This document shows positions 1 to 54,531 of a stretch of DNA of 54,531 nt, one piece after another. Below the pieces are notes generated by a model. That model made no database searches and was not told the DNA's origin. It saw only the letters and a program-made list of their open reading frames with translations. Source of the DNA: Spirochaetales bacterium (lineage in GTDB: Bacteria > Spirochaetota > Spirochaetia > DAHUYW01); NCBI GenBank assembly GCA_027314665.1, contig DAHVAK010000080.1:1-54531 (forward strand), in the 5' to 3' direction. The position numbers were made by a program, and so were the translations under genes. Within the stretch, counting starts at the first letter, position 1. Every line of letters begins with the position of its first letter.

Positions 1-1371
1 GAGACCGGTCACCACCTCGGCAAGCTCTCTCCTTCGAGCCGGATCGTTCGTCAGAAGGAGCTCGGCGGCCTTTCCCGGGACACCCATTCTTCCCGAAGCG
101 TTGATCACCGGGGAAATCTGCCATCCCACGTCGGTGGTGGAAAGGCGTTTGCCGAGGAGATTCTGCATCGAGATCAGCTCGCGCAGCCCTTCGCGCTCGG
201 TCGAGTTGAGGACCTCCATTCCGTTGCGCACAAGGACGCGGTTCTCGTTGCGCAGCGGCATGAGATCCGCGAGGGTTCCGAGGGCAACCAGGTCGAGAAT
301 GGGCCTGAAGTCCGCGAAGAGCCCAGGGCTGCGGACGTGCACCGCCGCAACATAGAGCTCCACGAAGAGATCAAGCTCGCTCAAGGTTGGGTCGTTGTAG
401 CCGGAGCCCCGCTGCTGCTCGCGGATCTTCAGGAGGCTCTTGCCCGCCACCTCGGGCAGCGCCGCGGCCAATTGAGGGGCCGTGTCGGAGAGGCCGAACT
501 CGACGCTCGGTCCGAAGAGCTCGCGCAGCATCCGCGCCTGCGGGGGAGCGTCATAGACCAGGATCTCGCAGCCGGCGAAGAAATCCACGAGCCGCGTCTG
601 CTCGATGCGCACCAGTCCCGGAGCGAGGTTCTCGGCAATTCGATCGACCACGACGAGGTTGCGGAGCTTCACCGCCTCGATGACGAAGGTCCCGTTGCCC
701 GGGCGCACGTTCATGAGGCAGAAGGTCTGTTTGTACAGCTCGCTCTGCGCGAAGCGCAGGGCCCACACCACCTTCGAGACGACCCCGCAGCCGGCGAGAT
801 CGCGGAAGGGGTAGCCGCAGTCCGGAAGCTTGGGGTCGATGACCGCAACCGCTTCCGGGAGCCCCTCCGGCGGGTTGTGGTGGTCCACGACGATCGTTTC
901 CATTCCCCGCTCGGCCGCATGGGCGATCTCGCGCGCGTTTGAGATTCCGCAGTCGACCGTGATGAGGAGATTCCCCTCTCCCTGCTCGACAAACAAATCG
1001 ACCGCTCGGATGGTGAGCCCGTAGGGATCATCCCCGTTGGGAAGCGCCCAGTCGACGTCCGCCCCCAGCTCTTCGAGAGTCGTGTACATGAGGACCGTCG
1101 AGGTGATCCCGTCGACGTCTCGGTCTCCGAAGATCTTGATCTTTTCGCCATCCTCGATTGCCGCGAGGATGCGGTCGACCGCGTCCTCCATTGCGCTGAA
1201 GAGGAAGGGATTGTGCGCGATGCGAAGGTCCTTCTCCAGGTAGAAGCGAACCTCCTCCGGCGTCGTGATCCCTCTGCGGGAGAGGATTGTCGCGGTGAGA
1301 AGATCGACCCCGAAGCGGGCGGCAATCTCTTTGACCTGGGTGGAATCGATCTCCTTCTTATGCCACGTCAT
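1..1371 (-). CDS. recJ: Single-stranded-DNA-specific exonuclease RecJ, C-terminus cut by window edge
   Basis: Own minus-strand translation from ATG at 1371: MTWHKKEIDSTQVKEIAARFGVDLLTATILSRRGITTPEEVRFYL..., with DHH-family motifs (GDRDVDG, DCGISN, VVDHHNPPE). Absent from the ORF track because it has no stop inside the window. Confidence 0.92.
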   Translation of the reverse strand, partial: MTWHKKEIDSTQVKEIAARFGVDLLTATILSRRGITTPEEVRFYLEKDLRIAHNPFLFSAMEDAVDRILAAIEDGEKIKIFGDRDVDGITSTVLMYTTLEELGADVDWALPNGDDPYGLTIRAVDLFVEQGEGNLLITVDCGISNAREIAHAAERGMETIVVDHHNPPEGLPEAVAVIDPKLPDCGYPFRDLAGCGVVSKVVWALRFAQSELYKQTFCLMNVRPGNGTFVIEAVKLRNLVVVDRIAENLAPGLVRIEQTRLVDFFAGCEILVYDAPPQARMLRELFGPSVEFGLSDTAPQLAAALPEVAGKSLLKIREQQRGSGYNDPTLSELDLFVELYVAAVHVRSPGLFADFRPILDLVALGTLADLMPLRNENRVLVRNGMEVLNSTEREGLRELISMQNLLGKRLSTTDVGWQISPVINASGRMGVPGKAAELLLTNDPARRRELAEVVTGL

Positions 1372-1382
1372 GGTGCTCCATC

Positions 1383-1940
1383 CTATCGTATGAAATCGAT
1401 CGCGCCCACCTCGCGGTAGACGGCTCCCTCCCGACGGAGGATGGACTCGAAAAGCACGCAGCGCTCGACCGCAAAGCGCGCCCCCGCCCCGTCGTAGGAC
1501 TCGAGATCGGGAAGCTCACCCGGGCTCTTTACGCGCCCGAGGGTCACATGGGGGGTGTAGGGGCGCCGTTCCGGGGCGACGAGGCCCTCGGTGAGCGGGG
1601 CAAGCCTGCGATGGAAGGCGCGGCACTCCTCCGCCCCTTGGGCGAGGCGAGCGAAGATCACCCGCGGGCTTCCCCGCTCGGGGAAACGCCCAAGCCCCCC
1701 CAGCTCCACCGAAAAGGGCACCCCCGAGAGCGTGGGGTGGTGGATGAGCTCGAGCGCGCGGCTGACCCCCGACTCGTCGAGCTCGCCGAGAAAGACCAGG
1801 GTAACATGGAGCTGCCCGGCCCCCACCCAGGAGACTCCGCGCCCCGAGCGGCGCAGCGGCTCGAGCGCCTGCCACAGGCGCTCGCGAATCTCCTCGGGGA
1901 TCGGAAAGGCGAAGAAGGCTCTCATCGCAGCTCGCCTCAC
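1383..1940 (-). CDS. thpR: RNA 2',3'-cyclic phosphodiesterase (LigT/ThpR family)
   Basis: MRAFFAFPIPEEIRERL... with two HxT motifs (HVTLVFLG, HVTLGRVK). Confidence 0.92.
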   Translation of the reverse strand: MRRAAMRAFFAFPIPEEIRERLWQALEPLRRSGRGVSWVGAGQLHVTLVFLGELDESGVSRALELIHHPTLSGVPFSVELGGLGRFPERGSPRVIFARLAQGAEECRAFHRRLAPLTEGLVAPERRPYTPHVTLGRVKSPGELPDLESYDGAGARFAVERCVLFESILRREGAVYREVGAIDFIR

Positions 1941-2818
1941 TCCGGTGAGGGTCCGCCCTCAGGCTCCCCCCGAGTGCCTGAGGCCTCCGTGCGGACGCGC
2001 GGGGGAGTTTGCGCCGGGCGCCCTTCCATCCGCGAACGACGGGGCGCCCCCTTCCCGAGAGAGGCCGGGCCGGCCTGGAGGCTCAAGAGCGGAGCCTCGA
2101 CGATCTCCTGGATGAGCCCATGGAGAAAGGCAAGGAGGTCAAGCTCCGAGCGGCGCTCGAGACCGATCGCGGCGGACTCGCGCAGGGAGAGGGCTTCGGT
2201 GTGGGCGAGGTAGCGCAGGCTGCCTGCGGAGAGCGCCACCGACTCCTCCTCGATTCCCTCGGAGAGGCTTTCGGCGCACTCCTCGCAGAGAAGCTCCTCT
2301 CCTCCACGGCGGTAGCGCGCCCCCCCCGGGAAGCTCCGCCCGCACGAGCTGCAGCTCTCGGTGTTCGGCCTGAAGCCGAGCAGCCCCACGAGCCTCCACA
2401 GATACTGGATCTCAACCCTCTCGGGGGGAGCCGCGGAGTCGAGCACCGTAAGCGAATCCTTCAGCAGTCGATAGACCTGATCGTAGCCCTCCCCGCCTCC
2501 ATAGGACTTCAGGACCACCTCCGCCATGAGAGATGCCGTGTAGAAGCGGGTGAGATCCGTCCGGATCGAATCGAAGAAGGAGAGCGGCTCCATTTCGGTG
2601 ATCTTGTAGCTCTTTTTCACCGGGTCGTAGTAGAGGTAGGCGGTCGAGCAGGTGAAGAGCTCGGTGGTCGCGCCCAGCTTCCCCTTGCCCTTGTAGGCCC
2701 CGTGAGCGATGGCCTGGATCACCCCAATGGTCGGCGACAGCAGATGGACGAGTTTGTGAAACTCCTGGAGCCGGGTGCTCTTCAGCACGATCACCTCTCC
2801 CTTGAGATTACGGCTCAT
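1937..2818 (-). CDS. recO: DNA repair protein RecO
   Basis: MSRNLKGEVIVLKSTRLQEFHKLVHLLSPTIGVIQAIAHGAYKGKGKLGATTELFTCSTAYLYY plus CxxC zinc motifs. ATG placed at 2818; the longer track ORF is upstream read-through. Confidence 0.85.
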   Translation of the reverse strand: MSRNLKGEVIVLKSTRLQEFHKLVHLLSPTIGVIQAIAHGAYKGKGKLGATTELFTCSTAYLYYDPVKKSYKITEMEPLSFFDSIRTDLTRFYTASLMAEVVLKSYGGGEGYDQVYRLLKDSLTVLDSAAPPERVEIQYLWRLVGLLGFRPNTESCSSCGRSFPGGARYRRGGEELLCEECAESLSEGIEEESVALSAGSLRYLAHTEALSLRESAAIGLERRSELDLLAFLHGLIQEIVEAPLLSLQAGPASLGKGAPRRSRMEGRPAQTPPRVRTEASGTRGEPEGGPSPE

Positions 2819-2891
2819 ATGGGTGCATGATATCAGCAAATCGAGGGGATTTGGTAGGGCCGTCGCTCCCGACCGGGTCGCGCACGCTCGG

Positions 2892-2920
2892 TTGCATTTT
2901 CGGTCGATTCCTAGTAATTT
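2892..2920 (+). promoter_or_regulatory. Candidate sigma70 promoter of lon
   Basis: TTGCAT (2892-2897), 17 bp spacer, TAATTT (2915-2920). Confidence 0.45.
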
Positions 2921-2998
2921 CTTACGGGCGACCCGGCCGCAGCATCGGTGCCGGGAAGAATCTCCACCGATCGAATACTCCAATCTCGAGGGACGTCA

Positions 2999-5350
2999 AT
3001 GGCAGAATCAGAGAAAGAAATAATACCTGCGCACCTGATCCTCCCGAACAAGGTCATCATCATGCCGCTGCAGGGCAGACCGATCTTCCCCGGGATCTTC
3101 ATCCCGATGATGATCGGCTCCCCGCAGGACATCCAGGTCGTCGAGCTTGCCCTCCAGGGCGACGCCATGATCGGGCTGCTCCTCGTCCGGCGCGAAGAGG
3201 CCGAGGTCTCCAAGGCCGACGACCTCTACACGGTGGGGACCATCGCCAAGATCGTGCGCAAGATCAACCTGCCCGATGGCGGGATGAACATCTTCATCTC
3301 GACCCTAAAGCGCTTCCACGTCAAGAAGTTCCTCAAGGAGGAGACGCCGATCACCGCGGCGGTGGAGTTCCTCGATGACGCGGGCGCCGACACCGACGAG
3401 GCGACCGCCCTCACCCGCTCCCTCATCTCGGAGATGAAGCAGATCTCCGAGAACAACCCCCTCTTCTCCGAGGAGATGCGCCTGAACATGGTCAACATCG
3501 ACCAGCCGGGAAAGATCGCGGACTTCATCACCTCGATCCTCAACGTCGACCGCCACGCCCAGCAGAAGATCCTCGAGACCCTGAACATACGCGAGAGGAT
3601 GGAGCAGGTGCTGGTCTTCATCAAGCGCGAGCAGGAGCTCCTGCGCATCCAGAAAAAGATCCAGACCCAGATCAACGACAAGATCGAGAAGAGCCAGCGC
3701 GAGTACTTCCTCAAAGAGGAGCTGAAGGCGATCAGGCAGGAGCTCGGGATGCCCGTCGATTCCAAGTCGGGGGAGTACCTGCGCTTCAAGGAGCAGATCG
3801 AGAAGCTTGCGCTCACCGGAGAGGCAAAGGAGCAGGTCGAGCAGGAGCTGGAGAAATTCGCGCTCATGGACCCGAACTCCTCCGAGTTCATCGTCACTCG
3901 CAACTACCTCGACACGATCGTCTCGCTTCCTTGGAGGGATCCCGAGCCGGAGAGCCTCGACCTCGAGCGCGCGCGAAAGGTCCTCGATGCGGATCACTAC
4001 GGCCTCGAGGACGTCAAGGAGCGGATCCTGGAGTTTCTCGCGGTGCGCAAGCTTCGCAAGGACACCAAGGGCTCGATCCTCTGCTTCGTCGGCCCGCCCG
4101 GGGTGGGCAAGACTTCGATCGGGCGCTCGATCGCAAGCGCTCTCGGCAAGAAGTTCTTCCGATTCTCGGTCGGAGGGATGCGCGACGAGGCGGAGATCAA
4201 GGGCCATCGCCGCACCTACGTGGGCGCGATGTCGGGCAAGATCATCCAAGGCTTGAAGATCGTCAAGGCAAAGGACCCGGTCTTCATGATCGACGAGATC
4301 GACAAGATGGGAGTCTCCTTCCAGGGCGACCCTTCATCAGCGCTCCTCGAGGTTCTCGACCCCGAGCAGAACGTCTCTTTCCGCGACCACTATCTCGACC
4401 TGCCCTTCGATATCTCGCACGTCCTGTTCATAGCCACGGCGAACACCACCGAGACCATCCCTCAGCCGCTTCTCGACCGCATGGAGGTGATCCGCCTCTC
4501 CGGATACATAGACGAAGAGAAGATCGCCATCGCCCAGCGTTATCTCATCCCGAAGTCGCTTGAGCGCAGCGGGCTTGCGAAGAATCGGGTGAGATACCCC
4601 AAGGGCACCCTCCAGGCCATCGCCGCAGGCTACTCGCGCGACGCGGGGATGCGCAGCTACGAGAAGGCCCTCGATCGGATACACCGCAAGGTTGCCATGA
4701 AGGTGGTACTCGGAAACCTTAAGGTCGGGATCGCCCTGGCGCCGGAGAACCTCGAGGAGTACCTTGGCCAGCCCGTCTTCCGCGACGGGGAAACACGCTG
4801 GAAGCTGAAGCCGGGCATGGCGATCGGACTCGCCTATACGAGCTTCGGAGGCGACACCCTCCTCATCGAGGCCGTCTCGAACCCCGGCAAGGAGGGCTTC
4901 AAGCTGACCGGGCAGATGGGGCAGGTGATGCAGGAGTCGGCGAGCATCGCCTACACCTATGTCCGCCACATCTCGGACCGCTTCAAGGTCGACCGCTCCT
5001 TCTTCGAGGAGAACCAGATCCACCTCCACATCCCCGCCGGGGCCACTCCGAAGGACGGCCCATCGGCCGGGATCACCATGGCCTGCTGCCTGCTCTCGCT
5101 CGTAACCGGCAAGACCCTCCGCCCCAATCTCGCGATGACCGGCGAGCTCTCGCTAGCCGGAAACGTCCTTCCCATCGGCGGCCTGAAGGAAAAGACGATC
5201 GCGGCCCGTCGCCACGGGATCAAGACCATCCTCATGCCGAAGGAGAATCTCAAGGATCTCGAAGAGATCCCCGATCACGTCAAGAAGGGAATCACCTTCC
5301 ACCCGGTCGAGAGCATGGAGGAGGTCATCGAGAAGGCCTTCGCCCGATAG
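2999..5350 (+). CDS. lon: ATP-dependent Lon protease
   Basis: GPPGVGKTSIGRSIA Walker A, DEIDKMG, and the Ser-protease motif PKDGPSAGITM. Confidence 0.97.
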   Translation: MAESEKEIIPAHLILPNKVIIMPLQGRPIFPGIFIPMMIGSPQDIQVVELALQGDAMIGLLLVRREEAEVSKADDLYTVGTIAKIVRKINLPDGGMNIFISTLKRFHVKKFLKEETPITAAVEFLDDAGADTDEATALTRSLISEMKQISENNPLFSEEMRLNMVNIDQPGKIADFITSILNVDRHAQQKILETLNIRERMEQVLVFIKREQELLRIQKKIQTQINDKIEKSQREYFLKEELKAIRQELGMPVDSKSGEYLRFKEQIEKLALTGEAKEQVEQELEKFALMDPNSSEFIVTRNYLDTIVSLPWRDPEPESLDLERARKVLDADHYGLEDVKERILEFLAVRKLRKDTKGSILCFVGPPGVGKTSIGRSIASALGKKFFRFSVGGMRDEAEIKGHRRTYVGAMSGKIIQGLKIVKAKDPVFMIDEIDKMGVSFQGDPSSALLEVLDPEQNVSFRDHYLDLPFDISHVLFIATANTTETIPQPLLDRMEVIRLSGYIDEEKIAIAQRYLIPKSLERSGLAKNRVRYPKGTLQAIAAGYSRDAGMRSYEKALDRIHRKVAMKVVLGNLKVGIALAPENLEEYLGQPVFRDGETRWKLKPGMAIGLAYTSFGGDTLLIEAVSNPGKEGFKLTGQMGQVMQESASIAYTYVRHISDRFKVDRSFFEENQIHLHIPAGATPKDGPSAGITMACCLLSLVTGKTLRPNLAMTGELSLAGNVLPIGGLKEKTIAARRHGIKTILMPKENLKDLEEIPDHVKKGITFHPVESMEEVIEKAFAR

Positions 5351-5372
5351 CACCGCCCTCGCGGGGGACTGC

Positions 5373-5397
5373 CGCCGGGGAGCTATCGTCCCCGGCG
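5373..5397. terminator. Perfect 8-bp inverted repeat between convergent lon and ilvD
   Basis: CGCCGGGG-agctatcgt-CCCCGGCG; no clear U-tract, so only a candidate bidirectional terminator. Confidence 0.45.
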
Positions 5398-5407
5398 CAG
5401 GCCCTTC

Positions 5408-7246
5408 CTACCCCTCCTCGGGGATCTCGCGGACCGCCCCACGATCCGCGGAGGTTACGTGTATCGCGTAGAGCCGAAGGGCCGGGCTCACCGCCCGCGC
5501 ACGCGCAGGCGGCCTGAAGGCGAGCTTTCCCTTCGCCTCTTCCCGACGCCTTCGCGCGACGAGCTCCTCGCCGGTGATCTTCAGGTTCATGGCCCGATTG
5601 GGGATGTCGATCTCGATGGTGTCCCCGTCCTCGATGAGCGCAAGGGCGCCGCCGGCGGCGGCCTCCGGAGAGATGTGGCAGATCGAGAGGCCCGAGGTTC
5701 CGCCGGAGAAGCGCCCGTCGGTGATGAGGGCGCACTCTTTGCCGAGGTGCATGGCCTTGATGTAGGAGGTCGGATAGAGCATCTCCTGCATCCCCGGCCC
5801 GCCCTTCGGCCCCTCGTAGCGGATGACGACGACGTCCCCCGCCCTCACCTTCCCGCCGAGGATCCCTTCGCTCGCCTCATCCTGCGAGGAGAAGACCCGC
5901 GCGGTTCCCACGAAGTGGTAGATCGAGGGGTCAACCCCGGCGGTTTTCACGATACTCCCGCTCTCGGCGATATTGCCATAGAGGACCGCAAGCCCGCCAT
6001 CCTTGTAGTAGGCGTGCTCGAAGTCGCGGATGCAGCCGCCCTCCCGATCCGTGTCGAGCTCGCGGAAGCTGCTCGCCTGCGAGGCCATGACGAGGTTGCG
6101 CTTTCCGGCCGGGGCGCTGCGGAAAAGCTCGATCGCCTCCTCGGTGGCGCTCGGGCGGCGGATGTCGTGCTGGTCGATCGCCTCCTTCAGGCTCAGACCG
6201 TCGGCGCGGCGCACGCTCGTGTCGATCGCCGCGATGCGCTCGAGCTCGCCCATGATGGAGAGGATCCCGCCCGCCCGATTCACGTCCTCGACGTGGTAGG
6301 CCGAGCTCGGGGCCACCTTGCAGAGGCAGGGGATGCGCTTAGAGAGGGCGTCGATGTCCTTCATGGTGAAATCGACCTCGCCCTCGTGCGCGATGGCGAG
6401 GAGGTGGAGCACGGTGTTCGTCGAGCCTCCCATCGCGATGTCGAGAGCCATGGCGTTCAGGAAGGCGGCCTTGGTCGCGATCCCGCGGGGGAGCACGCTC
6501 GTATCCCCCTCGTCGTAGTAGCGGCGGGCGTTGCGCACGATCTGGCGAGCAGCCCGCTCGAAGAGGCGCTTGCGGTTCGCATGAGTGGCAACCACCGTGC
6601 CGTTGCCGGGAAGGGCGAGACCGAGGGCCTCGTTCAGGCAGTTCATCGAGTTCGCCGTGAACATCCCCGAGCAGCTCCCGCAGGTCGGGCAGGCGGCCCG
6701 CTCGAGGGCGAGCACCTCCTCGTCGGAGACCGCCGCGTCGGCGCTCATGACCATGGCATCGACGAGGTCGTACTTCTTGCTTCCGACCACGCCGGCCTCC
6801 ATCGGCCCGCCCGAGACGAAGATAGTGGGGATGTTCAGGCGCATCGCCGCCATGAGCATCCCGGGGGTGATCTTGTCGCAGTTGGAGATGCACACGAGGG
6901 CGTCCACCTTGTGGGCGTTGCACATGTACTCGACGCTGTCCGCGATGAGGTCCCGTGAGGGAAGCGAGTAGAGCATCCCGTCGTGCCCCATGGCGATTCC
7001 GTCGTCGACCGCGATCGTGTTGAACTCCACTCCGAAGCAGCCCTCCGAGTCGATCACCGACTTCACGTATTGTCCGATGTCGTGAAGGTGGGCGTGGCCG
7101 GGCACCATCTGGGTGAAGGAGTTGGCGACGGCGATGATCGGCTTGCCGAAGCCGCTCTCCTGCATGCCCACCGCCCGCCAAAGCGCCCGCGCTCCCGCCA
7201 TGCGGCGACCCTCGGTTGTTGTCAGGCTTCGAAGAGGGATTTTCAT
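5408..7246 (-). CDS. ilvD: Dihydroxy-acid dehydratase IlvD
   Basis: [28 protein letters not shown]..., [49 protein letters not shown]. Confidence 0.97.
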
Positions 7247-7340
7247 CGGTCTCCTCCGGTTCTATGACTGTTGCGAGTAGATTAGCGACAAATTGCGCCG
7301 AACGCAAGAAGGGGCGGCGCTTCGCCCGCTGGGACGACCT

Positions 7341-8771
7341 TCACTTTGTGCTGCTCGCGCCTTGCCTCATGCTCGCCGCCGCTAGTCGGTCGCTGACGAG
7401 GAGTGCAGCGCCCATCCCCAGGAGGGCAAGGAGAGCCGAGACTGCAAAGGTCTCGTGGAAGGCTTCCCAGGCTCCCGCGACCGTCTGCGGGTTTCCCGCC
7501 GCCGCGTGGTGCGCCGCCATCCGCGAGGCCAGGGCCGTGGCAAGGAAGGCAACCCCTGCGCCCGCGCCGAGCTGTCCGACAGTGCCGAACAAGGACGTAG
7601 CGCGTCCCAACTGCTCGGGAGCGAGGCGAGCGTAGGCGGCGGCGCCCAGAGCGACCAACGCGATCCCAAACGCCCAGCCGCGTGGCAAAAGGAGCAGGCG
7701 TATCCCCCACTCGCTTGTGCCCGCGCTCACCAGGACGAAACCGAGCGAAGAAAGCATCGACAGGAACATGCTCGCAAGCAGAAGTCTCCGCGGGCCGACT
7801 CGGCGATACCAGCGCGCCGCGAGGGGAACCGCCATCCCGACCCCAATCGCCACGGGAAAGGCAACGAGCCCCGAATGGAAGGGCGACAGCCCCTTTTCGG
7901 ACTGCAGCAGGAAGGGCAAGAGAAAAATGCCTCCGACGAAGAGGGCCTGAACGAAGAACATCGCAATCGTCCCCGCCGCAAAGAGGCGGTCGGCGAAGAG
8001 CCGCAAGGCAACCATCGGCTCGCGAGTCGTAAGCTCGCGGGCCACGAAGAGCGCGAGGAGCACCGCTCCGGCCCCCGCAGCGAGCCCTACCGAGTCATCC
8101 CCGAGCCCCCGCAACCCCACCTCCTGGAGGGCGTAGATCACGGCGCCGACTCCCGCGCTTCCCGTCAAGAAGCCAACCGCGTCAAAGCGGCCCTCTCGGT
8201 TTTGGACATCCTCTCTCAGGCCGATCCCTGCCATGAGGATCCCGAGGATGGCGAAGGGGAGGTTCACCAAAAAGATCCAGGTCCAACCGACATACTGCAC
8301 GAGGTACCCGCCAACGACCGGGCCGAGGGCGGGTGCGATGACCGTGGGAACGGCGATGAGGGCGGTAACCTTCGCACGTTCCTCGGGCGGAAAGACTCGA
8401 TAGAGCATCGTGGTCCCAACAGGGGTGAGGAGCCCGGCCCCCGCTCCCTGAAGGACCCGAAAGAGGATGAGCGTTTCGGCGCTCCACGAGGTCGCGCACA
8501 GGCCCGAGCCGAGGGCGAAGGTCACCAAGCCAAGAAGAAAGGTGCCCTTCGTCCCGATGCGGTCTCCCATCCATCCACTCAGGGGGATAAGCATGGCCAG
8601 GCTCAACAGATAGCCCGTAACGGTCCACCCCATCGTGGTCGAAGAAGCACGAAAGAAGCCTCCGATGGTCGGAAGGCCGACGTTGACAATGGTCGAGTCC
8701 ATGTACTGCATGAACGAATTGAAGACCACCACAATGACGACGATCCACCGGTATTCCAGCCGCCTTCTCAT
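7341..8771 (-). CDS. MFS multidrug efflux transporter, DHA2 (EmrB/QacA) family
   Basis: MQYMDSTIVNVGLPTIGGFF, GYLLSLAMLIPLSGWMGDRIGTK; about 14 hydrophobic segments; SD aaggag. Confidence 0.9.
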   Translation of the reverse strand: MRRRLEYRWIVVIVVVFNSFMQYMDSTIVNVGLPTIGGFFRASSTTMGWTVTGYLLSLAMLIPLSGWMGDRIGTKGTFLLGLVTFALGSGLCATSWSAETLILFRVLQGAGAGLLTPVGTTMLYRVFPPEERAKVTALIAVPTVIAPALGPVVGGYLVQYVGWTWIFLVNLPFAILGILMAGIGLREDVQNREGRFDAVGFLTGSAGVGAVIYALQEVGLRGLGDDSVGLAAGAGAVLLALFVARELTTREPMVALRLFADRLFAAGTIAMFFVQALFVGGIFLLPFLLQSEKGLSPFHSGLVAFPVAIGVGMAVPLAARWYRRVGPRRLLLASMFLSMLSSLGFVLVSAGTSEWGIRLLLLPRGWAFGIALVALGAAAYARLAPEQLGRATSLFGTVGQLGAGAGVAFLATALASRMAAHHAAAGNPQTVAGAWEAFHETFAVSALLALLGMGAALLVSDRLAAASMRQGASSTK

Positions 8772-8793
8772 TCTTCTGCTCCTTCAGACTTAG

Positions 8794-8805
8794 GTGTATA
8801 TACAC
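8794..8805. promoter_or_regulatory. Palindromic operator candidate upstream of the MFS gene
   Basis: Perfect 12-bp palindrome GTGTATATACAC; near-copy at 9299-9310 in the marR promoter. Confidence 0.6.
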
Positions 8806-8827
8806 TTTATTGGCAAAAAAAGAGGAC

Positions 8828-9292
8828 CTACCCGCGTCCCGCCGCACGACGAACCGCTGCGAGCTTCGCAAGGAGCACGCGGAAATCCCCCTCCCCCATC
8901 GCCCGGATGAACTGCGCCTGCGCCTCCTCCCAAAGTGCAAGGGCCCTTCCCAGGGTCCGCCTCCCCTTCTCGGTGATCGTCAAGAGACGGCTCCGGCGGT
9001 CCGCCCCGGGGCTCTCCGCGGTGAAGCCTTGACGCTCGAGGGGGCGCCAGTTCCTCGTGAGGGTCGTGCGGTCCATCTCGAGAAGGCGCGCGAGCCGCGT
9101 GAGCGGCATCGGCCCCCCCTGGTCGAGGGCAACCAGGATGGGTAGCTGCGTGGTGCGAATCCCGCTCGAGGCGAGGCGCTCGTTGTACAGCGCGGTGACC
9201 GCCCGCGAGGCCCTGCGGAGATTGAAGGAGACGCAGACTTCCGGATATTCCTTGCCCCGTGGAGCTCTCTTTCCCTTCCCGTCCGGATCCAT
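8828..9292 (-). CDS. MarR family transcriptional regulator
   Basis: Winged-helix signature ...GGPMPLTRLARLLEMDRTTLTRNWRPLERQGFTAESPGADRRSRLLTITEKGRRTL. ATG at 9292. Confidence 0.88.
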   Translation of the reverse strand: MDPDGKGKRAPRGKEYPEVCVSFNLRRASRAVTALYNERLASSGIRTTQLPILVALDQGGPMPLTRLARLLEMDRTTLTRNWRPLERQGFTAESPGADRRSRLLTITEKGRRTLGRALALWEEAQAQFIRAMGEGDFRVLLAKLAAVRRAAGRG

Positions 9293-9298
9293 AGTTAG

Positions 9299-9310
9299 GA
9301 GTATATACAC
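9299..9310. promoter_or_regulatory. Second operator candidate, overlapping the -10 of the marR promoter
   Basis: GAGTATATACAC, 11/12 identical to 8794-8805. Confidence 0.6.
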
Positions 9311-9328
9311 CTTTTCGTGCGCCGTCAA
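9300..9328 (-). promoter_or_regulatory. Promoter of marR with leaderless geometry
   Basis: Minus strand: TTGACG (9328-9323), 17 bp, TATACT (9305-9300), 7 nt, ATG 9292. Confidence 0.6.
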
Positions 9329-9930
9329 GATGGGTCGCCGCCCATGTCGCTCCCCACTCGCCGTCTCTCTCCGGCCCGCCTGGCCCGAACCTCAGTCGCA
9401 AGGAGATTCTCGGCCGTGGAGGCTCCGAGGAGGAGCCCCAACCCGCACAGAGCGACCCACTCCAGCGTCCAGCGAAGGCCTGGCCTGAGCGGGAGGAGGG
9501 GGCCGGCGCTCATGAAGAGGAGGAGCATGTAGCAGGCGGCCCCGTCATGCCGCCCCAATCGCGTGTAGCGGACGCAGCCGGCCCTAGCGCCGCCGCCAAA
9601 CCAGGAGGCGACGCAGACGACCGCGAGCCCTGGGAGGAGGAGATAACGGGCGTCGCTCACGCCGGCAGCGAGCCCCGCCGTGACGACCACCGCGGCGTCG
9701 CACCCGGCGTCCAGGAGCCGACCCCGCGGACCTTCCGTATGCAGACGGCGGGCGAGCGGGCCATCCACGAGGTCAGTCGCGACGATTGCGGCCATCACCG
9801 CAAGGGCCAGCCCGCTTCCGGCCGCGTAGAGCCCTACCCAGGGGACAAGGAGGAGAAGGCGCGAGAGGCTCACCCCATCCGCGAGTGTGAATCGCACGCC
9901 CAGCCCCTTAATCTGAAGCGAGGGTCGCAT
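9325..9930 (-). CDS. CDP-alcohol phosphatidyltransferase family membrane protein
   Basis: DLVDGPLARRLHTEGPRGRLLDAGCDA fits the DxxDGxxAR...G...D...D motif; hydrophobic. Confidence 0.75.
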   Translation of the reverse strand: MRPSLQIKGLGVRFTLADGVSLSRLLLLVPWVGLYAAGSGLALAVMAAIVATDLVDGPLARRLHTEGPRGRLLDAGCDAAVVVTAGLAAGVSDARYLLLPGLAVVCVASWFGGGARAGCVRYTRLGRHDGAACYMLLLFMSAGPLLPLRPGLRWTLEWVALCGLGLLLGASTAENLLATEVRARRAGERRRVGSDMGGDPS

Positions 9931-10471
9931 CGATGGAATCGCACAGCGAGCGAATCCTCGCCATGTTGTAGCCCGGAAGCCTGGTCGTCCCCACCTTGAC
10001 CGCCGCGGTCAGCATGACTCCGGCCTGGCTGAGGCGCTTGGTGAGCATGGGGAGGTCATGACTCTCATAGAACCCCTTCGCGAACATCCCGGTGAGCACG
10101 ACGAAAACGGGGACCGAAAAGGGGGCGTGCGTCGACACGAACTGGTCGACCGGCGGGCGGATCTCCCCGCCATAAACCGGCGAGACGAGAACGAGCGCAT
10201 CGTAGCTCTTCGTGTCAAGGGGAAGATCAGGACTTGCGGTGTTCACCGTGACGACGTAGCCACGCCGGACCAGCTCCCTTCCCAGTCTCGCCACCGTGCG
10301 CTTGGGAAAGCCCGAGCCGCCGGGGTGATAGACGACCGCGACTCTCCCGGAGCCTCCCTCCTCCCCCATCACGACTGAGTCCTGGTGGACGGGAAGATCC
10401 CACGAGCTACAGCCTGCCATCGCGAGGCAGGCGATCGAGACCATGATGCGGTTGCCTATGCTGGACATCAT
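9908..10471 (-). CDS. Flavodoxin-like domain lipoprotein
   Basis: Signal peptide with lipobox (IACLAMAGC) followed by VAVVYHPGGSGFPKRTVARLGRELVRRGY...DALVLVSPVYGGEIRPPVDQF. Confidence 0.7.
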   Translation of the reverse strand: MMSSIGNRIMVSIACLAMAGCSSWDLPVHQDSVVMGEEGGSGRVAVVYHPGGSGFPKRTVARLGRELVRRGYVVTVNTASPDLPLDTKSYDALVLVSPVYGGEIRPPVDQFVSTHAPFSVPVFVVLTGMFAKGFYESHDLPMLTKRLSQAGVMLTAAVKVGTTRLPGYNMARIRSLCDSIDATLASD

Positions 10472-10651
10472 TGCCTCCTTCGCCGTGATCCTGCGTGCTC
10501 ATCTGCCCCAGCCGCCGGGGCCGGCGCCGCGCTCGGGTGGGGAGCGGCCGCGCGTGCAGGCGGAAAGCTTCGGCCCCCGAACGGCGCTCTTCTTCAGCGA
10601 ACCCACGCCCGGGAAGGAACTGGGAGGTGATTCGTCTCGATAGAGTATATC

Positions 10652-11599
10652 CTATTCTTCGTTTCCCGCCCGCAGCCAGGCGACGTAATCGGCGACTCCG
10701 CGCTCGAGGTCGTACTCAGGCTCGTAGCCCGCATCCGCGCGGATGCGCGACAGGTCGAGCTCGATCGTCCTTCTCGGCCCCCTCGGATCGAACCCTGCCG
10801 GAGGCTCGACCTCTGCCCCCGGGATTACCGCCCGAACCGCCGCGGCGAACTCCCGGTTCGTAACCGCCCGCCCCATGCCGATGTTGTAGACCGCATGGTT
10901 GAGCTTCGTCGCGATCTGAAGCCTTGCGATGGCTCGCCCGCAATCCCTCACGTAGCAGTAGTCCGCTCCGTCCTCCGCGAAGGCGCGAGACTGAGGAGCC
11001 GAAAAGTCGAGCCGTACCCCCACAACGGCGGCGCGAACCATCTGGACGGGGATGTTCATGGGGCTCGGCGGATGGTGGGACAGGGGTCCCCAGGCGCCGT
11101 AGCGGAAGTGGATGACCTCCACGTCCGAGCCGCTCGCAACGGTCGGCGCGAGAAGCTCGGAGATCTTCATGAAGCTCGGTATTGGATGAAAGGCCGCCAT
11201 CGGGAGGGGAAGCTCCTCACGCAGCGGCCCGTCGGACGCGACGCCGGCGTAGACTCCGATGGTGCTTGCGAGGGCGATCCGAGCGACCTTCCACTCCGCC
11301 GCCACTGCAAGCAGGTTGAAGAGCCTCTGGAGGGCCTCGGGATAACCATCGCCCCGAACCGCCCCGTTCGCCAGGTAGATGATCCCCGTGATCCGTCTCC
11401 GCCGACCGAGCTCGCGGAGCGACTCAAGATCGCCCGCATCCACCTGCTCGACGAACAGACGCCTGCCGATCTCGCCCTTGATGAAGCTCGGCTCCCGGAC
11501 AATGCGGTATCGCGTGAGCACGCACTCCTGCCCGAGATCGAGCAGGGCCCGCGCAGTGTGCAGCCCGACGAAACCCATGCCGCCGATGATGAGCTGCAT
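10652..11599 (-). CDS. NAD-dependent epimerase/dehydratase family protein
   Basis: MQLIIGGMGFVGLHTARALLDLG Rossmann GxxGxxG and SDR-like layout. Confidence 0.85.
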   Translation of the reverse strand: MQLIIGGMGFVGLHTARALLDLGQECVLTRYRIVREPSFIKGEIGRRLFVEQVDAGDLESLRELGRRRRITGIIYLANGAVRGDGYPEALQRLFNLLAVAAEWKVARIALASTIGVYAGVASDGPLREELPLPMAAFHPIPSFMKISELLAPTVASGSDVEVIHFRYGAWGPLSHHPPSPMNIPVQMVRAAVVGVRLDFSAPQSRAFAEDGADYCYVRDCGRAIARLQIATKLNHAVYNIGMGRAVTNREFAAAVRAVIPGAEVEPPAGFDPRGPRRTIELDLSRIRADAGYEPEYDLERGVADYVAWLRAGNEE

Positions 11600-11795
11600 C
11601 TCCCTACCCTCGTCTCCCCTCGGTGGCGGCGCTTCCCCCCGTCACGAGAACCCTCTTTCCGTTCAACCCCAATTCCATCTCGATTCCTCCAATTGTGCTG
11701 ACGATCGAGAAGATAGGGCTTCGCGAACGGTTTGGATTGTACGCGCGCGACATCCTGAGGCAAAACGCGCGAGAGCCCACGAGGCGGCCGGCCGG

Positions 11796-12632
11796 CTACC
11801 GGAGCGACTCCGACGGCCCGGTCGCCCGGAGGCGAGCCCCCGTCTCCCCCGCGGCCGGCTCCGCGCTCGCGCAGGCGGTGAAGGAGCTCGGCGTCATCGC
11901 CGCGAGTCGGCGGAACTCGCGCCCGAAGTGGGCCTGGTCATAGTAACCCGCGGCGAGACCTATCTCGGTGAGGGTGCGCTCCTCCCGCGCGAGGATGCCC
12001 CGCTTCGCATGATCGAAGCGCGCAAGGCGAGCGAAGGTCGTGGGGCTCACTCCGATCCGGCCGGCAAAGAGTCGCTCGATTTGTCGGCGCCCCGCGGGAA
12101 CCTCCCGAACGAGTACGTCGAGCGAAGCCTCGGGATCCTCGCAGAGCCTCCTCGCGAGCGAATCGATCCTCTTCTCGATCGCACTGGGCTCGACGAGGTG
12201 TCGCTCGAAGAAGCCATCGAGCAGGGCGACCCGCTCGTCGAAGTGATTGGCCGAGGAGAGCTCCTCCACGAGACGCTCCAGCTCGGCCTTCGGCAGGGTC
12301 TCGGCGACGGGCACCACCCGATCTGCGAGCGCCGAAGCCTGCCGGTGGGCAAAGCGGCTGAGGCCGCCAGGATGGAAGAGCACCTGGATGCGATCGGTCG
12401 GAGTCTCGTGGACCTCGAGGCGTAACGAGCTTCGCTGCAGCCCGAAAAGGGCGACCTGCGGCACCGGACGCCCCTCGATCCGGAAGGAGCCCGCGAGACT
12501 GATCACGAGCACCGCTCCCGGGCGCGGAGCAATTCGCTTGGTCTTGGGTCCACTTCCCGAGATCGCTCCGTAGGAAGCAATCGAAGTGCGAAGTCGCGAT
12601 GACTCCGGCGTTCCCGCCTGATATGCAAGCAT
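11796..12632 (-). CDS. AraC family transcriptional regulator
   Basis: C-terminal HTH ...RRQIERLFAGRIGVSPTTFARLARFDHAKRGI...LTEIGLAAGYYDQAHFGREFRRLAAMTPSSF. Confidence 0.88.
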   Translation of the reverse strand: MLAYQAGTPESSRLRTSIASYGAISGSGPKTKRIAPRPGAVLVISLAGSFRIEGRPVPQVALFGLQRSSLRLEVHETPTDRIQVLFHPGGLSRFAHRQASALADRVVPVAETLPKAELERLVEELSSANHFDERVALLDGFFERHLVEPSAIEKRIDSLARRLCEDPEASLDVLVREVPAGRRQIERLFAGRIGVSPTTFARLARFDHAKRGILAREERTLTEIGLAAGYYDQAHFGREFRRLAAMTPSSFTACASAEPAAGETGARLRATGPSESLR

Positions 12633-12776
12633 TTCCCCTCCCCGCTGGCGGCGTCCGCACGCTCGAAGCCGCTCCCAACGCGCCTCCCGCCGACCCGCCT
12701 ACGAATGTCGTAATCATGAATTGATTTGTCAAATTTGGCTTCGGCTGTCTCCCCCCGACGCCCCGAAGCCCTCCCG

Positions 12777-13820
12777 TCACCCCCGCGCGAGGGCGAGGTT
12801 GTGGCTCAGCGGTCGGTCGATGCGGCGGTGGACCCGAAAGCCCGAGCGCCTTGCGAGCTCCTCGAAGGACGGAAGCCCTCGATGGACCATCGCCGCCTGC
12901 GAGGCACGATTCAGGAGGCTCGCGGCCCCGTCGATTCTCGTGACGGACCCCACGACGACGACATCCTCCGGACCATAGCGCGCGACGAGGGCAAGGCACG
13001 CCTCGATCTCCTCGTCCGAGCCGTACTCGAAGAGCCCCCCCTCGGAGGCGACCGCGATGATGGCCCGCGCGGAGGTCGCCGCCTCGAGCAGCTCGCGAAG
13101 CCGACCGCCGTCGGACCAATCGAGGGCCACAGGGCGAAGCGCGACCGACAATCCGTGGAGGGGAGCTGCCTCGGCGCGAAGGGCCAACAGGGCGCGCCCG
13201 CCGAAGGCGGGCCCGACCTCGTCCCGATCGAGCACATCGATGCTCACCTGACGAGCCGCGATGAGCTTCCGCTCCTCCCGCGACAGAAGAACGAGAGCGT
13301 TCAGGGTGTCGGAGGCGCAGCCCCCGCCTAGGTTCAACAGATAGAGGGGGCGAGCGCTATCGCGAGCGAGAAGCGGCTTGAGCCCGTCGGCGAGCAGCCG
13401 GGCCGTGTCCTTCAGCCGCAGTTGGACCGATAGGCAGGGCAGGGACGCCGCGATTCGCCGGTCGACCCTCTTGGCATAGCAGCGCCCGAGGTTATCCGGG
13501 CCGAGCTTCAGGAGGTAGGTGCTCATCCCGCTCAGGTAGGTGCCCGCCGAGCTGCGGATGCCCGCGGCAAGGCGCGAGCCCTTCAGGCTCAGGGCGAGGA
13601 GCAGGCGACGAGCGAGGGGCGGCATCCTGCCGACGCGCTCGAGCTCGCTCAAGGCCCGCTCGACCTCCCTGCGAAGCTCCTCCTCGCTCGGCTCGAGCGC
13701 AAAGGCGGGGTGCGTGATGTCGATGACCGGAAGCTCGATCCCGTCGTCGGCGAGGACGTAGCAGAGGCCGGGCTTCTTGTGTTTCTCGGGGACGACGGTC
13801 AGACTCTTGGCATGGCGCAT
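12777..13820 (-). CDS. SAM-dependent methyltransferase-like protein (uncharacterised)
   Basis: RPLYLLNLGGGCASDTLNALVLL...SIDVLDRDEVG...; SD aaggaggag before ATG 13820. Confidence 0.6.
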   Translation of the reverse strand: MRHAKSLTVVPEKHKKPGLCYVLADDGIELPVIDITHPAFALEPSEEELRREVERALSELERVGRMPPLARRLLLALSLKGSRLAAGIRSSAGTYLSGMSTYLLKLGPDNLGRCYAKRVDRRIAASLPCLSVQLRLKDTARLLADGLKPLLARDSARPLYLLNLGGGCASDTLNALVLLSREERKLIAARQVSIDVLDRDEVGPAFGGRALLALRAEAAPLHGLSVALRPVALDWSDGGRLRELLEAATSARAIIAVASEGGLFEYGSDEEIEACLALVARYGPEDVVVVGSVTRIDGAASLLNRASQAAMVHRGLPSFEELARRSGFRVHRRIDRPLSHNLALARG

Positions 13821-14086
13821 GGGCTCCTCCTTCGGAAGTCGTGCCCTGCCAAGCGGACCTATGTCTGAATGGTAAGGCCATCATCATTACACGATTTCGG
13901 CCTCTAGTTCAAGGGGACTCGGAGCGCCTGGCAACACAATCACGCGGCACCTGCACGCGCGGGTCGTTGAAGGTCCGAGGCATTGCGCTCGGTCGCACCG
14001 CGAAAGGCTTCGCCCCGACGCGAGCTTGCCGCATTGCGCTCCTTCCCTCCTCTCGTTACAATCCCTGCCCACTGAGGAGAACGCGC

Positions 14087-14494
14087 ATGGCTTCCGAGCT
14101 TGATGACCCGCGAGGAGGAGCCGACCCACGGTCCCTCGCATACCCGATCGTGCGGAAGCGGGCTGACCCCTTCGTCCACCGCCACAGCGACGGCTGCTGC
14201 TGCTTTGCCGCGACGGCCCCGAGTATGACCGTATCGAGCCGCGGCGCTCGGCGACGATCGAGGAGAAACAGGTGATGTTGTCGAAGCCCGACTTCCCGTG
14301 GGAGCAGCACCTCTTCCAGGTCAACGAGAGGCCTGCCGCCCTCGAGCGTAACGGACGCATCTTCCTTGCCTACCCCGCCGTTTGACGATCCGAACCGCAC
14401 CACACGGGCCCAGGTTCTGCCCTTGAAGCCGCCCCGGAAGCCGGACGAGACCCCCGATTTCGGCACTCCTGCGCCCGACCGGTGCTCCGAATAG
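14087..14494 (+). pseudogene. Decayed, internally deleted GH43 (arabinofuranosidase-type) glycoside hydrolase relic
   Basis: Three fragments in shifting frames: YPIVRKRADPFVHRHSDGCCCFAATAP / EYDRIEPRRSATIEE..VMLSKPDFPWEQHLFQVNERPAALERNGRIFLAYPA / FDDPNRTTRAQVLPL..DETPDFGTPAPD. They match N-terminal, central and C-terminal GH43 signatures. Confidence 0.82.
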
Positions 14495-14550
14495 GGAACG
14501 GGCCCCGCGGAGCTCGGATTCTCCGCCAGCTCCGCGTCGCGTGCCCTCGG

Positions 14551-14579
14551 TTGACGACTGCGGCTGTTGCTGTTGTAAT
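14551..14579 (+). promoter_or_regulatory. Candidate sigma70 promoter of the ABM monooxygenase
   Basis: TTGACG, 17 bp, TGTAAT. Confidence 0.5.
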
Positions 14580-14609
14580 AGTCACAATGGGATGGGGTAG
14601 GGAGGCAGC

Positions 14610-14915
14610 ATGATCGCGAGAGTGATTACCGTACGGGTGAAGAATGAGTCCCTGGAAGAGTTCAAGACCGCAACCATCGCAAATCACACCGGCTCCCTGA
14701 AGGAGCCGGGGATCTATCGTTTTGACGTTCTCCAGAACGATGCCGATCCGCAAGAGTTCGTTCTCTACGAGATCTACGAGTCCGAAGAGGCAACCCTCAC
14801 CCACAAGGAAACCATGCACTACAACAAGTGGAAGCAGAGCATCGAGCCGATGCTGGCCGAGCCGCGCAAATCGACCTCCTTCACGATCATCGCGCCGGCC
14901 CCCGAATACTACTGA
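14610..14915 (+). CDS. Antibiotic biosynthesis monooxygenase (ABM) domain / quinol monooxygenase-like
   Basis: MIARVITVRVKNESLEEFKTATIANHTGSLKEPGIYRFDVLQNDADPQEFVLYEIYESEEATLTHKET; SD ggagg. Confidence 0.88.
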   Translation: MIARVITVRVKNESLEEFKTATIANHTGSLKEPGIYRFDVLQNDADPQEFVLYEIYESEEATLTHKETMHYNKWKQSIEPMLAEPRKSTSFTIIAPAPEYY

Positions 14916-14945
14916 GCCCGCCTTTCCGCGTGCTATATTCGGGGT

Positions 14946-15521
14946 GTGATCCCTTCGGACAAAGGCCCCGATGCTCCCGACCGTTCGATCATCGCTTCCG
15001 TGCTTGCGGGAGATCGTGATCGGTTTGGGATCATTGTACGCAGGTACGAGCGCACGGTCCTCAGGCTCGCCTTTGGGTATCTCGGCAATCGGGATGAGGC
15101 AACCGACGCCTCCCAGGAGATCTTCCTCAAGGCGTTCCGATCCCTAGCCTCCTTTCAGCTTGACCGCCCCTTTCTACCCTGGCTCTACAGCCTCGCCCTT
15201 AATACCCTGCGCACCCGCCGCAGCCGAGCCGCGCGAATCGCGCATTCCGAGCGGGAGGTCTCCGACCTGGAAGAGAGCTATGCCGACCCCGCGGAGAGCG
15301 ATCCGCTCGACCTTACGATTCGCTCCGAGCAACTGCGCCTCGTGCGGGATGGAGTCTCGCTCCTTCCCCGACGGCTTCGCGACCCGGTCGTCCTCTACTA
15401 CTTCGCCGGGCTTTCAGTGGAGGAGACCGGGCAGCTGCTCGGGCTTGCATCCCCAAACGTGAAATCGCGGCTCTTTCGCGCTCGACGGCGCCTGAAAGGG
15501 CTCTTCGCCGGGAGGCTGTGA
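14946..15521 (+). CDS. ECF-type RNA polymerase sigma factor
   Basis: Region 2: FGIIVRRYERTVLRLAFGYLGNRDEATDASQEIFLKAFRSLASF. Region 4: LPRRLRDPVVLYYFAGLSVEETGQLLGLASPNVKSRLFRARRRLK. GTG start. Confidence 0.93.
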   Translation: MIPSDKGPDAPDRSIIASVLAGDRDRFGIIVRRYERTVLRLAFGYLGNRDEATDASQEIFLKAFRSLASFQLDRPFLPWLYSLALNTLRTRRSRAARIAHSEREVSDLEESYADPAESDPLDLTIRSEQLRLVRDGVSLLPRRLRDPVVLYYFAGLSVEETGQLLGLASPNVKSRLFRARRRLKGLFAGRL

Positions 15522-15594
15522 TGGCTGCACACCGAGAAAAACCGCAACCGACATTCTCCCGACGTGGTATACCGGAAGGGAGGAGAAACGGATC

Positions 15595-16221
15595 ATGACC
15601 CCGCAGGGGCTGCGGAAGCTGGTCGCGCGCTGGGAACGAGGGATGCCGCCGAGCGAGGAGGAGCTGCGCCAGCTCCAGCTCCTCGAGGCGGATGATCCGC
15701 CTCTCTACGCGAGAATCTCCCCGCTCCTCCCGCTCATGCGACGAGACGCCGGAGCTGCGATCGAGATAGAGGTTCCGGCGCCCGAACTCGAGGGGCGCGT
15801 GCTCGAGAGACTGCCAAGGCGGTCGGGCTACGAAGAGGAACCGGAAGGAAGGTCGACGTGGGCGCCGCGCTGGCTGCTGCAGGCCGCCGCGGCCGTGGTG
15901 CTCGTCGGGCTGGGCCTCGTCATCGGACTTTCGATTGCCACGCGCTCTCAGGGAGCCCCCAACACGGTGGTCGTGCGCTTCGAGCTTGCGGACCCCCAGG
16001 CGCGCTCGGTCGCCGTCGTCGGGGACTTCAACGACTGGCAGCCCCAGAGTCTGGAGATGCACAAGGTGAAAGGGGTTTGGGAGCTCTCGGTCCCGCTGCG
16101 CCGCGGGGACGTCTATACCTACAACTTTCTCATCGACGGTCGGACCTGGATATCGGACCCCTCCTCCCTTTATCGGATACGGGACGGCTTCGGGGGCGAA
16201 AAGTCGGTCCTCCAGCTGTGA
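15595..16221 (+). CDS. Single-pass membrane protein with C-terminal glycogen-binding (AMPK1-CBM/CBM48-type) domain, in anti-sigma position
   Basis: Soluble N-terminus, TM helix (AAAAVVLVGLGLVIGLSIA), then VVVRFELADPQARSVAVVGDFNDWQPQSLEMHKVKGVWELSVPLRRGDVYTYNFLIDG. Confidence 0.75.
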   Translation: MTPQGLRKLVARWERGMPPSEEELRQLQLLEADDPPLYARISPLLPLMRRDAGAAIEIEVPAPELEGRVLERLPRRSGYEEEPEGRSTWAPRWLLQAAAAVVLVGLGLVIGLSIATRSQGAPNTVVVRFELADPQARSVAVVGDFNDWQPQSLEMHKVKGVWELSVPLRRGDVYTYNFLIDGRTWISDPSSLYRIRDGFGGEKSVLQL

Positions 16222-16236
16222 AGAGGAGGCGGCTCG

Positions 16237-16809
16237 ATGCACAGATGGGCGAGACTCATGCCTCGTGAAGGACGCGCACGCGCGCTCGGAATCGCGCTCC
16301 TTTTCTTCTTTTTGGGGTTTGTCTACGTTCCGCCGTCGTGGACGCAAGAGCGCGGCGAGCCGGCACGCGACCGCATTTCGACGCTCGCGCTGCCCGCCCG
16401 CTTCACCGAGCGCTTCGGGTCGGGCTGGGCCGAGGACTTTCGAGAGGCGTTTCTCTCCGCGGGGCGGCAGGACGCCCTCTCCGGTCTCGCCCTGTCCGTT
16501 ACCCTTGGCTCGATTCGCCTTGATCAGCTTCCGGTCGATGCCAAGGCGGCGGCCCTCTTCTGCGTCGAGGTTGCAGGAGTTGCGGACGTCGCGCTGCGAA
16601 GCGGCTATTCCCCGACCCTTCTCGCCGCCGACGTCCGGCAGGTCCTGCGCAAGGGGGGCTCTCCGTCGTTTGGACCGAGCCTGCTCCGAGGCCCCCGATT
16701 GATCGGCGAGCGACCGATCGTTCGAGGCCCCCTCTCCCCGCCCGGCCCGGCGCTGCGCGGAGGCCAGAATAGCGGGATCGGATTCTCCGGAGGCTTCGGA
16801 CCGCGATGA
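16237..16809 (+). CDS. Hypothetical secreted/anchored protein of the ECF operon
   Basis: N-terminal hydrophobic segment (ALGIALLFFFLGFVYVPPSW), Gly/Pro-rich tail; stop overlaps next start. Confidence 0.6.
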   Translation: MHRWARLMPREGRARALGIALLFFFLGFVYVPPSWTQERGEPARDRISTLALPARFTERFGSGWAEDFREAFLSAGRQDALSGLALSVTLGSIRLDQLPVDAKAAALFCVEVAGVADVALRSGYSPTLLAADVRQVLRKGGSPSFGPSLLRGPRLIGERPIVRGPLSPPGPALRGGQNSGIGFSGGFGPR

Positions 16810-17552
16810 TTGCCCCGCGGTCAGGCCCTCCGTCGGCCTCCTCGTCGGCGCGGCGCATGTGCCTCGTCCTCGTCCTGGTCGGCGTCGGGTTTCAGGCCTT
16901 CGCCGCCCCGAACGACCTTTCGGCCATTCGCACCCTCATCGCGACTGACCCCGCGATGCTTCCCTATCGCGGGGAGGTCGACGCCTTGAGCGCCCCCTTC
17001 TCGCTCCTTGCGGAGCACCAGATCCCGCTCTCGCTCCTCGAGACAGTCCTGCGCGAAGGGGCCTCCAAGGCGGTCTCGGCTTCGGTCCTGAGAAAGGCGC
17101 TCAACGCGGAGGCCGAACGCCTCCTGCAGGCAAAACGGATTCTCGAAGCAAGCGGCGGCGAGGAAGCCGCGCCTGCCTTCGGGCGGCGCTTCGAGGAGCG
17201 GCTCAAGCGGCTTTCGCTTGTCCTGCAGGGCGGGGTCGGTCCCCAGACCATCTCCTCCGTACTCTCCGCCGCCGGCGAGAGCGGTCGCGGTCTCACCTTC
17301 TGCGAGACCCTGCTCGCCATCCTGCAAGTGGGCCCGCTTGACTCGCAAGAGATGACCGAACTGGCAAAGAGCGTCTTCGCAAGCTCCCTCGCCCCCGAGA
17401 GCTATCGCTCCCTTCCCCCCCTCTTCGTGCGGGCGCGGCTTCGTGGGCTCGGGATGGGCGAGACCGCAAACCTCATCGAGCGCCTTCTGTACCGCGGTTT
17501 CGGAGTCATCCAGATCGAAGCCGAGATCCGCAAGCACGCGAGGATGCCATGA
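16806..17552 (+). CDS. Hypothetical secreted helical protein of the ECF operon
   Basis: Signal-like N-terminus (CLVLVLVGVGFQAFAA); overlaps both neighbours by 4 nt. Confidence 0.65.
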   Translation: MIAPRSGPPSASSSARRMCLVLVLVGVGFQAFAAPNDLSAIRTLIATDPAMLPYRGEVDALSAPFSLLAEHQIPLSLLETVLREGASKAVSASVLRKALNAEAERLLQAKRILEASGGEEAAPAFGRRFEERLKRLSLVLQGGVGPQTISSVLSAAGESGRGLTFCETLLAILQVGPLDSQEMTELAKSVFASSLAPESYRSLPPLFVRARLRGLGMGETANLIERLLYRGFGVIQIEAEIRKHARMP

Positions 17553-18688
17553 GAGCACGAGCAATCCCGCCCCTTCTGTTCCTGATCGCTCTCGGAGCGA
17601 TAGTCGCTCCAGCGCTTTCAGCCGACGCATCGGTGAGCCTCGGAGCGACAGGAAGCTACGACATGGGGTCCATCCCGACCGGCGAAAGCCTTCTTCTGTC
17701 CCCGTCAAGCGCCGCTGCCACCGCCCTCTTCAGCGACGTCGCCTACTCCGAGTTTCTCACCAAGAGCGACCGCTCGAGCACCTCGGTCGCATTCGAGGGT
17801 GTGGCCGCCTACGACCCGATAGCGTCCTCCCGGGGGCTTTTTGCGGGAGCGCGGCTAAGCGGGGGGCTCATCGGGGATCTGACCGTTCTCAACGCGAGCC
17901 TCTTCGCAAACATCAACTGGTGGAGCGCCCCCTACGCGCCGGCCTGGACGGTAGACACCCTCCCCGACGCCTACGGCCCCGAGGGCATCGCCCCCTCGCC
18001 CGTCTCCCTTCTCACTCCGACCGGCTCCACGGGGCTGCAGCTCTCCGCCTCGCTCGGAGGCGCCTCCGCGGCGGTCACGGTGACCCCGCGCGTTGCGGCG
18101 CTCCTGGGAACAAGTCCGGGCTGGACTGAGGATGTGACCCTGCGCGGGGACCTCGCGGCCCTGCCTCAGCTGGTGCTTTCCCTCAAGGTGCGGGAGCGAT
18201 TCGAGGGAAGAAGCGACGGAACAACCGCCTGGCAGGCCGGAGGGGGACCTTCGTTCACCTGGTACTCCCCGCACGGGGCCGTGCTCGACGCGGGGCTCTC
18301 CCTTCTCGTGCAGCAGTCGAGCCTCCTCACCGAGCTCGCGACCCTCGGGGCCGGCGGCGCGGCGGGCGCGCTGTCGCTTCCGGCCGACAGCTTCGTCGCC
18401 GTGCAGGCGCTCTTCGATCTCGAGGCGGCGGCGAGCCCTCGCTTGCGCGCCCGCCTCTCCCTCGAGCCGGCGCTCCTCCTCAGGGACTATCCGCACGTTG
18501 AGGCGGGCGTCAGCGGCGGCGCCCCCGAATGGGAGATTGTCGTGCCGCTCGCCGCCGAGATCGTCTTCAACCCCACGGCTCCCCTCTCAGTGCACCTCGT
18601 CCCAAGCTGGAATGCCCACTTCTCCAACAGCGATTACCGCCGGCTGCAATCGGTCGGGGTCTCGTTTTACGCGGCGTGGGGTTTCTAG
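17549..18688 (+). CDS. Hypothetical exported protein, likely outer-membrane beta-barrel
   Basis: Signal peptide (PPLLFLIALGAIVAPALSADA), alternating amphipathic strands, C-terminal aromatic (YAAWGF). Confidence 0.65.
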   Translation: MRARAIPPLLFLIALGAIVAPALSADASVSLGATGSYDMGSIPTGESLLLSPSSAAATALFSDVAYSEFLTKSDRSSTSVAFEGVAAYDPIASSRGLFAGARLSGGLIGDLTVLNASLFANINWWSAPYAPAWTVDTLPDAYGPEGIAPSPVSLLTPTGSTGLQLSASLGGASAAVTVTPRVAALLGTSPGWTEDVTLRGDLAALPQLVLSLKVRERFEGRSDGTTAWQAGGGPSFTWYSPHGAVLDAGLSLLVQQSSLLTELATLGAGGAAGALSLPADSFVAVQALFDLEAAASPRLRARLSLEPALLLRDYPHVEAGVSGGAPEWEIVVPLAAEIVFNPTAPLSVHLVPSWNAHFSNSDYRRLQSVGVSFYAAWGF

Positions 18689-18693
18689 CGGCG

Positions 18694-19860
18694 CTATCCG
18701 TGGCGGTGGTGTGCGATGATCTCGTCGTAGCGGGAGATCACCTTGTCGACGACCTGACTCCAACTCACGTAGATGCTCTCCCGCGCCCCCTTGCCGGCGC
18801 GCGCGCGACGGGACGGATCGCCCATGAGCTCGACGAGTCGTCCCGCGAAGCTCGCGAGCTCGTTGTCGCTGAGAAAGCCGTTCTCCCCGTCGACGATGCC
18901 CTCGGCAGCGGAGGAGCCGCGCGCGAGAACCGACGGCAGCCCGAAGGCGGCGGCTTCGCGAACGACCAGAGGGGCGTTGTCGTAGATTGAGGGAAAGAGA
19001 AAGAGATCCGCCCGCGCGTAGAGCCCCTTCAGCTCCTCGCGATTGACCACCTGGCCGAGAAAGATCACGCGATCATCGAGGTCGAGCGAGGTGACGAGCC
19101 GACGCATCTCGCGGTCGGCGTAGCCCGAGCCCACGAAAACCATGCGAAATGCGAGCCCGCGAGTCTTCAGGAGGTTCATTGCCTCGATGATCAGCCGTAC
19201 GTTCTTCTCCCAGCGGTGCTGTCCGATGAAGAGGAACACGAACTCGCCCGAGCCAACACCGATCCTCTCCTGACCGACGGCGCGCAGAGCCTGATACTCC
19301 GCCTCGCTCGGAACCGGCATATCGACCCCGTTGGGAAAGATCTCCATCTCGCCGTCGTAGCCGTACTCCTCGAGCGTCCTCCCGGTTGCCTCGTTGGGCA
19401 CCCAGACGTAGTCAACTGCGTCGTAGTAGCGGAGGATGAAGCTCAACGCGAGGTCCGCCGTCTTTTCGAAGTAGAGGGCCCTGCGCAGGTCATCTCGGTA
19501 TTTGGTGTGGAAGGTCGTGATGATCGGAATCTTGCGCTTGCGGGCGATCTTCAGCGCGATGCTTCCGCTCACGAAGGGACAGTGCGAATGAATGAGATCG
19601 AAGGGAATGCTGTAGACCTTCCGGGTGAAGTTCACGTCGAAGGCGGGAATTCCGGCTCGATAGGGCGCCATCGAGGGGAGCTGGATCGACTTGTAGCGCA
19701 GAATCGGGAAGCTCACCGTATCCACGTAGTCGGGCACCGAGGAGGTGATCACGTATGCCTCGCATCCCCGCTGCGTGAGCCATTCGGCATAGTTGCGGAC
19801 GCAAACCGCAACCCCGTCCATCACCGGCTCGAAGGAATCGTTGAAGAGGCCGACAATCAC
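18694..19860 (-). CDS. GT4-family glycosyltransferase
   Basis: MIVGLFNDSFEPVMDGVAVCVRNYAEWL...; ...YARADLFLFPSIYDNAPLVVREAAAFGLPSVLARGSSAAEGI. GTG start. Confidence 0.92.
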   Translation of the reverse strand: MIVGLFNDSFEPVMDGVAVCVRNYAEWLTQRGCEAYVITSSVPDYVDTVSFPILRYKSIQLPSMAPYRAGIPAFDVNFTRKVYSIPFDLIHSHCPFVSGSIALKIARKRKIPIITTFHTKYRDDLRRALYFEKTADLALSFILRYYDAVDYVWVPNEATGRTLEEYGYDGEMEIFPNGVDMPVPSEAEYQALRAVGQERIGVGSGEFVFLFIGQHRWEKNVRLIIEAMNLLKTRGLAFRMVFVGSGYADREMRRLVTSLDLDDRVIFLGQVVNREELKGLYARADLFLFPSIYDNAPLVVREAAAFGLPSVLARGSSAAEGIVDGENGFLSDNELASFAGRLVELMGDPSRRARAGKGARESIYVSWSQVVDKVISRYDEIIAHHRHG

Positions 19861-19878
19861 AGCCTTTCGCTCCCCCGA

Positions 19879-20940
19879 TCAGGCATGCTCGCCGCTGCCT
19901 TCCGTCTTCACGATGATCTTCGAGAAGAGCCGGGAGGAGAAGATGGCGCCGGTCATGGCCGTCAGGTAGTTGTAGAAGAAGCGCCACAGCACGACTGCGA
20001 TGCCCAAGAGGTAGTAGGGAACGAGCCCGGCAAAGAGCAGGATGAAGAGAGCCTCGCCGAGCCCCGCAGCCCCCGGGGTCGGGAGGACCGGCAGGAGAAA
20101 GAGAAGCAGGGCGCCGATCGCGATGCCCGTCGCGAAGGGCAGATCGACCCCGAGCCCGAGAAAGATCACCCAGAGGGTCACGACCTCGACGCAGTACATG
20201 ATGCCGATCGCGAGGGTTCCAAAGGCGAACGACAGGAAATGCCCTCGGAAATAGGCCTGGAAGCTCTTCTTCGCGAGGTAGGCCTCGTGGATAATCTGGT
20301 GGCGAAGCCGCCCCTTGTTCTTCACGAGCCGAAAGCGTCCAAAGAGGTCGCTGATCGCCGCGATGATCTTGATCATCACCCGCGGCTTCGACAGCCCCAC
20401 GATGATGAGCGCGATGAAGACCACCTGAAGCAGCCCCGTCACGAGAAAGAGGGTGTTCAGGGCGGTCACCTTGGTGATGTGGTTGTGGAAGAAGATGAAG
20501 CCGGCGGCGGCCCCCGCGAGCACCCAACCGGAGATGATGATCAACTTGACCATGACGATCGAGGAGCCCTTTCCCGGGGGCACCCCCTCTCGCTGAAGAT
20601 AGTAGATGACGAAGGGCTGACCGCCGAAGCTGAAGGGGGTTATGAGGTTGAAGAAGATGCGGTAGGCCGCAGCCTTGAATGAGGCGCCGACCTTTAGGTG
20701 GGCGTCCGTGCCTCGGGTGTAGAGGATGAAGCTCACCGCATCCATCGAGAACGCGACCGCCCATATGCCGAAAAGCACGAGCATGTACCCCAGATCGAAG
20801 TTCTTGAGGGCCGTGACCGTCTGCTTGTTCACCGTGAAGAAGAGCACCAGCCCGATGGTGAGCACACTCAAGGCAACGAAGATGATGATTCGCACGACCT
20901 GTGGCGATATTCTGCGCTTCTTTTCGGCATTAGCGTTCAT
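19879..20940 (-). CDS. Lysylphosphatidylglycerol synthase TM-region / UPF0104-like flippase-type membrane protein
   Basis: Polytopic; PFSFGGQPFVIYYLQREGV...PTPGAAGLGEALFILLFAG...LWRFFYNYLTAMTGAI. ATG at 20940 preferred (SD gaggag). Confidence 0.82.
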   Translation of the reverse strand: MNANAEKKRRISPQVVRIIIFVALSVLTIGLVLFFTVNKQTVTALKNFDLGYMLVLFGIWAVAFSMDAVSFILYTRGTDAHLKVGASFKAAAYRIFFNLITPFSFGGQPFVIYYLQREGVPPGKGSSIVMVKLIIISGWVLAGAAAGFIFFHNHITKVTALNTLFLVTGLLQVVFIALIIVGLSKPRVMIKIIAAISDLFGRFRLVKNKGRLRHQIIHEAYLAKKSFQAYFRGHFLSFAFGTLAIGIMYCVEVVTLWVIFLGLGVDLPFATGIAIGALLLFLLPVLPTPGAAGLGEALFILLFAGLVPYYLLGIAVVLWRFFYNYLTAMTGAIFSSRLFSKIIVKTEGSGEHA

Positions 20941-20966
20941 GGATGCACTCCTCTCCGTGCGCTCCG

Positions 20967-22469
20967 TCAACCGAAGGCGCTGCGAAGGAAGGCAAGATCG
21001 AGCTCCGGGTACACCGGATAGCGATCGAGCAGCCGCGCGACCGCGCTTCTCGCCTCTTCGCGAGTTCTTGGCGAAAGCTGATACTTCGCCTTGCTTGGCT
21101 GCCCCCCCTTCTCTCCCTCGGCAGGGCGGGTGTTCTTAACAACCAGCGCGATGATTCGACCGATCTCACGCATCTCTTCGGCGCCCATCCCGAGGGTCGT
21201 CACCGCGGGGGTGCCGATGCGCAGACCGCTCGTGTACCAGGGTCCGTTGGCATCGAAAGGAAGGGAGTTGCGGTTAAGCGTTACTCCGCACTCGCGAAGA
21301 GCACTTTCGGCCTGTCGTCCGGTGAGCCCCAGCCTCGCCACGTCCACTAGGAAAAGATGGTTGTCCGTGCCGCCCGTCGTCACCGTAAGGCCCTGCTCCT
21401 GACATGCCCCTGAAAGGGCGCGAGCGTTTTCCACGATCCGACGGGCGTAGTCCGCGAAGTCCGGTCGCAGGGCTTCGGTGAGGGCGATAGCCTTGGCGGC
21501 CATGACGTGAGGAAGGGGACCGCCGATCACCATCGGGCATCCCTTGTCGACCGCATCGGCGAACTCCTTCGTGCACAGGACGAGACCGCCGCGCGGGCCC
21601 CGCAAGGTCTTGTGGGTGGTGGTCGTCACGACCTGCGCCCATCGCACCGGATCGGACTCGTCGCGGAAGACTCTTCCCGCCACGAGCCCGGCAAAATGAG
21701 CCATGTCGACCATGAGAACCGCTCCCACGCGGTCGGCGATCTGCCGCATGCGGCGAAAGTCGATCGAGCGCGGATAGGCGCTGTAGCCGGCAAGGAGAAT
21801 CAGGGGCTTCAACTCGAGGGCCTGACGCTCAATCGCGTCATAGTCGAGAAGCATCGTCTTCGGATCGACCCCGTAGGTATGGGCGTCGAACATCTGGGCC
21901 GAAACGTTGTGGCGGTAGCCGTGGGTCAGGTGGCCGCCGGAATAGTAGTCGAGCCCAAGGAGGCGCTGGTTTCCCAGCCGCCCTCTGAGGGTGTTCCACT
22001 GCTCCTGGGTGAGCTTCGCGGGATTGCTTTCGCCCAGCTCTTCGAGACCCGGCGTCTCCACCCTGGTGGAAAGAATCGCCCAGTACGCGATGAGGTTCGC
22101 ATCCGCCCCGCTGTGGGGCTGGACATAGGCGTGCTCGGCGCCAAAGAGCTTGCATGCGGCCTGCGCGGCGAGCGTTTCGACCCTGTCCACGTTGTCGCAT
22201 CCAGCGTAGAACCGGTGCCCGGGATAACCTTCCGAGTACTTGTCGGTGAGAAGGTTCGCCATGGCGGCCTGGCAGGAGAGGCTCGAATAATTCTCGCTTG
22301 CGATGAGCTTGAGGCTGTGCCGTTGGTCATCAAGCTCCTGCACGATCGCAGCGGCGATCTCGGGCGCCACCTCGGCAACCTTGGTGAGATTTGCCAGGTA
22401 GCTCAGAAAGCCTGGATCGGGATCTCCTTTCGCCTGAACGAGATAGTCATGAATCGGGTTAGCGTTCAC
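20967..22469 (-). CDS. glyA: Serine hydroxymethyltransferase, long (500 aa) form
   Basis: LIASENYSSLSCQAAMANLLTDKYSEGYPGHRFYAGCDNVDRVE; PLP-Lys motif TTTTHKTLRGPRGG; GTG start with SD aaaggag. Confidence 0.95.
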   Translation of the reverse strand: MNANPIHDYLVQAKGDPDPGFLSYLANLTKVAEVAPEIAAAIVQELDDQRHSLKLIASENYSSLSCQAAMANLLTDKYSEGYPGHRFYAGCDNVDRVETLAAQAACKLFGAEHAYVQPHSGADANLIAYWAILSTRVETPGLEELGESNPAKLTQEQWNTLRGRLGNQRLLGLDYYSGGHLTHGYRHNVSAQMFDAHTYGVDPKTMLLDYDAIERQALELKPLILLAGYSAYPRSIDFRRMRQIADRVGAVLMVDMAHFAGLVAGRVFRDESDPVRWAQVVTTTTHKTLRGPRGGLVLCTKEFADAVDKGCPMVIGGPLPHVMAAKAIALTEALRPDFADYARRIVENARALSGACQEQGLTVTTGGTDNHLFLVDVARLGLTGRQAESALRECGVTLNRNSLPFDANGPWYTSGLRIGTPAVTTLGMGAEEMREIGRIIALVVKNTRPAEGEKGGQPSKAKYQLSPRTREEARSAVARLLDRYPVYPELDLAFLRSAFG

Positions 22470-22499
22470 GGATGGCTCCTTTCACTTCTGTGATCTGCC

Positions 22500-22580
22500 G
22501 GCTCCCCAGGCGCTCGAGAGCCGATGCTAACTCCCCGATGGTGCTCCATCTTCCCACGCCAGTCGTTTCGAGAAACCGAT
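22500..22580 (-). promoter_or_regulatory. ZTP (pfl) riboswitch candidate in the glyA leader
   Basis: Minus strand: ...ACGACTGGCGtgggaagATGGAGCACCATCGGGGAGttagcatcggctctcgaGCGCCTGGGGA..., matching pfl landmarks (gACUGGCG, P2 stem, GGGGAG, CGCCUGGG) in order; about 30-40 nt before the GTG start. Confidence 0.85.
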
Positions 22581-22695
22581 GGGGAGGAGTCGAACTCTTT
22601 CGGCGCCCCCCGGCTGTGTCCCGTTTTGCCCATTCTACCGTTCACCACCGCGGATTGCAAGGGTGACCGGAAGATGCCCGGCTGCTCCGCCTCTC

Positions 22696-23784
22696 TTAGG
22701 AGAGACTCGAACGCCGCACGAGCAGTTGCACCCGGGGGATGAGGAGGTGGAGCTCCTCCTCAAGCGGCTCCACGAGGGAGGCGACGGCTGCCGAAAGCGG
22801 CGCGGCCTCGATCTTCCCGTCAAGGAGACCGCGAAGCTCCTCGGAAGATCGTCCGGCGGCGCTGATCGCAGAACGGAGACGCTCCAGGCGCGCCTCGAAG
22901 AGGGCATGACCGCCGGCATCCGAGAGGGTCGCCCGCGCCACCTCCTCCCGGATCAAGCGGATCTCCTCCCACGCGCCGGCAACGAGCCGCTCCAGCCCCT
23001 CGCCCGCCTCCCGCCCCTGCCGCCCGAAGGCGGCAAGCCGCTCGCCCTCCGCTCGGCGCCGTGGGGCACGCTCCACCACCCAGTCCAGGGCGAGCTCGAT
23101 CGCGCGGCGCAGAGGGGAGAATCCTCTCGGCGCCTGGAACGTGAGCAGGAGCGATCGGGAAGGGAGCGCGGAAATTTCCGTGGTGGGAATCGTCCCGCGA
23201 CCCCCTTCGCAGAGGTACAGCCCTTCGCCCCAGGTAGGAGATCCCGCGCTTGGCTGCCCTCCCCGCAGCAGGGTATAGGTGCGCACCCCGCGCTCAGAAA
23301 GCTCGACGAGCCACTCCTCCATCCCTGGCCCGCGAGGCAGGGGCGCTGCGAAGGCGACTTCGCGCGTTTCCGCGAGCAGCTCGAGGGCATCCTCAACCAG
23401 GTCGCGGTAGAGCTTCGCGCCCCCGGCCGCGGAGAGGTCGAGCCGCGGTCCCCCCTTTTCGAGGCGAAAGAGATGGCGGTAGCCCGGCAGACGATAGACG
23501 AACTCGAGGGCGTCGGGCCCGGGCGCGACTGGGATGAGCGCGAGGCCCGCGGAGGCGCACTGTCGCGCAAGCGCGGCAATCATCTCCTCCGGATAGGCGC
23601 AGCTCGACCTGAATCGCTCGTCCAGGGACCAGGGAAAGGTGGAGCCCCAGTCGAGCGCAACCCTCCCGTAGCCGCAATCGCCCACGAGCTTCAGGATCTC
23701 GATGAGCCGCCCGGGGGTCGGAGGAAGCATCGAGAGATCCAGATAGATGCCGGGGGCCTCTTCGGCGGTCTTGCTCTGAGCCAT
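22696..23784 (-). CDS. GH20-like TIM-barrel glycoside hydrolase-type protein (uncharacterised)
   Basis: MAQSKTAEEAPGIYLDLSMLPPTPGRLIEILKLVGDCGYGRVALDWGSTFPWSLDERFRSSCAYPEEMIAALARQCASAGLALIPVAP. The longer 694-aa track ORF is antisense to DUF1015. Confidence 0.6.
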   Translation of the reverse strand: MAQSKTAEEAPGIYLDLSMLPPTPGRLIEILKLVGDCGYGRVALDWGSTFPWSLDERFRSSCAYPEEMIAALARQCASAGLALIPVAPGPDALEFVYRLPGYRHLFRLEKGGPRLDLSAAGGAKLYRDLVEDALELLAETREVAFAAPLPRGPGMEEWLVELSERGVRTYTLLRGGQPSAGSPTWGEGLYLCEGGRGTIPTTEISALPSRSLLLTFQAPRGFSPLRRAIELALDWVVERAPRRRAEGERLAAFGRQGREAGEGLERLVAGAWEEIRLIREEVARATLSDAGGHALFEARLERLRSAISAAGRSSEELRGLLDGKIEAAPLSAAVASLVEPLEEELHLLIPRVQLLVRRSSLS

Positions 23785-23892
23785 GGAATGTACGCTATCT
23801 CGGCTCCGCCCCGCGCGCAAGTGCCCCCTCCCGGAGGGCCAGCCTTGCCACGGGCGAGCGGCGCCGCTATGCTGCCCGCAAGGAAGGACACC

Positions 23893-25224
23893 GTGTCGAT
23901 ACCCGCCGATCTCGAAAGGCGATTCCTTACCCTCGGAATCGCCGTCCCGCGCGTGCTGCTCCCGAAGCCCGAGGTCGATCCCTCCCGGTGGGCGGTCATC
24001 GCGTGCGATCAGTTCACCTCCGAGCCCGAGTACTGGAAGCGCGTCGAGGGGGTAGTCGGGGAAGCCCCCTCGACCCTCTCGCTCATCCTCCCCGAGGTCT
24101 ACCTCGGCCGCCCGGAGGAGGGGCCGAAAACGGCTGCCATCAATCCGGCGATGACGAGCCTCCTCGAGCGCGGCCTGCTCGCCGAGCAGGGTCCCCTCTT
24201 CATCCTCGTCAAGCGATCGACCCCCCACGCCGAGTGCCGGTGGGGGCTCATCGCTGCGCTCGATCTGGAGCGCTACGATTTTCGACCCGGATCGCGAAGC
24301 CTCATCCGCGCAACCGAAGGAACGATCCTCGATCGGCTCCCCCCGCGGGAGGCGATCAGGCGCGAGGCTCCCTTCGAGCTTCCCCACATCATGGTGCTCT
24401 ACGACGATCCCCGGCAGGGGGTGCTCGCGCCCCTCGTCGCGGCCGAGGGTTCGCTCGAGCGGCTCTACGACTTCGATCTCATGACCGATGCGGGACATCT
24501 CACCGGGTTCCGCGTCGATACCCCGCCGCTCCTGGAAGGGATTGCCGCGGCCTTCGCGCGCCTCGCCGATCCGGATGCCTTCCGTGCGCGCTTCGGCAGC
24601 CCCGATCCGCTTCTCTTCGCGGTCGGCGACGGAAACCACTCCCTCGCGGCAGCCAAGGAGCTTTGGGAGAAGACCAAGCGCGAGCTCGGCCTGCCGCCGG
24701 AAGCGCTCCATCCCGCGCGCTTCGCCCTCGTCGAGCTCGTCAACCTCCACGATCGCGGCCTCGCCTTTCATCCGATTCACCGCCTGCTTTCGGGCGATGT
24801 CGCAGCGTTCCTCTCGAGCCTCGAAGCGGACCCCGAGGTGCGGATCGACCCCTGCGCCGACGAGCGCTCGATGCGCCTCGAACTCTCATCGGAGGGCCAT
24901 CGGGTGGGCTTCCTCGGCCCCGCCGCCTGCGGGGTTGCCACCTGGCACCATCCTCGGCGCTCCCTCGCGGCTGCGACGGTCCAGGAGTGTCTTGACCGCT
25001 TCGTGGAGAAGCATCCCGCGACGCGCGTCGACTATATCCACGGCGAAGAGGCCCTCGGGAGGCTCGCGCGAAGACCGGGCAACCTCGGTCTGTTCCTTCC
25101 GCCGATCGAGAAGGGGGAGTTCTTCGCAACCGTGATCCGCGATGGAGCCTTTCCCCGAAAGACCTTTTCGATGGGCGAGGCCCTCGAGAAGCGCTTCTAC
25201 TTCGAGGCGCGGCGCATTCGATAG
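23893..25224 (+). CDS. DUF1015 family protein
   Basis: GIAVPRVLLPKPEVDPSRWAVIACDQFTSEPEYWKRVE...FAVGDGNHSLAAAKELWE...; GTG start with SD ggaagg. Confidence 0.88.
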   Translation: MSIPADLERRFLTLGIAVPRVLLPKPEVDPSRWAVIACDQFTSEPEYWKRVEGVVGEAPSTLSLILPEVYLGRPEEGPKTAAINPAMTSLLERGLLAEQGPLFILVKRSTPHAECRWGLIAALDLERYDFRPGSRSLIRATEGTILDRLPPREAIRREAPFELPHIMVLYDDPRQGVLAPLVAAEGSLERLYDFDLMTDAGHLTGFRVDTPPLLEGIAAAFARLADPDAFRARFGSPDPLLFAVGDGNHSLAAAKELWEKTKRELGLPPEALHPARFALVELVNLHDRGLAFHPIHRLLSGDVAAFLSSLEADPEVRIDPCADERSMRLELSSEGHRVGFLGPAACGVATWHHPRRSLAAATVQECLDRFVEKHPATRVDYIHGEEALGRLARRPGNLGLFLPPIEKGEFFATVIRDGAFPRKTFSMGEALEKRFYFEARRIR

Positions 25225-25242
25225 GAACGCTGCGGCGGCTGC

Positions 25243-25809
25243 CTACCGCAAGAGGGAGGGCGGGATCCTACAGGCCCCCTCTCGGAGAATCCGGTAGGGG
25301 CGTTGGGTCACGTCGAGGATGGTCGAAGGCTCACGACCGAGGATGTCGCCCCCGTCAACAATGACGTTGACGCTCTCCTCGAACTCGCGGATGATCTCGG
25401 AGATCGCCCCGAGCGGGGGCTGACCGCTTCGATTGACGCTCGTGGAGTAGAGGGGAGCGCCGACGCAAGCCACGAGCCGGCGAAGGAAGGGATCCGAGGG
25501 AACGCGCACGGCGACCGTACCTCCTTCGCGCGCGGGGATCACCACGGTGAGGGGGCCGGGCCAGAGCGCCGCCACCTCACGGTCAAGCCTCACGTCGCTC
25601 AACCGCTCGACCGCGCTCCTGCTCTCGATGAGCATCAGGAAGGGGTTGGTTTCCCCCCTTCCCTTGATCGCACGAATGCGCGCCTCGGTGTCGGGAACCC
25701 GTCCGACGATTCCGTAGATCGTGTCACACGGCATGATTGCGATCCCGCCCGTCGACAGGAGCTCGACGAGCCGCTCCTCTCGGCTCAGGTCAGCGCTCTT
25801 GAGGACCAT
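25243..25809 (-). CDS. tsaC: L-threonylcarbamoyladenylate synthase (Sua5/YciO/YrdC family)
   Basis: GGIAIMPCDTIYGIVGRVPD...LWPGPLTVVIPAREGGTVAVRVPSDPFLRRLVACVGAPLYSTSVNRSGQPP. Confidence 0.92.
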   Translation of the reverse strand: MVLKSADLSREERLVELLSTGGIAIMPCDTIYGIVGRVPDTEARIRAIKGRGETNPFLMLIESRSAVERLSDVRLDREVAALWPGPLTVVIPAREGGTVAVRVPSDPFLRRLVACVGAPLYSTSVNRSGQPPLGAISEIIREFEESVNVIVDGGDILGREPSTILDVTQRPYRILREGACRIPPSLLR

Positions 25810-26233
25810 CTTTCCTCCGCGAGAGGAACCCCGTGAGAAGGTAGGTCACGATGGCTCCCACGAAACCGACGATTCGAAAGAGGGCGTCGGACGGATAGCG
25901 GTGATGCCGTTCGACGACCAGGCTGCCTACCGCATAGAGATTTTCCGCCGGGGCGTAGCCCTCGATGTGCACGGGGAGGGCGTTGGAGGGATAGTAGCCG
26001 AGCTCGCGCGCCTCGAGGCGAATCGTGCTCGGATCGCTTTGCAGCGAGGCAAGCTCGGTGCCGAGGTGGGAGTTCAGCGCTTCCAGGCTCGCAAGATTTC
26101 GCTCGAGGTCCACCTTGTAGCGAAGGAGATCCTGAGAGGCGACGATGCCGGTCTTGCCGAGAACCAGAGTCGCAAGACAATAGACGAAGAATCCCAGGTA
26201 GAGCGAGAGGAAGATGCGGTGACTTCGCCTCAT
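25790..26233 (-). CDS. Septum-formation-initiator (FtsB/DivIC)-like membrane protein
   Basis: MRRSHRIFLSLYLGFFVYCLATLVLGKTGIVASQDLLRYKVDLERNLASLEALNSHLGTELASLQSDPSTIRLEARELGYYP. Confidence 0.7.
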   Translation of the reverse strand: MRRSHRIFLSLYLGFFVYCLATLVLGKTGIVASQDLLRYKVDLERNLASLEALNSHLGTELASLQSDPSTIRLEARELGYYPSNALPVHIEGYAPAENLYAVGSLVVERHHRYPSDALFRIVGFVGAIVTYLLTGFLSRRKDGPQER

Positions 26234-26336
26234 ACTTGATTTTACGGAAGGTGCGAACCGATTCTTTACCACCGACGCGCGAGGTCGGCTCCAGGCGTCC
26301 CGGCACCGCTGCCCTCTTGTTCCGCCCTACCGGCGC

Positions 26337-26365
26337 TTGACAACAGAGTTTCACTCAGATAACAT
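26337..26365 (+). promoter_or_regulatory. Candidate sigma70 promoter
   Basis: TTGACA (26337-26342), 17 bp, TAACAT (26360-26365). Confidence 0.6.
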
Positions 26366-26449
26366 TTTTCTCGTTATTAGGTCAACACTTAATCCGTAAC
26401 TGCCGAAAATGTGAGGGGTTTGGGTGCACCGCACTCCCGGAGCATAGGG

Positions 26450-27913
26450 ATGGCCGCTGAAAGACAGCAAGAACTTGCTAAGAAATCGCAAACCACCTCG
26501 CAGCATGTCGCCTCTGCGTTCAGTCCGGAGGAGTCCGAGCTCGAGCAGTATGGAGTTTGGGTGAAAGAGGGTCCGGAAGACGTCGTCGGGCTCGACGAGG
26601 AGCTCGGCGAAGTGAGCGCTCCGGAGGGTGTGCTGACTGCCGAAGAGGAGGATCTGCTCGGGTCGCTCGAGTCCTCGGTCGGCGAGGAGCTCTCTCCCCC
26701 TTCTGAGACCAACGACGAGGGACTCGGGCTGGAAAATCTGGACGAAGACTTCTCCTTTGATCTCGAAGAGGAGCACCTGGAGCTCGACGAGCTTCCAGGG
26801 CTCGGCGAGGCCGCCGAAGAAGAGCTGTGGATCGAGAGCCCTCCGCAGGCTGCGGCCCCCGCAAGCCAGCCGGCAACCAGTTATACATCCCGTGAGGAAA
26901 CGGACCTCGAACCTATCGACGATCTGAGCGCCTTCGAGGCCGACCTCGCCGGTTCGAGCGAAGAGGGAGAATCCATGCGCATGCCAGATGGGTCGCAATC
27001 GATACTCCAAAAGATCGAGCAGGATCTCCTGTCGATCAAGCACGAGCTCGCGGCTCTGAAAACCGAGATCTCCAGTCTTCGGGAGACGGCCTCTCCCGCG
27101 AGGACCGACGAAAAGCCTAAAGAGGATGAGGCCGGATTCTTCGCAGAGGATGAGGATGAGACCATTGCCCTTACGGGTGATGAGCTCGACAACATCCTCA
27201 ACACCGCTGACATCACCGAAGAAACAGGCGAGCCTACCGTGGTGCCCGAGGATTCCGAGCTCATTGTCGAAGAGGCGACCCCGGAGCCTGAAATCCTGAT
27301 CGACAAGGACAACATTCTCGATCTCGAGGAAGAAGTCCCAGCCCCTGCCAAGCCAGCCCTGCTCGAGGCCGAAGACGAGGTTCCGATCGAGCTGCCGGAG
27401 GAGGAGATCATCCTGGAGGATCTTCCCGAGCCCGAGGCGGCGGAGCCCGAGCCGATGAGCCCGGAGGAGCTCGAGTCCTTCGACGAGATTCAAATCGATC
27501 TTCCCGAAAGCGAGGAGGCGGCGGGCATCGAGGAGCTGCCGGAGATAACCCTCGACGAGGAGGAGGACCAGCCCGTCGACATCGAGCTCGGCGAGGAGTT
27601 CGACCTTTCTTCGAGCGAGAAGGAAGCCCTTGCGAGTGAGACGCTCGACCTTGAGGAAGAGGAGCTTCTCGAGCCAGTCGAGCCCGTGAAGGCCACACAT
27701 TCCGCAACGACGACCGCCCCCGCCGCTCCGACGAAAGCTGCGCCCGCCGAGGAGGAGATCCCCGACGATCTCAAGACCGAGATCAAGTCGATCCTCAAAT
27801 ACATGGATCAGCTTCTCGAGGCGCTTCCCGAGGACAAGATCGAGGAGTTCGCGCGTTCCGAGTACTTCGAAGTCTACAAGAAGCTCTTTGACGAGCTAGG
27901 GCTCACCACCTAA
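26450..27913 (+). CDS. Highly acidic low-complexity protein (Glu/Leu-rich), uncharacterised
   Basis: MAAERQQELAKKSQTTSQH...; long EEE/LEEL-rich stretch and a compact C-terminus DDLKTEIKSILKYMDQLLEALPEDKIEEFARSEYFEVYKKLFDELGLTT. Confidence 0.8.
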   Translation: MAAERQQELAKKSQTTSQHVASAFSPEESELEQYGVWVKEGPEDVVGLDEELGEVSAPEGVLTAEEEDLLGSLESSVGEELSPPSETNDEGLGLENLDEDFSFDLEEEHLELDELPGLGEAAEEELWIESPPQAAAPASQPATSYTSREETDLEPIDDLSAFEADLAGSSEEGESMRMPDGSQSILQKIEQDLLSIKHELAALKTEISSLRETASPARTDEKPKEDEAGFFAEDEDETIALTGDELDNILNTADITEETGEPTVVPEDSELIVEEATPEPEILIDKDNILDLEEEVPAPAKPALLEAEDEVPIELPEEEIILEDLPEPEAAEPEPMSPEELESFDEIQIDLPESEEAAGIEELPEITLDEEEDQPVDIELGEEFDLSSSEKEALASETLDLEEEELLEPVEPVKATHSATTTAPAAPTKAAPAEEEIPDDLKTEIKSILKYMDQLLEALPEDKIEEFARSEYFEVYKKLFDELGLTT

Positions 27914-27914
27914 G

Positions 27915-28999
27915 ATGGGGTTACTCGAGCGACTCGCACGAAAACCGATTCTCTCAGGAGCCGCCGAAGGGCTGCTTCGCAGGGCGGCAAAGATTCGCGA
28001 ACACGGGGCTCCGCAGCAAGCCGGGGTTCCGGGGGAAGCCGGGCCTTCGCCGTCAAAAAAAAAAGCCCAGAGCCGTCGCTTCCTTCCGCCCCGCTCGACG
28101 CTCGCTCTCTCAGCGAGGCAATCGCCAGGCTTGAACCCGGACTCGATCTAGGGGGAGAGCTCTTCGCGCTCTACCGCGACGCCTTCCGAATCGACAAGGG
28201 AGCCCTTCTCCTTCCCGACGGAAACGAGGGGTGTTTCTCTCCGTGGGCGATAGCGGGGTTCGACCGCACGACCGAGCACCGCCTGCGCATCCCCGAGGAG
28301 TTCATCCTTTCCCTTTCCGGGATCGACGCGGGGGACGCAGCGGCGCTCGCTCCCAAGGAGATCCTCCCCCTCCAGGCCTACTTCTCGACGCGGGAGTTCG
28401 GTCTCATCGAGAAGCTCATCCTCGTGCCCTTCGTCGTCGGCGATCGGTTGGTCGCCCTTCTCCTTATCGCTCGTGGGCGGCCCCTCCCATCGGATGGGAC
28501 CGAAACGATCCATCGCCTCGAGGAGTCGGCGCTGATCGCTGCCCCGCTCATCCGGCGGTCGCGCACCGTCATCCGAACGGAGGGTCCGCTCGAGCCTCAG
28601 GGCGATCTCGGCGCCCGCCTCGGAGAGCTCGTTGCGGAGGCCGCCGCCGACAACCGTTTCATCCTCTTCGTGAAGCTGGATGTCGCCGAGATCACGGCTG
28701 CCCTCCCCTCCCACGGAGTCGGGTTGGATCCCTATCACCTGCGCAAGGACATCGTGCGCGTCCTCTCCTCGATGGTGTCCGGAACCGGCGAGCTCATTCG
28801 ACTCAGCCCGACCCGACTTCTCCTGACGCTGTCGAGCCGCGTCTCCCACGATCGGGAGCTCATCGTCCACCAGATCTGCGCGGGCCTGAGCTCTCTCTTT
28901 GGCGCCAAGCTCGAGCCGGCACAGCTCCACATCCGCTCATGGAGCTATCCACAGGAAACCCTTTCCGCCAATGAGCTCATCTCCCAGGTCAGCCAATGA
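27915..28999 (+). CDS. GAF-like/degenerate GGDEF-like protein, reading frame interrupted at an A10 tract
   Basis: ATG 27915 gives MGLLERLARKPILSGAAEGLLRRAAKI...PSPSKKK. After A10 (28055-28064) the -1 frame continues SPEPSLPSAPLDARSLSEAIARLEPGLDLGGELFALYRDAFRIDKGALLLPDG...SQVSQ* to 28999. Confidence 0.75.
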
Positions 29000-30641
29000 A
29001 TTTCCGATCCGCTTCGCGCGCTCTCGCGCGGGCGAAGTCTATGCCGAGGCTTCCGGGATCCGCATCCACTCGGCCTACGATCCCCGGCGAGAGGCTCGCA
29101 GATTCGTAGAGGCCCAGACAGCCGATCCCTCCCCCGCCACTTGGGTTGTTCTCGGGGAGGCCCTCGGCTACCTCACCGAGGCGATCCGGGAGCGCTCGCC
29201 GCAGGCGCGAATCCTTCCCATCAGCTATCATGCGCAGCTCGTCGGAGCCGAGAGCAAGACGGCCTGGTCACCGGCATCGCGTGAGACAATCGAGGCCTAC
29301 CTGACACGCTCCCTCGGCGAGCTTGAGATCGAGGGGCTGAAGGTGATCGAGTGGGCGCCCTCGGGCGCCGCCTTCCCTCGCGAGGCCCAACGCGCGAAGG
29401 CGGCAGTCGCCCAGGCGGTGCGCGAGCTGTCGGGAAGCCTGACGACGACGCGCGCCTTCGGCCTGCGTTGGGCACGCAACTGCCTCGCAAACTTCCTCGC
29501 GCTTGAGGATCGGCTCGAGTCCGCGAGCCTCGGCGCGCTCTCCCCCCTGCGACGGCTCGCCGTGGTCGCGGCGTCGGGTCCCTCTCTCGCCGAGGCGCTG
29601 CCGATCCTCAAACCCCTGCGCAAGAGCATCCTGCTCATCTCCTTGCCCTCCTCCCTGTCCGCCCTCGCCGCGGCGGGGCTGAGGCCGGATCTTGTCGTCG
29701 CTACCGATGGGGGAAACTGGGCCTCCCTCCATCTGGCGGAGGTCGCTCGCCTTCCCCCCGGGGAGAGGCTGCCCCTCGCGATGCCCCTGTCGGCAGCCCG
29801 CGGATCCTGGCATACCGGCGGGCCCCTCCTTCTTCTTACCCAGGCCACCCTCTTCGAGCGGGAATTGCTCGCAGAAAGCCGCCTGTCCGCGATCCCTATC
29901 GCTGCGCACGGGACCGTCGCGGCAGGGGCTCTCGCGCTCGCGCTCCTCCTCACGCGGGGACCGGTGGTCGTCGCGGGACTCGATCTCTGCTTTCGCGACA
30001 TCCTTGAGCATGTCCGTCCGCACACCTTCGATTCGATATGGGAAAGAAGAGAGTCCCGGCTCGCTCCCGCCTACAGCGCGCAGTTTCAACGGGCGATGGA
30101 GCGCTTGGAGCGCGCGAGCGAGGGTGAGTCGTTCGCCGCGCGCACCTCGCATGCCTTTCGGGCCTACGCCGGATGGTTTGCCGGGCTCGCCGACAGCGAG
30201 GGGCGCCTCTTCCGCCTGCACCCATCGCCGATCGCTCTCCCCGGCTTCACTCCGCTCGACGGAGACGCCCTCCGAAGGCTCAGCGGCGAAGCCGCGAGGT
30301 GCGAGCCGCGCACGCGACTGCCCTTCGGAGAGGCGGCCGCGGTCCCCCGCGAAAGGCGCGCCGCGGCGGCAGCGGCGGTTCTCGCCCGGATCGAGGAGCG
30401 ACTCGCACTCGGACGCCGCGCGCTCGGCAATCCTCCTCGCTCCGGCGGAAAGGACTCAGGCGAGCTCCCGATCCAACCTGAGCTCGGCGAGCTCCTCTAT
30501 GAGCTGGACACGGCGGGCCTGCTCGAGACGAAACGAGCGGCGCGAGTCGAAGGCCTCGAGGCAGGGCGCACGAGGCTGTTCGCATCCATCGAGAGCGCCG
30601 AGGCCCACATCGCGCAGATGCGAGCCCACTACCTCGGGTAG
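28971..30641 (+). CDS. DUF115 / 6-hydroxymethylpterin pyrophosphokinase MptE-like protein
   Basis: RRLAVVAASGPSLAEALPILKPLRKSILLISLPSSLSALAAAGLRPDLVVATDGGNWA...VVVAGLDLCF. ATG 28971 overlaps the upstream gene. Confidence 0.75.
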   Translation: MSSSPRSANEFPIRFARSRAGEVYAEASGIRIHSAYDPRREARRFVEAQTADPSPATWVVLGEALGYLTEAIRERSPQARILPISYHAQLVGAESKTAWSPASRETIEAYLTRSLGELEIEGLKVIEWAPSGAAFPREAQRAKAAVAQAVRELSGSLTTTRAFGLRWARNCLANFLALEDRLESASLGALSPLRRLAVVAASGPSLAEALPILKPLRKSILLISLPSSLSALAAAGLRPDLVVATDGGNWASLHLAEVARLPPGERLPLAMPLSAARGSWHTGGPLLLLTQATLFERELLAESRLSAIPIAAHGTVAAGALALALLLTRGPVVVAGLDLCFRDILEHVRPHTFDSIWERRESRLAPAYSAQFQRAMERLERASEGESFAARTSHAFRAYAGWFAGLADSEGRLFRLHPSPIALPGFTPLDGDALRRLSGEAARCEPRTRLPFGEAAAVPRERRAAAAAAVLARIEERLALGRRALGNPPRSGGKDSGELPIQPELGELLYELDTAGLLETKRAARVEGLEAGRTRLFASIESAEAHIAQMRAHYLG

Positions 30642-31471
30642 GCGATCCCCGCGTAGCCGACGAAGGAATCCGAAGGATGGAGATCGAAGCTGGTGAAGTG
30701 ATCGATGAGCCTTCCCGACCGGACCCCGCTCAAGCGGGCGAAGGTGAGCGCGGCGACCGCCGCCCCTGCGGAGCAGGCGGAGCGCTCGCTTCCGCTCAAG
30801 GACAGCGCGCTCTCGGCCTCCATCGCAAGAAGGGCCTCGATCATTTTCCGGTCGGAGACCTCCGTCACCCATTGCACTGCCGCCGGGCCGCTGCCCTGCG
30901 GGCTGAAACGGTATCCGGGGCCGTAGTGCGTGAGGTCCGTAGAGCCCACTACGTGAATCGTGCGACCGAGCCCCTTTTGCGCGTCAAAGAGGGCCGCCCC
31001 GAGCACGAGCGCCTCTTGCGAGGGAGCCACGCGCAGCCAGAGCGCGGATGCCTTCGGAAAGTGATACTTCACAAAGGGCAGCTGGACCTCGACGCTGTTG
31101 TCCCCATGCGGCTCCCCGCGGATCGCCATGCGATCTCGAAGAAAGGACAGAAGCTCGCTGTCGGCCGGAAGCTCCCCCAAGGGTGTTGCGTAGGACTCGT
31201 CGCCTGCAGCATAGGTCCCGCCATGGGGCGGAAGGTGTCCACCGACGACCACGACGGTAAGCGCGGCATCCCCGCACGCGAGGCTTCCCACTGCGGCGCA
31301 GGCGAGCCGCCCGGAAAACGACCACCCTGCATGAGGGGCGACACATGCGCATGCCTTTCGCGAAAGAGGATAGCGCGCGCTCCACGCCTCGCACAGCCGG
31401 CGCACGCCCTCGTCGCTTTCGGGATACCAGCCCTCGGGAAGCCCCCGCTGTCGCACCATGTGCACTCTCAT
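30629..31471 (-). CDS. AmmeMemoRadiSam system protein B (Memo-like)
   Basis: CVAPHAGWSFSGRLACAAVGSL...VVVGGHLPPHGGTYAAGDESYATPLGELPAD...VEVQLPFVKYHFP...VGSTDLTHYGPGYRF. Confidence 0.88.
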   Translation of the reverse strand: MRVHMVRQRGLPEGWYPESDEGVRRLCEAWSARYPLSRKACACVAPHAGWSFSGRLACAAVGSLACGDAALTVVVVGGHLPPHGGTYAAGDESYATPLGELPADSELLSFLRDRMAIRGEPHGDNSVEVQLPFVKYHFPKASALWLRVAPSQEALVLGAALFDAQKGLGRTIHVVGSTDLTHYGPGYRFSPQGSGPAAVQWVTEVSDRKMIEALLAMEAESALSLSGSERSACSAGAAVAALTFARLSGVRSGRLIDHFTSFDLHPSDSFVGYAGIAYPR

Positions 31472-31495
31472 CCCAATCGTACCACAAAAAAACAG

Positions 31496-31523
31496 TTCAC
31501 AATGATCGTATTTCCCGTATAAT
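31496..31523 (+). promoter_or_regulatory. Promoter with consensus -10 and leaderless geometry
   Basis: TTCACA (31496-31501), 16 bp, TATAAT (31518-31523), 8 nt, ATG 31532; no SD. Confidence 0.65.
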
Positions 31524-31531
31524 GATCCGCG

Positions 31532-33577
31532 ATGGGTCGGAAAATCGCGCTGCTTTACACCGTATTCAGCATCTTCGTCCTTGTTGCCCTCTCGGTTTGG
31601 ACGACCTACAGCCTCCTTCAGACCAAGGCCCACAACCTCGCCGCGGCGGCGCGGCGATTCGACGCGCTCCAAGCGGAGGTCGCGTCGATCTCTCCGAGCT
31701 CCGGCGGCTACGAGAGCGAAGGCTTTCGGTCCTCGATCCGCTCCCTCTTTCTCACCGACCGGACGCTCCAGGTTCTCCTCATCGAGTCACCGCAAAGCGG
31801 CCTGCGCTATCTCTTCGCCCGACATGCCTCCTCCGTGCAGGACTCCGAGAGGCTCGCGAGCTCTTGGCACGGCGCAATCGTCTACAACTCGACGCTTGAG
31901 AAGCTCTTTTCTGCCCCCTTGCGCCTCCCGAGCCACCCTCGCGACGAGCTTCAGGCGGTCTATTCGATTTTCGATGTGGATTCGCTCTATCCAACCCTCC
32001 AGCCGCTCCTCGTGATGCTCCTGGGCTTCGTTCTTCTTACCGGGATCGTGATTGCGCTCCTCTCGATCGCGCGCGTAAGCCGCCTGCCCGTGGCGGGGGC
32101 TTCCACCGCCCTGCCATCCACGCCCTCCCCTGAGCGGACGGAAGCGGAGCCTCGCCGAGCCCCGGCTGGGCGCCCCGAAGCAGAGGCTCCGGAGAGGGCC
32201 GCACGGCAAGCGGGAGCCGCCTCGCCCGCGCCTGCGCGCGAGCCCCCTCCCTTTCCGGAGCCCTCTCCGGCCGCGTCGGCCCCGGAGCCGTCCCCCGCCC
32301 CCTTCGCAGAGCCCACTCCCGCGGTGCCGGCCCCGGAGCCGTCCCCCGCCCCCACCCCGACCCTGCCTCGCGAATCGCTCGCAGGCGAAGCTTTCGGGGA
32401 GGCAGCAGCCCCGGCGGCGCTCCCCGAGGAGCTGGACCGCCGAAGCGCGAGCGACGAAAGGTGGTCTGCGCTTGCCGAGGAGATCGTTCCCCTCGAGCTC
32501 GAGCCTTCGCGCGGCCTCCCCTCGAGCCGCGAAACCCGAGAGCCTGGCGCGAGGGGCGCGGAGGAGCGAATCGACGAGCTTCCCCCGGGTGTCATCCTTC
32601 CCACCCTCGAGGAGATCGAGAGCGAAGCCCCGCCTGCGCGGGAGGCCGCCTTGCCGCTTCCGGTGGAAGAGGCGCTTCCGAGCGCCGAGGACGAGCTTGC
32701 CGACATCGAGGACTTCGAAGACCTGGAGACGATCGACGGCAGCCCATCCGCCGAGGATGAGCCCGCCCCAAAGCCTCCCCGAGCGGCGCAGCGCGTGCAC
32801 CGGAACGAGCCGCCGCCTGCCGAGCCCCGAGTCGCGCCCTTCTTGGATGAGGACGAGGAGATCGCCGAGCTGGAAGAGATCCCGGATGAGCTCGAGCCCC
32901 TCGCCGCTCCCATCCGCGGCGGCGCGCCGAGTAGAGGGGAGGCGCAGCACCGAGGCCCGAAGGACGGGTCAGGGGGCGGGCTGCTCAAGCGGATCTTGGC
33001 GCAGGGCTCGACTTCCGAGTCCGGCGCAATCGAACCCGCCGAGAAAAGCAGCCCGACTTCCGAGCTCGCTTCCCGAGCCTCCTCGCCGGAAGGCTCGCCC
33101 CGCGGGCTCTTCGCGCCCGAGACCGGCCTCGGATGGTCCGAGTACTTCGAGAAGCGCCTCTCCTTCGAGATCGATCGCTGCGCCTCCTTTGACCAGGACC
33201 TCTCGATCGCCCTCCTGCGCTGCAAGAAACCGGTCGGGCCTCAGTCCCGCAGGGAAATTGCCCGCCAGATTCTCCTCGCCTTCACCTTCCAGGACCTCTG
33301 CTTCGAGCACGGGCCGGACGGCTTCGCCGTCATACTGCCGAATCTCGACATCGAGGGGGCCCACCGCAAGCTCGAGGGCTTCCAGGCTCGCGTTGCGCAA
33401 GAGGAGGAGGATCTTCCCCTGCTGTACGTTGGTCTCGCTGCGCGAAACGGCAGGCTCCTCACCGGAGTGCGACTGCGGGAGGAAGCGGAGAGCGCCCTCT
33501 CGAAGGCCCTCGCGAGCGCGACGGAGACCATCGTCGCGGTCAGAATTGATGCCGGAGTCTATCGCAGGCGTGTCTAG
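31532..33577 (+). CDS. Membrane protein: two TM helices, long Pro/Ala/Glu-rich linker, C-terminal degenerate GGDEF-like domain
   Basis: TM1 ALLYTVFSIFVLVALSVWTTY; TM2 LLVMLLGFVLLTGIVIALLSI; C-term EYFEKRLSFEIDRCASFDQDLSIALLRC...CFEHGPDGFAVILPNLDIEGAHRKLEGF. Confidence 0.7.
   Translation: MGRKIALLYTVFSIFVLVALSVWTTYSLLQTKAHNLAAAARRFDALQAEVASISPSSGGYESEGFRSSIRSLFLTDRTLQVLLIESPQSGLRYLFARHASSVQDSERLASSWHGAIVYNSTLEKLFSAPLRLPSHPRDELQAVYSIFDVDSLYPTLQPLLVMLLGFVLLTGIVIALLSIARVSRLPVAGASTALPSTPSPERTEAEPRRAPAGRPEAEAPERAARQAGAASPAPAREPPPFPEPSPAASAPEPSPAPFAEPTPAVPAPEPSPAPTPTLPRESLAGEAFGEAAAPAALPEELDRRSASDERWSALAEEIVPLELEPSRGLPSSRETREPGARGAEERIDELPPGVILPTLEEIESEAPPAREAALPLPVEEALPSAEDELADIEDFEDLETIDGSPSAEDEPAPKPPRAAQRVHRNEPPPAEPRVAPFLDEDEEIAELEEIPDELEPLAAPIRGGAPSRGEAQHRGPKDGSGGGLLKRILAQGSTSESGAIEPAEKSSPTSELASRASSPEGSPRGLFAPETGLGWSEYFEKRLSFEIDRCASFDQDLSIALLRCKKPVGPQSRREIARQILLAFTFQDLCFEHGPDGFAVILPNLDIEGAHRKLEGFQARVAQEEEDLPLLYVGLAARNGRLLTGVRLREEAESALSKALASATETIVAVRIDAGVYRRRV
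32277..32353 (+). repeat. 26-bp direct repeat pair inside the Pro/Ala-rich linker
   Basis: CGGCCCCGGAGCCGTCCCCCGCCCCC at 32277-32302 and 32328-32353; 51-bp period (17 codons). Confidence 0.8.
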
Positions 33578-34536
33578 CCCTTCGCAGACAGCTCGCTCAG
33601 GCTCCTGATCAGCCTTCCCAGGGTATACTGATTGACCAGATAGACGTAGGGTTGATCCTCGCGCTTGACGTAGAAGCGGGAGCCGTCGCGCTTACCGACG
33701 TCGATCACCCATCGCCCGCCCCGGACGTTCGTCGCGAGGATTCGCGCGACCGGATGCGCGAGCCCGGTCGCCGTCGGTTCGGGATTGGGAACGAACTCAT
33801 CGCCCGTGAGCCCCAGGAGCTCCCCCTCTACCTCCAGGAGACTCCTCGGATCAAGGCGAAGGCTCGGCTGCCCCTGGACGCCCCAGACATTCTTCCCGTC
33901 CTTGACGGTCGACACGAGAAGGTAGTCGGCGGTGACGCTTCTCCCTCCCACGGCGAAATCGCGCGCCTGCACGCCGATGGTTTGAAGGTTGCTGAGGGAG
34001 AGCCCCTCCGGAGCTATTCTCAGGCTGCACCAGAAGCTCGGCGCCTGGAGAAGGTAGCTCGCAAGCGAGGCCACGGTTTCATAGACCTCGGGAAAGCCCT
34101 CCCGACGCACGTAGTCGCCGTTTTGCACGCCCTCACCCACGTAGAGGTTGACGAGGGTGCGTCCATGATCGCGAACGAGCAGGTGGGTCGCTTGGCCGGG
34201 CTCGAGGGAAAAGCTGCCCCAGGTGCCTCGGTCGCGGCTCGCAACGCGCAGGGACCGCTCTTCCCGGACCGCCTCGAGAAAGGCCTCGACACGGCTCCGG
34301 TCGGCCGGAAAGCTCTCTCCCTCGATCGTGATCCACCATTCTCCCTCCTGTCCGAGGGCAAGTTCCACGCTCCCCCCCGGCCCCTCGATGGAGATGGAGC
34401 TCGATCGATTCGGCACGAAGCCGGAGAGGAGAAGCTCCGCGCGGTTGGCGGGCGAGGCGAGCCTTCCGAAGAGATAGACGACCACGAGGGCGCACAGGAG
34501 CGCAGTGAGGAGAACGAGCTTCCTGCGATATCTCAT
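33574..34536 (-). CDS. DUF4340 domain protein
   Basis: MRYRRKLVLLTALLCALVVVYLFG...RSSSISIEGPGGSVELALGQEGEWWITIEGESFPADRSRVEAFLEAV. ATG at 34536. Confidence 0.8.
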   Translation of the reverse strand: MRYRRKLVLLTALLCALVVVYLFGRLASPANRAELLLSGFVPNRSSSISIEGPGGSVELALGQEGEWWITIEGESFPADRSRVEAFLEAVREERSLRVASRDRGTWGSFSLEPGQATHLLVRDHGRTLVNLYVGEGVQNGDYVRREGFPEVYETVASLASYLLQAPSFWCSLRIAPEGLSLSNLQTIGVQARDFAVGGRSVTADYLLVSTVKDGKNVWGVQGQPSLRLDPRSLLEVEGELLGLTGDEFVPNPEPTATGLAHPVARILATNVRGGRWVIDVGKRDGSRFYVKREDQPYVYLVNQYTLGRLIRSLSELSAKG

Positions 34537-36098
34537 TTGCCGCCCTCGGCCGCCCTCTGCCTGCGCCTGCGCACCGCCGATCTGCGCAAGCCGAAAAGGA
34601 TGACTCCGAGCGGGATAAGGAAGATGTTGACGACCTCCGCGAAGCGGAAGGTCGCGAGCTTCGCCCGTGGATCCTCGATCCGGTCGAGCCGGGGGTCCCA
34701 CTGCCCCTTTGTCTTGATGCTCAGGAGGGCCTCGTTTCTCGTCAGCCAATCGATCGTGTTGCCGGCGAAGCTCAGGTTGTAGGCGCTGTCCGAGTAATGG
34801 ATGAGGTCCGAGAGAAAGTCGTCGTCACCGACCACGACGAGCCGAGTCGGGCGGCTCAAGACGGCTCCCGCCCCGGCGGCGGACCGCTCCGAGTAGCTCG
34901 GGAACCTCCCTCTGAGGGCCTCGACAAGGTCGTACTGCCCCGGAACCTGACCGCCGCTCGAATCGTAGCTCTTGACCTCGTAGGGATTGGTCTGGAAGCT
35001 CCCCTTCATGATCCAGGCATCTCGCGTGGATTTCGCGAGACTCTCGTAGCGGATGCCTGGCAGGTCAAGCCTCACGAGGGGGCTCGGCCACAGCAGGTCA
35101 AGCCCTTCGAAGTTCCGGGTTATCGGGCTGCTGCGCGAGACGTCCGCGCGCCGGATCGAAAGCCAATGGGGGTAGGGCCCAAGATCCTCCCAGACATATC
35201 GCCCGCCGACTGTCCGCAGGGTGCGAAAGCTCTTTGCGCTCCTGTCGAGCACCAGGGTGTTGGCGATTCGAACTCCGTAGGATGCGATGAGGTCGAGGAT
35301 CGGCATGTCGATGAGGGGAGTCGCCTTGAGATCCCCTCGCGTATGGATCTCCACCCCGGGCACGCAGAACAGAGTGGCTCCGCCCGCCATGACGAACCGG
35401 TCGATCGGTTGAAGATCGGCCGCGGTGAGATCCTTGCCGCCGAGCACCACCAGCGCATCGAGCGAGGGCGGTATTGGCGCCCCGGGGGCGATCGGGAGGA
35501 TCGCGTAGGTTCGACCGATCGAAGCGGTGAAGAGGCTGTAGTCGCTCTGAAGGCTGCGCTTGGAGTTCCCGATCAGGACGCCGATAGCCCACATCCTGTC
35601 CTGAGCGAGCTTCATCACCGCAGCGGTTAGCTGATACTCCAGGTTGCTCGTTCCGCCGACGAACGGAATCACTTCCTGCCGGTCGAGGTACTGAATATCG
35701 ATCCCGGAGTAGACGAGGGCCGTCGTCCGCTCGCTCTTTTCGAGAATCTCCATCTGCTCGGGGTAGATTCCGATTGCCTGGATCTTCTGCGTGACTCCAG
35801 CCGCCTCCGGATCCACCGACCGCACCGTGATCCTCCCGTGGGAGTAAACTGCGTACTCGTCGAGAAGATCCTGCACCTCCTGCGGTACCGGCGAGATCTT
35901 CCGCAGCCTTGGCGACACGTAGTAGGTGATCGCCGCCGGCTCGGCCAGCGAGCGGTAGAGGTTCCTGCTTGCCGCAGAGAGCGTGAAGACGTGGTCTTCG
36001 GTGAGATCGATGCGAAAGAAGAAGAGCGCGCCGTCAAGCGCGATGAAAACAGCGATCGCGATCACGAGCGCGGTGAGCAGGAGCTCCCTTCCCCTCAT
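34533..36098 (-). CDS. GldG-like ABC transporter auxiliary protein
   Basis: LTEDHVFTLSAASRNLYRSLAEPAAITYYVSPRLRKISPVPQEVQDLLDEYAVYSHGRITVRSVDPEA. Confidence 0.85.
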   Translation of the reverse strand: MRGRELLLTALVIAIAVFIALDGALFFFRIDLTEDHVFTLSAASRNLYRSLAEPAAITYYVSPRLRKISPVPQEVQDLLDEYAVYSHGRITVRSVDPEAAGVTQKIQAIGIYPEQMEILEKSERTTALVYSGIDIQYLDRQEVIPFVGGTSNLEYQLTAAVMKLAQDRMWAIGVLIGNSKRSLQSDYSLFTASIGRTYAILPIAPGAPIPPSLDALVVLGGKDLTAADLQPIDRFVMAGGATLFCVPGVEIHTRGDLKATPLIDMPILDLIASYGVRIANTLVLDRSAKSFRTLRTVGGRYVWEDLGPYPHWLSIRRADVSRSSPITRNFEGLDLLWPSPLVRLDLPGIRYESLAKSTRDAWIMKGSFQTNPYEVKSYDSSGGQVPGQYDLVEALRGRFPSYSERSAAGAGAVLSRPTRLVVVGDDDFLSDLIHYSDSAYNLSFAGNTIDWLTRNEALLSIKTKGQWDPRLDRIEDPRAKLATFRFAEVVNIFLIPLGVILFGLRRSAVRRRRQRAAEGGK

Positions 36099-36814
36099 CG
36101 AAAGCGCCCCCGAGCAAGGCTCTTGGTGGTTAGATACAGGAAGAGCCCGGTCACGATCAGGAAATAAAGGATGTCGCGGGAATCCAGAAGCCCCTTGTCG
36201 AAGCTCTCAAAGTGCGAGCGGAAGGAGATCCAGCTCACGGCGGAGGCGAGCCAAGCCGGCAGATCCATGAAGGCATTCACCGAGCCGATCAGGGTGAGAA
36301 AGACGAGGGAAAGCGCTGCCCCGAGGAAGGCGCTAATCTGGTTCACGACGAGGGATGAGATGTATTGACCGACGGCGATCGCCGCCCCACCGAGGAACAG
36401 CATGCCGAGGTACTCGCCGACGATCTGCCCCTTCTGGAAATCTCCCAGGGGCAGGAGGGTAAGGGGAAGGGGTATCGTGAGCAGCGCGATCACGAGGAGC
36501 AGCCCGAATGCCGCCGCAAACTTGCCCGCGACGAGCTCCCATTCGCGGTAGGGCAGGGTAAAGAGGATCTCCGCGGTCCCGAGGCGCCTCTCCTCCGCCC
36601 AGATCCGCATGGTGAGGGCGGGAACGACGACGATGTAGATCAAGGGGACGATCGAGAAGTAGCCCCGCAGCGAGGCAACGTTTTGAAAGAGAAATTGGTT
36701 CAGGGAGAGAAACCAAACCGAGGCGAAGACGAGAAAGGCGACCGCTACGACGTAGGCGATCGGCGAGTTGAAGTAGGAGCGCAGCTCCTTTTTCACGATC
36801 GGCATCACCCTCAT
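36095..36814 (-). CDS. ABC transporter permease (GldF/ABC-2 type)
   Basis: MRVMPIVKKELRSYFNSPIAYVVAVAFLVF...PALTMRIWAEERRLGTAEILFTLPYREWELVAGKF. Confidence 0.9.
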   Translation of the reverse strand: MRVMPIVKKELRSYFNSPIAYVVAVAFLVFASVWFLSLNQFLFQNVASLRGYFSIVPLIYIVVVPALTMRIWAEERRLGTAEILFTLPYREWELVAGKFAAAFGLLLVIALLTIPLPLTLLPLGDFQKGQIVGEYLGMLFLGGAAIAVGQYISSLVVNQISAFLGAALSLVFLTLIGSVNAFMDLPAWLASAVSWISFRSHFESFDKGLLDSRDILYFLIVTGLFLYLTTKSLARGRFR

Positions 36815-37755
36815 GGATGGGCCTGCCCCTCCGAGGTGAGCCTCTGGAAGATCTCCTCCAAGCTGAGGCCGACTTGAGTCGAGGAGAGGAGCTTCGCGCC
36901 GCGCGCAACGGCCCAGTCGAAGATGACCTCCCCGAAGCCTTCGGAGCCGGCGGTGAGGAGGTCGGCGGCGAAGGTGTCCCCGCCGGCGGGAGTGAAGCCG
37001 ACCACCGACTGAACCCTCGGAATGCCGGCAAGGGCTTCCGGGGTGAGCCCCGGCGCGCGAACGACGACGCGGAAGCGGCTGCCAACCTTCATCCGGCGCC
37101 GAATTTCCTCCGCCGTCCCCTCGGCCGCGATTTCTCCCTTATTAAGGATGAGGACGCGCCCGCACACCGCTTCGACCTCCTGCAGAATGTGGGTCGAAAG
37201 GAGCACGGTCTTCTCCCGTCCGATCTCCTTGAGCAGCTCGCGAATCTCCACGATCTGATTCGGATCCAGTCCGGCCGTCGGCTCGTCGAGAATGAGAATC
37301 TCGGGGGAGTGGACCAGCGCCTGCGCAATCCCGACACGCTGCCGGTAGCCCTTGGACAGGGCGGCGATGGGGCGCTGCCGCACGTCGAGGATTCCGCATT
37401 GGCGGCAGGCTCGCTCGATCGCGGCACGCCGCGCGCCGCGGCTCACCCCCCGTGAGGCAGCGATGAACTCGAGGTATTCGAAAACCGTGAGATCGTCATA
37501 GAGAGGCGCGCTTTCGGGGAGGTAGCCGATCAGCCGCCTCACCGCAAGCGACTCCTCGCGCACGTCCAAGGAGTTGATGCGCGCCATTCCCTCGCTCGGG
37601 GCATGGTAGCAGGTGAGCACCCGCATCAGCGTGGTCTTTCCCGCGCCGTTCGGGCCGAGGAGCCCGACCACCTCACCCGCGCCGATCGCGAAGCTCACGT
37701 CCCGGACCGCCTCGAGGAGCCCATACCGCTTCGTGACGTGGGAGACTTCGATCAT
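36811..37755 (-). CDS. ABC transporter ATP-binding protein (GldA-like)
   Basis: GLLGPNGAGKTTLMRVLTCYHAPSEG, ALSKGYRQRVGIAQALVHSPEILILDEPTAGLDPNQ. Confidence 0.95.
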   Translation of the reverse strand: MIEVSHVTKRYGLLEAVRDVSFAIGAGEVVGLLGPNGAGKTTLMRVLTCYHAPSEGMARINSLDVREESLAVRRLIGYLPESAPLYDDLTVFEYLEFIAASRGVSRGARRAAIERACRQCGILDVRQRPIAALSKGYRQRVGIAQALVHSPEILILDEPTAGLDPNQIVEIRELLKEIGREKTVLLSTHILQEVEAVCGRVLILNKGEIAAEGTAEEIRRRMKVGSRFRVVVRAPGLTPEALAGIPRVQSVVGFTPAGGDTFAADLLTAGSEGFGEVIFDWAVARGAKLLSSTQVGLSLEEIFQRLTSEGQAHP

Positions 37756-38699
37756 GGAACGACGACGGTCTCTTCGACAAAGGGAATCGGTATCACCTGA
37801 CGGTCGCGAGTGAGAAACGTGGGCTCGAAGATCTCGCGCGCCTCTTTGACCAGCCTCTTGAGGTCGCGCTCGGTGTAGCGAGGGCTGTAGTGGATCAAAC
37901 CCATCTGCTTCACGCCTCCGGCCTCCATGGCGACGCGAGCCGCCTGCTGCGCGGTGAGGTGCTTCTTCTCGCGCGCGCTTTCGCTGAGCTCCTCGAGAAA
38001 CATCCCCTCGCAGATCAGGAGATCCGAGTCGCTCACCTCGCGCGCAATCTCGGGGAAATAGCCCGTATCGGTCACGTAGCTGAACTTGCGCCCCTTGCGC
38101 GGGGTGCCCATGACCTCCTCCGGACGGACTACCCTACCCCCTTCGAGCTCGACCTCCGATCCTCCTTGCAGCTGAGACCAGAGGGGTCCGCGCGGCACGC
38201 CGGCGGCGAGTGCCTTCTCGGGGAAAAACACCCCCGGGCGGCTCTTCTCCTCCAGGGTGTAGCCGTAGCAGGGCTTTGAATGGCGCAGGGGAAAGGAGCG
38301 GACCTGGAAATCATCGGTCTCGTAGACCACTTGGGGTCCGGTCACCTCCCGCACCACAATCTCGTAGTTGATGTACATGTCGAGGACTCGCCGGTTCATC
38401 TCGATGTACTCTCGGATCCGAGGAGGCCCAACTACGATGAGAGGCTCGTCGCGATCCACCTGCGAAGAGAGCATAAGGATCCCCGGCAGACCGGTGACGT
38501 GATCGGCATGGGTATGGGAGATGAAGACCACCGAGATCTTCTTCCAGCGCAGATTGAGCCGGCGCAGGGAGACCTGCGTTCCCTCCCCCGCGTCGAAGAG
38601 AAAGAGATCGCCTTCTCGCCTGAGCAGCGCCGAGGTAAGGTGACGGTTCGGGAGAGGCATCATGCCCCCGCTGCCTAGGATAAAAGCTTCTAGGTTCAT
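37752..38699 (-). CDS. rnz: Ribonuclease Z / MBL-fold tRNase Z
   Basis: FLFDAGEGTQVSLRRL, FISHTHADHVTGLPGIL, LIHYSPRYTERD. Confidence 0.93.
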   Translation of the reverse strand: MNLEAFILGSGGMMPLPNRHLTSALLRREGDLFLFDAGEGTQVSLRRLNLRWKKISVVFISHTHADHVTGLPGILMLSSQVDRDEPLIVVGPPRIREYIEMNRRVLDMYINYEIVVREVTGPQVVYETDDFQVRSFPLRHSKPCYGYTLEEKSRPGVFFPEKALAAGVPRGPLWSQLQGGSEVELEGGRVVRPEEVMGTPRKGRKFSYVTDTGYFPEIAREVSDSDLLICEGMFLEELSESAREKKHLTAQQAARVAMEAGGVKQMGLIHYSPRYTERDLKRLVKEAREIFEPTFLTRDRQVIPIPFVEETVVVP

Positions 38700-38733
38700 G
38701 CGAAATGGCTCCGTTGTAGGCGAGGGGGCCGAC

Positions 38734-41256
38734 TTAGTTTGAAATACCCGCGGGGGTAGGCTCGCTCTTCTGCGGATTCCTCGACAGGAAGGCTATCTCC
38801 TCTTTCCTGACGGTGATGGTCACGCGGCTTCCGGGTTGAATCTTGCCCTTCAGCACCTCGAGCGACAATGCGTCCTCCACATGCTTCTGGATAATCCGGC
38901 GCAGGGGCCGAGCGCCGTACTTCGTATCGAAGCCCTTCTCGATGAGCAGATCCTTCGCCTTCTGCTTCACCTCGATGATGATGTCGGTATCGAGCAGCCG
39001 CATCTGCACCTCATTCAGCATGATGTCGAGGATTTGCCGGACATCCTCCCGCGACAGGCTGTGGAAGACGACGATCTCATCGACGCGGTTGAGGAACTCC
39101 GGACGGAATACCCGCTTCAGCTCGGCCATGGCGGAGCTGCGAATCTCGTTGAAGCTCATCAGGTTGTCCTCGGCCCTGAAGCCGAGAGCGCTGTCGCGAG
39201 AGATTTCGCGGGCGCCCACATTGGAGGTCATGATGAGAACCGTGTTGCGGAACGAGACACGATGGCCGAAGTTGTCCTGCAGCTCGCCCTCCTCCAGCAC
39301 CTGGAGAAGAAGGTTGAAGACATCCGGATGAGCCTTTTCGATCTCATCGAGCAGGATGACGCTGTAGGGTCTGCGTCTGATCTTTTCGGTGAGAAAACCG
39401 CCCTCTTCGTAGCCGACATAGCCCGGAGGCGCCCCGACGAGCCGGGAGACGTTGTGCTTCTCCATGTAGTCGGACATGTCGATACGGATCAGGGCCTCCT
39501 GATCGCCGAAGAGGAACTCCGCGAGGCTTTTCGCAAGGAGGGTCTTGCCGACGCCGGTCGGGCCGAGAAAGATGAACGAACCCATGGGTCGCTTCGGCGA
39601 GCTCAGGCCCGTGCGAGCGCGACGAATCGCCGAGGCCACCGCCGTGACCGCCTCGTTCTGCCCGATGACCTTGTGGTGCAGCTCGTCTTCTATGTGCAGG
39701 AGCTTGTCCGACTCGGTCTGAGCGATACGGATCAGCGGGATCCCCGTGATGTTCGAGATGATCTGCTGGATGTCTTCCTCGTCGACGACGTTCTTCTCGA
39801 TCTTGAGAGTGTCCTCCCAGCCCTGCTTCATGTCCTCGACCTTGGCCTTGAGCTGGCGCACCGTATCGCGGACGGCGGCCGCCTTCTCATAGTTCTGAGA
39901 GTTCACGAGAGCTATCTTCTCGTTCGTCAGCCGCTCGATCTCCATCTCGAGCTTCGCAAGCTCCTTGGGGCGGACGCTGTTGGTGATCCGCTTGTGCGAG
40001 CCGGCCTCGTCGATGAGATCGATCGCCTTATCCGGAAGGAAGCGCTCGGTGATGTAGCGGCTCGAGAGGACCGCCGCCTGCTCAATGGCCTGGTCGGTGT
40101 AGGTGACGTTGTGATGATCCTCGTACTGGGTCTTGATGCCTTTCAGGATCTCCATGGTCTCCTCGACCGAAGGCTCAGACACGAAGATCGACTGGAAGCG
40201 CCGCTCCAGGGCGGTATCCTTCTCGATGTACTTCTTGTACTCATTCAGGGTCGTCGCTCCGATGCACTGGAGCTCGCCGCGAGAAAGGGCCGGCTTCAGC
40301 ATGTTCGAAGCGTCGATTGCACCCTCGGCGCCCCCCGCCCCGATGAACGTGTGCAGCTCGTCGAAGAAGAGGATCACGTAGCCCGCATTCACGATCTCCT
40401 TCATCACGCGCTTCAGCCGCTCCTCAAACTCACCGCGGTACTTCGTTCCAGCGATAAGCGAGGCAAGGTCGAGGGTCATCACCCGCTTGCCCATGAGAAC
40501 CTCGGGGGCCGTTCCGTCGACGATCCGCTGCGCGAGCCCTTCCACGATGGCGGTCTTTCCTACCCCGGGCTCGCCGATGAGGACCGGATTGTTCTTAGTC
40601 CGCCGAGCGAGGATCTGGATGACCCTCTGGATCTCCTTCATCCTGCCGATGACCGGGTCGAGCTTGCCTTCTCGCGCGTACTCCGTGAGATCGCGCGAGA
40701 ACTCGTCGAGGGTCGGGGTCGCCTTCTTGCCCGGCAGGGGCTGTTTGCGCTTCTGCGACTGAGACTGCGAGGAGGACTGCGACTGAAGCTGGGGCGGAAT
40801 GCGCTTCGCATAGCCGCTGGAGCCGGAAAGATCGATCACAATCTCCCGAAGCTGCTCGACGGTCACGCTGTACTTCGCGAGGCTCCGCTGGACCACGCTT
40901 CCGGTTTCCTTTGCCGAGGCGAGCAGGAGATGCTCGGTGCCGATGTACTCGTGCCCCAGATTGCGGGCCTCTTCGGCCGAATCCTCGAGAATCTTCTTTC
41001 CGCGCTTCGACGGCGGAACGTCTCCGAGGATGAAACCGGAGTGCTTCTTCGGAATGCTGCGCTCGATCTCGAGCTGCATCTCGGTCGGATCGACGTTCAA
41101 ACGCTTAAGCGCCTTGTAGCCCAGCCCCTCTCCGTCCTTCAGCAGGGCAAGGATGATGTGCTCGGGAAGCAGCTGGTCCGAATGGAACCGTTTTGCCTCT
41201 TCCTGAGCGAATATCGTGAGTATCCGTTGAGCTCTCTGCGTAAGCCCTTTGAACAT
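38734..41256 (-). CDS. clpC: ATP-dependent Clp protease ATP-binding subunit ClpC
   Basis: Clp N-domain, [22 protein letters not shown]-like middle region, [19 protein letters not shown]. Confidence 0.95.
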
Positions 41257-41268
41257 GCTCTTCCTCCG

Positions 41269-42324
41269 TTAGTCCTCAACGTCACCGATCGCCTCTTTGA
41301 TCATGTTGGCCCGGGTGTAGTCGATCAGCTTGGTGTCGGCTCCGGTCTCTTGGCTGTCGATCAGCTGCTGCATGTGCGATTTCTGCGTGAGAAACAGCAG
41401 GGCGGTGATCCGTTCCAGCGGCAGCTTGATCCAGCCGAGAGCCGCACCCAGGCGCAGTGCAGAGAGGTGCTCAATGGCCTCACGTGCTGAGATCGACCGG
41501 CAGTACCGGAGGATCCCGAAGGCTCGATAGACCCGATCCTCGATATCCACCCGTTGCTTGCTTACCATCTCTTCACGGGCCTTTCTCTCATAATTTACTA
41601 TCTGAGCCCCAACACTTTCAAGTTTCTCCAAGATCTCCGCTTCCGTGGAGCCAAGACCGAACTGATTCGAGACTTGGTACATGCTCCCCAGGGAGTGCTC
41701 ATCGTCGCCGAAAAACCCCTTCACCGAGAGGCCGAGCTGCACGACCGCCTTGAAGGTCTTCTCGATAAGCGAGGTCGTGACGAGAGCCGGGATGTGGAGC
41801 ATGATCGAGGCCCGCATCCCGGTGCCGCTATTCGCAATCTCGGTAGTCAGATAGCCCGCATCCAGGGTGGCTGCGAACTCCACCTCCCGCTCGAGCTCGG
41901 TATCGAGGGAGTTGACCTCGTCGTAGGTCGGCTTCAGGGAGAGCCCGCCCGCGAGGGCAGCGATCCGAAGGTGATCGATCTCGTTGATCATGCCGGCCAC
42001 CTTCTGATCCTGCCGCAGTATGAAGGCCTTGTGGGTTTGCAGGGAAAAGTCCTGGGAAATGAGATTGCGCTCGAGCAGGAGCCGTCGCTCGGTCGGAGCA
42101 AGCGAGCCGAGCACCCCTCCCTCGTAGCGTCCGTCCACCTTCAAGACCGCCTCGAGGAGCTTGCCCTGAACCTGCTCCTCCTCCTCGCTCTGCATGGTCC
42201 CCGGAAACAGGTGTCCCGCGAGATTTCGCGAGAGGCGAACCCTGCTCGCGATCACCACGTCGTTGTCCGGCCCAGCCTCCTGGAACCAACCGGAGGTCTC
42301 CCTCACCCCGGTGAACTTAATCAT
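41269..42324 (-). CDS. mcsB: Protein-arginine kinase McsB
   Basis: DNDVVIASRVRLSRNLAGHLFPG..., NEIDHLRI, phosphagen-kinase-like fold. Confidence 0.93.
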   Translation of the reverse strand: MIKFTGVRETSGWFQEAGPDNDVVIASRVRLSRNLAGHLFPGTMQSEEEEQVQGKLLEAVLKVDGRYEGGVLGSLAPTERRLLLERNLISQDFSLQTHKAFILRQDQKVAGMINEIDHLRIAALAGGLSLKPTYDEVNSLDTELEREVEFAATLDAGYLTTEIANSGTGMRASIMLHIPALVTTSLIEKTFKAVVQLGLSVKGFFGDDEHSLGSMYQVSNQFGLGSTEAEILEKLESVGAQIVNYERKAREEMVSKQRVDIEDRVYRAFGILRYCRSISAREAIEHLSALRLGAALGWIKLPLERITALLFLTQKSHMQQLIDSQETGADTKLIDYTRANMIKEAIGDVED

Positions 42325-42829
42325 GCTGGTCTCCTGCGGTCTGCTCTATCGTCCTTAGTTTATCACGGATTACCGCCGCTTCCTCATAATCTTCGTGGAC
42401 GACAGCCTCCTTGAGGCGATCCTTCAGCAGCTCCCGATCCACGAGGAGCGACTTGTAGGCGACGAGCCGCGCCGGGTACTTCCCGCGGTGGCGGGTCGTT
42501 CCCACCGTGTTCTCGAGAAAAAGATCAACCTCCCGCTTGAAGGAGGTGTAGCATTCGCCGCAGCCCAGCCGGCCATCCTTGCGGAACTCCGAAAGCTTCA
42601 TGCCGCAGCGAGGGCAGGTTTCGTTTGATCGCTCCTCTTTGCCTTCGCCCTTCGGATCGATGAGACCAGTCAGGAGCTGCGACAGGGAGAGCTCTATCTT
42701 GTCGTCGCTGCTCGATATCCCTCTCTTCTTGGCACAGCTCTCGCACAGATGCAGCTCGACCACCTCGTTGCCCATGATCTGCTGGACGTGAATGACTGCC
42801 TCGTTCTCATCGCAAATGCCGCATTTCAT
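42317..42829 (-). CDS. mcsA: McsA, zinc-finger/UVR-motif activator of McsB
   Basis: MKCGICDENEAVIHVQQIMGNEVVELHLCESCAKK...CPRCGMKLSEFRKDGRLGCGECYTSF...UVR-like C-terminus. Confidence 0.92.
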   Translation of the reverse strand: MKCGICDENEAVIHVQQIMGNEVVELHLCESCAKKRGISSSDDKIELSLSQLLTGLIDPKGEGKEERSNETCPRCGMKLSEFRKDGRLGCGECYTSFKREVDLFLENTVGTTRHRGKYPARLVAYKSLLVDRELLKDRLKEAVVHEDYEEAAVIRDKLRTIEQTAGDQHD

Positions 42830-42938
42830 GAACCCTGCAGGCCCCTCCCAGCACAATAGTAGTATAAATTCGCCGAATCGACCACACTCTTTCATCTATC
42901 TCTTCGGGCGGCAGAGGACGCAAAATGACCGCAAATCC

Positions 42939-44243
42939 TCAGTACTTCCGCATGACCTCGATCGGGCGAATCGCCCCTGCCCGCCGCGCGGGGAACCAGG
43001 CGGCAACCGTCGCGAGAAGAATCGAAAGGAAGGCAATGGCGCCCAGCTCCTGCCAATCGAGCCGGATCGGAATCCGGTCGAGGTAGTAGCTCGTGCTCAA
43101 GAGGGTGATGTGGACCGGGCTCTCGCGCACGAAGGGTGAGAGCAAGAGATTCCATAGGGCTACGGCGGCATTGATAAGCCACTGCAGTCCCGCAATGACC
43201 GGATTGATGTTGACGGCGGCGAGGAGCCCGAGCCCCATCCCTCCCACGGTCCCGAGCACTCCGATGGCAAAGCCCGTCACGACAAAGGCTCTCGTTATGC
43301 CTGCCGGACTGGCACCAGTGCTCTTGAGGATGGCGATCTCGTGGCTCCGCTCGATGACGAGCATCACCAGGGCGGAAGAGATGTTCACCGAAGCGACCAG
43401 CACGATGAGGACCATGATGAAAAGCAGAAGATTCTTGGTCGTTTCGAAGGTCTTGTACATCGGCTTCTCCATCTGATACCAGGTGAAGAGGTACCATGAG
43501 CCCGGAAGGCGCTGCTTGATCAGGCGGATGATCGGCTGGAGGTTTCCGTAGGGGTCCTTCACCGTGACCCCGATGAAGTGCGAGCCGGGATCGGTGAACA
43601 ACAGGCGTCCCTGGGCGTTCGGGATGAACATCGCGAGGGAATCCAGCTCGTTGTAGCCGGTCGTGAAGATCCCCCGCACGACGAGCCTGTTCGGCCGCAG
43701 GATGAAGCTGCCGCCGGGGAGGTTTTTCGCCGTGAGAAGGCGGATCGGCTCTCCGACGCTCACGTGAAGCGCCTTCGCGACGTCGACGCTCAGGAGCGCC
43801 GAGTCGGCCTCCGACAGATCGAAGCGTCCCGCGGTCATCGTGAGATAGCGGCGAAAGCCCGAATCGGTCGCATAGAGGTCGCTCGGAAGCGCCCGCACGG
43901 CAACCCCGGTGCGTCCGGAGCGCGAATACGCAAGCCCGAGCCCGGAGTAGGCGGGAAAGGCCTCGGTGACTCCGGGGACCGAGCGAATCGCAGCGAGCAC
44001 CGAGTCGAACTCCGGCTCGTTCACGGTGGTGAGGCTCTTCAGCTGCAGGTGGAAGGTGCCGACCTCGACATAGCGAGCGGTGATCCCCTCGATCATCCCG
44101 TTCGCCACCTCGAGCACGACCACAAGCGGGATGAGGCTCATGGCCACGCCCGCGATGGCCCCCCGCAGCTGTCCGATTCGCCGCCCGTTCTCTCCGCTCC
44201 AGAAGTTGCGCAGCCCGAGGAAGAGGGTCGCCCGAAGCCTCAC
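42939..44243 (-). CDS. LolC/LolE/MacB-type ABC permease (second permease)
   Basis: FLGLRNFWSGENGRRIGQLRGAIAGVAMSLIPLVVVLEVANGMIEGI...IERSHEIAILKSTGASPAGI. Confidence 0.88.
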   Translation of the reverse strand: MRLRATLFLGLRNFWSGENGRRIGQLRGAIAGVAMSLIPLVVVLEVANGMIEGITARYVEVGTFHLQLKSLTTVNEPEFDSVLAAIRSVPGVTEAFPAYSGLGLAYSRSGRTGVAVRALPSDLYATDSGFRRYLTMTAGRFDLSEADSALLSVDVAKALHVSVGEPIRLLTAKNLPGGSFILRPNRLVVRGIFTTGYNELDSLAMFIPNAQGRLLFTDPGSHFIGVTVKDPYGNLQPIIRLIKQRLPGSWYLFTWYQMEKPMYKTFETTKNLLLFIMVLIVLVASVNISSALVMLVIERSHEIAILKSTGASPAGITRAFVVTGFAIGVLGTVGGMGLGLLAAVNINPVIAGLQWLINAAVALWNLLLSPFVRESPVHITLLSTSYYLDRIPIRLDWQELGAIAFLSILLATVAAWFPARRAGAIRPIEVMRKY

Positions 44244-44965
44244 CGCGGCTCCCTCCCGACCACGCGCACGAGCTCTCCCTTATCGAGGTGCAGCCGGTTT
44301 CCGGCGCGGGCGGCAAAGCCCTGATCGTGGGTAACGAGGAGGAGGGATTTTCGGTGGAGGCGCACGAGCTCGAGGAGGAGCTCCTCCACGTTGCGCGAGT
44401 TCCGCTCGTCGAGGTTGCCGGTCGGCTCGTCGGCGAGGATCAGGGCGGGGTCGTTCACGAGCGAGCGCGCCACCGCGACCCGCTGCCGCTCCCCTCCGGA
44501 AAGCTGCAGGGGATAGTGGCTCGAGCGGTCGCTGAGGTTCACCTGGCCGAGGAGCTCGGCAGCCCGCTCGAGGGCGCGGGCGCGGGGCATTCCCGCCATG
44601 TAGGCAGGGAGCATCACGTTCTCCAGGGCCGTGAAGTCCTTCAGCAGGTAGTGGAACTGCAGGATGAGCCCCACGCTCCGCGCCCGGTACTGAGTCAGCT
44701 CCTCTTCCGAGAGGCGGTGCACCGCGTAGCCGGCGCTGAGAATCGTCCCGCGCGTCGGCACGTCCAGCCCCGCGATGAGGTTGAGGAGCTTGCTCTTGCC
44801 CGAGCCGCTCTCGCCGGTGATCGCGAGAATCTCCCCCGGCTCGAGCCGAAGCGACACGTTCGTGAGGACCGGGAGATCCTCATCCCCCGTCACATAGGTC
44901 TTTCCGACTCCTTCCACGAGGAGAAGCGGCTCGTTCCCGCTTCGCGATCCCTGGTGACTATTCAT
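44240..44965 (-). CDS. lolD: LolD-type ABC ATP-binding protein
   Basis: [64 protein letters not shown] at 44965. Confidence 0.92.
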
Positions 44966-46259
44966 AGCGCAGAACCTCCGCCGGCTTGATCTCCGACACC
45001 CGCCGCGAGGCGAGGTAGGCTGCCGCCACCGAAGAAAAGACGGCGAAGAGAAAGATGAGAAGGGCTTCGTGAAAGAGAACCCGACTTGGCACTCTGTCCA
45101 GGTAGAAGTAGGCCGGCGAGAAGAGGGCAAAGGAGCCGCCGGCCGGCGTGAAGGGGGAAAGGATCCACGAAAGGAGGCCGGCGACCGCATTCACGATCGA
45201 TTCGACAAGGGTAAAGATCGCATTGATGTGATCGGAAACCAGGAGCCCGAGGACGAGACCGATCACCCCGCCGAGCGCTCCGATGTACAGGCCATCCAGG
45301 ACGAACACGGCCCGCATCGCCTGCGGCGAGGCCCCTACCGACCGAAGGATACCGATCTCCTCCTGCCGCTCGTAGACTGCACGCTTCAAGAAGTGCTGGA
45401 TGTTCACCGCCACGACGAGGAAGATCAGACACAGGAGGAAGGTCATCATGAGCTTTTCCATCCGCAGGGCGTCGAAAAAGGCGCTGTTGTAGGTGCGCCA
45501 GGAGACGATGGAAAGGGAGCGCGCGGGAAATGCGGCCTGAATGCGCTCGGCGGCGGCGCGATCCTGGAAGCGATCGACGAGCTTGACCCCGTATACCAGC
45601 CGATCGGCCGGGCTTCCGAGGGCGCGCACCGCGTCGAGGTTCACGAAGCAGAGGGACTGATCGAAATCGTAGTAGCCCGATTTGAAGATCCCGGAGACCG
45701 TGAAGGAGAGGCTTGCGGGCGAGAGGAGGTTGAACGAGGGTCCGCCGAGCGAGACCACCGAGACCGGATCTCCGAGCCCCACCCCGAGGGCGGCCGCGAG
45801 CTGCTCTCCGATCACGATCGACCGATCGCCGGCGAGGTCGAAGCCTCCCGCGACGAGATGTAGATAGCGGACGAGCTCGGGATCGAGCCGGGCTGCGTCG
45901 GAAGGGACCCCTCGGACCACCGCAGGTTGGAACTCGGTGTAGCCCCCGCTGATCATCGTCTGCACGTCCGCGAAGGGAACCACCGCCGACACCCCCGGTA
46001 TTTTTCGCATCCGCTCCAGCTCCGTCGGGCCAAGGGGAGCTCCGTCGGTTGTGATGCGAAGGTGATAGGAGCTGATCGCGAGAATGTCGTTGATGAAGCC
46101 GAGCTGAAAGCCGTTCATCACCCCGAGCACCGAAATGAGGGTGATGACCCCGATGGCGATCCCAGCGACCGAAAGGATTGAAGGCGCAAGCCCGCGGTTC
46201 CTGCGCTTCGAGCGGAAGTATCGGCGAGCGATGAAGAGGATCCACCCGAACCGCATCAT
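44958..46259 (-). CDS. LolC/LolE-type ABC permease (first permease)
   Basis: FIARRYFRSKRRNRGLAPSILSVAGIAIGVITLISVLGVMNGFQLGFI...YERQEEIGILRSVGASPQAM. Confidence 0.92.
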   Translation of the reverse strand: MMRFGWILFIARRYFRSKRRNRGLAPSILSVAGIAIGVITLISVLGVMNGFQLGFINDILAISSYHLRITTDGAPLGPTELERMRKIPGVSAVVPFADVQTMISGGYTEFQPAVVRGVPSDAARLDPELVRYLHLVAGGFDLAGDRSIVIGEQLAAALGVGLGDPVSVVSLGGPSFNLLSPASLSFTVSGIFKSGYYDFDQSLCFVNLDAVRALGSPADRLVYGVKLVDRFQDRAAAERIQAAFPARSLSIVSWRTYNSAFFDALRMEKLMMTFLLCLIFLVVAVNIQHFLKRAVYERQEEIGILRSVGASPQAMRAVFVLDGLYIGALGGVIGLVLGLLVSDHINAIFTLVESIVNAVAGLLSWILSPFTPAGGSFALFSPAYFYLDRVPSRVLFHEALLIFLFAVFSSVAAAYLASRRVSEIKPAEVLRYE

Positions 46260-47308
46260 CCGCTCACGACCTCTTCTCGGACCTTGTTGCCGTCCTTGTA
46301 GTAGACGCGCAGAAAGGGCTTGCCGTCCGCGTAGAGCTCCTCGTAGGAGGTGTTCTCGCCGGTGTAGACGGTTACCTTTTTCAGCTTGAGGTTTCTCGTC
46401 AACTCGACCCGCGCAAGCTATCCGTCGCGGTCATAGGTGTAGCGGCTCTCCTCCCGCACTCCGGGGGTCAGCACGATCTTCTCCGCGAGGCGGTCGCCTG
46501 CATAGCGGAACTCCGTCCGCGAAACGGTCTTGTCGTCGGAGACGACCTGCTCCGAGAGCACGCGGCCCTTTGCGTCGTAAGAGCGGCGGGTTACCGTGCC
46601 GGTGGCGAAGACCGTCTCGACCGAGCGCTGTCCGTTTCCGTCGGGGGCGAAGTCGGTTTGGGAGAGAATCTCGCTTCCCTTCCAGTCCTCGATCGCCTCA
46701 AGAGCCGATCCCCGATAGCGAAGCAGCTCCCCGTCGTGGTCGCTCCCGTGCCATTCCGACAGGAGCCGCCCCTCAGCGTAGGTGTAGGCCGATTCGACCG
46801 TTCTGCCGTCGGGATAGGACCGCACTGCGCGGCGCAGCCGCCCGTCGGGACCTCGGGAGATCGTGGTGCGATAGAGCAGGCTTCCTTCGGAATCCTGTAC
46901 CTCGATCGAGGCAAGATAGCCGCGCTCGTAGCGGTAGATCCGCTTTGTCTCGAGCTTCCCGTCGCGGTAGTCCTCCTCCACATCGGGATGGCCGTCACGG
47001 TAGATCGTCGTCGCGGCGATGACCCCTGCGTCGTAGCGCGTCTCCTTCGCGAGCTGGCCGTGCTCGAACTCCTCGACCCACCTCGTGGTTTCCTTCCCGG
47101 AATGAGTGAGGGTGCGTATCTCCGCGGTCCCCTCGCGATGCACCCGCAGGAGCCACTCGGTGGAGTCCGCCTGTTCGGGAGAGATGGCTCCCATCTCGAT
47201 GCCGAGGATATCGGAGCGGAAGAGCTCATCGGCGCGGGCCGCGGCAGGCGGCAGCAGGACGGAAAGCAGAGCAGCGGTCGCGGCGAGAAGGAGACGGTGC
47301 CGGGTCAT
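46256..47308 (-). pseudogene. YD/MORN-like repeat exported protein interrupted by an in-frame amber codon
   Basis: Signal peptide then YRDG/YDAKGR-type repeats; TAG at 46420-46418; same frame continues LARVELTRNLKLKKVTVYTGENTSYEELYADGKPFLRVYYKDGNKVREEVVSG* to 46256, where its TGA overlaps the next gene's ATG. Confidence 0.75.
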
Positions 47309-48184
47309 CTAGCCTTCAAGAAGCGAATCGAGGTAGCGGTCGACGTCGAACACCTCGAGATCGGTGAGCTTCTCCCCCCTGCCAAGAAAGGAAAAGGGGA
47401 TGCCGAGGCCCTTCGAGATCTGAAGGGCGATCCCGCCCTTCGCGGTCGAGTCGTATTTGGTGAGGATTGCGCTGTCGATTCCGACCGCCTCGTGGAAGAC
47501 CTCCGCCTGTCTGAGCCCGTTCTGCCCCGTCGTTGCATCCACCACGAGGATCCTACGATAGCTTCCGTCACCGATTCGGGCGCGCGCGACCCGGTCGATC
47601 TTCTGGAGCTCCTTCACCAAGTTTTCTTTGTTGTGCATTCTTCCCGCGGTATCCGCGAGAACGAGCCGCGCGCCTCGCGCCTGCGCGCTCTCAAGCGAGT
47701 CGTAGATGACCGCTCCGGGATCCGAGCCCGGGCGCTGACTGACCACGCGGGCCCCGAGGCGCTGCCCGTGGATCTTCAGCTGATCGATGGCGCCGGCCCG
47801 AAAGGTGTCCCCGGCGCTCAAGACGGCCTCCTCCACCCCCGCGGTCCTGCGGTAGTAATCGGCGAGCTTCGCGATGGTCGTGGTCTTGCCGACCCCGTTG
47901 ACCCCGAGCACGAGGAGGAGATTGAGCCGCCCCGGCTCCAGGGCAAGGGGCTCCGCCTTCACCCACGGGCGCAGCAGTCCTTTCAGCGCTGCGGTCAGCT
48001 GCTCGCGTGACTCGATGCGACTGCGCTTCATCATCTCGCGCAGCGCGCCCACGCTCGCCGTCGCAAGGCCCGCCCCGATGTCCCCCTCGATCAGAATCTC
48101 CTCGAGCTCTTCGAAAAGGGACTCGCCGCGCCCGCCCCCCGTGAAAAGCTGCCGTATGCGCGACCCTAAGGCTATTCCAGCCAC
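47309..48184 (-). CDS. ftsY: Signal recognition particle receptor FtsY
   Basis: LVLGVNGVGKTTTIAKLADYYRR, LSAGDTFRAGAIDQLKIHGQRLG, LVLADTAGRMHNKENLVKELQKI, TKYDSTAKGG. GTG start. Confidence 0.95.
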   Translation of the reverse strand: MAGIALGSRIRQLFTGGGRGESLFEELEEILIEGDIGAGLATASVGALREMMKRSRIESREQLTAALKGLLRPWVKAEPLALEPGRLNLLLVLGVNGVGKTTTIAKLADYYRRTAGVEEAVLSAGDTFRAGAIDQLKIHGQRLGARVVSQRPGSDPGAVIYDSLESAQARGARLVLADTAGRMHNKENLVKELQKIDRVARARIGDGSYRRILVVDATTGQNGLRQAEVFHEAVGIDSAILTKYDSTAKGGIALQISKGLGIPFSFLGRGEKLTDLEVFDVDRYLDSLLEG

Positions 48185-48199
48185 AGATACTCCTTCCGA

Positions 48200-50188
48200 T
48201 CAGTCCGACGCTCTGAGGTAGTGAATGACGTCGATGACGGTGTTGACAAAAAGCGAGACGCTGATGAAGAGCCCGCCGTAGAGGGAATAGTACCACGCGA
48301 CGGTAAGATTCTTCAATCGAGCCTCCTCGGCGGAGCCCGGGATCGATTCCTGATACATCGTGCTGTAGCTCTGGAACAGGCTGTAGAAGGTAACCGGAAG
48401 GATCACCGAGACCGCAAAGGCCCCGAAAGAGGAGTAGAAGCGATCGCGGAGGGTGTTCGAGAAATCGCTCTTCTTGAAGAGATCGGGAAGCAGGCGAATC
48501 GAGGTCGACGGCGGACTGTCCGGCGAGAGGGTCCCGCTGTAGTCGAGGTAGTCCTTCCGGTGAAGGATGAGGGATACCGGACCGAAGGGGCGATCCACGA
48601 GGAGCGGAGTCGTGCCCTCCCACAGCGAATTGAGATAGACGTCGGCGCCCTGCGGATAGGTGACGATCGCAATCTCGTTGGCGGCGCTCCTCTTGAGGCT
48701 GATCGTGAGACTCTTCGTCGCGAGGGGTTCGATCTCGATCGACGCCCGCTCGACCGCGTAGCCGGGCGCCTCGACCCGAATCTCATGGCGCCCCGTAGAA
48801 AGAAAGCGCAGCTCGGTGTTCCCCACTCCATAGAAGCTCCCGTCGACGTACACCAGCGCCCCCGACGGCTCGACCGAGAGCCGTAGGGTTCCCCACTCGC
48901 GCCCGAGGACCTGGGTCGCAAGCGCGGTGATCGCGGCGTGGAGAGCGCCGAAGGCCTCGCTCGGACCGACGACCGTTCGGAAGGCGTAGGACTGAGCGCC
49001 AAGATCCGCGTTGTAGGCGCTCACTTCGACAATGAGATAGCCCTCCGCCTCGGTGATCCTTCCGGTGACGAGGAAATCGAGCCCCTCCTTTTTCGCCTCC
49101 GCGGCAGGCGATACCACCGGGTAGGGCAGAAGCTGTCCCACGCCTGCCGTCCCGGCCCCCGCCGTCGACGCCGCGCCCGGGGCTGCCGGGGTGCCCGGCG
49201 CCGTCGAAGGCGTCGCGCCCGCGGAAGGGGCCGTGGCCGCCGCTCCGGCGCCGGCCGTCGAAGGCGTCGCGCCCGCCGCAGGCGAGATGCTGGGCGTGCT
49301 CGCCGAAGGAGTCACCCCTGCCGCGCCGCCGGCCCTCCCCGACGCGGTCTCGAAGACCACCGGCTTCTCGTCCGCGATCACGACGAGGGCAGCATCGAGC
49401 TGCCTCAAATACTGAATCCGCTGCCGAGCGACCGCGATGGAGGCGTCGATCGACGAGAAGGGGCCCGACGCTCCGCTCGGGCTCGTCGCCGGCGGCGCGG
49501 CTGTGGTCGAGGGGGCAGTCGAGGAGCCGGAGGTGGGCGTCGCTGCCGTCGCGCTCGACGCAGCGGTCGTGGGGGAGGCGCTTGCTACCGCAGCGGGGAT
49601 CGCGGGGGTCGAAGAGGCCGCGGACGGCGAGCTCGGCTGGGTTCCGGTCGCCGTGGCGGCGCTGCCCGAAGGCGCGGAGGTGCCGGTTGAGCCAGCTGCC
49701 GTCGCGGCGCTCGTCGAAGTCTCGTAGAACAGCGCGCTTCGCTTTCGCTGGAGGTCCGTGAGAGAGAGCTCCGCCGCCTGCAGGGCATCCGCGACGATTC
49801 TTCGCTGGTAGGCGGCGCGCTCGCTCGCGTCGTAACGGTGGGTCGCGATCCCCGAAAGACCGTCGAAAATGAGCAGCGGGAGGCTCTCGCGCAGATAGTC
49901 GTTCTCGCTCGACAGATCGACCCCTTCAAAGAGCGTCACCCCAACCTTCCAGGTGGCTGAGGTGTCGACCGGAAGAGCGGTCGGAGAGGCGCTTGCGGCG
50001 GAGGGGCTCGAGGAAGGGGCAGAGGGAGTCGAAGGCGGTGTCATGGAGGAGGGAGTCGTCGTCGTGCTCGTCGTGAGGGGGTGATCGAAGGGACCCCCGG
50101 TGCTTCCGGAGGTCGTCGGAGTCGACTGGGCGTAGGCGGCGGCTCCGAAGAGAAGGAGGAGAAGGACAGCACGTGCGGGGCGGCTCAC
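48200..50188 (-). CDS. Exported PEGA-domain protein with long Ala/Ser/Thr/Pro linker
   Basis: GTG start VSRPARAVLLLLLFGAAAYAQ signal peptide; LRLSVEPSGALVYVDGSFYGVGNTELRFLSTGRHEIRVEAPGY PEGA-type repeat; TM segments near the C-terminus. Confidence 0.8.
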   Translation of the reverse strand: MSRPARAVLLLLLFGAAAYAQSTPTTSGSTGGPFDHPLTTSTTTTPSSMTPPSTPSAPSSSPSAASASPTALPVDTSATWKVGVTLFEGVDLSSENDYLRESLPLLIFDGLSGIATHRYDASERAAYQRRIVADALQAAELSLTDLQRKRSALFYETSTSAATAAGSTGTSAPSGSAATATGTQPSSPSAASSTPAIPAAVASASPTTAASSATAATPTSGSSTAPSTTAAPPATSPSGASGPFSSIDASIAVARQRIQYLRQLDAALVVIADEKPVVFETASGRAGGAAGVTPSASTPSISPAAGATPSTAGAGAAATAPSAGATPSTAPGTPAAPGAASTAGAGTAGVGQLLPYPVVSPAAEAKKEGLDFLVTGRITEAEGYLIVEVSAYNADLGAQSYAFRTVVGPSEAFGALHAAITALATQVLGREWGTLRLSVEPSGALVYVDGSFYGVGNTELRFLSTGRHEIRVEAPGYAVERASIEIEPLATKSLTISLKRSAANEIAIVTYPQGADVYLNSLWEGTTPLLVDRPFGPVSLILHRKDYLDYSGTLSPDSPPSTSIRLLPDLFKKSDFSNTLRDRFYSSFGAFAVSVILPVTFYSLFQSYSTMYQESIPGSAEEARLKNLTVAWYYSLYGGLFISVSLFVNTVIDVIHYLRASD
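49200..49276. repeat. 23-bp direct repeat pair in the PEGA-protein linker
   Basis: GCCGTCGAAGGCGTCGCGCCCGC at 49200-49222 and 49254-49276; 54-bp period (18 codons). Confidence 0.8.
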
Positions 50189-50556
50189 TCGCGGACCTTG
50201 GCAACCTTCCTGACCGCGGAGACGATTCGCTCGGGCCGGAAGGGCTTGACGATGAAATCTCGCGCCCCATACTGGATCGCCCGAATGATGTACTCCTGCT
50301 GTCCGAGGGCGGAGCACATGATGACCCGCGCCTTGGGGTCGTAATCGACGATCCGCCGCAGGGATTCGATCCCGTCCATCACCGGCATGGTGATGTCCAT
50401 GAGCACGACATCCGGGCGGCGCTCCCGATAGAGCATGATCCCCTCCACCCCGTTCTCCGCCTCGCCGGCGACGCCGAATCCTGATGCCTCGATGATCTCG
50501 CGGATAGCGGTTCTCATGAATGACAGGTCGTCGACGACCAGGATTCGGATGCTCAT
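50185..50556 (-). CDS. CheY-like response regulator (single REC domain)
   Basis: MSIRILVVDDLSFMRTAIREIIEASGF...PDVVLMDITMPVMDGIESL...IVKPFRPERIVSAVRKV. Confidence 0.93.
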   Translation of the reverse strand: MSIRILVVDDLSFMRTAIREIIEASGFGVAGEAENGVEGIMLYRERRPDVVLMDITMPVMDGIESLRRIVDYDPKARVIMCSALGQQEYIIRAIQYGARDFIVKPFRPERIVSAVRKVAKVRE

Positions 50557-51660
50557 GACGCCTTCGATGCCCAGGCCAGCTTGAGATACTCTTCGATGAA
50601 CGCGTCGATGTCGCCGTCCATCACCGATTGGATGTTTCCGGTTTCGTGCTTCGTCCGGTGATCCTTCACCATCGTGTAGGGCTGGAAGACGTAGGAACGG
50701 ATCTGGTTCCCCCACGAGATGTCCTTCTTCTCCTGCAGGAACTTCGCGTTCTCCTTCTCTTTCTCGGCTTTCAGATGCTCGTAGAGCCTCGAGCGAAGCA
50801 CCTTCATCGCATTCGCTTTATTCTTGTACTGGCTGCGCTCGTTTTGACACTGGACCACGATTCCCGTCTCGAGATGGGTTATCCGCACGGCGGAATCCGT
50901 CTTGTTCACCTTCTGGCCTCCGGCTCCTTGGGATCGATAGGTGTCGACGCGGATATCCTCCGGGCGAATGAGCACCGTAACCTCATCGTCGATGACCGGC
51001 GAGGCGTAGACCGAGGCAAAGGAGGTGTGACGGCGCGCGTTCGCGTCGAACGGGGAGATGCGCACCAGACGATGAACCCCGGTCTCGCCCTTCAGATAGC
51101 CGTGGGCGTACTCGCCGGTCACCTGAAGGGTCACCGACTTCACTCCCCCCTCGGCCTCAAGCAGATCGAGGGTCTCGAGCCCATAGCCGTGACGCTCGGC
51201 CCAGCGGGTGTACATCCGCAGGAGCATGGCAGCCCAATCGCAGGCTTCCGTCCCCCCTGCCCCGGCGTGAATGGTAAGGATCGCGTCGCTTTCGTCGAGC
51301 TCATCCCCCAGAAGCTCGAGGGTCCGGAGCCGCTCGAAGTGGACCGATATTTCGTTGAGAGAGCCGGAAAGCTCCTGCTCGACCGACTCATCTGCGCTTT
51401 CGTGCGCCAGGTGATAGAGCTCGTCGAGATCCTCGATCTCGCCCTTCAGCTTCTGCCACGGCTCGAAGCGCTCCCTCAGGCGCTTCAGCCGCCCAAGGAT
51501 CTTCTCCGCGTTTTCTCGGTTCTGCCAGAAGTCCTGGGTCGCGGTCGAGTTCTCGAGCTGCCCTATCTCGGTTCGAAGCCGATCGGGGTCAAAGACCCCT
51601 CCAGGTTTCGAGGATCGAGCTCTTGAGGGACGCAATGCGGGGCCCAAGATCGGAAAGCAT
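50553..51660 (-). CDS. prfB: Peptide chain release factor 2, programmed +1 frameshift at codon TGA 51591-51589
   Basis: ATG 51660: MLSDLGPRIASLKSSILETWRGL-TGA, then +1 frame DPDRLRTEIGQLENS...; site GGAGGGGT CTT TGA C; GGQKVNKTDSAVRITHLETGIVVQCQNERSQ. Confidence 0.95.
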
Positions 51661-51694
51661 ATGATCTCCTTCGCCGAGAGCGGCGCGCACGCCG

Positions 51695-51967
51695 TCACGG
51701 TCGAACATTGATGCGTCGCCACCGCTTTTTTTCGAGGGCAGTGACGACGAAAAGCTCGTCGAGCGGGTACTGGTAGAACCGCACGATGTCGTAGTAGTCG
51801 GTCACCCGATCAATATCATGCTTGAGCCTCGCGAGGGTGTTCTCTTTGATCGTGTGGGACTCAAAAAGACTCACCGTTATCTGCGTGAGCCCGTACTGCT
51901 TGAAGAGCGTGTGGGCTGCCACCCGGTGATCGTCTTGGGAGAACTCGCCGACGACGGCCACAAACAT
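51695..51967 (-). CDS. Small Cas2-like (ferredoxin-fold) protein, orphan
   Basis: MFVAVVGEFSQDDHRVAAHTLFKQYGLTQITVSLFESHTIKENTLARLKHDIDRVTDYYDIVRFYQYPLDELFVVTALEKKRWRRINVRP resembles the Cas2 layout (beta1-helix-SVFE-helix-D..iyxy). Confidence 0.6.
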   Translation of the reverse strand: MFVAVVGEFSQDDHRVAAHTLFKQYGLTQITVSLFESHTIKENTLARLKHDIDRVTDYYDIVRFYQYPLDELFVVTALEKKRWRRINVRP

Positions 51968-51973
51968 GCTGTT

Positions 51974-52002
51974 AGCCTACCCATAACGAATTACCGTGTC
52001 AA
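51974..52002 (-). promoter_or_regulatory. Promoter of the Cas2-like ORF with leaderless geometry
   Basis: TTGACA (52002-51997), 17 bp, TAGGCT (51979-51974), 6 nt, ATG 51967. Confidence 0.45.
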
Positions 52003-52010
52003 ATACCGTA

Positions 52011-52039
52011 TGGACGGAGGACGGTACATCGCCTATTAT
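52011..52039 (+). promoter_or_regulatory. Promoter of the 52047 CDS with leaderless geometry
   Basis: TGGACG (52011-52016), 17 bp, TATTAT (52034-52039), 7 nt, ATG 52047; no SD. Confidence 0.5.
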
Positions 52040-52046
52040 AGTATGC

Positions 52047-53306
52047 ATGAAGAGGATTCCCCTGCTCTTCCTTGCGCTTGCGTTGACGATTCCCCTCTCG
52101 GCCCAGAGCGTCGGGAATGCGGTGACCTACGTGTCGCGGCTGCGCGCTGTCGTGGACGGACCCGACGTGAAGCTCTTTTGGAAGGACTCCGGCCTCCCGA
52201 ATGCGAGCTACGTGATCTACCGCTACAGCGAGGAGATCACCGCCGACAACCTCGCAAGCGCCACCAGGCTCGGCGTGGTTCCGTCGGGTAGGGAGTCGTA
52301 TATCGACACCCCGCCCGATGCGAAGAGCTACTACTACGCGGTATTCGCCCAAGACAGCTCCGGGCGGCTCTACGACCTCTTCATCCCCTTTCGCAACGTC
52401 ACCACCATGGGGGTCGCGGCCGCGCTTCCCGCGAGCGCGGCGGTCCGCTATGCGGAGGTCACGGATCTTGCCGCGAGGCGGGCCGGCGACGAGGTCATCC
52501 TCACCTTCCACAGCTCGAAGCCGGATCGACAGCTTGTGGTCTATCGAAATACCTCGCCCATCCAGAGCGTGAACGAGCTCCTCGGCTCGGTGAGCGTCGG
52601 CTTGATCCCGAGCTCTCAGAGCGAGTTCAAGGATAGCCCCATCGCCGGGATTCCCTACTACTATGCAATCGTGGACGCCCAAATGCTTGCTACCGGGTCC
52701 GTAAGCCTCGCGCTGGGGGCGAATGCAACCCGCAATCCGGTGGAGATTCCCCTGTCGACCTCGACCATCGGCGAATCGGAGTTTGCTGGAAAGCGCCTGC
52801 GCCCCCTTCCCTTCCTGGTGATCACTCCCGGCGGGGGCAGCGCGCCAGAGCTCGCCTCGCCGGGGGCGCTCGCCCCCGCGGCCAAGAGCCTCACTCCCGC
52901 TGCGCAGAGCGCCGTGGACTCCCTCCTTGGGAGCCTTCCGCCCCAGGCCGCAAAACCCCTCGCTCCGGTTCTCCTCGACGTCGACAAGGCCCCCTCTCCG
53001 AATGCCGGCGGCGACGAGCAAGCCCTCCTCGCGATCCTCTCAGGTCCCTTCGCCGCGAAGGATTGGGCCTCGGCGCAGCGCGGCCTGAAGAACTATCTCG
53101 CCATCCGACGCTCACGCGATCTCGAGCTCCGCGCACGCTTCTATCTGGGACAGTGCTACTACTTCGAGGGCGACTTCAGACGCTCGTTCATGGAGTTTCT
53201 CCTCGCCGAGGACAGCTTCTACACCGCGGTGCAGCCGTGGATAGCCTCGATCTTCGAGAAGCTTCACTCCGCCGGAGAGGCTACAGACGAGAGAACGACA
53301 GGGTGA
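52047..53306 (+). CDS. Secreted Fn3-like protein, uncharacterised
   Basis: MKRIPLLFLALALTIPLSAQS signal peptide; VSRLRAVVDGPDVKLFWKDSGLPNASYVIYRYSEEI...YYYAVFAQDSSGRLYD twice-repeated Fn3-like units. Confidence 0.75.
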   Translation: MKRIPLLFLALALTIPLSAQSVGNAVTYVSRLRAVVDGPDVKLFWKDSGLPNASYVIYRYSEEITADNLASATRLGVVPSGRESYIDTPPDAKSYYYAVFAQDSSGRLYDLFIPFRNVTTMGVAAALPASAAVRYAEVTDLAARRAGDEVILTFHSSKPDRQLVVYRNTSPIQSVNELLGSVSVGLIPSSQSEFKDSPIAGIPYYYAIVDAQMLATGSVSLALGANATRNPVEIPLSTSTIGESEFAGKRLRPLPFLVITPGGGSAPELASPGALAPAAKSLTPAAQSAVDSLLGSLPPQAAKPLAPVLLDVDKAPSPNAGGDEQALLAILSGPFAAKDWASAQRGLKNYLAIRRSRDLELRARFYLGQCYYFEGDFRRSFMEFLLAEDSFYTAVQPWIASIFEKLHSAGEATDERTTG

Positions 53307-54531
53307 TCGCGACCTCCCACTGCTCGCCGTGGGCAAGCTTCAGGCTCCACTGGGGCACGAAACAGGAGGACTGATAGGCGCGCGCAGTTCCGGTCAGGGT
53401 CCGCGAGACCGTTTCCACCGGAAGGCTCCACAGCTTGAAGGGCGCGGTCGCCGAGAGCGAGATGCCGACCTCGTTGACGAGATCGTTCACCGCGAGCTCC
53501 TGCATTTCGTCGACCGTGACCCGAGACAGCTCGATCGCGTGCCGCCGCTCCTCTTTCACCGAAGCGAGGGCAACGCCTTCTGCGGAGCCCGACGACAGGG
53601 CAAGGTTGATCTCCGAACCGAAGCAGACGCTTAAGGGATCGGGCGAGGTGTTCTCGATGGCGTAGCGCACAACGATGGAGCTTTTCTTGAAGGAGAAGCG
53701 CTTCGCAATCTCAATGGCGTATTCATGCTTCTTTACCTTTAGAAGTCCCGACGCCTTGAGGTGCAGCTCGTTGCGCTCGCGGTTGATGTCCTCCAGGGTG
53801 TAGGGACTTCCGATGAAGGGCCCGAGCTCGCTGTAGCTCATCCGATCAAAGGCGGCGATGCTCTCGGTCGGCAGGAAGAAATGATCGATGAAGGCCTTCC
53901 GCGAGTACCGGTCGAATACCATGCCGGGCCCTTCGCCGTGATAGGGCTCCCGGTGACGCGCCAGGGTATCAAGGTAGTTCCAGGCAGCGGGAACGTATTC
54001 CAGCTCGAAGAGCGTCCCGCCGACGAGATGAACGTAGCCGTTGATCTCGGTGCCGTGGTAGAGGTACTCCGCCTCGCCGTCCATGTCGAAATCCAGGGTG
54101 ACGAGCGAAGGCTTGAAGATCCCCTTCTCCCGCGTTACCTTCTCCGCTTCAATGAGCGCTCGATAGGCCGCCTTGCGCAATCGATTGTCGTAGATCCCGC
54201 CGTTGGGGCCATGCCATAGGGGGCTATGGCACTCTCCCTTCCAAAGCTCCTCTCGAGCCGCGCGTTTGCGATGACGATCGCCGCGCATCTGGTTCACCAG
54301 ATCGTGGGTGTAGAGGATCTTCGCATAGAGGATGTTGCTCTCGGGGTAGCGAGAAAGGAACTGCCGGAAATTTCCGCTCGTCGGCTGCGCGCCGCCCCTC
54401 CCTCCGTTCCTGGCCTTTGCATGCTCGATATCGCGAAAGAAGGTCGGGTCCCCCAACCACTCCATCATCTCGTCGTAGGTGGTGGAATTGAAGTAGCCCT
54501 TCTTCACCGGCCCGAACCGATCCGGCTGACG
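53281..54531 (-). CDS. GH57-type alpha-amylase/4-alpha-glucanotransferase with DUF1926-like C-terminal region, N-terminus cut by window edge
   Basis: Frame open to the edge (RQPDRFGPVKKGYFNST...); SNILYAKILYTHDLVNQMRGDRHRKRAAREELWKGECHSPLWHGPNGGIYDNRLRKAAYRALIEAE. Confidence 0.85.
   Translation of the reverse strand, partial: RQPDRFGPVKKGYFNSTTYDEMMEWLGDPTFFRDIEHAKARNGGRGGAQPTSGNFRQFLSRYPESNILYAKILYTHDLVNQMRGDRHRKRAAREELWKGECHSPLWHGPNGGIYDNRLRKAAYRALIEAEKVTREKGIFKPSLVTLDFDMDGEAEYLYHGTEINGYVHLVGGTLFELEYVPAAWNYLDTLARHREPYHGEGPGMVFDRYSRKAFIDHFFLPTESIAAFDRMSYSELGPFIGSPYTLEDINRERNELHLKASGLLKVKKHEYAIEIAKRFSFKKSSIVVRYAIENTSPDPLSVCFGSEINLALSSGSAEGVALASVKEERRHAIELSRVTVDEMQELAVNDLVNEVGISLSATAPFKLWSLPVETVSRTLTGTARAYQSSCFVPQWSLKLAHGEQWEVAITLSFSRL

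Follow-up and report, generated by a model that had tools for sequence, protein, structure and literature searches.

An apparently ancient, probable poly-A slippage site in a GAF/GGDEF-like gene of spirochaetes

Is a gene that breaks exactly at a run of ten A's damaged, misread or programmed to be read in two ways? The question is raised by a contig of an uncultured member of the Spirochaetales (GCA_027314665.1, contig DAHVAK010000080.1), which was analysed over its whole length of 54,531 nucleotides, hereafter the window. A preliminary description based on the sequence alone had noticed that an open reading frame ends shortly after an A10 tract, whereas a GAF-like plus GGDEF-like protein continues in the -1 frame without a convincing start codon of its own, and had left programmed slippage, phase variation and a sequencing indel open as explanations. 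As shown below, the same break at the same run recurs in more than 40 spirochaete species, and the A10 tract is thus almost certainly a deliberate slip site, which allows one gene to make a short and a long protein, rather than a sequencing error or a dead gene.

Re-examination of the sequence confirmed the observation in every detail (Table 1). The start codon of the gene directly follows the TAA stop codon (27911-27913) of the upstream gene, and the -1 frame is open from the run to a TGA at 28997-28999; one added A or a -1 slip would fuse both parts to a protein of 361 amino acids. No ATG, GTG or TTG is found in the -1 frame before a GTG at position 28424, which lies deep inside the domain. 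The run is the only A or T homopolymer of eight or more in the window (three overlapping matches, 0.13 expected by shuffling), and the 3.64 Mb draft genome contains only three runs of A10 or longer.

Table 1. Positions of the features of the locus in the window
Feature	Position	Strand	Description	Basis
Upstream gene of the operon	26411..27913	+	Acidic protein of 500 aa with a hyperconserved C-terminus (DLKxEIKSxLxYMDQLLExLPEDKIEEFA...FEVYKKLFDELGL); exact start not tested	Abuts the gene in slip-type and continuous loci
Frame-0 ORF	27915..28151	+	78 aa; conserved MGLLxRL...GLLRRA tail, ends 28 codons after the run; predicted short product	Same N-terminal motif opens 35/44 slip-type and 62/70 continuous orthologues
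Proposed A10 slip site	28055..28064	+	Phase TCA AAA AAA AAA	Comparison of orthologues
Frame-0 stop	28149..28151	+	TAG	Sequence
-1 frame ORF	28064..28999	+	311 aa plus stop; C-terminal part of the predicted 361-aa slipped product	Sequence; no own start codon before 28424
GAF-like domain	28100..28576	+	Limits approximate, transferred by alignment	Predicted structure
Degenerate GGDEF-like domain	28604..28996	+	No GGDEF signature; limits approximate	Predicted structure
Downstream gene of the operon	28971..30641	+	DUF115/MptE-like protein; proposed start ATG 28971 overlaps the -1 ORF by 29 bases	PF01973, E 9.6e-17

The protein family is recognised neither by Pfam nor by NCBIfam, and a sequence search of the PDB gave no family either; however, the reading as a GAF-like plus GGDEF-like protein is borne out by a predicted structure. 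The module of one orthologue is predicted with a pLDDT of 93.8, and its best match among solved structures is PelD (4etz), which consists of a GAF and a degenerate GGDEF domain, followed by GAF domains. The match to PelD amounts to about 13% identity, with a low TM over both domains together. The GGDEF signature is absent in nearly all members of the family, and the domain is therefore probably a binding and not a synthesising domain. No systematic test of the RxxD site of PelD-like c-di-GMP receptors was made and c-di-GMP binding was not tested, and ligand and role are unknown. In a naturally fused orthologue, the N-terminal tail is predicted to form two short helices (residues 3-11 and 24-38) and a low-confidence linker, which are followed by a confident two-domain module.

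Since the window is part of one draft genome of 299 contigs and homopolymers are error-prone, an indel in the assembly had to be considered first, and conservation of the run in close relatives had been proposed as a test in the preliminary description. The only other member of the order in the genome collection, which belongs to the same genus, encodes an orthologue with 44% identity, which has the same ATG, the same A10 in the same phase and the same -1 continuation, with frame 0 stopping four codons after the run. The flanks of the run have badly diverged between the two (54 of 140 and 40 of 99 aligned positions are identical), while the ten A's are untouched. A search for related loci with the single protein found nothing, and the sequences were too divergent for broad alignments, whereas a narrower alignment could be built. 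Searches of 198 and 395 genomes of the class identified the family in 82 and 151 of them, respectively. After removal of duplicates, 44 distinct orthologues from 16 family groups were found, in which the N-terminal ORF, MGLLxRA-like in most, and the GAF-like part lie in different frames; two more are located at contig ends. All 44 require a -1 change, and the run is A10 in 40 of them, A9 in one, A11 in one and A12 in two. A local sequencing indel is thereby refuted, as independent assemblies carry the same A10 in the same net frame. A decaying pseudogene is equally unlikely, since the domain stays conserved and free of stops down to 20-30% identity.

It had also been asked beforehand whether homologues are continuous across the junction, with two consistently separate proteins named as an outcome that would speak against slippage. 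About 58 orthologues encode the same kind of tail and the same domain in a single frame without a run of nine or more A's, and about 12 carry an in-frame run of A10 to A13, where slips in either direction mostly meet a stop within some 20 codons; many of these in-frame runs are, however, found in AT-rich genomes, where they mean less. A single-contig genome of 2,472,645 bases has the gene in one frame with an in-frame A10 at a GC content of 0.63. The upstream gene precedes the gene in 43 of 43 slip-type and 66 of 66 continuous loci, and the DUF115 gene follows in 43 of 43 and 66 of 67, respectively, so that these genes are orthologues. The upstream protein joins an acidic, low-complexity body to a C-terminal stretch of about 50 residues that is nearly unchanged across the class; its function is unknown, and Pfam has no match. 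The alternative that the locus encodes two separate proteins, a leader peptide and a GAF protein translated from its own start, finds some support in 10 of the 44 slip-type loci, which have an ATG, GTG or TTG in the GAF frame before the domain. However, 34 of 44, including the gene in the window, have none, about 58 orthologues encode one fused protein with the same tail, and the kept A run would have no explanation, which makes this reading very unlikely.

Homopolymers mutate fast, and phase variation, in which the sequenced genomes would represent the OFF state, therefore has to be considered as well. A quick tree of 104 sequences showed that the slip state needs at least ten changes, and that whole clades are purely slip-type: in the family groups f28 (8/8), f40 (6/6), f41 (7/7), f43 (8/8) and f1 (2/2), every genome is out of frame by -1 at A10, without a scatter of in-frame lengths, whereas a switching locus would be caught in the ON state in many genomes. 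Only one genus (g6) mixes states and carries an in-frame A10, an in-frame A11 and an out-of-frame A10 in different genomes, which makes it a good place to study how the slip state changes. Phase variation is thus strongly disfavoured, although a few A9, A11 and A12 cases exist and variation within populations was not measured. Many deep branches of the tree are weak, and the tree does not tell gain from loss; a spread this wide suggests an old state with repeated losses, but this is an inference.

Several observations argue that the run is under selection. In 31 slip-type loci with a GC content of 0.5 or more, no other A or T run of nine or longer is found in 107 kb. In the gene of the window, the domain uses no AAA and six AAG codons for lysine, yet the run is pure A, and AAG is the preferred lysine codon in 13 slip-type loci. 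The product of the AAA frequencies over the 44 orthologues is about 10^-40; this is not a probability, because the sequences are related, but it shows the direction.

Slippage could occur during transcription or during translation, and both would make the same two proteins. Programmed ribosomal -1 frameshifting of the dnaX type is possible, since the change is always -1, every run contains the heptamer A_AAA_AAA, and many loci in which the run lies in codon phase 1 contain A_AAA_AAG, a motif that is among the most efficient in E. coli (PMC4066793). However, seven bases would suffice for this process, yet none of the 44 out-of-frame members has fewer than nine A's or a shorter A6G-type site. 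Furthermore, SD-like sites are not enriched upstream (11/44 against 8/44 in a control interval), and folding energies on both sides of the run are near the shuffled expectation, with a mean z near 0; pseudoknots were not modelled. All three codon phases occur among the A10 cases (phases 1, 2 and 0 in 26, 9 and 5), and two loci of one clade differ in phase, so length and net frame are kept while the phase drifts. Nine A's is the length at which selection against slippage becomes visible in many bacterial genomes (PMC1088944). We therefore favour transcriptional slippage with reasonable confidence and consider ribosomal frameshifting possible but less likely; neither has been shown by experiment, no RNA, read-level or protein data were examined, and most of the genomes are metagenome-assembled.

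Taken together, the interpretation as programmed slippage, one of the three options of the preliminary description, is supported. In the model we propose, RNA polymerase slips on the A10 tract and adds one A, or makes an equivalent change, in a fraction of the transcripts. Unslipped mRNA would give the conserved helical tail plus a few residues, whereas slipped mRNA would give the full-length protein, in which the same tail is fused to the GAF plus degenerate GGDEF module. The out-of-frame junction and its conservation, the near-invariant run, the natural fusions and the conserved operon are read directly from the sequences; in contrast, it is inferred that the slip happens at transcription, how often it happens (15-55% in measured bacterial cases, PMC4256274), and that its purpose is to set the ratio of short to full-length protein, possibly with an effect on the downstream DUF115 gene. 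Such a coupling is possible but not specific to slip-type loci, as the DUF115 start overlaps the ORF end about equally in slip-type (10/21) and continuous loci (14/29), and tight overlap was thus rejected as the reason for slippage. The purpose of the short product is unknown, and lineages with a continuous gene do without it, showing that the full-length form alone can suffice; lineages with an in-frame run could make the two products from the other direction.

The other coding A10 of the genome (positions 6068-6077 of contig C31; 1501-1510 of the retrieved locus) lies in the same layout in an unrelated gene. An upstream frame of about 400 codons with a membrane-anchor-like segment ends one codon after the run, and the -1 frame continues as a LytR-CpsA-Psr protein (PF03816, E 8e-30). 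In 248 genomes of the class, homologues show A9 or A10 needing -1 in seven family groups (f1, f2, f11, f12, f28, f30 and f37), in-frame A10 or A11 near the same place in several others, and a continuous gene without a run in the rest, including the same-genus relative described above. In the genome of the window, in three others (G011, G002 and G036) and in most f12 genomes, the frame-0 stop follows at once (the run, then CTGA). Most of the other A9 sites of the genome lie outside clear slip junctions, several of them beside hairpins that look like terminators of the other strand, and an in-frame A9 on contig C269 (1816-1824 of the retrieved locus) lies within a few codons of a possible start of an open frame of more than 500 codons and was not examined further; a full census of slip junctions was not made. 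Two unrelated genes with the same junction in one class point to a general habit, not a one-off. It is tempting to speculate, though only tentatively, that Spirochaetia use RNA polymerase slippage at A9-A10 as an ancient, general regulatory device between N-terminal and C-terminal modules of at least two unrelated genes, the GAF/GGDEF-like gene and the LytR-CpsA-Psr envelope gene, so that the ratio of short to long products could shift in both together under conditions that alter slippage, such as NTP pools, elongation speed or temperature.

Programmed transcriptional slippage is an established mechanism, which in bacteria is mostly known from insertion sequences, a few secretion genes, dnaX and endosymbiont genes; its proposed ancient use in two genes of spirochaetes appears to be new. 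In the open-licence part of PubMed Central, searches for slippage or programmed frameshifting in spirochaetes found no report of either gene, and the GeneTack survey held only 10 spirochaete genomes (PMC3711429). A site kept as exactly A10 across a bacterial class, with the same kind of junction in a second unrelated chromosomal gene, would be among the most deeply conserved cases, and it comes with natural controls, namely fused orthologues without the run and orthologues with the run in frame, which makes it directly testable why a cell keeps a slip site instead of two genes. It also warns that annotation pipelines will tend to split these genes or call them pseudogenes.

Among characterised systems, dnaX of Thermus thermophilus (transcriptional slippage on A9) and dnaX of E. 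coli (ribosomal -1 frameshifting) likewise make two products from one gene through slipping on an A run. There, however, the shorter product arises by slipping from an open frame, whereas in the main arrangement described here it is the longer one, and no E. coli-type stimulators were found. In spa13 of Shigella (transcriptional slippage, reviewed in PMC5009743), a short frame-0 product, a longer slipped product and a downstream gene overlapping the end of the extension are found as well; its function is different, and the effect on the downstream gene is shown there and only conceivable here. In tssM1 of Citrobacter rodentium and tssM3 of Yersinia pseudotuberculosis, transcriptional slippage on a poly-A run makes two length variants; tssM1 makes the longer form by slipping, with about 20% slipped product from its A11, and tssM3 the shorter one (PMC4256274). 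Both arrangements also occur within the family described here, as out-of-frame A10 and in-frame A10-A13; however, tssM sites are not common among the tssM genes in that study, whereas here the site is kept across a bacterial class, in an unrelated regulatory-type gene.
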